Assembly: GCF_024505165.1 (NCBI RefSeq)
Contig: NZ_JANIBK010000036.1
Location: 1-32,104, forward strand
Direction of reading: 5' to 3'
DNA from: Methylomonas rivi
GTDB lineage: Bacteria > Pseudomonadota > Gammaproteobacteria > Methylococcales > Methylomonadaceae
DNA: 32,104 bases
Part shown: positions 1-32,104 of the stretch, one piece after another
How positions within the stretch are numbered: the first letter of the stretch is position 1
How the letters are laid out: each line of letters begins with the position of its first letter
Notes under the pieces: model-generated
What the model was told of the DNA's origin: nothing
The model's database searches: none
Seen by the model: only the letters and a program-made list of their open reading frames with translations
Position numbers and translations under genes: made by a program

Positions 1-1
1 G

Positions 2-988
2 CGGCTGGACATCGCCGGCGCGCTGGCCGATGGCGAAGCTAGCGCCGAAACCCTGGCCGAACGCATCGGTGCCGACGCCGATGCGCTTTACCGCTTGCTG
101 CGGATGTTGGTGGCGATGGGCGTGTTCGAGGAAGTGGCCTCCATACGTTTCAAAAACAACCGGCTTTCGTCTTATCTGCGCCCGGATCATCCCCACAGCG
201 TTCGCGCCATGGTGCTGATGCACAATTCGCCGGAAATAAGCCGCTCGTGGTTCGAGCAATTGGAGCAGGGTGTGCGTGGCGACGGCGTGCCTTTCGAATT
301 GGCGCACGGGCAGGCGTTTTACTCGTATATGGACGGCAACCCGGAATTCGATGCGCTGTTCGCGCAGGCGATGGATAGCGTGGAAGCCTTGGCCGGCGAT
401 AGCTTTGTTACCGATTTCGATTGGTCGTGCTTCGAACGCATCATCGATGTCGGCGGTTCCAAAGGCGCAAAATCGCTCGCCATTCTCAAACGCCATCCGC
501 ATCTCAAGGCGCTGGTGGCCGACCGCGAACAGGTCATCCAAGGCGCTGCGCAGTTCTGGAAGGAAAAGGGCGAGGGCGCCGCGCTGCAACGCATGAGCTT
601 CGAAGCCTGCGACCTGCTGCAATCCGTACCCAAGGCGCGCAGTGACAAGGATATTTACCTGCTGAGTGCGGTGCTGCATGGCTTCGACGATAAAGCCTGT
701 ATCACCGCGTTACATCATGTCGCGGAAGCAGCGGCCGAGAGCGATGCCGCCATCGCCGTGATGGAGATGGTGATGCCGGACAAACGGGCTGACATGGGCT
801 TGGCCTCGTTCGACATGCAAATGTTCGTCAACACCCGCGGCCGGGAACGGACGCTGGCCGAATGGCGGCGGTTGTTCGATCAAAGCGCGGTGGTGTTGCA
901 GGAGGTGGTGGGCTTGCAGACGTTCGGGAAAATACTGGTGTTGCGGGCGGCTCACTGCACCAGTTCCTTACCTTGCTCTCGCGCCTGA
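2..988 (+). CDS. SAM-dependent O-methyltransferase, 5'-truncated by window edge
   Basis: The reading frame is open from base 2, so the true start lies outside the window. The visible part (about 328 residues) begins inside a helical dimerisation/winged-helix region: the first residues resemble the ASAETLAERIG...LYRLLRML stretch that precedes the catalytic domain in plant- and carotenoid-type O-methyltransferases. The catalytic Rossmann domain follows, with SAM-binding motif I seen as IIDVGGSKG. The usual third glycine of GGGxG is Ser here. A later beta strand reads AVMEMVMPD, as in this family. The substrate cannot be told from the sequence; a small hydroxylated aromatic or isoprenoid is usual for the family. 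The last ten or so residues (HCTSSLPCSRA) look unlike a normal end of the fold. No neighbouring pathway gene is visible. Confidence 0.85.
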   Translation, partial: RLDIAGALADGEASAETLAERIGADADALYRLLRMLVAMGVFEEVASIRFKNNRLSSYLRPDHPHSVRAMVLMHNSPEISRSWFEQLEQGVRGDGVPFELAHGQAFYSYMDGNPEFDALFAQAMDSVEALAGDSFVTDFDWSCFERIIDVGGSKGAKSLAILKRHPHLKALVADREQVIQGAAQFWKEKGEGAALQRMSFEACDLLQSVPKARSDKDIYLLSAVLHGFDDKACITALHHVAEAAAESDAAIAVMEMVMPDKRADMGLASFDMQMFVNTRGRERTLAEWRRLFDQSAVVLQEVVGLQTFGKILVLRAAHCTSSLPCSRA

Positions 989-1103
989 AGGCTGCGTGCT
1001 TTTGGACGAAGTTATCCATGTTTGGTGCTGTGGAGAGAGTATTCAATGTTTACCGAATTACGTTGGGATGCCGAGTTTTTGATCCATTTGATGTAAAGCC
1101 AAT

Positions 1104-1268
1104 TTATACCCGCTTTTGCGTATTGGCCAACAGCACGTTGACGGCGTAGGCGACGACAAAAACGCCTACCGGGACGGCTTGCGGCGGAACCGGAAACGGC
1201 AGGGTCAAACTGACCGGCAACAGATACAGCGCGCCCAGAATCAGGTAGAGGCTGTAGCGGTGTGCCAT
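1104..1268 (-). CDS. Small hydrophobic membrane ORF, possibly the 3' remnant of a longer gene
   Basis: Read on the minus strand from ATG at 1268, this gives 54 residues with two hydrophobic stretches (about residues 6-24 and 33-48), separated by a proline-rich turn (PFPVPPQAVP), and a basic end (NTQKRV). The frame stays open upstream of the ATG to a stop at the edge of the REP element at 1322, adding residues such as VRRKISQINFDYPSP that look like coding sequence. No ribosome binding site precedes the ATG. It may be the tail of a membrane protein whose 5' part was lost when the REP pair arrived, or a real small membrane protein. Family not recognised. Confidence 0.4.
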   Translation of the reverse strand: MAHRYSLYLILGALYLLPVSLTLPFPVPPQAVPVGVFVVAYAVNVLLANTQKRV

Positions 1269-1321
1269 GGGACTTGGGTAATCGAAATTGATCTGGCTGA
1301 TCTTGCGCCGTACCAGCCCGC

Positions 1322-1414
1322 GTAGCCGCGATTAGTGAAGCGTAATCGTGGGAATGTTAATTTCCCTCATAAGAGATATTTTGACCTCGTTTACGCTTCA
1401 CTAATCGAGGCTAC
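1322..1414. repeat. Inverted pair of REP elements (BIME-like)
   Basis: The 24-base arms at 1322-1345 and 1391-1414 are reverse complements with a single mismatch, 45 bases apart. Each arm begins with GTAG on its own strand and holds a small hairpin: CGATTA, the loop GTGAAGCG, then TAATCG (left arm); the right arm has the matching core. A GTAG head plus an imperfect hairpin is the known architecture of REP sequences mobilised by RAYT enzymes, and a RAYT gene starts at 31928. The pair lies between two degraded genes. Confidence 0.75.
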
Positions 1415-1452
1415 ATCATTTGGTGTTTAAACCAATAAGCATTTGCATTAAC

Positions 1453-1785
1453 TCAAGCGAAAATCTGAAATGCAGTAGCCACAGCAATTGACCGGACTTG
1501 ATTTTTCTCGCGTCGCATTTCCACTAAGCCATAATTCGACATGGTTTTCAGGGTACGAGACAGATTGCTCGGTTTTCTACCGGTAATAATGGCCAGAGAT
1601 GAAATTGATTCCGGATGGGTTTCCTGAATAATTTTCAGTAGCGCCCGGTTGTCGTCGCTCAACACTTCCGCAGGCGAGCGCATTGACGTGAACCATATTT
1701 TGGGCTCTGTCGGTTCCGGCTTGTATTCACCTTTGGCAATAGCCAGCACTCGTTCCCGCATTTTTTCCTGTGCGAAGAAGTCCAT
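1453..1785 (-). CDS. TumA-like helix-turn-helix antitoxin (HVO_A0114-type), N-terminus fused to toxin remnant
   Basis: The protein (110 aa) has the features of the DNA-binding antitoxin partner of TumE toxins: a short leader RVLAIAKGEYKP, then EPKIWFTSM, then a winged helix-turn-helix with LAIITGRKPSNLSRTLKTM as the recognition region and YGLVEMRRE as the wing. The first nine or so residues (MDFFAQEK) do not belong to the antitoxin. They read in frame from the toxin remnant just upstream and match the usual QLL-x-DFF end of TumE. The normal toxin stop and antitoxin start are therefore missing, as after a short in-frame deletion. Translation could begin at 1785 or at the Met encoded at 1761. 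The C-terminus (AVATAFQIFA) is short for the family. Family assignment is from memory of the motifs, not a search. Confidence 0.65.
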   Translation of the reverse strand: MDFFAQEKMRERVLAIAKGEYKPEPTEPKIWFTSMRSPAEVLSDDNRALLKIIQETHPESISSLAIITGRKPSNLSRTLKTMSNYGLVEMRREKNQVRSIAVATAFQIFA

Positions 1786-1998
1786 TAAAAGTTGATAGGT
1801 ATTTTGAAATTCATAAGGCTCGCCTTGGTCGCAGATATGCCGGTGCTTGTGGTCATAGGCTAAACGCTATCCGGCAAATCTGAATTTCTTCGGCAGCTTG
1901 ACGGCATGGGCATTGTCATAACCCAGGATCCGTTTGCCATACGGTTCATGTAAAGTCAGGGAGTAATGTATACCATGCGGAATCTCATTATGCCTTAA
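1786..1998 (-). pseudogene. TumE-family (DUF6516) toxin remnant with internal stop
   Basis: On the minus strand, in the same frame as the antitoxin at 1453-1785, the translation reads IPHGIHYSLTLHEPYGKRIL, then GYDNAHAVKLPKKFRFAG, a TAG stop at 1867-1869, then RLAYDHKHRH and GEPYEFQNTYQLL. These blocks follow the order of the C-terminal half of TumE-type toxins (YSL...DNAHAVK...DHxHRH...YEF...QLL). The N-terminal part is absent: a stop lies at 1999-2001 with no toxin-like sequence before it. One premature stop, loss of the front and an in-frame join to the antitoxin show a dead toxin. Confidence 0.65.
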
Positions 1999-2009
1999 CT
2001 ATTGAAATT

Positions 2010-2047
2010 GGATAGCGCCCCCGACCGGCGGGTTTTGGCCGCTATCC
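2010..2047. repeat. GC-rich stem-loop before the TonB receptor
   Basis: GGATAGCG at 2010-2017 pairs perfectly with CGCTATCC at 2040-2047, with a GC-rich interior that can form further pairs. There is no T-run on the plus strand. It lies 170 bases before the receptor start and could be a degraded repeat or a terminator. The rest of 2048-2216 holds an AT-rich stretch suited to a promoter, but no operator that I can name. Confidence 0.4.
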
Positions 2048-2216
2048 GTCTATCAAGACCCGTCGGCAGTCGCATCCGGCAGACCATGAACAAATGATGG
2101 GATCAAACATCACCCAAAAATTTAAAAAATAATTGTCCAGTTAATCCTGTTTGTTTCGTTATTTAAGTAACGGCGGGCATGCAGCCTGTCATTTGCTTAA
2201 AACAAAGGAGATGAAC

Positions 2217-4559
2217 ATGAAACAAGCTGTATCGGGCGGGTCGCGTCGCAATCAAACTGTATTCGCCTTAATCCTGCTGGCGGCAATGGAAATTTCCGCG
2301 GCCGACGAGGCGGTTATCGAGCTGGATATTCCGGCGCAACCCCTGGCCGCAACCCTGGACAGTCTGGCAAAAATCAGCCATATCAAACTCATCTATGCCG
2401 ATGACACGGTGCAAGGCTTACAGGCCGGCGCCTTGAAAGGCAGGTTGAGCGTGCAACAGGCGCTGAAACAGGTATTGACCGAAAATGGCTTGCAATTCGA
2501 AGCCGTGGGCGAAGGCATGCTGGCGGTGAAAGCCGCGCCCAAGAAGTCGTCTTCCTCGCAAGATAATTCTATCTTCGAGCTGGGGGTGGTCATCGTTAGC
2601 GATCAGGCAGAGTTCAGTAAAAAACTGACCAGCCGCGATATCGCCACCTCGGTGGATGTGATGTACGCAGACAAAATCGCCGATCAAAATGTGTTGACGG
2701 CATACGACTTGTTTCACCGCATGCCGGGCGTGCAAATCACCCAGTTCGGCCAGGGTACCACCACCGGCAAGCTGTCGTTTCGCGGCTTCAACGGCGAAGG
2801 CCGGGTCAATGCGGTCAAATTGTTGATCGATGGGGTGCCCAGTAATACCAACGACGGCAATATGCCTTATATCGACGCCTTGTTTCCGTTGGATATAGAG
2901 TCCATGGAAGTGGTGCGCGGCACCAACGATCCGCGTTACGGCCTGCACAACATCGCCGGCAACGTCAATATCAAAACCTCCACCGGCGGCAATTATGTCA
3001 AGGGCCGCATGAGTTACGGCAGTTTCGATACCCACGATGTTCAGACCGGTTTGGGTTACGAGAAGGACGGCTTTTCGCAAAATTATCAAATATCCTACCG
3101 TGCCGGCGGCGGCTACCGGGACCATGCCAATTCCGATAAAAACAGCTTTTCCGGTAAATGGTTTTACACGCCAGAGGACAACAAATACAAAGTGGGGCTG
3201 AGCGCCCGCTGGAGCGAGTCCGGCGCGCAAGAGCCCGGCTATCTGACCTACCAGGAGCAACTGGCCGATCCGGTGCAATCCATGGCCAGAAACGCCACCG
3301 ACGGCGGCAAGCGCACCGTGGGGCAGGTCAGCGCGCATCTGGACATCAATTTGACCGACGAGTTATTTTGGTCGAACAAGGCCTACGGTAATTTGTTCGA
3401 CGATCAGCGGCTGGTCAGATTCGACGCCTGCTGCGCGCAGGTCAGCCGCAATCGCGATGAGGTGCAATACGGCGCCATCACGTCGCTGACCTACCATCCC
3501 ACCATTAATTGGCTGGACGATTTTTCCATTGAATCCGGCTTCGATTTCGAACAACAGGAAAACAAATATTTGCAGTTCAGGACAGACAACGGCATAGCGC
3601 GCGCACCCGCCAGCTTTGCCAACATCCGCAACGACGAGAAATGGAACTTCCTGATTTACGGTGGCTACGTGCAAGCGGTGATCAAACCCACCAAGTGGCT
3701 GAAAATCACGCCGGGTTACCGGGCCGACCAAGTGGACGGTAACTTCAGCAACTTTAGGCCCACCGTCTCGGGCGATTTTCCGGTCAACGATTACGGCACC
3801 ATCTCGCAGCCGAAAATCGGCGCGGTCGTCACGCCCGTCGAGGGCTATAGCCTGTACGGCAACTGGGGACGCACCTTTCAGATCGGCGTCGGCAGCGCCA
3901 CCTTCAGAAACCTCAATGCCGCCAACGTCAAGCCGTCGATCAACGAAGGTTGGGAAGTGGGTTTCAAACTGAATCCGGTGGATTGGGCCGAGGCGCGGGT
4001 AGCCTATTGGGTGCAGGACGCCACCAATGAGTTGAGCCGGAATCTGGCCAGTGCCGAGTCGACCTCCGTCGGCGCCACCAAGCGGCAGGGTGTGGATATC
4101 GAGGCCAAAATCAGTCCTGTCGAACGGGTCGGTATTTGGGCCGCTTATTCCCTGCAGGAGGCCGTGGTGAAAAAAGCCCCGCCGTTCGTGCAATTTTCCA
4201 GCGAATATGCGGTAGGCAACCAGATCGTCAATACCCCCAATTACCTGTTTACCGCCGGTATCGATTATCAAGTTACCCCGCAGCTGCGTTCATCGCTGTG
4301 GGCCAGCGGGCAGGGCAATTTTTATGTCGACCAGGCCAATCGGCGCGGCAAACACGGCGAATACGCGCTGCTGAATCTGGATTTGGGCTATCAAGTCACC
4401 AAGGAAGTGGAGTTGCAGTTCCAGGCCAAAAACCTGACGGACGCGCAACGGGATTACTTGTGGTTCGATGAAACCTTCGGCAGTATTGCGCAAATAGAAT
4501 ATTCCCCCGCCGACGGCCGCGCGTTTTACGGTGCCGTCAACGTCAAGTTCGACTATTAA
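2217..4559 (+). CDS. TonB-dependent siderophore receptor with STN signalling domain (FecA/FpvA type)
   Basis: Outer-membrane receptor (780 aa) for energised import of a ferric chelate or similar ligand. The start at 2217 is chosen because AAGGAG (2205-2210) lies six bases before it; an ATG at 2211 touches the ribosome site and is less likely. Order: signal peptide (ALILLAAMEISAADE), STN secretin/TonB short N-terminal domain (about residues 30-105, LDIPAQPLAATLDSLAKIS), plug domain (about 140-265, with LLIDGVPS and IESMEVVRGTNDPRYG), then a 22-strand-type barrel ending in the aromatic residues VKFDY. STN domains usually talk to a FecR-type anti-sigma factor, but no FecI/FecR pair is next to it. 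The PepSY gene starts three bases after its stop, so the two are probably one transcript. The exact ligand is unknown. Confidence 0.9.
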   Translation: MKQAVSGGSRRNQTVFALILLAAMEISAADEAVIELDIPAQPLAATLDSLAKISHIKLIYADDTVQGLQAGALKGRLSVQQALKQVLTENGLQFEAVGEGMLAVKAAPKKSSSSQDNSIFELGVVIVSDQAEFSKKLTSRDIATSVDVMYADKIADQNVLTAYDLFHRMPGVQITQFGQGTTTGKLSFRGFNGEGRVNAVKLLIDGVPSNTNDGNMPYIDALFPLDIESMEVVRGTNDPRYGLHNIAGNVNIKTSTGGNYVKGRMSYGSFDTHDVQTGLGYEKDGFSQNYQISYRAGGGYRDHANSDKNSFSGKWFYTPEDNKYKVGLSARWSESGAQEPGYLTYQEQLADPVQSMARNATDGGKRTVGQVSAHLDINLTDELFWSNKAYGNLFDDQRLVRFDACCAQVSRNRDEVQYGAITSLTYHPTINWLDDFSIESGFDFEQQENKYLQFRTDNGIARAPASFANIRNDEKWNFLIYGGYVQAVIKPTKWLKITPGYRADQVDGNFSNFRPTVSGDFPVNDYGTISQPKIGAVVTPVEGYSLYGNWGRTFQIGVGSATFRNLNAANVKPSINEGWEVGFKLNPVDWAEARVAYWVQDATNELSRNLASAESTSVGATKRQGVDIEAKISPVERVGIWAAYSLQEAVVKKAPPFVQFSSEYAVGNQIVNTPNYLFTAGIDYQVTPQLRSSLWASGQGNFYVDQANRRGKHGEYALLNLDLGYQVTKEVELQFQAKNLTDAQRDYLWFDETFGSIAQIEYSPADGRAFYGAVNVKFDY

Positions 4560-4562
4560 GCG

Positions 4563-5729
4563 ATGAGCGGCGATGCCAAACGCGCTGCGCGCCGCCGGTG
4601 GCTGGCAGTGCATCTGTATTTGGGTTTATCGTTGGGGGTGCTGCTTGCCGCGGTTGGTATCACCGGCGGTTTGCTGGTGTTTTATCTCGAACTGGACGAG
4701 ATACTCAATCCCGAATTGGTGATTGTGGAGCCGTCGGCGCCACGCTTACCGTATCAGGCTATTTTCAACGCCGTCCGCCAGGCCGAACCCACCCGACCGA
4801 ACGGCTGGCGTCTGGAAATTTCGCAAGACCCGCGCCGCATGGTTACCGCGCGCTATTACAAACCGCGGGAAACAGAACACATGGGGTTTGCGCCCTTGAT
4901 GCTGTCGATTCATCCGCAGACCGGCGAAGTGCTGAAACAGCGTTTTTGGGGCCAATTCGCCATGACCTGGATTTACGATTTGCATTACACGCTGTTATTG
5001 GGGGCGCCGGGTAAGATCGTTATGGCGATAGTCGGCGGCTTGTCGCTGGCGTCCTTGTGCAGCGGACTGTATTTGTGGTGGCCGTCGCCGGGCAAATGGC
5101 GCTCGGCGCTGAGTTTTAAGCCCAAGGCCGGCAAGGAACGCCTGACGTACGATCTGCATAAAGTCGCCGGCGCATACGGCTTTATCGCGATGCTGGTGCT
5201 GGCTTTAACCGGTGTTGCCTTGGAGATACCCGAATACGTCAATCCGCTGATCGGCTTTTTTTCGCCCTTGCAAACGCCGCCCAGGCCGCAATCTCTTTTG
5301 CCGGCGGCGATGCGGCCGGTCATCGCGTTGGATAAGGCGGTCGCTATCGCGCAAACGCAATTTCCGGGAGCCGAGTTACGCTGGATAGAAACCCCGGAGG
5401 ATGCCGCCGGTAGCTATCGCATCAATCTGAGGCAAGCCGGCGAACCCGGCCGGCGCTTTCCCAAAACCAATGTCTGGATAGATCAGTATTCGGGAAAAGT
5501 TCTGCGGGTGAACGATCCCATGGTCTTTTCAGCCGGCGATACCTTGATTCAGTGGCTGCATCCCTTGCATAGCGGCGAAGCCTTCGATATGCCGGGCCGA
5601 TTATTGGTGCTGGCGACCGGTTTGAGCTGTCCGCTGTTGTTTGTCACCGGCGTGATGCGCTGGCGGCAAAAACGCGGCGTTTACCGCCGGCGAGCGGCGG
5701 GCAGGCCGGGCAACGATTCGCGTGCCTGA
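4563..5729 (+). CDS. PepSY-associated TM helix protein (putative siderophore-iron reductase)
   Basis: Inner-membrane protein (388 aa) of the PepSY-TM family, often encoded beside TonB receptors and proposed to reduce or release iron from imported siderophores. A first membrane helix at about residues 14-42 follows a basic start (KRAARRRW). PepSY-type periplasmic sequence follows, then helices near 150-172, 198-222 and 344-365. Typical family signatures are visible: YDLHYTLLLG, GLYLWWPSPGKW, DLHKVAGAYGF and WLHPLHSGEAF, which supply conserved His and Trp. Its start lies three bases after the receptor stop, so the two are translationally linked. The function in iron reduction is inferred from family and context. 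Confidence 0.85.
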   Translation: MSGDAKRAARRRWLAVHLYLGLSLGVLLAAVGITGGLLVFYLELDEILNPELVIVEPSAPRLPYQAIFNAVRQAEPTRPNGWRLEISQDPRRMVTARYYKPRETEHMGFAPLMLSIHPQTGEVLKQRFWGQFAMTWIYDLHYTLLLGAPGKIVMAIVGGLSLASLCSGLYLWWPSPGKWRSALSFKPKAGKERLTYDLHKVAGAYGFIAMLVLALTGVALEIPEYVNPLIGFFSPLQTPPRPQSLLPAAMRPVIALDKAVAIAQTQFPGAELRWIETPEDAAGSYRINLRQAGEPGRRFPKTNVWIDQYSGKVLRVNDPMVFSAGDTLIQWLHPLHSGEAFDMPGRLLVLATGLSCPLLFVTGVMRWRQKRGVYRRRAAGRPGNDSRA

Positions 5730-5760
5730 GTTGCAATCAACCCGATTGGATCTTCTATCG

Positions 5761-5813
5761 GCGGGCCGGCATCGGCCCGCCGCTGCTTTCGCCATGCCGA
5801 ACGGCGATTTTTG
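5761..5813 (+). terminator. Probable terminator of the receptor-PepSY operon
   Basis: A perfect 8-bp hairpin (GCGGGCCG, loop GCAT, CGGCCCGC) spans 5761-5780. A small second hairpin (GCCG AA CGGC) at 5796-5805 is followed within two bases by ATTTTTG. Together they could end transcription after the PepSY gene. Confidence 0.55.
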
Positions 5814-6068
5814 TTCTTACAAATTATAAAATAATCATATTTACCGCTGCGGCAGGCGGCTGTTAACGATGCCTGCTTTATTTTGAGCTGTCCGCAATGG
5901 ATTTAAATCCATTTAAATTCAAGTTCTTATAAAGCATTGGCAATGAGTTTGCACTTAAAAGTGCCGGGTATCAAGTATTTGAGTGTATGAAATTAAAAAA
6001 AACTATCATACAATTGCTGCCGAAGTACCGCTCCTCGATGTGCCAAGCCCGAAGGGCTGGGCGGGGGA
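5814..6068. other. Intergenic region between convergent PepSY and nikR genes
   Basis: AT-rich, with no convincing ORF. It holds a 16-bp palindrome around 5898-5913 (ATGGATTTAAATCCAT), the NikR-like dyad at 5984-6012 and, near 6046-6058, a small AGCCC/GGGCT hairpin that could weakly end minus-strand transcription from nikR. The AT-rich spacing would suit a promoter and short RNA, but I cannot show one. Confidence 0.4.
5984..6012. promoter_or_regulatory. NikR-like dyad operator (TGTATGA-N15-TCATACA)
   Basis: The half sites TGTATGA (5984-5990) and TCATACA (6006-6012) are perfect reverse complements around a 15-base A-rich spacer. The known E. coli NikR operator is GTATGA-N16-TCATAC, so the half sites match exactly and the spacer is one base shorter. 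A NikR-family gene ends 57 bases away. The position is odd, because it lies between two convergent genes rather than in the divergent promoter region. Confidence 0.5.
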
Positions 6069-6518
6069 TCAACTGTGCGGGTGAAAATGGGCGTGGTGGG
6101 CATAGTGAAGCTCGGCGATTTTTACCGGAATAAGGTTAAGCGCGCTATGCCGGATACCGGTTTCGGCGGCGAGCTTTTCGGTAAGGGTGCGGATTTGCTG
6201 GGTCAAGCCGCGTAGAAACAAGGTTTCCAGGCAGTCGTTATGATCGAGATGAACACGCATCGATGAAACCACCAGATCGTGGGCTTCGTGTTGCAGATGG
6301 GTTACCCGTTCGGCCAGATTACGCTCGTGATGGTTATAGACAAACGAGAAGGTGGCGACGCTGTATAGGGTCTGATCTTGATCCAGACGCCTGGTTTCGA
6401 TTTCTTTGCGGAGTAAATCCCGAACCGCTTCGGAGCGATTGTTGTAACCGCGCGCTTCGATCCAGCGATCGAAATCCGCGGCCAATTCGTCGCTGAGAGA
6501 GATAGTAAAACGTTCCAA
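6069..6518 (-). CDS. nikR: NikR-family nickel-responsive transcriptional regulator (His-rich tail, one altered ligand)
   Basis: Ribbon-helix-helix DNA-binding domain (residues 1-45: ERFTISLSDEL, RGYNNRSEAVRDLLR), then the ACT-like nickel-binding domain. The start is taken as TTG at 6518: it gives the family's usual N-terminus, and AGGAG (6526-6530, minus strand) lies seven bases upstream. The ATG at 6569 would add 17 unlike residues. Aligned by eye to E. coli NikR, His76 corresponds to H77, His89 to H90 and Cys95 to C96, but His87 is replaced by Arg88 (SSMRVHLDHNDC). The C-terminus runs past the usual end in a His-rich tail (HYAHHAHFHPHS), giving 149 residues against about 133. It probably represses nickel uptake genes. 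It diverges from the envelope operon starting at 6650, which ends in a nickel permease. Confidence 0.85.
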   Translation of the reverse strand: MERFTISLSDELAADFDRWIEARGYNNRSEAVRDLLRKEIETRRLDQDQTLYSVATFSFVYNHHERNLAERVTHLQHEAHDLVVSSMRVHLDHNDCLETLFLRGLTQQIRTLTEKLAAETGIRHSALNLIPVKIAELHYAHHAHFHPHS

Positions 6519-6649
6519 GGGTGGGCTCCTGTTTTTTATTGTTATCGGTGGGGCGGAATTATAACGCAACGCTTGATTAAGCTCGCCGGTCGGGCTGAAA
6601 GCGCGGCGGGTCCGATTACCGATTTAAAATTTTGTTATTAGGGGCGTAC
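6519..6649. promoter_or_regulatory. Divergent promoter region between nikR and the envelope operon
   Basis: 131 bases separate the two starts. An AT-rich segment (GATTTAAAATTTTGTTATTA, 6621-6640) precedes the plus-strand gene, and AATTATAAC lies near 6556, which suits promoters for both directions. No GTATGA/TCATAC dyad is visible here, so direct NikR control at this site is not supported. Confidence 0.4.
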
Positions 6650-7228
6650 ATGCAGGCTGGAGACTATTTACACGATCATTTCGGCAAAACAGTCATTCGC
6701 ATCCAGGTGGCGATAGCTTTTATATTGTTGTTGCTGTTGCCCGCCGCCAATTTTTTCTATCCTACCGATTACAGCCTGAAAGCCGGTATTCATGGCGTCA
6801 GTGCGATTTTGGCCATAGTTGTCGGCACCTATCTGACTCACCGGGCCATTCCCTTGATCAAAGGCATGCAGGTCAGGTTGGAATCGTTACGCCATTGGGT
6901 ATTGGCCGCTACCCTGTTAAATTTGGCCGGCGCCGTCAGCGGCAACTGGATTTACATGCGCTATCGCGGCCAGGACGGGCCGCGCGACTGGATATTGGCT
7001 CGCGTCCCCAATTTTCATAACGTACTGATGGAGTTCAAGGAATTCGTTTCCTTGTTCCCGTTCCCTTTAATGTTGGCAGCCGCTTTCATGCTCTATTACT
7101 ACGGCATGCCGATGCAGTACCGGCGCGATATCGGCCGCTTTGTCGGCGTTACCATTCTGATTTCGTGGAGCTTTTTATTGCTGGGTTTCGCGGCTGGGCT
7201 GGTATTGGCCAAATTACGCTTTGTTTGA
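6650..7228 (+). CDS. Multi-spanning membrane protein of unknown function, first gene of the nickel-linked operon
   Basis: 192 residues from ATG 6650, with GGGGCG just upstream as a weak ribosome site; a TTG at 6632 would add six residues. About five membrane helices are visible (near 15-36, 46-64, 83-103, 134-152 and 164-188). Several His residues sit in or at the ends of helices (H48, H64, H82) and could hold a metal or b-type haem, but this is only a possibility. Charged loops include YRGQDGPRDW and PMQYRRD. I do not recognise the family. It is the first gene after the divergent region with nikR; the next gene starts 15 bases after its stop, which suggests one transcript. Confidence 0.75.
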   Translation: MQAGDYLHDHFGKTVIRIQVAIAFILLLLLPAANFFYPTDYSLKAGIHGVSAILAIVVGTYLTHRAIPLIKGMQVRLESLRHWVLAATLLNLAGAVSGNWIYMRYRGQDGPRDWILARVPNFHNVLMEFKEFVSLFPFPLMLAAAFMLYYYGMPMQYRRDIGRFVGVTILISWSFLLLGFAAGLVLAKLRFV

Positions 7229-7243
7229 CAGGAGAGAAAGGTA

Positions 7244-7648
7244 ATGCAAAACGAATCCGGCGCGCAAAAACTTTACTCCGGCCCGTTGGTGGCCGCCAGC
7301 CTGTCGCTGTTGCTGGCCTTTTTGACTTTAATGGTCAGCCACCATATTTCCAGGCTGACCAAGGAACTGGACAAAATGGTGCATGCCTATGGGCACTGGA
7401 TACCTGGGTCGACCGGCAGCGGTCCGGACGGCAGTATCGGCTCTTACTCCGGCAAGGAGACTCTGGCGCTTGGCGTCTGGCTAGCCAGCTGGCTGATTTT
7501 TCATTTTTTATGGCGCAAGCAGGATTTGTCCGTGCGGGCCTGGACCCGGTTTTTCGTAACCGGGTTGGTGCTGATTACCCTGGGATTTTTCCACCCCTTG
7601 TCCGACCCTATCGTCTTGTTTATCGCCGGACTGTTCGGAATACATTAG
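7244..7648 (+). CDS. Small membrane protein of unknown function
   Basis: 134 residues, start ATG 7244 with AGGAG and GAAAGG just upstream. A first helix at about 12-32 is followed by a non-cytoplasmic-looking loop with clustered His and aromatic residues (VSHHISRL, MVHAYGHWIPG) and a Gly/Ser-rich linker (STGSGPDGSIGSYSG). Two or three helices follow (about 74-91 and 103-133), ending in His. The His cluster beside the membrane could bind metal. No family recognised. It lies between another membrane gene and a CopC-like gene with short spacings, so it is probably a component of the same complex or pathway. Confidence 0.7.
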   Translation: MQNESGAQKLYSGPLVAASLSLLLAFLTLMVSHHISRLTKELDKMVHAYGHWIPGSTGSGPDGSIGSYSGKETLALGVWLASWLIFHFLWRKQDLSVRAWTRFFVTGLVLITLGFFHPLSDPIVLFIAGLFGIH

Positions 7649-7655
7649 ATTTTTT

Positions 7656-8048
7656 ATGAAAAAGATTGCGTCTAAATCCTTGGCGGCTTTATTGCTGTCA
7701 GCCGTCAGCCTGGCGGGCCATGCCGAAGGCGTACTGCTAAAATCCGACCCCAAAAATAATGCCGAAGTGTCGAATTTCGACGGCACCATAAAGCTGTGGT
7801 TTAACGGTAATGTCGGTAAGCGTTCGCCGTCGGTCGTCGTCGTGGACGCTAAGGGGAACCGGGTCGATAACGCCGACCCCCGTCTGGTGCTAGGCGAACG
7901 CCACCGGCTGACCGCGACCACCAAACCGCTACGCCCCGGCCCCTATGCCGCGCGTTACAGGGTCATTACCGAAGACGGTTTGATCGTCAGCGGCGTTTTG
8001 AAATTTTCCATTGCCGATACAGCCGGAACAGCGGAGGCGAAGCCATGA
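7656..8048 (+). CDS. CopC-domain periplasmic protein lacking the usual copper ligands
   Basis: 130 residues with a signal peptide (SLAALLLSAVSLAGHA) and a CopC beta-sandwich: LLKSDPKNNAEV at the start, LWFNGNVG, then RPGPYAARYRVITEDGLIVSG and a final FSI strand. CopC proteins bind copper through the N-terminal His of the mature chain and a His in the DGH motif. Here the predicted mature chain starts EGVLL and the motif reads EDGL, so both are missing. The protein may have another metal or a structural role. It starts eight bases after the preceding stop without a clear ribosome site. Its stop overlaps the next start by four bases (ATGA), showing translational coupling. Confidence 0.8.
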   Translation: MKKIASKSLAALLLSAVSLAGHAEGVLLKSDPKNNAEVSNFDGTIKLWFNGNVGKRSPSVVVVDAKGNRVDNADPRLVLGERHRLTATTKPLRPGPYAARYRVITEDGLIVSGVLKFSIADTAGTAEAKP

Positions 8049-8659
8049 AAACGACGCGTTTTTTCCTGATGTTTACCCTGTTGCTCGCCGCGCTCGGCCA
8101 GGCGGATGCCTCGGTGCCGCTGGGCGGTAACCGCAAAGGGGCGGACGGCAGTTACGACATGTACGGCTGCATGCAAAGCAACGACTATTACGTGGTCAAT
8201 TTCGCCGCCTATCAGCTTGGCCCGAACCAGGCCACAGGCAGCAAAAACCTGCCGGAAGCCGAATGCGTCGATCTGCCGGCAACAGGCAAAACCCAAGTGT
8301 CCATCGATTTGCTCGATCTGGATGTGCGCAAAAAACCGGTGGCGCTGAAAATTTTGCGCGAAGACGGTCAAACGATCGCGGAGTTGCCGATGGCCGTCGT
8401 CAAACAGGGCGTACTGTCGACAACGGTGGATTTCAAAACCGCCGGCAAATATCGGGTGGTGCTGACTGTCGACGATACCGATTTGCATACGCAACTCGAA
8501 GTCAGCGCCCTGCATATCCCGCTCAGCGTGGCTTTGGCCGCCGAGCAAAGCGGTGGACAGAACGGCTTGCTGGTACTCTCCGTCATCATCGGCATCCTCG
8601 TTGCCGCTGCGGCCTACTTCGTGCCTCGGCTGCTCAAACCGCAACCGCTCGAGCCGTAA
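8045..8659 (+). CDS. Exported protein with C-terminal membrane anchor, unknown function
   Basis: 204 residues, starting inside the end of the CopC gene (ATGA overlap). A signal peptide (about 1-22, MFTLLLAALGQADA) is followed by a periplasmic region with two cysteines (C42 in MYGCMQSN and C74 in EAECVDLP) that could pair, then a beta-rich domain (about 85-160, with alternating strands such as KYRVVLTVDD). One membrane helix lies near 174-194 (LLVLSVIIGILVAAAAYFV) with a short basic tail. The layout resembles accessory periplasmic subunits of nickel or cobalt importers (signal, beta domain, anchor), but I see no specific motif, so the function is unknown. Confidence 0.75.
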   Translation: MKTTRFFLMFTLLLAALGQADASVPLGGNRKGADGSYDMYGCMQSNDYYVVNFAAYQLGPNQATGSKNLPEAECVDLPATGKTQVSIDLLDLDVRKKPVALKILREDGQTIAELPMAVVKQGVLSTTVDFKTAGKYRVVLTVDDTDLHTQLEVSALHIPLSVALAAEQSGGQNGLLVLSVIIGILVAAAAYFVPRLLKPQPLEP

Positions 8660-8692
8660 AGTAAACAGTAGCTTTCATTACGGGAACCCAGT

Positions 8693-9274
8693 ATGAGACC
8701 AGCATTTATCAGACTCTGCCCGGCTTTGGCCGCGACTATTTTATTGACGGCCTGCGCCGGCCAGTACCCGCATGAACAAGACCCTACCGGCTACGCGCCG
8801 GGTTTGGGCGAAATCATGGCGCAAAGCGCGGTCAGACACGCCAAGCTGTGGTTTGCCGGACAGGCGCGTAACTGGGAACTGGCGGCTTACGAAGTGGATG
8901 AATTACATGAGGGTTTTGAGGACGCCGCCAAATATCACCCCACGCACAAGCATATAAAACGGCCGCTTCCGGAATTGGTTGCTCAATACATGGATCGTCC
9001 GCTGGCCGGGCTTGAACAAGCCATTAAAGACAAGGATATACAGGCCTTTACCGCGCGCTACGACAATTTGACCGCGGCATGCAACGCTTGCCATCAGGCA
9101 ACGGATTTCGGCTTTAACCGAGTGACTCAACCCAGCTTTAACCCGTTTGCCAATCAGGTGTTTCGGGGTATCGAATTGATATTCGACCTGGCTTGTGTGA
9201 GTCGCTACGGCCGGATTCGACAGGCTTCCGGGGCTTGGCCGATATTGGCAAGCATAAACAGCCGGATTTTTTGA
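8693..9274 (+). CDS. c-type cytochrome lipoprotein (four-helix, class II-like)
   Basis: 193 residues. The lipobox LLTAC (Cys21) marks a lipoprotein. The body is helical with a single haem c motif CNACH (130-134), preceded by helices with YEVDELHEGFEDA, like small class II/c'-type cytochromes in which the haem motif is near the end. Such proteins often stop soon after a NQxF block, which occurs here as NPFANQVF (150-157). The 36 further residues (from RGIEL) look out of character. A one-base change in the GGGG run near 9163-9166 would instead give an early stop at about 9178, so the tail may be a recent frameshift. The gene sits in the nickel-linked run, suggesting an electron-transfer step in the periplasm. 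Confidence 0.75.
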   Translation: MRPAFIRLCPALAATILLTACAGQYPHEQDPTGYAPGLGEIMAQSAVRHAKLWFAGQARNWELAAYEVDELHEGFEDAAKYHPTHKHIKRPLPELVAQYMDRPLAGLEQAIKDKDIQAFTARYDNLTAACNACHQATDFGFNRVTQPSFNPFANQVFRGIELIFDLACVSRYGRIRQASGAWPILASINSRIF

Positions 9275-9297
9275 AACTCAATCAGCAGGTTTTAACC

Positions 9298-9729
9298 ATG
9301 AAAGCGTCATACGGTTTTTTAGCATTGTCGATGTTTTTAGTGCTCAATGCCTGCGGCAACGCCAATCAAATCAACGCCAGCAGCATGAAAACGGCGCATA
9401 AATCGGCGACCTGGATCAAGGAACATCTGCCGGCAAACCAACGGGTCGAATTCGAAACGGCGTATTGGGCACTGCGTAAGCAGCTGAAGGACGATGCGGC
9501 GTTTCTAAAAGCGCTGGATAAAAAAAACGCGGTGGATGTTATCGAGTTGGCAAAATCCCATTTTGCCGCCGGCAAAGCCGCGGGAGCCGCCGACCTGGCG
9601 GCATACGACAGTTGGGAACAGATGATAAGCCGTCAAATCGAGCAGCGCGGCCTACAGGATCCCGGCTCGGTCGATCCCAAGGACAAAAAGGGCTATCCGC
9701 GTGTCGATTACAAAATGCACGCCATGTAA
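9298..9729 (+). CDS. Small lipoprotein of unknown function
   Basis: 143 residues from ATG 9298. A longer frame opens at 9193, but the signal sequence begins at 9298. The signal peptide ends in the lipobox LNAC (Cys19). The mature part is helical and charged (TAHKSATWIKEHLPANQRVEFETAYWALRK, given here only as its first blocks: TAHKSATWIKEHLP and FETAYWALRK). It contains an Ala-rich helix (AAGKAAGAADLAAYDSW) and ends RVDYKMHAM. It resembles DUF6694-type lipoproteins in outline; this is a loose impression. It lies 23 bases after the cytochrome gene and before the HupE gene. Confidence 0.65.
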   Translation: MKASYGFLALSMFLVLNACGNANQINASSMKTAHKSATWIKEHLPANQRVEFETAYWALRKQLKDDAAFLKALDKKNAVDVIELAKSHFAAGKAAGAADLAAYDSWEQMISRQIEQRGLQDPGSVDPKDKKGYPRVDYKMHAM

Positions 9730-9774
9730 GCGGTTTTTTGCTTGAACCTTTACCACCAAAATCAGGAGGCGGAA

Positions 9775-10332
9775 ATGACGAACAAGGCAAGATTTTTTCA
9801 ATTACTCGGTTTGGCAAGCATGGCAAACCCGCTTATTGCCGATGCCCACCCTTGGCACAATCCATCCGAGGCTATCGGTTTTGTCGGCGGCATGATTCAT
9901 CCGTTAACCGGTTCCGACCACATTATCACCCTGTTGGTCGTGGGCTTTTGGCTAGCCCGCGGCACCGGATGGGCGATCGCGGCCTTGCCGCTGCTGTTTG
10001 TGGCGTTGATGATAATCGGCGGCGGTTTAACCCTCATCCCCATCGAGATTGCCCATGCGGAAAATATCATGATCCTTTCCGCCACCCTATTAGGGCTGAT
10101 GTTGCTTTCCAGATATAAGGTTTCGCCGCTTATGGCCGCGTTGGTTGTAGGTAATCTGGCTTTATTTCACGGGTATGTGCATGCCTACGACATTTGGTTG
10201 GACAGCGATGCCATTGCCTACACCGCGGGATTTGCGTTGTCGACGCTGATGGTAATCGCCGTTGGCGTCAGCATCAGTAAAGCGTTCGAACGTTTGGCGC
10301 TTCAAAACGATAGTCCTTTTAATAGCCGATAA
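9775..10332 (+). CDS. HupE/UreJ-family nickel permease
   Basis: 185 residues from ATG 9775, preceded by AGGAGG (9764-9769); an upstream frame from 9742 is not needed. The family's signature is present as GGMIHPLTGSDHI (residues 38-50), where His and Asp are thought to bind nickel, along with a second His cluster, FHGYVHAYD. A signal-like first helix ends with IADAHPWHNP, as in HupE, which has a cleaved or N-terminal metal-binding segment. About six membrane helices in total. HupE/UreJ proteins import nickel for hydrogenase or urease. A NikR-family gene is at the other end of this cluster, supporting nickel rather than cobalt. It ends the close-spaced run. Confidence 0.85.
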   Translation: MTNKARFFQLLGLASMANPLIADAHPWHNPSEAIGFVGGMIHPLTGSDHIITLLVVGFWLARGTGWAIAALPLLFVALMIIGGGLTLIPIEIAHAENIMILSATLLGLMLLSRYKVSPLMAALVVGNLALFHGYVHAYDIWLDSDAIAYTAGFALSTLMVIAVGVSISKAFERLALQNDSPFNSR

Positions 10333-10468
10333 GCATTCGGAGCGGTCAATCCCGCCAACGCCGGAATATCAATGCCACATTCATACAAATCAAAGGAGCC
10401 TGAAAATCAGTCAGTAATTTCACCCAACCGCTAATCACCAAATACATCCATTAAAATAGAGTTAAGTT

Positions 10469-10837
10469 ATGTCATTTAAAAAATTTTTTATCGCTTTCGT
10501 CCTGTTTTTTGCAATGTTCGGTTTGTCCGCTTCAGCCTTTGCCAAGGAGTCTCATAAAAGCGTACCTGAGGTATTGAAGGAAGTGGACGCCAAAATTCAG
10601 GTTGTCCTGGACGCGATTCCCGCCGGCGATCCTCAACAAATAGCATCCTTGATTAAGGATGTTGCGGAAAACGCCAGCGAGCTCAGCGCTAACTATAAAT
10701 TCGAGTTCGAACGCGACAAAGTCGTGCTGAAAATGAAAAAAGCCAGGGAACTGGCGAAAAAATCCGATTTTGCCGGCGCCGAGAAAGAAATAAAAGACGC
10801 CCGCGAGGGATTTGCAAACCTGAAAAAATACATGTAA
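10469..10837 (+). CDS. Small exported helical protein, unknown function
   Basis: 122 residues with a clear signal peptide (FFIAFVLFFAMFGLSASAFA). The mature part is almost all helix with Lys/Glu/Ala (VPEVLKEVDAKIQVVLDAI, DFAGAEKEIKDAREGFANLK). There are no cysteines or haem motif. It could be a periplasmic four-helix bundle. It lies 136 bases after the HupE gene, with its own leader, so it may be a separate unit; a strong hairpin follows it at 10861. No family recognised. Confidence 0.7.
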   Translation: MSFKKFFIAFVLFFAMFGLSASAFAKESHKSVPEVLKEVDAKIQVVLDAIPAGDPQQIASLIKDVAENASELSANYKFEFERDKVVLKMKKARELAKKSDFAGAEKEIKDAREGFANLKKYM

Positions 10838-10860
10838 CAGCAGGTTTAGCGTAACGAACA

Positions 10861-10889
10861 TACAGCCAGGGCATCATGCCGTGGCTGTA
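10861..10889 (+). terminator. Hairpin ending the 6650-10837 gene run
   Basis: The 14-base arms TACAGCCAGGGCAT and ATGCCGTGGCTGTA pair with one mismatch. The following bases (TACCCTTTCC) are only weakly T-rich, so this is a likely but imperfect intrinsic terminator. Confidence 0.5.
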
Positions 10890-11068
10890 TACCCTTTCCA
10901 AGATTCTTTAAACGCATCGAAGTTGCCGAGCCCTCGGATTTGCAGTTCCTGGGCGTTGCCAATATGCCTGAATCATCCCAAAGCCGGATTTTCATTTGCG
11001 AAAAATCCGAGCATCGATTTGCAAAACATAAGCCGGCAACCAGGAATCAACCTGGAAAAATCAGTTAA

Positions 11069-11126
11069 GCATTCCAAACACCGTTCGTCCGAAGCCCAGT
11101 CGAAGGGTGAGCTGGGTTTGGAATGC
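11069..11126. repeat. Long inverted repeat with 11-bp outer arms
   Basis: GCATTCCAAAC (11069-11079) pairs perfectly with GTTTGGAATGC (11116-11126). Inside, AGCCCAG and CTGGGTT can also pair, and the loop carries GTTCGTCC...GTCGAAGG, which resembles scattered GTTCG/CGAAC-type repeats found in many environmental Proteobacteria. It has no T-run and no gene beside it, so it is more likely a dispersed repeat than a terminator. Confidence 0.5.
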
Positions 11127-11193
11127 TCACCCAATGGGTAAGGGGGCCGTGAAAATCGCTCATGCTTCGCCGGTTAGGCATACGCCAAGACTA

Positions 11194-11219
11194 TATTCCC
11201 AAGCTGGAGCTTGGGAATA
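11194..11219. repeat. Near-perfect palindrome (12-bp arms, 2-base loop)
   Basis: TATTCCCAAGCT, GG, AGCTTGGGAATA. The core TTCCCAAGCT/AGCTTGGGAA is of the type often dispersed many times in environmental bacterial genomes, so it is probably a mobile repeat unit rather than an operator. It sits 110 bases before the response regulator. Confidence 0.6.
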
Positions 11220-11328
11220 AGCGTAAACAGCGGCTGTTCCTTGTTAACGCCATGCGGACTAAGGGCGCCTGCTTCGCTCGGCATGAACGGTTGCCGCACT
11301 CGCCAACTGATTTATTTAGGACCAACTC

Positions 11329-11994
11329 ATGCGATTGTTATTGCTGGAAGACGATGCGCTACTGTCCCGCGCGCTAAAAATGGATTTAGAGAAGGCTGGT
11401 TATGTCGTCGATAGCGTTCAGGACGGCGAACTCGGCGAATTCATGGGCGCAACCGAACACTACGACGCCGCCATACTTGATCTAGGCTTGCCTAAACTGC
11501 CGGGGCTGGAGGTGTTGAAACGCTGGCGTCTGGCCGGCAATGCGATGCCGGTCATCGTCCTGACCGCGCGCGATGCCTGGCACGAGAAAGTGGACGGCTT
11601 TAAAGCGGGTGCCGACGACTACCTGGGTAAGCCCTTTCATCCCCAGGAATTGCTGGTGCGCTTGCGGGCTATCATGAAACGGGCGCATAGCTTCAATCAA
11701 GCGAGCCTGAAGCTGTTGGGCGTCGAGCTCGACGAAGACGAGCAGACCGTCGCGGTCGATGGCGGGCCGGTTTATCCGCTGACGGCCATCGAATTCAGAT
11801 TGCTGCGTTATTTCATGCTCAATGCCGGCAAAGTGCTCAACAAGGCGCAACTGGGCGAGCATATATACAACGAGTCGGCTGAGCCGGACAGCAACGTGAT
11901 CGAAGTGTACGTGAAACGCTTGCGCAAAATTGTCGGCGGCGATCTTATCCAAACCCGCCGGGGGCAAGGCTACGTTTTCGGCGCAAGGCCATGA
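11329..11994 (+). CDS. OmpR/PhoB-family response regulator
   Basis: 221 residues. The receiver domain (1-115) has the acidic pair E7/D8/D9, phospho-acceptor D51 (ILDLGLP), T79 (VLTARD) and K101 (GKPFHP). A DNA-binding winged helix (about 125-219) carries LTAIEFRLLRYFM and VIEVYVKRLRKIVG, ending with the RRGQGYVF wing. It is closest in style to the QseB/PmrA/PhoP group. Its last four bases overlap the start of the sensor kinase. The signal is unknown; the TonB receptor downstream is a candidate target but lies behind a strong terminator. Confidence 0.92.
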   Translation: MRLLLLEDDALLSRALKMDLEKAGYVVDSVQDGELGEFMGATEHYDAAILDLGLPKLPGLEVLKRWRLAGNAMPVIVLTARDAWHEKVDGFKAGADDYLGKPFHPQELLVRLRAIMKRAHSFNQASLKLLGVELDEDEQTVAVDGGPVYPLTAIEFRLLRYFMLNAGKVLNKAQLGEHIYNESAEPDSNVIEVYVKRLRKIVGGDLIQTRRGQGYVFGARP

Positions 11995-13316
11995 TGCCGT
12001 TACGGAAACGCTTGGGCCGCGGCCTAAGCGCGGTGTTGTGCGCGGTTTTCGTGGTGCACTGGTTCGCCGCCGACTGGGTAATCCGGACGGTCGCCGAGAA
12101 GCAGATGGCCAACCGGTTGGCCGACGACGGCTATTCGCTGATGGAAACCCTGGCCGCCGGCGAGGATGACCGCGTTACCTTCAACGGCTTGCGTATCAGC
12201 TCGGTGTACAGCCGTCCGCTGTCCGGCCATTATTATCAGATCAAGGTCGATACCCAGGTCTATCCTTCGCCTTCGTTGCTCGATTTTCCGCTGCAAACAA
12301 TAGCCATCGGCCCGGAGCAATCCAGGGTCTATCACCTGAGCGGGCCGGGGCAGCGGCCCTTGTTGGTACTGGGGCTGGGCATGGTGAGATTCGGGCATAG
12401 GATCAACATCAGCATGGCCGAGGATTTGTCCGCCGTGGACCACGATATTACGGCGATACGCATCGCGTATTTCGGTCTCACCCTGACGATATTAATTTGT
12501 GCGCTCCTGCTGCTCGGCTGGGATGTCAAGCGCTCGCTACGGCCACTCATCTTGGTGGGGGGCGAACTCGAACAGGTCTCCAGCGGGCAGCGGCAACGGA
12601 TCGACCCGGATGTGCCGGACGAGATCGTCCCGCTGGTGAAGGAAATCAATCGCCTGCTGGAATTGGTCGTGCGCCGTCTGCGGCAATCCCGCACGGCTAT
12701 CGGCAATTTGGCGCATGCCTTGAAGCGGCCCGTGGCTATTTTGTTCAGCATGGCCGAACAGCCCGCGTTTCAAGACTATCCGGAACTGCGCCGGCAATTG
12801 CAAATTCAGAGCGAAATCATCCACCGTTGCATAGAGCGGGAACTGAAGCGGGCGCGGATTGCCGGCGATCCGCACGCGGCCGCCGCCTTCAATCCCAGAA
12901 CGGAACTGTTCGCGCTAAAAAAGATTTTGCGTTCCATTTACAGCGAAAAGCGGTTGGATATTCAAATCACCGCGCCGGACCAGCCGATACATTTTGACCG
13001 CGAAGACATCATGGAGCTGTTGGGCAATTTATTGGACAACGCCTGCAAATGGGCCCGGCAAAGGATCGATGTCGAACTGGAATACGCCGACCCACTGGTT
13101 ATCCGCATCGCGGACGACGGTCCCGGATGCGGCGAGGCCGATGCCGGCGCCCTGATTCTGCGCGGGAAAAGGCTCGACGAATCCGTCCAGGGTCACGGAC
13201 TCGGCTTGTCCATCGTTTGGGATATCGTCGACTCCTACCAGGGCCAATTAAGCATAGGCCGCAGTAAATCCTTGGGCGGTTTCCTGGCTACGGTGTATTT
13301 GCCGCGGCATCGATAA
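11991..13316 (+). CDS. Sensor histidine kinase (PhoQ-like)
   Basis: 441 residues. A first membrane helix (about 10-33) and a second (about 155-177) flank a periplasmic sensor region of about 120 residues. Then comes a HAMP-like linker, the dimerisation helix with phospho-acceptor H242 in NLAHALKRPVA, and the ATPase domain with the N box (GNLLDNACKWA), G1 (DDGPGC) and G2 (GHGLGLSIV). LAHALK is the form found in PhoQ-type kinases. It starts inside the regulator stop codon, which gives tight coupling. The periplasmic domain is not recognised; a cation or cell-envelope signal is plausible but not shown. Confidence 0.9.
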   Translation: MMPLRKRLGRGLSAVLCAVFVVHWFAADWVIRTVAEKQMANRLADDGYSLMETLAAGEDDRVTFNGLRISSVYSRPLSGHYYQIKVDTQVYPSPSLLDFPLQTIAIGPEQSRVYHLSGPGQRPLLVLGLGMVRFGHRINISMAEDLSAVDHDITAIRIAYFGLTLTILICALLLLGWDVKRSLRPLILVGGELEQVSSGQRQRIDPDVPDEIVPLVKEINRLLELVVRRLRQSRTAIGNLAHALKRPVAILFSMAEQPAFQDYPELRRQLQIQSEIIHRCIERELKRARIAGDPHAAAAFNPRTELFALKKILRSIYSEKRLDIQITAPDQPIHFDREDIMELLGNLLDNACKWARQRIDVELEYADPLVIRIADDGPGCGEADAGALILRGKRLDESVQGHGLGLSIVWDIVDSYQGQLSIGRSKSLGGFLATVYLPRHR

Positions 13317-13324
13317 TTTCCGGA

Positions 13325-13350
13325 GCCATCGCCGACGATGGCCGTTTTTT
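13325..13350 (+). terminator. Intrinsic terminator after the two-component system
   Basis: A perfect 7-bp stem (GCCATCG, loop CCGA, CGATGGC) at 13325-13342 is followed by CG and six Ts. It ends transcription 9 bases after the kinase stop and separates the two-component genes from the next receptor. Confidence 0.85.
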
Positions 13351-13482
13351 CAGCTTCGATTCAGGCTGCTTGGTTAAATTAGGCAAAGATTTAGCACAGC
13401 AGCGCGTTCTCTCGGCGGCATGCCGGCGGGTAGAAGTTCCGATTGAGCGGCGCTTTCAATTTCAGTCGCCATGAGGAAAAAA

Positions 13483-15741
13483 ATGAAGCGGAACAAACAG
13501 GGGTTCTTATCGGTTTTGTTGTTGAACGTAATCGTGCACTGCGCGGTAGCGGAATCGGCCAATCCGGACAAAACAGGCAAGCAGAACGACAATAACCCCG
13601 AGGCCCTGCCCAGCGTGGAAGTCGAGGAAAGCGTCCATAAAGCCGAGACCTTTTCCGGCTCGACTTCCGTGATCGATAAGGCAACCTTGGAACGCGACCA
13701 GGTTTTCACCGTCAACGAAGCCTTGCGCAAGGCGCCGGGCGTCTACGTGCGCGACGAGGAAGGCTTCGGTCTGCGGCCGAATATCGCCTTCCGCGGCCAG
13801 AACCCCTTCCGTTCCACCAAGGTGCTGTTTCTGGAAGACGGCATTCCGTTCAACTTCGCCCCTTACGGCGACAACGACATTTACTACCACCCGCCCATCG
13901 AACGCTACGACGGCATCGAAATGTACAAGGGCGCCGATTTGACTCAGTTCGGCCCGCAAACCATCAACGGCGCGGTCAATTATCTGACGCCGAAAGTGCC
14001 GGTCGAACCCGGTGGCTTCGTCAGCTTTATGGGCGGCAACCGGGATTACCGTAACGGCCACCTCCGTTACGGCGGCATGGCCAAGAATGTCAACGGCCTG
14101 GACGCGGTGGGCGGGGTGGTCGATTACATTCATAAGGAAGGCATGGGAAACCGGGACAACACCTTCGCTCAGGTCGACGACGCCAATCTGAAAAGCATCA
14201 TCGATTTCGACGCCCGCAACCGCTTGACCTTGCGCGGCGACTTTTACCGCCAGGACGAGCAAGGCGCGGCCTTCGGCTTGACGGAAGCGGAATACCGCAC
14301 TATAGGGGCGCGCTACAATCCGGACAAGAATGCCAGTTTTATTAACGACCGCTGGTCTACCTCGGCCACCTACGAGCATAGCTTCAATAACGATGTGACG
14401 CTGGAAACTAGCTTTTACTGGTCGTCCTACGAGCGTAATTGGTGGCGGCAGCAGAATGAGTTTCCCACCGAGAATCAATGCCAAGCGAGTTATCCAGCTT
14501 ACCAATCCAATCGACTAAACGGTATTCCCATCGATATGGACTTATGTGCTTATAACGTCGGCCGCAAGCGTAATTACGAAACCTGGGGCGTGGCGCCGAC
14601 CTTGCACGCCAAGCACGATTTGTTCGGCATCGAAAGCCAGTTGGATGCCGGTTTCCGCGCTCATTTCGAGAACCAGCACCGGGAAATGATCAGGGGAAAT
14701 TCGCCCAACGCCCGGGACGGCCAGTTGTTGGAAAAAAACGATCGTTTTGCCGATGCCTATTCGGGCTTCGTGCAAAACAAGTTCATTTGGAACGACTGGA
14801 CGCTTACGCCGGGCGTCCGGGTCGAATCCGTCAGCTACGAGCGCAAGAATTTGTTAAACGGCACGGCGGGCCAAAGCAGTTTGACCGAAATCTTGCCGTC
14901 GTTCGCGATGACCTACAGCCCTATCGATGAAGCCACTTTGTTTTTCGGTATTCACCGCGGTTTTGCCCCGCCCAGGGTAGAGGACGCCGTTTACAACGAT
15001 ACCGGAGGCTCCGCGGAAATCGGTCCGGAAATCAGCTGGAATACCGAGTTCGGTATCAGGGCAAGACCTACGGCCGGCGTCAAAACCGAGTTGACGTATT
15101 TTCACAACGACTTCGATGCCCTGACGGTATTGGGTACGGTCGGCGGCGGTACCGTGCCGGTGGCGCAAGGCAAGGCCTTGTACGAAGGCATCGAAATGAT
15201 GGCGCGGGCCGATTTCGGCGATGTGCTCAACTGGACGCACAATCCTTATGCGCAGATCGCTTATATGTGGTTGCCGACCGCGGAGACCACGGAGGCATTC
15301 CGTTGCGTGCCTTTGTCCAGCGGCGCGCTGCCGGCTAGTTGCCCGGGGGGTAATGTGTTCGGCTCCGCGGCGGGCAAGCGGGCGCCGTATGCCCCGGAAA
15401 GCCTGTTGGCCGCAACCTTGGGTTACTCGCATCCCAGCGGTTTCGATGCCCATTTGGAAGCGGTGTTCGTCAGCGAACAATATGCCGATTTCATGAACTT
15501 GGAGAGCGGCACCGATCATCCCGATGGGCCGAACAGCCTCAACGCCCGCACCGGTACCTACGGCAAAATCAACGATTACGTGGTGGTCAACTTCACCACC
15601 TCGTATAAGGTACGGAAGGATTTGACCTTGTACGTGTCGATGAAAAACATGCTGGACAACACCTATATCGTTGACCGGGTGCGCGGTATTCAAGCCGGCA
15701 TGCCGAGATTGGTGCAGGCCGGCTTCAAATACGAATTTTAA
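13483..15741 (+). CDS. TonB-dependent receptor without STN domain (FecA-like barrel)
   Basis: 752 residues from ATG 13483, where GAGGA precedes by five bases; an ATG at 13471 is less well placed. A signal peptide (LSVLLLNVIVHCAVAES) is followed by a linker and a TonB-box-like segment (LPSVEVEES), the plug (about 65-175, LRKAPGVYVRDEEGFGLRPNIAFRG given in parts: LRKAPGVYVRDEEG and KVLFLEDGIPFN), and a barrel with external-loop Cys pairs (QCQASYP...DLCAYN, RCVPL...SCPGG). It ends with the aromatic GFKYEF. Compared with the receptor at 2217 it lacks the STN domain, so it does not signal through FecR. The plug and barrel resemble FecA-type ferric citrate/dicitrate receptors, but the ligand is unproven. 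Confidence 0.9.
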   Translation: MKRNKQGFLSVLLLNVIVHCAVAESANPDKTGKQNDNNPEALPSVEVEESVHKAETFSGSTSVIDKATLERDQVFTVNEALRKAPGVYVRDEEGFGLRPNIAFRGQNPFRSTKVLFLEDGIPFNFAPYGDNDIYYHPPIERYDGIEMYKGADLTQFGPQTINGAVNYLTPKVPVEPGGFVSFMGGNRDYRNGHLRYGGMAKNVNGLDAVGGVVDYIHKEGMGNRDNTFAQVDDANLKSIIDFDARNRLTLRGDFYRQDEQGAAFGLTEAEYRTIGARYNPDKNASFINDRWSTSATYEHSFNNDVTLETSFYWSSYERNWWRQQNEFPTENQCQASYPAYQSNRLNGIPIDMDLCAYNVGRKRNYETWGVAPTLHAKHDLFGIESQLDAGFRAHFENQHREMIRGNSPNARDGQLLEKNDRFADAYSGFVQNKFIWNDWTLTPGVRVESVSYERKNLLNGTAGQSSLTEILPSFAMTYSPIDEATLFFGIHRGFAPPRVEDAVYNDTGGSAEIGPEISWNTEFGIRARPTAGVKTELTYFHNDFDALTVLGTVGGGTVPVAQGKALYEGIEMMARADFGDVLNWTHNPYAQIAYMWLPTAETTEAFRCVPLSSGALPASCPGGNVFGSAAGKRAPYAPESLLAATLGYSHPSGFDAHLEAVFVSEQYADFMNLESGTDHPDGPNSLNARTGTYGKINDYVVVNFTTSYKVRKDLTLYVSMKNMLDNTYIVDRVRGIQAGMPRLVQAGFKYEF

Positions 15742-15778
15742 CCAGGGCCTGTTGGAAATGGATAGTTCAGCGTGGGTT

Positions 15779-15811
15779 AGGAAGCGGTCTCAATATTAGC
15801 TTCCTCTTTTC
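15779..15811 (+). terminator. Possible terminator after the second TonB receptor
   Basis: AGGAAGC (15779-15785) pairs with GCTTCCT (15799-15805), followed by CTTTTC. The 13-base loop and short T-run make it only moderately convincing. Confidence 0.45.
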
Positions 15812-16066
15812 GAGGTTATCGTAAAGGGTAGGCCGGAATAAGTCTGTCCGGCGTTAGCCAAGGCGGATATTTCCGGCAAGTATTTGATTTTGCCGGAAAC
15901 ATCAGATTCCTCTATCGCTCCATCGAATTTATCCCAGTCTACCCTTTGGCTTTGGATAAAAACAATCGTAGGGTCATGATCAATGGTCTGCCGGCCGCTA
16001 CCGCGATCGTCAGGACAGCCCGTGAAGCCGGGTTAAAACACCTTGTCGGCGGTCAGGGGCTTCGAA
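15812..16066. other. Intergenic region with a REP element and an unassigned open frame
   Basis: It contains the REP-like hairpin at 15828-15877. From about 15835 a plus-strand frame stays open to a stop near 16107, overlapping the 3' end of hypX. Its translation (for example FIPVYPLALDKNNRRVM, AATAIVRTAREAGLKHLV) is not obviously random, but it has no ribosome site and matches nothing I know. I leave it unannotated. Confidence 0.4.
15828..15877. repeat. REP-like element with GTAG head
   Basis: GTAG (15828-15831) is followed by GCCGGAATA (15832-15840) and its near-complement TATTTCCGGC (15868-15877). This is the GTAG-plus-imperfect-hairpin form of REP sequences, like the pair at 1322-1414 and the element at 31860. 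Confidence 0.55.
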
Positions 16067-18229
16067 TCATAAGCAGTAAACATTCATCTCTTTCCAGTGA
16101 CTGTTAAATGCCATATCGGAATGCTGAATATGTTGAGCCCATTTACCGATGAATTCCTGCAAATCCTGCGCTTGCCAATTGTCATGCTCTATTTTCGCTG
16201 TTATGGCTAGCAATTGTTCCAGCATCAGTTCGTGTTCCTTGGCATGACTTTTGGTCGAATGAAAGCCTGTGCGATACATTAAGCTTTCTTCTTCAGCGAA
16301 GTGCGCTTTCACATGCTGCTGTAATTCGGACAGGGTTTCCAACAAGGTGAGTTTATGCGGAGACGAGAGTAGTTTTTCCGCCAGTTCAAAAAAATCCTTA
16401 TGCTCCCGGTCTATTTTTTCGTCGCCCAGCGCGTAACTGTCCTGCCAGACGAAATGCACCATGCCGCCGGGCGATGCGGGTTTTACAAAGCTATCCAGCC
16501 TATGTTTGGCCAGATTGTCCGGCGTTTTAGTCAACGGCTTTTTGTAAACGAAGCATTGTCTGGCCGCGTGATAGGCATTATCGGTATAAAAATTGGCATA
16601 CATTTGGGTTAATTCGAATTTCCGATAAGCGGCCAAGGGTTTGCTGATTTCATCGATACAGCGGGTATTGGCTTTATCGGTCAACAGTCTTTGCAATTCG
16701 GCCGGATTGCCGACATAGGTGTCGACCAGATGTTTGACTTGGGCAGTAAAAATCGAATGTTGTTTATCCAGCACTTTATCGACCAGGCCTAGTTGCCAGG
16801 CTTTTTTGGCGCTGATGGGCAAGCGCTGTTCGGTTAATTGCGTGGCCGCGGTTTGGCCGACGCGTTTGGGCAATAAATAAGTCCAGTATTCGGAACCGTA
16901 CAGTTCGCCCATGTTTTTGTAATGCGGATTGAAAATCACCCCGTCCCTGACCACGACTTTATCCGGAGCAACGGCCAAAATCGCGCCGCCGGCGCCGGCG
17001 TTGCCGGAAATGGCAGCCAGCGTTAATTTATCCAGGGTGGTGATAATTTGATAAATCAGATCGTCCATGGCATTGATGTTTTGCCAGGATTCGTCGGCAG
17101 GGTCGTCCGCTGCTTCGATATGGTTCAGGTGGATGCCGTTGGACCAAGTGTCTTCGCCGCCCATCAAAACAATGGCTTTGACATTCAGGGTGGCGAGATG
17201 CCGATACACCGACAGCAGCCGTCGGCATTGCGCGGTGCTCATGGCGCCGTTATGAAACGGAAAATAAAGATAAGCCGCCTCGCCCAGCAACTCGTACCAG
17301 ACCTCCTGGCAGGGCAGTTGCCGGCCGGGTTGGGTGTAATCAATCTCCAGGGTTTTGATGGGTTTGCTTAGCCAGCTTTGCAGACCGGACTGAGGTTTTG
17401 GCCAACAATCCCGCAAGGCTTGAGTAGCCGGCAGTTTGATGCCCTTGCCATCGGCCAGTTTGGGTTTTAAATGCCCGATCCAGATTGCGCCGTCAACGGT
17501 GGCGCGGCAAATGGCCTGATCGGTCATGGCGATAATTTCGCCGGGCTTGCCGCTTAGCTGGGTTTCCTTATGGGCATTGAACAGATAAAACGGTTGGCCG
17601 AACATTTCATCCAATACGCCGGGGCAGCCGTCGGCAGCATGAATATGTCCGAGAATGTCGTCGGTTTTATGTTTTTTCCAGTCAAGTTTACGCTCGCTTT
17701 GTTTCATCTGCGGGCGCAACTGACCTTTAATGCCCGGTTTGCTGTATTCCAAAGGTTCCGGTTGAAAGTTGGGCGCATCGAAATAGGTTAACGCCTCCCA
17801 TAGGCACTCGACCGCCGCCTGAGTCACTTCGCGGTTAAACACGCTGCTTTTCGTGGCGGGACGTAAAGGGAAAGTTTTACTGGCCCAAATGGCGCCACTA
17901 TCCATTTCATCGGCCGCTGCCAGCAATGTGACGCCCCATTCTTTCTCGCCCTGCTGTATCGCCCAGTCTAAAGACGCGGGGCCGCGATCGCCCTTGATGC
18001 CGGGATGGACGATCAGGCAGGGATAGTGCTGATAGATGGTGGCCGGTAGCCGCTTGGTCAGGAACGGGCATAGAATCAAATTGGGTTGAAAAAGCTGCAC
18101 GCCTTCCAGCAATTGGGCTTCGTCACCCAGATGCAGTTCGACGGAAACCTCGTACCCGGCATCGTTCAGTTCGGTATAAAAGCGCTGGGTGAGTCCGGAA
18201 AATGCGGTGGAAATCAGTAATATTTTCAT
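16067..18229 (-). CDS. hypX: HypX-type hydrogenase maturation protein with C-terminal hemerythrin domain
   Basis: 720 residues from ATG 18229, with AGGAG seven bases upstream; an ATG at 18295 is less well placed. HypX makes the active-site CO of [NiFe] hydrogenases from formyl-tetrahydrofolate when cells grow in air. Domain one (about 1-265) is formyltransferase-like: HPGIKGDRGPASLDW and DEMDSGAIW. Domain two (about 300-545) is an enoyl-CoA hydratase/isomerase fold: GGEDTWSNGIHL and the oxyanion-type GNAGAGGAIL. After a link region comes an extra module, about 590-720, with all bacteriohemerythrin di-iron ligands: H610 (REHKDF), H643 and E647 (HFAEE), H662 and H666 (HAKEH), H700 and D705 (HIQHSD). 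HypX usually ends before this module. The regulator gene 87 bases upstream is on the same strand. Confidence 0.88.
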   Translation of the reverse strand: MKILLISTAFSGLTQRFYTELNDAGYEVSVELHLGDEAQLLEGVQLFQPNLILCPFLTKRLPATIYQHYPCLIVHPGIKGDRGPASLDWAIQQGEKEWGVTLLAAADEMDSGAIWASKTFPLRPATKSSVFNREVTQAAVECLWEALTYFDAPNFQPEPLEYSKPGIKGQLRPQMKQSERKLDWKKHKTDDILGHIHAADGCPGVLDEMFGQPFYLFNAHKETQLSGKPGEIIAMTDQAICRATVDGAIWIGHLKPKLADGKGIKLPATQALRDCWPKPQSGLQSWLSKPIKTLEIDYTQPGRQLPCQEVWYELLGEAAYLYFPFHNGAMSTAQCRRLLSVYRHLATLNVKAIVLMGGEDTWSNGIHLNHIEAADDPADESWQNINAMDDLIYQIITTLDKLTLAAISGNAGAGGAILAVAPDKVVVRDGVIFNPHYKNMGELYGSEYWTYLLPKRVGQTAATQLTEQRLPISAKKAWQLGLVDKVLDKQHSIFTAQVKHLVDTYVGNPAELQRLLTDKANTRCIDEISKPLAAYRKFELTQMYANFYTDNAYHAARQCFVYKKPLTKTPDNLAKHRLDSFVKPASPGGMVHFVWQDSYALGDEKIDREHKDFFELAEKLLSSPHKLTLLETLSELQQHVKAHFAEEESLMYRTGFHSTKSHAKEHELMLEQLLAITAKIEHDNWQAQDLQEFIGKWAQHIQHSDMAFNSHWKEMNVYCL

Positions 18230-18316
18230 GTCAATCTCCTGAGTTGAGTGTTTGTTCCATTCGCAGCCAACGTCAACAAAGCATGGCCGTTGCATGTTTA
18301 AAGGTATGCCGAACGG

Positions 18317-19342
18317 TTATGCGATAGTCGAACCGCTAAAGCGTTGCCGGTAATTTTGCGGATTAACCCCCAACTGACGTATGAATGCGCGCCGCATGCG
18401 TTCCGAATCTTTAAAGCCGGTTTTTTCCGCGATTGATTCCACGGCGAGATCGCCGGTTTCAAGTAAAAATCTGGCGCGGTCGATGCGGGTTATTTCCACG
18501 AATTTGGCGGGCGTCATGCCGGTTTCGGCTGAAAAAAGGCGGGCGAAATTACGGGTGCTCATCGCCATGCGGGTAGCCAGGGCTTCGACATGTAAATCCT
18601 GATGGATATGTTCCATGATCCAAACCTGCAGATCCCGCAGATCCGGGCGATGGCTGGCTTCATTCGTCAAATAACTGCTGAATTGCGACTGGCCGCCGGG
18701 ACGCTTCAAAAACACCACCAAATAACGCGCCACATATAACGCCAAATCCCGACCCCAATCCTCCTCCAGCAAGGCCAGGGCCAAATCGATTCCCGAGGTG
18801 ATACCGCCCGAGGTGAAAATATGGCCGTCTTTAATAAAGATATAATCCGGCTCGACTTGAATGCCGGGGTAGTTTTTGGCAAGGGGTTGGCAAAAATCCC
18901 AGTGGGTAGTGGCTTTGCGGCCTTCCAGCAACCCGGCTTCGGCCAGTAGAAAAGCCCCGGTGCACACTGATACCAGGCGGCGTACCTTGGGGGACATGGC
19001 TCTAATCCAGGCAATCAGCTTTTCATTGTTTAACGCATTTTTTATGCGGCCGCCCGGAATCAACAAGGTATCGAACGCGGCGTTCGGAGCGTCGTAGATG
19101 TCTTCGGCCACGATCTGTAAACCCGACATTGTGGTAATCGGGCCTGGCGTTTCGGCAAGCAGTTTGAGGGTATAAATGTTTTGCTGGGTAATGCCTTGGT
19201 GGATCAGGCCCAGGTTGGCAAAATTAAATACTTCGAACGGGCCGGTAATGTCTAAAACCTCCACGTCCGGAAACGCCACGATGCCAATGGTTCTGGATTG
19301 ATATTTAAAGCTATCGGGCTTGGAAAAACTGAAAGTCGTCAT
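18317..19342 (-). CDS. GlxA-family AraC-type regulator with DJ-1/PfpI domain
   Basis: 341 residues from ATG 19342, preceded by AGAGGTG; an upstream ATG at 19390 would add 16 residues. The N-terminal domain (about 15-190) is of the class I glutamine amidotransferase/DJ-1 type: TIGIVAFPDVEVLDITGPFE given in parts as FPDVEVLDITGP, then LLIPGGR and the nucleophile-elbow SVCTGAFLLAEAGLL with Cys. The C-terminal AraC domain (about 240-335) has two helix-turn-helix units, MAMSTRNFARLFSAETGMTP and KTGFKDSERMRRAFIRQLG, and ends NPQNYRQRF. Such proteins sense small amine or betaine-like metabolites or act without a known ligand. The position just upstream of hypX on the same strand suggests shared transcription or local control. 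Confidence 0.88.
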   Translation of the reverse strand: MTTFSFSKPDSFKYQSRTIGIVAFPDVEVLDITGPFEVFNFANLGLIHQGITQQNIYTLKLLAETPGPITTMSGLQIVAEDIYDAPNAAFDTLLIPGGRIKNALNNEKLIAWIRAMSPKVRRLVSVCTGAFLLAEAGLLEGRKATTHWDFCQPLAKNYPGIQVEPDYIFIKDGHIFTSGGITSGIDLALALLEEDWGRDLALYVARYLVVFLKRPGGQSQFSSYLTNEASHRPDLRDLQVWIMEHIHQDLHVEALATRMAMSTRNFARLFSAETGMTPAKFVEITRIDRARFLLETGDLAVESIAEKTGFKDSERMRRAFIRQLGVNPQNYRQRFSGSTIA

Positions 19343-19568
19343 GGCGACACCTCTATGGCTGAGCGTGCTAACATCATGTCTAATTACCATGACTTATACA
19401 ATGACAATCATCCCTCGTTTTCCGCCAGCCATTAACGTTGACGTTTTATGCTGTCGCGAAAGGGCTGCGGCCTAACTTTGCCTTCGAATCGGCTAAACTT
19501 TAACGCCGGGCTGCCCAGATGTTTGTTTGGGCCGATTTTTATCGATACTCATCTACTACATTAATCCC

Positions 19569-20471
19569 ATGCCACACGATAATTCCACGAAAGCCATTGT
19601 TTACGCCTTTGCGGCAAATTTGGGCATCGCCGTTAGCAAGACCGGGGCCGCGATTTGGACCGGTTCCGGTTCGTTATTGGCGGAAGCGATTCATTCCTTT
19701 GCCGATTGCGGCAATCAGGTCTTGCTGTTTATCGGCATGAAGCGGGCGGAGCGCTTGGCGACGGCTAAACATCCGATGGGGTACGGGCGCGAATCCTATA
19801 TCTGGTCCATGATGGTGGCGATAACCTTGTTTTCGGTGGGCGGCTTGTTTTCCATTTACGAAGGTTGGCTGCGCATGGGCGAACGGCATGAGGTGGAAAA
19901 TGCCGGTGCGGCGATGTTGGTTTTATTGATCGCCGTGGCGCTGGAGGCGTTTTCGTTAAAAGGCGCTTTAAGCGCCTTGCAGGATGAAAAAGGCCGGCGC
20001 GGTTTGTGGCAATGGTTCAGGGAAACCCAGTCCAGCGAGTTGATGGTGGTGGTCGGCGAGGACTTGGCGGCCTTGCTGGGCTTGGTCATAGCCGCGCTGA
20101 TGCTGGGTTTGACCATGCTGACCGGTAATAGCGTTTACGATGCGATGGGTTCGATCATGATAGGCATGCTGTTGGTGATTGTGGCCGCTTTGGTGGGGCG
20201 GGAAGTGCATTCGTTGTTGCTCGGCGAGGCGGATACGGCCATTCGCGATGCGGTACGTTCCTTTTTACAGCAGCAGCCCGAGGTGGTGCGGGTATTGAAT
20301 ATTTGGGCCATTAGTCACGGCAATCAGGTAATGGTTGCCGTCAAAGCCGAGTTATTGCCGGATTTGCGGGTGGCCGAAGCGGCGGTGGCGATCAATAAAA
20401 TGGAGCAACAGATCAAATCCGCCCATAATCGTGTAAATTGGGTCTTTTTTGAAATCGATAATTCTGATTAA
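19569..20471 (+). CDS. CDF-family cation efflux transporter
   Basis: 300 residues from ATG 19569 (MPHDNSTK); an upstream TTG/ATG frame from 19527 is possible but adds an unlike segment. About six membrane helices. Family marks: HSFADCGNQ in the second helix (HxxxD metal site), the loop HPMGYGRESYIWSMM, and VVGEDLAALLGLVIAAL in the fifth helix with an E-D in place of the usual H/D-xxx-D, as in the SLC30A9-like branch. A short cytoplasmic C-terminal domain follows (REVHSLLLGEADTAIRDAV... WAISHGNQVMVAVKAEL). The likely substrate is Zn2+ or another divalent cation, exported against protons. It is transcribed away from the GlxA-type gene across a 226-base region that I read as holding both promoters. 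Confidence 0.85.
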   Translation: MPHDNSTKAIVYAFAANLGIAVSKTGAAIWTGSGSLLAEAIHSFADCGNQVLLFIGMKRAERLATAKHPMGYGRESYIWSMMVAITLFSVGGLFSIYEGWLRMGERHEVENAGAAMLVLLIAVALEAFSLKGALSALQDEKGRRGLWQWFRETQSSELMVVVGEDLAALLGLVIAALMLGLTMLTGNSVYDAMGSIMIGMLLVIVAALVGREVHSLLLGEADTAIRDAVRSFLQQQPEVVRVLNIWAISHGNQVMVAVKAELLPDLRVAEAAVAINKMEQQIKSAHNRVNWVFFEIDNSD

Positions 20472-20517
20472 ATGACCGGCAGATACTTAGGCCATTAATC
20501 CGCAGAGAATTAACATC

Positions 20518-21783
20518 TTGAACGTTGCTCAAAACCTCAAAACCCGCCTGTTTGCCGGCGCTTTTTTATTACTGATGGGCGGGTCCGCCTCCGCGCGTTA
20601 CGCGGCGATCGTCATCGATGCCGATAGCGGGCGCATCGTACACGAAGTGGAAGCCACCCAGCGTTGGTATCCGGCTTCCCTGACCAAGGTCATGACGATT
20701 TATATGACGTTTGCCGCTATCGAAGCGGGCCGCTTGCAATTGCACGATACGCTGAGCGTGTCCGCGCACGCGGCCCGGCAACCGACGTCCAAGCTGGGTT
20801 TGCGTCAAGGCCAGACCATCAGCGTCGAGAACGCCATCATGGCCGTTACCACCCGCTCGGCCAACGATGCCGCCGTGGTATTGGCCGAACGGCTGGGGGG
20901 CAGCGAGTCGCAATTCGCCGCCATGATGACCCGGCAGGCGCAGAGCATGGGCATGTATAATAGCGCCTTTCAAAATGCCAGCGGTTTGCCCGACGAAGGC
21001 CAAATCAGCAGCGCCCGCGACTTGGCCTTGTTGTCCGCGGCCCTGATTCGGGATTTTCCGCAATACTATCGCTATTTTTCGGCCACCGAATTCGCTTATA
21101 AAGGCCGGGTTTTGCCGAACACCAACAAAATTTTGAAAACCTATCCCGATGCGGACGGCTTGAAGACCGGTTTTACCTGCGGCTCCGGCTATAACCTGAT
21201 TGCGTCCGCCCGCCGCGGCGGCCGCCGCTTGATTGGAGTATTGCTGGGCGCGCACAGCAGTGCCGAACGCTTCCGGCAAATGGCCAACTTACTGGACCTG
21301 GGGTTCGAAAAATCCCAGCTGGGCGCCTACGGTATGCCGGTAGCCCAATTGCGGGACGCGAATTTTACGCCGCCGCCGTTTCAATTATCGTCCAATCGCT
21401 GCGCCGGCAGCGCCGAACAAATGGGGGCCGATTCCGGTTCCGTCCGTTCGGAACCCATTCTCATCAAGCCCGGCAAGTCTGCCCGTTTGGCCGACAAGAG
21501 GACGCTTAAAACCAAAAGTCCAAAAAGCCACGCGGCCAACGAGCATTGGACCGTCATGCTGGGCGATCACAGCCGCAAAATCGACGCCGATGTCAACCTA
21601 AAGCAAGCGCGCTATGCGTTGGGCCCGGCGGCAAAAACCGGCCAACCGCATGTGGTCAGGATCAAAACCAAGGGCGCACTGCTGTGGCGTACCGAGTGGA
21701 TGAACTTGAATTCAACGCAAGCCAGGGATTTCTGCAAGAAATTACGGGCCAGGGGCCGGGATTGCACCTTGTTACCGGGTTAA
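20518..21783 (+). CDS. D-alanyl-D-alanine carboxypeptidase (S11 penicillin-binding protein) with SPOR-like tail
   Basis: 421 residues, TTG start at 20518. A signal peptide (LFAGAFLLLMGGSASA) leads to the serine-peptidase domain with SxxK (S54LTK57), SxN (S114AN116) and KTG (216-218), typical of low-molecular-weight PBPs that trim peptidoglycan stem peptides. It lacks the amphipathic membrane-binding helix of PBP5. Instead, after a low-complexity linker (about 300-345), a C-terminal region (about 345-420; WTVMLGDHSRKIDAD, DFCKKLRARGRDCTLL) looks like a SPOR domain, which would steer it to denuded glycan at the septum. It starts 46 bases after the CDF gene and may be independent. Confidence 0.88.
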   Translation: MNVAQNLKTRLFAGAFLLLMGGSASARYAAIVIDADSGRIVHEVEATQRWYPASLTKVMTIYMTFAAIEAGRLQLHDTLSVSAHAARQPTSKLGLRQGQTISVENAIMAVTTRSANDAAVVLAERLGGSESQFAAMMTRQAQSMGMYNSAFQNASGLPDEGQISSARDLALLSAALIRDFPQYYRYFSATEFAYKGRVLPNTNKILKTYPDADGLKTGFTCGSGYNLIASARRGGRRLIGVLLGAHSSAERFRQMANLLDLGFEKSQLGAYGMPVAQLRDANFTPPPFQLSSNRCAGSAEQMGADSGSVRSEPILIKPGKSARLADKRTLKTKSPKSHAANEHWTVMLGDHSRKIDADVNLKQARYALGPAAKTGQPHVVRIKTKGALLWRTEWMNLNSTQARDFCKKLRARGRDCTLLPG

Positions 21784-21973
21784 TGAGGCTATTTCCGGAT
21801 TTGCAGGATTTCTTTTTTACCGGCATGAAAATCGATAATGCAGGCGGCTTTTAGTCTGCCAATGCTCATCGGCGAAATTCGCAGCCCAGTCGACGCCATC
21901 CGGGCGGTGGCGTAAACAGCAAAACAGAATGATTTGTTAGTTGTGTTTTTTTTAAATTATTGAATTTAAATTA

Positions 21974-22180
21974 CTAATAATGCGGCGGCCGCTCATCGGC
22001 AATCTCGGGATTGCGTTCGGCTTGGGCCAGGCTTTTAATTTTGTCGTGCAGTAATTTGCAGGTTTCTTCCAGCTTGCCGATTTGTTTTTGTTGTTCGGCA
22101 ACCACGCTATTGAGCGCTTGAACCAAGTCCTCTTGGTATGCTTGTTTGATTTCCAGCTCGATAATACGTTCTTCGCTCAT
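21974..22180 (-). CDS. slyX: SlyX family protein
   Basis: 68 residues, almost entirely a coiled coil (MSEERIIELEIKQAYQ, VVAEQQKQIGKLEE), ending with the conserved RPPHY tail seen in SlyX proteins. Its function is unknown in the family. Length is normal. It converges on the carboxypeptidase gene across a 190-base stretch (21784-21973) that holds an imperfect hairpin near 21893-21913 and a T-rich run. Confidence 0.85.
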   Translation of the reverse strand: MSEERIIELEIKQAYQEDLVQALNSVVAEQQKQIGKLEETCKLLHDKIKSLAQAERNPEIADERPPHY

Positions 22181-22248
22181 GGCCTGCCGAGGGTGTATGG
22201 ATGATAGGTATATTCTAATAGAATTTAGCTCGCAATTTTACCGGCCCG

Positions 22249-22279
22249 TTGACACGGCCTGAAAAAACTCGGCTATGAT
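22249..22279 (+). promoter_or_regulatory. Sigma-70-type promoter for the 22313 gene group
   Basis: TTGACA (22249-22254) and TATGAT (22274-22279) match the consensus boxes at 6/6 and 5/6, with a slightly long 19-base spacer. The next gene has GAGGA just before its ATG at 22313. Confidence 0.5.
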
Positions 22280-22312
22280 AGCTTCACCATCAACCACAGC
22301 GAGGATGCGACA

Positions 22313-22615
22313 ATGACAACGATCACAGATCCGGTCATAGGCCGTTGGTATAAAGATTTTGAAAATAACCTCACCTTTAAAGTCGTTGCCATAGACAGTA
22401 AGGAAGAAACCATAGACGTGCAATATGCCAATGGCGATTTGGGCGAGTACGACAATGACGCCTGGTATGCGTCGACCTTTGACTATATAGAAGATCCGGA
22501 AGACTGGAGTGCGCCGTTCGACGACATAGAACCCGACGATTTGGGTTACAGCGACCCCGATAGACACGCCCGTCCGGATCAGGAAGATTTGGATATCAGC
22601 AATTTTTTGGATTGA
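22313..22615 (+). CDS. DUF6763 family small acidic protein
   Basis: 100 residues. The N-terminal half looks like a small beta barrel (VIGRWYKDFENNLTFKVVAI, DVQYANGDLGEYD), and the C-terminal half is very acidic (EDPEDWSAPFDDIEPDD). This order fits a widespread uncharacterised proteobacterial family (DUF6763), whose role is unknown. GAGGA precedes the ATG, and a good promoter lies just upstream. The ATPase gene starts 10 bases after its stop, so they are likely co-transcribed. Confidence 0.75.
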   Translation: MTTITDPVIGRWYKDFENNLTFKVVAIDSKEETIDVQYANGDLGEYDNDAWYASTFDYIEDPEDWSAPFDDIEPDDLGYSDPDRHARPDQEDLDISNFLD

Positions 22616-22625
22616 GTAGCGTTTT

Positions 22626-23474
22626 ATGAAAATGACCCCGCAACAATTTTTGGACTGGGAATCCAAGAGCATCACCCTGCTGGCCATGTCCGGAGCCGGC
22701 AAAACCACGCTGTCGAGCAAATTGCCGCGCGACAAGTGGTTTCATTATTCCGGCGATTACCGCATCGGCACCAAATACCTGGAAGAGCCGATTCTGGACA
22801 ACATCAAGCAGCAAGCCATGGGCGTGCCTTTTTTGCGGGACTTGCTGAAATCCGACTCTATCTATATTTGCAGCAACATCACGGTTGAAAACCTGTCCCC
22901 GGTATCCAGTTTTCTGGGCAAAATCGGCGATCCCGCCAAGGGCGGGCTGAGTTTGGCGGAATTCAAACGCCGGCAGGCCCTGCATCATGAGGCCGAAATC
23001 GCCGCCATGAACGATGTCCCCGAGTTTATCCATAAAGCCGAAGCCATCTATGGCTATAAACACTTCATCAACGATGCCGGCGGCAGCGTTTGCGAACTGA
23101 ATTGCCCGGAAGTGATAGAAAAGCTGGCTGAGCATACCTTGCTGCTGTACATCAAAATTCCGCCGGCGTTGGAACAAACCATCATCGAACGGGCTAAAAA
23201 AGACCCCAAGCCGCTGTATTACCGGCCGGAATTCGTCGATGAAAAACTGGCGCTGTTCATGCGAGAAAGAGGCTTTACCTCTACCGAGCAGATCGATCCG
23301 GACGATTTTGTCTGCTGGGTGTTTCCCGAATTGTTTAAAGCGCGGGTACCGCGTTATGAGGCGATTGCCGCGCAATACGGTTACACGGTCGATGGCGACG
23401 AAGTGGCCAAGGTTCGCGACGAAGACGATTTTATGCAATTGATTGCGCAAGCCATTGCGCTTCAGCAAAATTGA
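22626..23474 (+). CDS. P-loop ATPase/kinase-like protein of unknown role
   Basis: 282 residues with a Walker A motif SGAGKTT (22-28) near the start, and no membrane segments. After the P-loop come KLPRDKWFHYSGDYRIGTKY and a region with HFINDAGGSVCEL that may form part of the nucleotide or substrate site. The C-terminal part has ERAKKDPKPLYYRPEF and DDFVCWVFPELFKARVPRY. It resembles small-molecule kinases in outline, but no substrate can be named. Its stop lies 13 bases before the MetA start, suggesting co-expression. Confidence 0.75.
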   Translation: MKMTPQQFLDWESKSITLLAMSGAGKTTLSSKLPRDKWFHYSGDYRIGTKYLEEPILDNIKQQAMGVPFLRDLLKSDSIYICSNITVENLSPVSSFLGKIGDPAKGGLSLAEFKRRQALHHEAEIAAMNDVPEFIHKAEAIYGYKHFINDAGGSVCELNCPEVIEKLAEHTLLLYIKIPPALEQTIIERAKKDPKPLYYRPEFVDEKLALFMRERGFTSTEQIDPDDFVCWVFPELFKARVPRYEAIAAQYGYTVDGDEVAKVRDEDDFMQLIAQAIALQQN

Positions 23475-23487
23475 GCGGGTTATAGTA

Positions 23488-24552
23488 ATGCCGTTAGTTG
23501 CTCATACCGATTTGCCGACCTTTCAACGCTTGCACGAGGAGGGCGAGGAAATTCTCACTCCGGAGCGCGCCAGCCATCAATGCATTCGCGAGCTGCATAT
23601 CGGTCTGCTCAATATCATGCCGGATGCGGCCATGGAAGCCACCGAGCGGCAGTTTTTCCGCCTGGTGGGCGCCTGCAACCAGATCGCCCAATTTCACGTA
23701 CATCCCTTTACCATAGACGGACTGGAAAGAAACTCCGCCGCTAGGGTACATATTCAGCGTTATTACGAAAGTTTCGAGCAAATCAAACGAGACGGCCTGG
23801 ATGCGCTGATCATCAGCGGCGCCAATGTCACCCATGACCATTTGCAGGACGAAGCTTTTTGGCAGCCCCTGACGGAAGTGTTCGAGTGGGCCAAGCGGAA
23901 TGTGACCTCCATCCTCTGTTCCTGTCTGGCCACGCATGCGCTGATTCAAAGTTGTTACGGCGTCGAACGCACCCGTCTACCGGAAAAACGCTGGGGCGTT
24001 TTCTCGCACAAGGTCGTGGACAGGCAGCATCCCTTAATAGCGGAAATCAACACCCGCTTCGATGTACCGCATTCGCGCTTTAACGAAGTATTTCGGGCCG
24101 ACATGGAGAAGCACGGCTTGAGAGTGCTGGTGGTCAGCGATGAGGCCGGGGTGCATCTGGCGGTGAGTCCGGACGGTTTTCGCATCGTGTTCTTTCAAGG
24201 CCATCCGGAATACGACGACATCAGCCTGTTAAAGGAATATAAGCGCGAGGTGCTACGCTACTATAACGACGAGCGCGACGATTACCCGCCGTTCCCCGAC
24301 CATTATTTCGATGCCGGCGTGCAAAAACTGCTGGCCGATTATGCCGGGCGGGTCATACTCGCCAAGGCGAAGGGCAGGCCGCTGGAACCCATGCCGGAAG
24401 CGCAAATCGTGCCCCATCTCGACATTACCTGGCGCGATTCGGCCAAAGCCGTATTTAACAACTGGCTGGGCAAGGTGTATCAAATCACCAACGAAGACCG
24501 GCGTCTGCCGTTTATGGACGGCATCGATCCGGAAAATCCGTTGGGGTTATAA
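23488..24552 (+). CDS. metA: Homoserine O-acyltransferase, MetA family
   Basis: 354 residues from ATG 23488; a frame opens further up at 23443. It transfers an acyl group to homoserine, the first step of methionine synthesis. Marks: LLNIMPDAAMEATERQF near the start, catalytic Cys in ILCSCLATHAL (second Cys), and the FFQGHPEYD block carrying His and Glu of the catalytic set. The residue that decides between acetyl-CoA and succinyl-CoA (Gly in E. coli, Glu in acetyl-using enzymes, just after GAP-hydrophobic) reads SGANVT here, so neither is clear. The protein is longer than E. coli MetA (309 aa), mainly at the C-terminus. Its stop directly adjoins the GuaD start. Confidence 0.88.
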   Translation: MPLVAHTDLPTFQRLHEEGEEILTPERASHQCIRELHIGLLNIMPDAAMEATERQFFRLVGACNQIAQFHVHPFTIDGLERNSAARVHIQRYYESFEQIKRDGLDALIISGANVTHDHLQDEAFWQPLTEVFEWAKRNVTSILCSCLATHALIQSCYGVERTRLPEKRWGVFSHKVVDRQHPLIAEINTRFDVPHSRFNEVFRADMEKHGLRVLVVSDEAGVHLAVSPDGFRIVFFQGHPEYDDISLLKEYKREVLRYYNDERDDYPPFPDHYFDAGVQKLLADYAGRVILAKAKGRPLEPMPEAQIVPHLDITWRDSAKAVFNNWLGKVYQITNEDRRLPFMDGIDPENPLGL

Positions 24553-25017
24553 GTGCACGCGGATTTTTTACGGCAGGCGGTCGATCTGGCTTGCGCCAAT
24601 GTCGCCAATGGCGGCGGGCCGTTCGGCGCGCTGGTGGTAAAAGAACACCGTATTATTGCCGGTAGCGGAAACCGGGTTACGCCCAATCTCGACCCTACCG
24701 CGCATGCCGAAATCATGGCTATCCGGCTCGCCTGCCAACGCCTGGGCGATTTTCAGTTGGCCGATTGCATTCTCTACACCAGTTGCGAGCCTTGCCCGAT
24801 GTGCCTGGGGGCGATTTATTGGGCGCGCCTGCAAGCCGTTTACTTTGCCCGCAACCGTTTCGACGCCGCCGCGGCCGGATTCGACGATAGTTTCATTTAC
24901 GACGAAATTCCCAAATTACCGGCTGAACGGAATATTGCCATGCATTACATCGATTTGGCCGGGTCTGCTTCGCCTTTTCAGGCTTGGAACCGGCTGGAAA
25001 CCAAGATTCGCTATTGA
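24553..25017 (+). CDS. guaD: Guanine deaminase (cytidine deaminase fold, GuaD type)
   Basis: 154 residues from GTG at 24553, immediately after the MetA stop. Zinc site: TAHAEIMAI (His, and the catalytic Glu) and CEPCPMC (two Cys). The blocks GGPFGALVVKE, DPTAHAE, LYTSCEPCPMCLGAIYWAR and the end AAGFDDSFIYDE...SPFQAW follow B. subtilis guanine deaminase closely, including the C-terminal segment that completes the neighbour's active site in the swapped dimer. It hydrolyses guanine to xanthine. A TadA-like tRNA deaminase is less likely because the tail is of GuaD type. Confidence 0.9.
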   Translation: MHADFLRQAVDLACANVANGGGPFGALVVKEHRIIAGSGNRVTPNLDPTAHAEIMAIRLACQRLGDFQLADCILYTSCEPCPMCLGAIYWARLQAVYFARNRFDAAAAGFDDSFIYDEIPKLPAERNIAMHYIDLAGSASPFQAWNRLETKIRY

Positions 25018-25022
25018 ACGGA

Positions 25023-25050
25023 GCGGGCCGGATGGCGCGATCCGGCCCGC
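25023..25050. terminator. Bidirectional hairpin between convergent genes
   Basis: A perfect 11-bp stem: GCGGGCCGGAT, loop GGCGCG, ATCCGGCCCGC. It lies between the stops of the plus-strand guaD and the minus-strand gene at 25061. No T-run follows in either direction, so termination strength is uncertain. Confidence 0.55.
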
Positions 25051-25060
25051 CGGACCAACG

Positions 25061-25528
25061 TTAGTTCTCGTTTTCCGCGCTGGAAAGGCTGCTATCCTGC
25101 CCGTTTTGTTCGCGCTCTATCTTGGGCGCGGCGGCATTCTCGCTGATTTTAACTAGCCAGCCGTCCTGGCCTATGCAGTCGCCTTCTGCGGCCTTGGCTT
25201 CGATATGGATACGGGCATAGCCGTCCCGTAATTCCGCCGGCAGTTTGGCGGTGACGTAGTAAAAAGTCTTTTTGTCGTCTATTTCGACCTTCAGCGGAAT
25301 TTTTTTGGCGCTGGCGCCGATGTGCAGGGGGTCGGCATTGCGGTTGATGTGAAAGGAGATCTCGGTTTCCGGCTTTACTTCGGAATTGGGAGCGGGAGAG
25401 AAATCCCTGAACTTGGGTTTGACGCATTTTTTTTCCGTTTCCTCGGCGGGCGTAATTGCCGAAACCAGGGGGGCGAAAGCCAAGCCGGTCAATAGGATGG
25501 CACTTTTCCAGGATGTGGATAATTTCAT
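25061..25528 (-). CDS. Small periplasmic protein of unknown function
   Basis: 155 residues from ATG 25528 with AAGAGG upstream; a longer frame from 25600 adds an unlikely leader. The signal peptide (SAILLTGLAFAPLVSA) leads to a compact beta domain (FRDFSPAPNSEVKPETEISF, KIPLKVEIDDKKTFYYVTAK) with two Cys (CVKPKF and GDCIGQ) that may pair. The tail is charged and low-complexity (REQNGQDSSLSSAENEN). It could be an Ig-like fold. No family recognised; it stands alone between the guaD hairpin and the hslVU promoter region. Confidence 0.7.
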   Translation of the reverse strand: MKLSTSWKSAILLTGLAFAPLVSAITPAEETEKKCVKPKFRDFSPAPNSEVKPETEISFHINRNADPLHIGASAKKIPLKVEIDDKKTFYYVTAKLPAELRDGYARIHIEAKAAEGDCIGQDGWLVKISENAAAPKIEREQNGQDSSLSSAENEN

Positions 25529-25631
25529 AGCGGGCCTCTTGATGTTGTTTTTATTATGTTTTTCCAATCCAACTTTAATCAGTTTTTTCACACAATTCAA
25601 TCATTAAACAACCGGATAACGGGTGGGGTCA

Positions 25632-25658
25632 CTTGAAACTTCTGGCCCATCGCCATTC
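25632..25658 (+). promoter_or_regulatory. Sigma-32 (heat-shock) promoter of hslVU
   Basis: CTTGAAA (25632-25638) is an exact match to the heat-shock -35 box. After 12 bases, CGCCATTC (25651-25658) matches 6 of 8 positions of the -10 box CCCCATTT. It stands 46 bases before the hslV start. HslVU is a heat-shock protease in other Gammaproteobacteria, so the call agrees with the gene. Confidence 0.6.
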
Positions 25659-25703
25659 ATACCATGTAAAATCCTCGACTTTTCTTGGTAGCAGTTGGAA
25701 CAA

Positions 25704-26270
25704 ATGAGTATAGAACTGAGAGGCACCACCATCCTGGCTGTCAGGCGCGGCGATAAGGTCGTGATCGGCGGCGACGGGCAGGTCACTTTGGGAAATACCG
25801 TGATGAAAGGCAATGCCCGCAAGGTCAGGCGTTTATATCACGACAAGGTGATTGCCGGTTTCGCCGGCGCCACCGCCGACGCCTTTACCCTGTTCGAACA
25901 CTTTGAAGGCAAACTGGAAAAACATCGCGGCAACCTGACCCGCGCCGCCGTGGAAATGGCCAAGGACTGGCGCACCGACCGGGCCTTGCGCAAGCTGGAA
26001 GCCCTGCTGATCATTGCCGACGGCAAAGCCTTGTTGACCATTTCCGGCAACGGCGATGTCATCGAACCCGAGCACGATTTCATGGCCATCGGTTCCGGCG
26101 GCGCCTTTGCGCAAAGCGCCGCCCGGGCCTTGCTGGAAAATACCGACTTGAGCGCGCGCGAAATCGTGGAAAAATCATTGAATATCGCCGCCGATATCTG
26201 TATCTATACCAACCGCAATCTGCGCATCGAAGAACTGGATGCGGAGCCGCAAGCGCCGGAGAAAGAATAA
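25704..26270 (+). CDS. hslV: ATP-dependent protease peptidase subunit HslV
   Basis: 188 residues from ATG 25704; an upstream TTG at 25695 is unlikely. Cytoplasmic threonine protease; two hexameric rings form the proteolytic core with HslU caps. A seven-residue propeptide (MSIELRG) precedes the catalytic Thr ([11 protein letters not shown]). Conserved blocks: [50 protein letters not shown] and [19 protein letters not shown]. In E. coli only Met is removed, so this propeptide is longer, as in several other bacteria. It is co-transcribed with hslU, which starts four bases after its stop, behind a heat-shock-like promoter. Confidence 0.97.
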
Positions 26271-26274
26271 ACCC

Positions 26275-27594
26275 ATGAGTCAAATGACCCCAAGAGAAAT
26301 CGTCAGCGAACTGGATAAACATATCATCGGCCAAGCCGACGCCAAGCGTTCGGTGGCGATTGCGCTGCGTAACCGTTGGCGCCGCAGTCAGGTCGCGCCG
26401 GCGCTACGCGAGGAAATCACGCCGAAAAATATTCTGATGATAGGCCCTACCGGCGTCGGTAAAACCGAAATCGCCCGCCGTTTGGCCCGCTTGGCCAATG
26501 CGCCTTTCATCAAGATCGAAGCCACCAAATTCACCGAAGTCGGTTACGTCGGCCGCGACGTGGAGTCCATCATTCGCGATCTGGTGGACACGGCGGTAAA
26601 AATGACCCGTCTGTCGGCGATGGAAAAGGTGCAAAACCGCGCCGCCGATGCGGCCGAGGAAAAAGTGCTGGATATTTTGTTGCCCAGAGCGGAGGGGGGC
26701 ATGCTATCCGAATCCGAGGAATCCACCCGGCAAAAAATGCGTAAAAAATTGCGCGAAGGCCAATTGGACGACAAGGAAATTCAGATCGACGTGGCGGCAC
26801 CCGCGGTGGGGGTGGAAATCATGGCGCCGCCGGGCATGGAAGAAATGACCAGCCAGTTGCAGGGCATGTTTCAAAACCTGCATAGCGGCCGCACCAAGGA
26901 ACGCAAATTGAAAATCAAGGACGCCATGAAGCTGCTGCAGGAAGAGGAAGCGGCCAAGCTGGTAAACGAAGACGACATCAAGCAAACCGCGCTGGAAGCC
27001 GTCGAGCAACACGGTATCGTGTTTCTGGATGAAATCGACAAGATCTGCAAGCGGGCGGAAATGGGCGGCGGCGAAGTCTCCCGCGAAGGCGTGCAGCGCG
27101 ATTTGCTGCCGCTGGTGGAAGGCAGCACCGTCACCACCAAATACGGCATGATCAAAACCGACCATATTCTGTTTATCGCTTCCGGCGCCTTCCATTTGAC
27201 CAAGCCGTCGGATCTGATTCCCGAACTGCAAGGCCGGTTTCCGATCCGGGTAGAACTCAGCGCCTTGAGCGCGGAGGATTTCGTCCGTATCCTGACCGAG
27301 CCGGATGCCTCCCTGACCGAGCAATATCAAGCCTTGTTGGCCACCGAAGGCGTGGACGTCAGTTTCACCGCCGACGGTATCCAACGCATAGCCGAATTGG
27401 GTTGGCAGGTGAATGAAAGCGTGGAAAATATCGGCGCGCGCCGCTTGCATACCATTTTGGAAAAACTGCTGGAAGAAATTTCCTTCGATGCGCCGGATAT
27501 GCCGGAAAAAACCGTTCGTATCGATGCCGCCTATGTGGACGCGCATCTGCGGGAACTGGCCGCCGATGAAGATTTGAGCCGCTACATTCTGTAA
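26275..27594 (+). CDS. hslU: ATP-dependent protease ATPase subunit HslU
   Basis: 439 residues from ATG 26275. AAA+ unfoldase that feeds HslV. N-terminal block [17 protein letters not shown], Walker [10 protein letters not shown], the pore motif GYVGRDVES, the I-domain insertion (about 110-240, rich in Glu/Lys), Walker B VFLDEIDK, then the sensor [12 protein letters not shown] and sensor-2 region ([17 protein letters not shown]). The C-terminus (EDLSRYIL) is the usual one, which inserts into HslV to open it. Length is normal for the family. A DUF971 gene starts four bases after its stop. Confidence 0.97.
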
Positions 27595-27597
27595 ACC

Positions 27598-27987
27598 ATG
27601 CGCCTGAAAATCACCCCTTGCCACTGCTCGCCGACCGAAATCAAGCTGCACAAGCTGTCGGCGATCCTGGAAATCCATTTCGACGACGGCAGCATTTTCG
27701 AAATGCCCGGCGAATACTTGCGGGTTTATACCCAATCCGCCGAAGCCGTCGGACATGGCCCCGGTCAGGAAACCCTGCAAATCGGCAAACAGGATGTAAC
27801 TATCACCGACGTCCGCCCGGTCGGAAATTACGCCATAGCGCTGACCTTTAGCGACGGCCATGACAGCGGGATTTATTCCTGGGATTTGCTGTATAAATTA
27901 GGCTCGGAATTTCCGCTGCTGTGGTCGAATTATCTCGAACAACTCCGCGCGGCCGGCATCAGCCGCAAGTCGCCCTTAAAAAATTAA
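27598..27987 (+). CDS. DUF971 (gamma-butyrobetaine hydroxylase-like N-terminal) protein
   Basis: 129 residues. Single DUF971 domain: [20 protein letters not shown], then [25 protein letters not shown] (here given by parts [13 protein letters not shown] and [16 protein letters not shown]) and a C-terminal helix. The fold occurs as the N-terminal part of gamma-butyrobetaine hydroxylase and as a stand-alone protein, with proposed links to iron-sulfur or ubiquinone functions. Its place between hslU and ubiE, four and eight bases apart, is the usual one in many Gammaproteobacteria. Confidence 0.9.
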
Positions 27988-27995
27988 TTGCTATC

Positions 27996-28745
27996 ATGAC
28001 AAACGACAACACTACTCACTTCGGTTTCAAGGAAGTTCCCAAACAGGAAAAGGTTGCGCTGGTGCGCGGCGTGTTCGATTCGGTCGCCAGCCAGTACGAT
28101 GTGATGAACGACTTGATGTCGTTGGGCATACACCGCATCTGGAAACGGGTGGCGGTGCAGTTGGCCAATGTTCGCGAGGGTGATCAGGTACTGGATTTGG
28201 CCGGCGGCACCGGCGATTTGACCACGCTGTTCGAAAAACGCGTCGGCAAAACCGGCCGGGTGGTATTGGCCGATATTAACGCGGCCATGCTGCGCACCGG
28301 GCGCGACCGTTTAATCAACCGCGGCTTGGCCGGCAATATCGAATACGCGCAAGTCAACGCCGAATGCCTGCCGTTCGCCGATAACAGCTTCGATTGCGTC
28401 TGCATCGGCTTCGGCCTGCGCAACGTCACCGACAAGGACGCGGCGTTGCGATCCATGTATCGGGTGTTGAAACCCGGCGGCCGGGTAATCGTGCTGGAAT
28501 TTTCCCATCCCACCGACCCGATCACCGAAAAAGTTTACGATTTTTACTCCTTCAAACTGCTGCCGAAAATCGGCGCCATCGTTGCCAAGGACGAAGACAG
28601 CTACCGTTATTTGGCGGAATCGATCCGCATGCATCCCAAGCAGGATGAATTGAAAGGCATGATGGAAGCGGCCGGCCTGGAGCGTTGCGAGTATTTCAAC
28701 ATGACGCAGGGCATTGTAGCGGTGCACAGAGGCTATAAGTTTTGA
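27996..28745 (+). CDS. ubiE: Ubiquinone/menaquinone C-methyltransferase UbiE
   Basis: 249 residues from ATG 27996 ([14 protein letters not shown]), eight bases after the DUF971 stop; the frame opens earlier but the earlier part overlaps DUF971. It methylates the benzoquinol ring in ubiquinone synthesis. SAM site: [12 protein letters not shown]. Family blocks: [73 protein letters not shown] and [15 protein letters not shown] at the end. Length and all blocks are normal. Confidence 0.97.
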
Positions 28746-28770
28746 GGCCACCCCAGGTTTAGGAGGTTTT

Positions 28771-29364
28771 ATGGCGCTTGAACGGGCTCAGTCCTTCATC
28801 AGTGAGCAAGAGTACCTGCAAGGCGAACTGATCGCCGAACTTCGGCACGAATATATCGATGGTCAAGTGTTTGCGATGGCCGGGACGAGCCGTAATCATA
28901 ATTTGCTGGTGAGCAACTGCGTGCAAAGGATCGCCAATCACCTGCAAGCCAGTCCTTGCATGACTTTTTCCTCGGAAATCAAAGTTAAAGCCGGGCGTTG
29001 TTTTTTCTACCCGGATGTGATGGTGGTTTGCGACGACGAACAGGGTGACGACTACTACACCGATAAGCCGACTTTGATCATCGAAGTGCTCTCCAAGTCC
29101 ACTCGCCGCCTGGACAAAACCACTAAACCGGCGGCTTACAAAACCTTGCCCAGCCTGCGGGAATACGTGCTGATCGAACAGGATCATGTCGAAGTCGAGC
29201 TATTCCGCCGGTCGCAAAATTGGTTTGCCGAGCATTATTTTCTCGGCGATAGCTTCAACTTGGAATCGATAGGCTTGACCGTTAATGTTACCGACTTGTA
29301 TCAGCGGGTCGACAACGAAGACATGCGGGATTATCAGCAACAACTCGCACAACAGGCAGGCTAA
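28771..29364 (+). CDS. Uma2-family (DUF820) nuclease-fold protein inside the ubi operon
   Basis: 197 residues with a strong ribosome site (AGGAGG) before the ATG. PD-(D/E)xK-type core: YPDVMVVCDD, LIIEVLSKSTRRLDKTTK and YKTLPSLREYVLIEQ, which is typical of Uma2/DUF820 proteins, most common in cyanobacteria and some other environmental bacteria. Enzymatic activity is not established for most members. It lies between ubiE and ubiJ, which are normally adjacent, and its stop overlaps the ubiJ start (TAATG). That suggests insertion into the operon with restored coupling. Confidence 0.9.
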   Translation: MALERAQSFISEQEYLQGELIAELRHEYIDGQVFAMAGTSRNHNLLVSNCVQRIANHLQASPCMTFSSEIKVKAGRCFFYPDVMVVCDDEQGDDYYTDKPTLIIEVLSKSTRRLDKTTKPAAYKTLPSLREYVLIEQDHVEVELFRRSQNWFAEHYFLGDSFNLESIGLTVNVTDLYQRVDNEDMRDYQQQLAQQAG

Positions 29365-30008
29365 TGACCGGCAATTTAACCCATATCAAACCGCTATTGA
29401 TTAGTGTCCTGGAAACCGCGCTGAACAGCTATTTAACGCTCGACGAGCAGATAGAGCAATATTTGGCGCCCATGGCCGGCAAAGTCATCGCCGTTCATAT
29501 TACTCCGTTTAACGAAACCCTGTATCTGTGTCCGGCCCACGATCGTATGCAGATGCTGGAAAGCTATGCCGGCGAGGCGGATGCCCGCTTAAGCGGTTCT
29601 TTATCGGCTCTGGGCTTGATGGGTTTGAGCGCCACGCCGATGCATGCGTTGTTCAAGGGCGAGGTGCGCATCGAAGGCGATACCCAGCTGGCGCACAAGC
29701 TGCAACGGCTGTTCGAAAAACTGGATATCAACCTGGAAGCCAAATTGGCCCGTTACACCGGCGACCGTTTTGCCCAGCGTTTGAGTGGCTTGCTGCGCGG
29801 CAGCCGCGATTGGACCCGGCATGCGTTGACCAGTTTTCGCCTGAATCTGGAAGAATTTCTGCAGGAAGAAACCCGCGACTTGCCCGCCAAGGCCGAAGCC
29901 GAACTGACTTTTCAACAGATCGACGCCCTCCGCGGCGATGCCGACCGGCTCGACGCCCGGGTCGAGCGTTTGACCGCCGCCCTGCATAAAGCTTCCGAGC
30001 TTCAATAA
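29364..30008 (+). CDS. ubiJ: Ubiquinone biosynthesis accessory factor UbiJ (SCP2 domain)
   Basis: 214 residues. An SCP2-like lipid-binding domain (about 15-110; [50 protein letters not shown]) followed by a helical C-terminal part with a coiled coil ([16 protein letters not shown]). UbiJ holds ubiquinone intermediates for the Ubi enzyme complex. The start overlaps the Uma2 stop. The position before ubiB is the normal one (ubiE-ubiJ-ubiB). Confidence 0.92.
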
Positions 30009-30024
30009 ACCCAAGGACTTTGTC

Positions 30025-31602
30025 GTGATACGCCCCAAAATTCTCATGCGCCTGATCCATATCAATTGGGTGATGATGACTCACGGTCTGGATGAGATTG
30101 TTCTAAAAACCCATTTGTTGCGGCCGATCCGTTATCTGGCCTATTTCTCGCCGACGTTTTGGTTTCGCAAACCCACGGAATCGCGCGGCGTGCGGATTCG
30201 CCGCACCCTGGAAGATTTGGGGCCGATTTACGTCAAATTCGGCCAGACCCTGTCGACCCGCAAGGACTTGCTGCCCGAGGACATCGCCGAAGAGCTGGTC
30301 AAGTTGCAGGACCGGGTGCCGCCGTTTTCCGCCGAAACCGCGCGCGGCATCATAGAAGAACAACTGGGCCAGTCGATCGAGGCCGCCTTCGACGAGTTCG
30401 ATCCAAAACCGTTGGCGTCGGCGTCGGTGGCGCAGGTGCATACGGCTAAATTGAAGACCGGCGAACAAGTTATCGTCAAAGTGTTACGGCCGGATATCGA
30501 AGATAAAATCCACTCCGATGTCGGCTTGCTCTACGAATTGGCGCGCCTGGCGGAACGCTTCTGGAGCGATGCCCGCAGGCTCCGCGCCACCGAAGTGGTG
30601 GCCGAATTCGAAAAAACCATCCTCGACGAGCTGGATTTGCTGCGGGAAGCGGCCAATGCCAGCGCGATCCGCAATAATTTCAAAAAGTCCGACTCGCTGT
30701 ATATTCCGGAAATCCACTGGCCGCTGACCCGCCGCAAGGTGTTGGTGATGGAGCGTATCTACGGCATTCCCGTCGGCGATATTCAGGCCTTGCGCAACGG
30801 TAACGCCGATTTCAAAAAGCTGGCCGAGCGCGGCGTGGAAATCTTTTTTACCCAGGTGTTCCGGGATAATTTTTTCCATGCCGACATGCATCCCGGCAAC
30901 ATATTCGTGCAGTTGCCGGATAAATATCTGGCGGTGGATTTCGGCATCGTCGGCAGCCTGTCGGATACCGACCAACGCTATCTGGCGGAAAATTTTCTGG
31001 CGTTTTTCAACCACGACTACCGCCGCGTCGCCCAAATGCATATCGAATCGGGCTGGGTACCGCCGACCACCCGGGTGGAGGAATTCGAAGCAGCGATACG
31101 TAGCGTCTGCGAGCCGATTTTCGAAAAGCCCTTGAAAGACATTTCCTTCGGCCTGCTGCTGTTGAGATTGTTCCAGACCGCCCGCCGCTTCGACATGGTG
31201 GTGCAACCCCAGTTGGTGCTGTTGCAAAAAACCTTGCTGAATATCGAGGGCTTGGGCCGCCAGCTATATCCGGATCTGGATTTGTGGCAAACCGCCAAGC
31301 CGTTTCTGGAGAACTGGTTCAAGCAACGCTTGGGCCCGGCGGCCAAAATCAAGGAATTGCTGTCGAAACTACCGGAAATGACCGAGCAACTGCCGGAATT
31401 TCCGGCCCTGATATTTCAGGCCCTGCAAAGCAATGCCCAGATGCAGCAACAGATTCAGCAGCACAATCAGGAAATGCTCCAGCTGCGCAAGCAGTTGAAT
31501 CGTAATAACAACCGCACCCTATGGGCGATTTTAACCGGCGCGTTAATGGTGGCCGGGACCATATTGTTGCAATCGCCGTTGTTGGCGGGTTTTCTCGGTT
31601 GA
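30025..31602 (+). CDS. ubiB: Atypical kinase/ATPase UbiB
   Basis: 525 residues from GTG 30025, with AAGGA upstream; an in-frame ATG at 30049 is possible. ABC1/ADCK-family membrane-bound ATPase needed for ubiquinone synthesis. The family's KxGQ motif is seen as [15 protein letters not shown]. The kinase-like core includes [27 protein letters not shown], the HADMHPGN catalytic loop and VDFGIVGSL metal-binding motif. The C-terminal end has two hydrophobic helices ([17 protein letters not shown] and PLLAGFLG) that anchor it in the membrane. The length fits the bacterial family. Confidence 0.96.
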
Positions 31603-31603
31603 A

Positions 31604-31627
31604 GCCTACCCGCTTTTTCCGGTAGGC
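31604..31627 (+). terminator. Probable terminator of the hslV-ubiB gene block
   Basis: GCCTACC (31604-31610) and GGTAGGC (31621-31627) pair perfectly, with a loop that contains five Ts. The flank after the stem is only mildly T-rich. It starts two bases after the ubiB stop. Confidence 0.45.
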
Positions 31628-31927
31628 CGTTAGTTTCCTTTGGGGGCGGAATTCCCCTTCCGAAAACCCTCGCCTAATGCGAAGCACAATCCGGGTTTTA
31701 TAGCTTCATTCCCCGGATTTCATTTCATTCCAATGGGCTACGCAGACTGGTAAAAACGATCCAGGGTAGCCATTAACTATGCAACGTTGTATGTTCGCTA
31801 TTCGGCGCATACCCGACATTTAAAATTCACGATAAATGGCGATTAATTTTGAAACTCGGGTAGGATGTGCCAACCAACGGGCGGCGCATCGGATGATGAT
31901 AATAATGGCATAAACCATCGATCTAAT
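31628..31927. other. Non-coding leader of the RAYT gene
   Basis: No protein-like ORF is visible. The stretch contains the REP-like hairpin at 31860-31890. No strong ribosome site is seen before the RAYT ATG at 31928; AT-rich bases (AATAATGGCATAAAC) precede it. Confidence 0.5.
31860..31890. repeat. REP-like hairpin beside the RAYT gene
   Basis: GTAG (31860-31863) followed by GATGTGCC (31864-31871) and GGCGCATC (31883-31890), which pair with one G-T wobble across an 11-base loop. REP units flanking a RAYT gene with a GTAG head are the expected substrate of the encoded enzyme. Confidence 0.55.
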
Positions 31928-32104
31928 ATGACGGATTATCGTAGACTCTATATTCCCGGCGCATCATGGTTTTTTACCGTAAATTTGGCGCAACGAAAGG
32001 AAAACCGATTATTGATTGATAATGTCGATTTATTGCGCAAGGCATTTGCCTATACCAAACGCCGACATCCCTTTAAAATAGATGCCGTGGTTGTTTTACC
32101 TGAA
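31928..32104 (+). CDS. REP-associated tyrosine transposase (RAYT, Y1_Tnp/IS200-like), 3'-truncated by window edge
   Basis: The first 59 residues are visible. MTDYRRLYIPGASWFFTVNL matches the RAYT N-terminus (YRR...PGASWFFTV). The following NRLLIDNVDLLRKAFAYTK and HPFKIDAVVVLPE lead straight to the HUH metal motif, which would come next but is cut off by the window end. RAYTs are single-copy transposase relatives that cut and join REP sequences with a GTAG head. One such hairpin lies 38 bases upstream, and others are at 1322-1414 and 15828-15877. Confidence 0.9.
   Translation, partial: MTDYRRLYIPGASWFFTVNLAQRKENRLLIDNVDLLRKAFAYTKRRHPFKIDAVVVLPE

Follow-up and report, generated by a model that had tools for sequence, protein, structure and literature searches.

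HypX fused to a hemerythrin domain in methanotrophs: a proposed CO synthase tuned by O2

Introduction

Release of CO from the folate pool has been demonstrated for the bacterial enzyme HypX. The accessible part of a 2025 review presents HypX only as a hydrogenase accessory: under oxic conditions it provides [NiFe] hydrogenases with their CO ligand by a route from N10-formyl-tetrahydrofolate (N10-formyl-THF) through formyl-CoA to CO (PMC12134894). The proposed catalytic residues of the Aquifex enzyme are H74, D80, D109, Y416 and E426 in the available portion of the report on it (PMC6802093). Two further groups of proteins bear on the present work. No HypX fusion is among the ten bhr genes that PMC12607906 lists for Methylomonas denitrificans FJG1 in its Table 1, and the terms HypX, hydrogenase, formyl and enoyl-CoA are absent from the available main text of that paper. 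CoxC of Afipia carboxidovorans, a LytTR protein, represses CO oxidation genes, and its MHYT domain detects CO by means of copper, O2 acting as an antagonist, as described in the accessible part of PMC11347149. In the open-access literature we found no description of a HypX-hemerythrin fusion, which may be in print in subscription papers or preprints beyond this scope, and nothing that brings HypX together with MHYT proteins or with a methanotroph.

Here we describe a hypX gene from Methylomonas rivi that lies in a stretch of 32,104 nucleotides (contig NZ_JANIBK010000036.1), referred to below as the window. Compared with HypX/HoxX of Aquifex (6j0p) and Cupriavidus necator, the encoded protein has the same two domains at full length, with 42% identity to 6j0p_A in the Foldseek alignment and the catalytic residues kept, but it adds a hemerythrin region of 130 residues, has a GlxA-type regulator beside it and has no hyp or hydrogenase genes nearby. 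The added domain shares its fold and the full set of di-iron ligands with the bacteriohemerythrins of methanotrophs (4xpx and 4xq1, which we take to be the Methylococcus protein, and bhr of M. denitrificans FJG1), although it scores too low to pass the bacteriohemerythrin model NF033749. Hemerythrin is likewise a fused module in DcrH-Hr, presumably the hemerythrin domain of a chemotaxis receptor (2awc, 2avk and 3waq were among the Foldseek hits), but the partner of DcrH-Hr is a receptor whereas the partner in the window is a putative gas-making enzyme.

The fusion gene and its HypX part

The original prediction placed a HypX-hemerythrin fusion at positions 16067-18229 of the window. These coordinates are right. 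The strand had not been stated and is the minus strand; the plus strand of the same interval is interrupted by stops. The features of the locus are as follows.

16067..18229, minus strand: hypX-hemerythrin fusion gene, 720 aa, with ATG at 18229 and a TGA stop ending at 16067
18236..18240, minus strand: likely ribosome-binding site AGGAG, which precedes the ATG at 18229 and favors the 720-aa start
17420..18229, minus strand: formyltransferase-like domain, residues 1-270 (Pfam Formyl_trans_N and Formyl_trans_C; H75, D81 and D110)
16550..17365, minus strand: enoyl-CoA-hydratase-like domain, the proposed formyl-CoA decarbonylase, residues 289-560 (Pfam ECH_1; Y437 and E447)
16421..16495, minus strand: linker, residues 579-603, with low pLDDT
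16094..16453, minus strand: hemerythrin domain, residues 593-712, a predicted four-helix bundle (H610, H643, E647, H662, H666, H700 and D705)
18317..19390, minus strand: GlxA-type regulator, 357 aa (Pfam DJ-1/PfpI and AraC helix-turn-helix)

HypX and hemerythrin share one uninterrupted frame, as had been claimed: the 720-aa open frame covers both, and when independent assemblies were searched for a stop or a frameshift the frame stayed open. An alternative ATG upstream, at 18295, would give a product of 742 aa; purine-rich sites like the AGGAG of the window are also found upstream of hypX in relatives. The conservation of the frame in independent assemblies, together with purifying selection on the hemerythrin domain (see below), rules out a chance or artefactual frame. 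An oddity of one contig or an assembly error is ruled out by the 45 complete fused copies found in 44 genomes, all of which belong to the one methanotroph family that includes Methylomonas, the genus of the window.

The three Pfam models Formyl_trans_N, Formyl_trans_C and ECH_1 all scored above their cut-offs in the 720-aa protein. Residues 1-578 aligned over the full length of the Aquifex HypX/HoxX structure 6j0p (E 3.9e-152), and the predicted fold of this part matched the same structure with a TM of 0.95 (by target length) and an rmsd of 2.0 (Foldseek). By Pfam, PDB match and predicted fold, both HypX-defining domains are present in one chain, and the two usual domains that were expected ahead of the hemerythrin part make up a complete HypX at residues 1-578. 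H75, D81 and D110 correspond to Aquifex H74, D80 and D109, and Y437 and E447 to Y416 and E426. All five proposed catalytic residues were kept in the 17 fused copies of the first set (17/17), and each of them was kept in 95 or 96 of the 96 HypX proteins of at least 540 aa from 98 Methylococcales loci. The intact residues and fold suggest that the HypX part of the window's protein may synthesize CO.

The hemerythrin domain and the linker

Domain searches assigned the last ~130 residues to hemerythrin, in agreement with the original prediction. Pfam Hemerythrin (PF01814) matched residues 603-705 with an E of 9.5e-8 and the NCBIfam hemerythrin domain TIGR02481 matched with an E of 6.3e-20, both above cut-off, while the narrower model NF033749 gave 64.3 bits, under its cut-off of 84. 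The di-iron ligands of hemerythrins follow the motif H, HxxxE, HxxxH, HxxxxD, and the seven predicted ligands stand at exactly the positions that had been counted. They were kept in 17 of 17 copies of the first set and in 45 of 45 complete copies of the wider set. The full set is lacking in two of the 47 fused copies, one of them broken after residue 641 (G049) and the other cut short by an internal stop (G612). Judged by these ligands, a complete hemerythrin-type di-iron site is carried on the HypX chain, and this site may bind O2.

The selection on the domain was examined in ten pairs of genomes that were picked by hand for closeness and partly share genomes. The dN/dS of the hemerythrin domain was 0.025-0.085 in eight of the ten pairs and 0.24 in one (G000-G015), and it was saturated in the last (G000-G008). 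By this measure the hemerythrin domain is under purifying selection. In the linker region, the stretch at residues 561-592 had the highest pN in nine of the ten pairs.

A model of the full protein was built with AlphaFold2 on 34 sequences and one of the domain alone on 12 sequences. The full-protein model had a mean pLDDT of 86.3 and a pTM of 0.77 and placed helices at residues 604-719, with low-confidence linker segments at 580-584 and 586-603. With the linker at low confidence, this model gave no sign of a face-to-face arrangement of the two active sites. Modelled alone, the hemerythrin domain formed a four-helix bundle whose first 11 Foldseek hits had TM values of 0.68-0.85. Ten of the 11 are hemerythrins by title and the remaining one, 4xpw, is presumably a mutant of the same hemerythrin series; none of the hits of the lone domain reached an E of 0.001, the best being 5.7e-3. 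The domain was ~25-39% identical to other hemerythrin matches in the genus among the matches listed.

Distribution and phylogeny of the fusion

A search of HypX homologues and a tree, both of which the original prediction had suggested, recovered the fusion in relatives, and in the samples searched it was confined to one family. HypX was found at an E of 1e-60 or better in 88 of 311 genomes of the order Methylococcales. The full-length fusion in one open frame was present in 17 of 101 relatives, including the window's genome. Across the 311 genomes, 46 full-length fused rows were obtained from 45 genomes, all in the window's family, when G612 with its internal stop is included. Named carriers include Methylomonas sp. 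SURF-2, M. methanica NCIMB 11130, Methylovulum miyakonense HT12 and Methylobacter sp. KS41; further carriers are Crenothrix and uncultured Methylococcales MAGs.

With the window's genome counted, HypX was present in 20 of 370 genomes sampled from the class and in 22 of 398 sampled from the phylum. Leaving that genome out, the 19 class and 21 phylum genomes have one in common and make 39, of which two were judged by their match rows alone. No hemerythrin followed HypX at the 37 loci scanned from these samples, where at most 21 residues follow HypX. Similarly, the hemerythrin query had no match in the HypX frames of 59 loci whose titles name no Methylococcales. A fusion common to HypX at large was thus not seen in the class, phylum and named-locus samples.

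The tree of 68 HypX rows was built quickly and carries no bootstrap values; three of its end branches are long, and four rows are odd in composition. In it, the fused copies form a single clade of 28 rows (SH-aLRT 96), 25 of them fused, with the split copy G049 counted, and three unfused, two of which come from the same genome. This clade adjoins unfused Methylococcales copies and then Methylobacterium. The fused state needs three changes on the tree; one gain and two losses would fit, although gain and loss are indistinguishable there.

The adjacent regulator and other neighbors

The GlxA-type regulator lies directly upstream of hypX on the same strand, with 87 bases between its stop and the hypX ATG. 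It was adjacent in 41 of the 47 fused loci, or 41 of the 43 with enough upstream sequence. Four of the six fused loci without it end at a contig end with less than 1 kb upstream, and the first copy of G605 and that of G612 are truly without it. The remaining 51 loci were not scored as fused and include two broken copies (G058 and G039, the latter a fused copy that is split). GlxA adjoined hypX at 28 of these; the other 23 had no GlxA neighbor, some of them at contig ends. Ten genomes were found in which this GlxA subfamily (>200 bits) is single-copy, and it adjoined a hypX every time, nine of them fused and one (G606) unfused. An alignment of the first 24 intergenic stretches revealed by eye no operator motif shared between glxA and hypX.

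No other conserved neighbor of hypX was seen in comparisons that, for most neighbors, were made only among the neighbors themselves. NikR and a HupE/UreJ-type gene are located ~6-10 kb from hypX in the window, and the close relative G015 has similar NikR and HupE-type genes by sequence. The presence of these genes would be in keeping with a nickel enzyme, for instance hydrogenase or urease.

The relation of hypX to hydrogenase genes

The HypA-E and large-subunit sequences of the window's genome were used as queries on 98 Methylococcales hypX loci, consisting of the window, 37 and 60 loci. There was no hyp or hydrogenase gene near hypX in any of the 98 within at most 8 kb per locus, a result that covers only the available flanks because contig ends cut many stretches. 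Outside the order, the same queries detected hyp or hydrogenase genes at 43 of the 59 named loci, where hypC-D-E-X is a frequent arrangement, which indicates that the result in Methylococcales was not a failure of the search. In single-contig genomes, the smallest distance read from hypX to hypD was ~156 kb (G017).

The window's genome has a match to the [NiFe] large subunit (E 2e-228) and HypD, both on other contigs, and HypA, B, C and E adjoin HypD by a reading of the frames. HypD was present in 41 of the 45 genomes with a fused gene (16/17 and 25/28), and the four without it are fragmented assemblies of 380-950 contigs. Since most fusion genomes have HypD, hydrogenase maturation in trans remains a candidate. 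As a test of function, the co-occurrence of HypX and HypD was uninformative: among 101 relatives, 24 had both, five HypX only, 50 HypD only and 22 neither, without association between the two (Fisher p 0.22). Moreover, HypD was found in 33 of 37 HypX-free members of the family, one by a short partial match, and because it is about as common there, co-occurrence with HypX says little. Of the 38 relatives that matched the large subunit below E 1e-200, 21 had no HypX.

Some genomes have HypX without either HypD or the large subunit family PF00374. Crenothrix polyspora RSM_CP1 carries an unfused HypX inside the fused clade and lacks both (G045 represents the same locus with 100% identity), and both are also absent from G053. 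Outside the order, the same was observed for Peribacillus huizhouensis, Bacillus aerolatus, four Methylobacterium, Andreprevotia and a Lysobacterales MAG. HypD was absent from ten of 18 HypX genomes of unstated completeness, all ten of which also lack PF00374; this is not a rate because the genomes were chosen largely for hypX outside hyp clusters. The original prediction had treated HypX as a hydrogenase accessory protein. While the HypD of the fusion genomes agrees with this, the 98 loci without hyp genes in the flanks covered, the adjacent regulator of a single-copy subfamily, the lack of association with HypD and the RSM_CP1 genome do not, and the assignment is not supported as stated for the window's HypX.

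A proposed mechanism and its alternatives

The fusion and its own regulator, away from hydrogenase genes, hint at CO as a controlled signal or at CO making that is tuned to O2. We propose that the protein is a CO synthase tuned by O2 that probably serves more than hydrogenase. The HypX part would move the formyl group of N10-formyl-THF to bound CoA and release CO. The tethered hemerythrin may reversibly bind O2 at its di-iron site, and the binding of O2 would alter the activity of the enzyme or the access of gas such that CO output follows O2 supply. To our knowledge hemerythrins, unlike heme proteins, are not known to bind CO, and a hemerythrin sensor would therefore escape block by the product. 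The adjacent GlxA/AraC-type regulator may set the expression of hypX. As HypX of this order was not found in hydrogenase clusters and some unfused relatives lie beside MHYT genes (see below), the CO may chiefly serve purposes other than hydrogenase maturation, the likeliest being that of a gas signal. We consider an O2-controlled CO synthase with this use of its product plausible, if somewhat short of an even chance.

A parsimonious alternative, close to the original prediction, is that an O2-tuned HypX serves hydrogenase maturation in trans; the product would be the CO ligand of [NiFe] hydrogenases made elsewhere in the genome, and the hemerythrin would switch HypX on in air or shield the CO step. 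It draws on the known role of HypX under oxic conditions (PMC12134894, accessible part), on the HypD of the fusion genomes, on the large subunit and the hyp genes elsewhere in the window's genome and on the nickel-type genes near hypX in the window and G015. On the other hand, HypD is about equally common without HypX, more than half of the genomes with a strong large-subunit match do without HypX, hyp genes were not found at any of the 98 loci in the flanks covered, the smallest distance read to hypD is ~156 kb, and the unfused RSM_CP1 in the fused clade has neither HypD nor PF00374. We regard this alternative as doubtful but deserving of serious consideration.

The hemerythrin could instead be a local store or scavenger that keeps O2 off the CO-making site or its product, or hands O2 on. 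Such a role has been proposed for the free bacteriohemerythrins of methanotrophs, and 4xpx is among the closest folds of the domain; Bhr-00 makes up more than 1% of the M. denitrificans proteome under hypoxia according to the available part of PMC12607906. However, it is in air that HypX serves as the CO route (PMC12134894, accessible part). A single site per enzyme would also be a poor store, and unfused HypX proteins of the same branch manage without the domain. We know of no report that O2 is involved in, or harmful to, either HypX step, and we consider a store or scavenger unlikely. Hemerythrin-type sites can also bind NO and change redox state, and CO synthesis might be regulated by nitrosative or redox stress sensed at the di-iron domain. 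Consistent with this, hypoxia raises some M. denitrificans hemerythrin genes only when the medium contains nitrate (PMC12607906, available part). The ligand set is nevertheless of the complete O2-carrier type, and GlxA is the only conserved neighbor seen, although nitrogen-oxide genes are possible since most neighbors are unannotated; sensing of NO or redox state is in our estimate likewise unlikely.

MHYT neighbors of unfused HypX

At 12 of the 51 loci not scored as fused, an MHYT protein is encoded ~0.9-1.2 kb behind hypX with a response regulator between them. As such neighbors occur in both methanotrophs and Bacillaceae, a possible gas sensor adjoins HypX in two phyla. There was no MHYT neighbor at any of the 47 fused loci and no match to MHYT (PF03707) in the window's genome, and the link to MHYT is for this reason indirect for the fused protein. 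Among 43 genomes of the Bacillaceae, HypX was found in one, which was the starting genome.

A broader reading, which is possible but speculative, is that HypX was recruited more than once as a dedicated synthase of a CO signal, with MHYT kinases, with MHYT-GGDEF-EAL proteins or by fusion to a CO-blind, O2-binding hemerythrin, and that CO from the one-carbon pool is a second messenger read against O2. If true, this would constitute an endogenous CO signaling circuit in bacteria. The hemerythrin site, the regulator, the lack of linkage to hydrogenase genes and the MHYT-linked relatives make bacterial signaling by self-made CO directly testable, and in methanotrophs that are harmless and in culture. 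The parallel with CoxC lies in the MHYT proteins encoded after unfused hypX in Methylococcales and two Bacillaceae. The differences are that the fused HypX has no MHYT neighbor and that the annotated outputs are histidine kinases or GGDEF-EAL: the two annotated neighbors in Methylococcales are MHYT-PAS-histidine kinases, and in P. huizhouensis and B. aerolatus hypX is followed by a gene for an MHYT-PAS-GGDEF-EAL protein.

Genes flanking hypX-hr

Two nickel-related genes lie approximately 6-10 kb from the hypX-hemerythrin fusion gene (hypX-hr), with TonB-dependent receptor genes flanking them on both sides.

Window 2151-4559: TonB-dependent receptor
Window 6069..6569, (-) strand: NikR
Window 9742..10332, (+) strand: HupE/UreJ-family gene
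Window 13471-15741: TonB-dependent receptor

By sequence, the close relative G015 has similar nickel-type genes close to its own fused gene; NikR and HupE/UreJ-type neighbors were not common to the remaining hypX stretches compared. The presence of these two genes near hypX-hr suggests a possible link to nickel.

Distribution and integrity of hypX

Nine near-complete genomes of the same genus as the window (G005, G010, G012, G013, G025, G031, G032, G034 and G036) contain HypD and a strong match to the [NiFe] large subunit without HypX. In six methanotroph genomes (G039, G049, G058, G539, G612 and G686), hypX is split or interrupted by a stop. These breaks may mean that certain lineages can do without hypX, or they may be assembly errors. 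The single-contig genome G605 carries two full fused copies, at G605:C1:127000-141000 (L216) and 2977000-2991000 (L217), the first of which lacks a GlxA neighbor and has the proposed catalytic residue D81 replaced by E.

In a single case, a Chloroflexi MAG, HypX and FolD (methylene-THF dehydrogenase/cyclohydrolase) share one 888-aa frame (L164:580-3246). This frame would link the CO synthase with a folate enzyme acting upstream of its substrate, and it could be an effect of assembly.

HypX beside MHYT proteins

MHYT-domain proteins are encoded beside HypX in two arrangements.

L147:8001-12159, Peribacillus huizhouensis: HypX, then MHYT-PAS-GGDEF-EAL protein
L166:1107-5326, Bacillus aerolatus: HypX, then MHYT-PAS-GGDEF-EAL protein
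L076:2849-10712 and L077, methanotrophs: GlxA, HypX, response regulator, MHYT kinase, response regulator, hybrid kinase

Neither HypD nor the [NiFe] large subunit was found in the two Bacillaceae genomes, which may hold a circuit from CO to c-di-GMP. The six-gene methanotroph row was assigned by Pfam for L076 and by likeness for L077.
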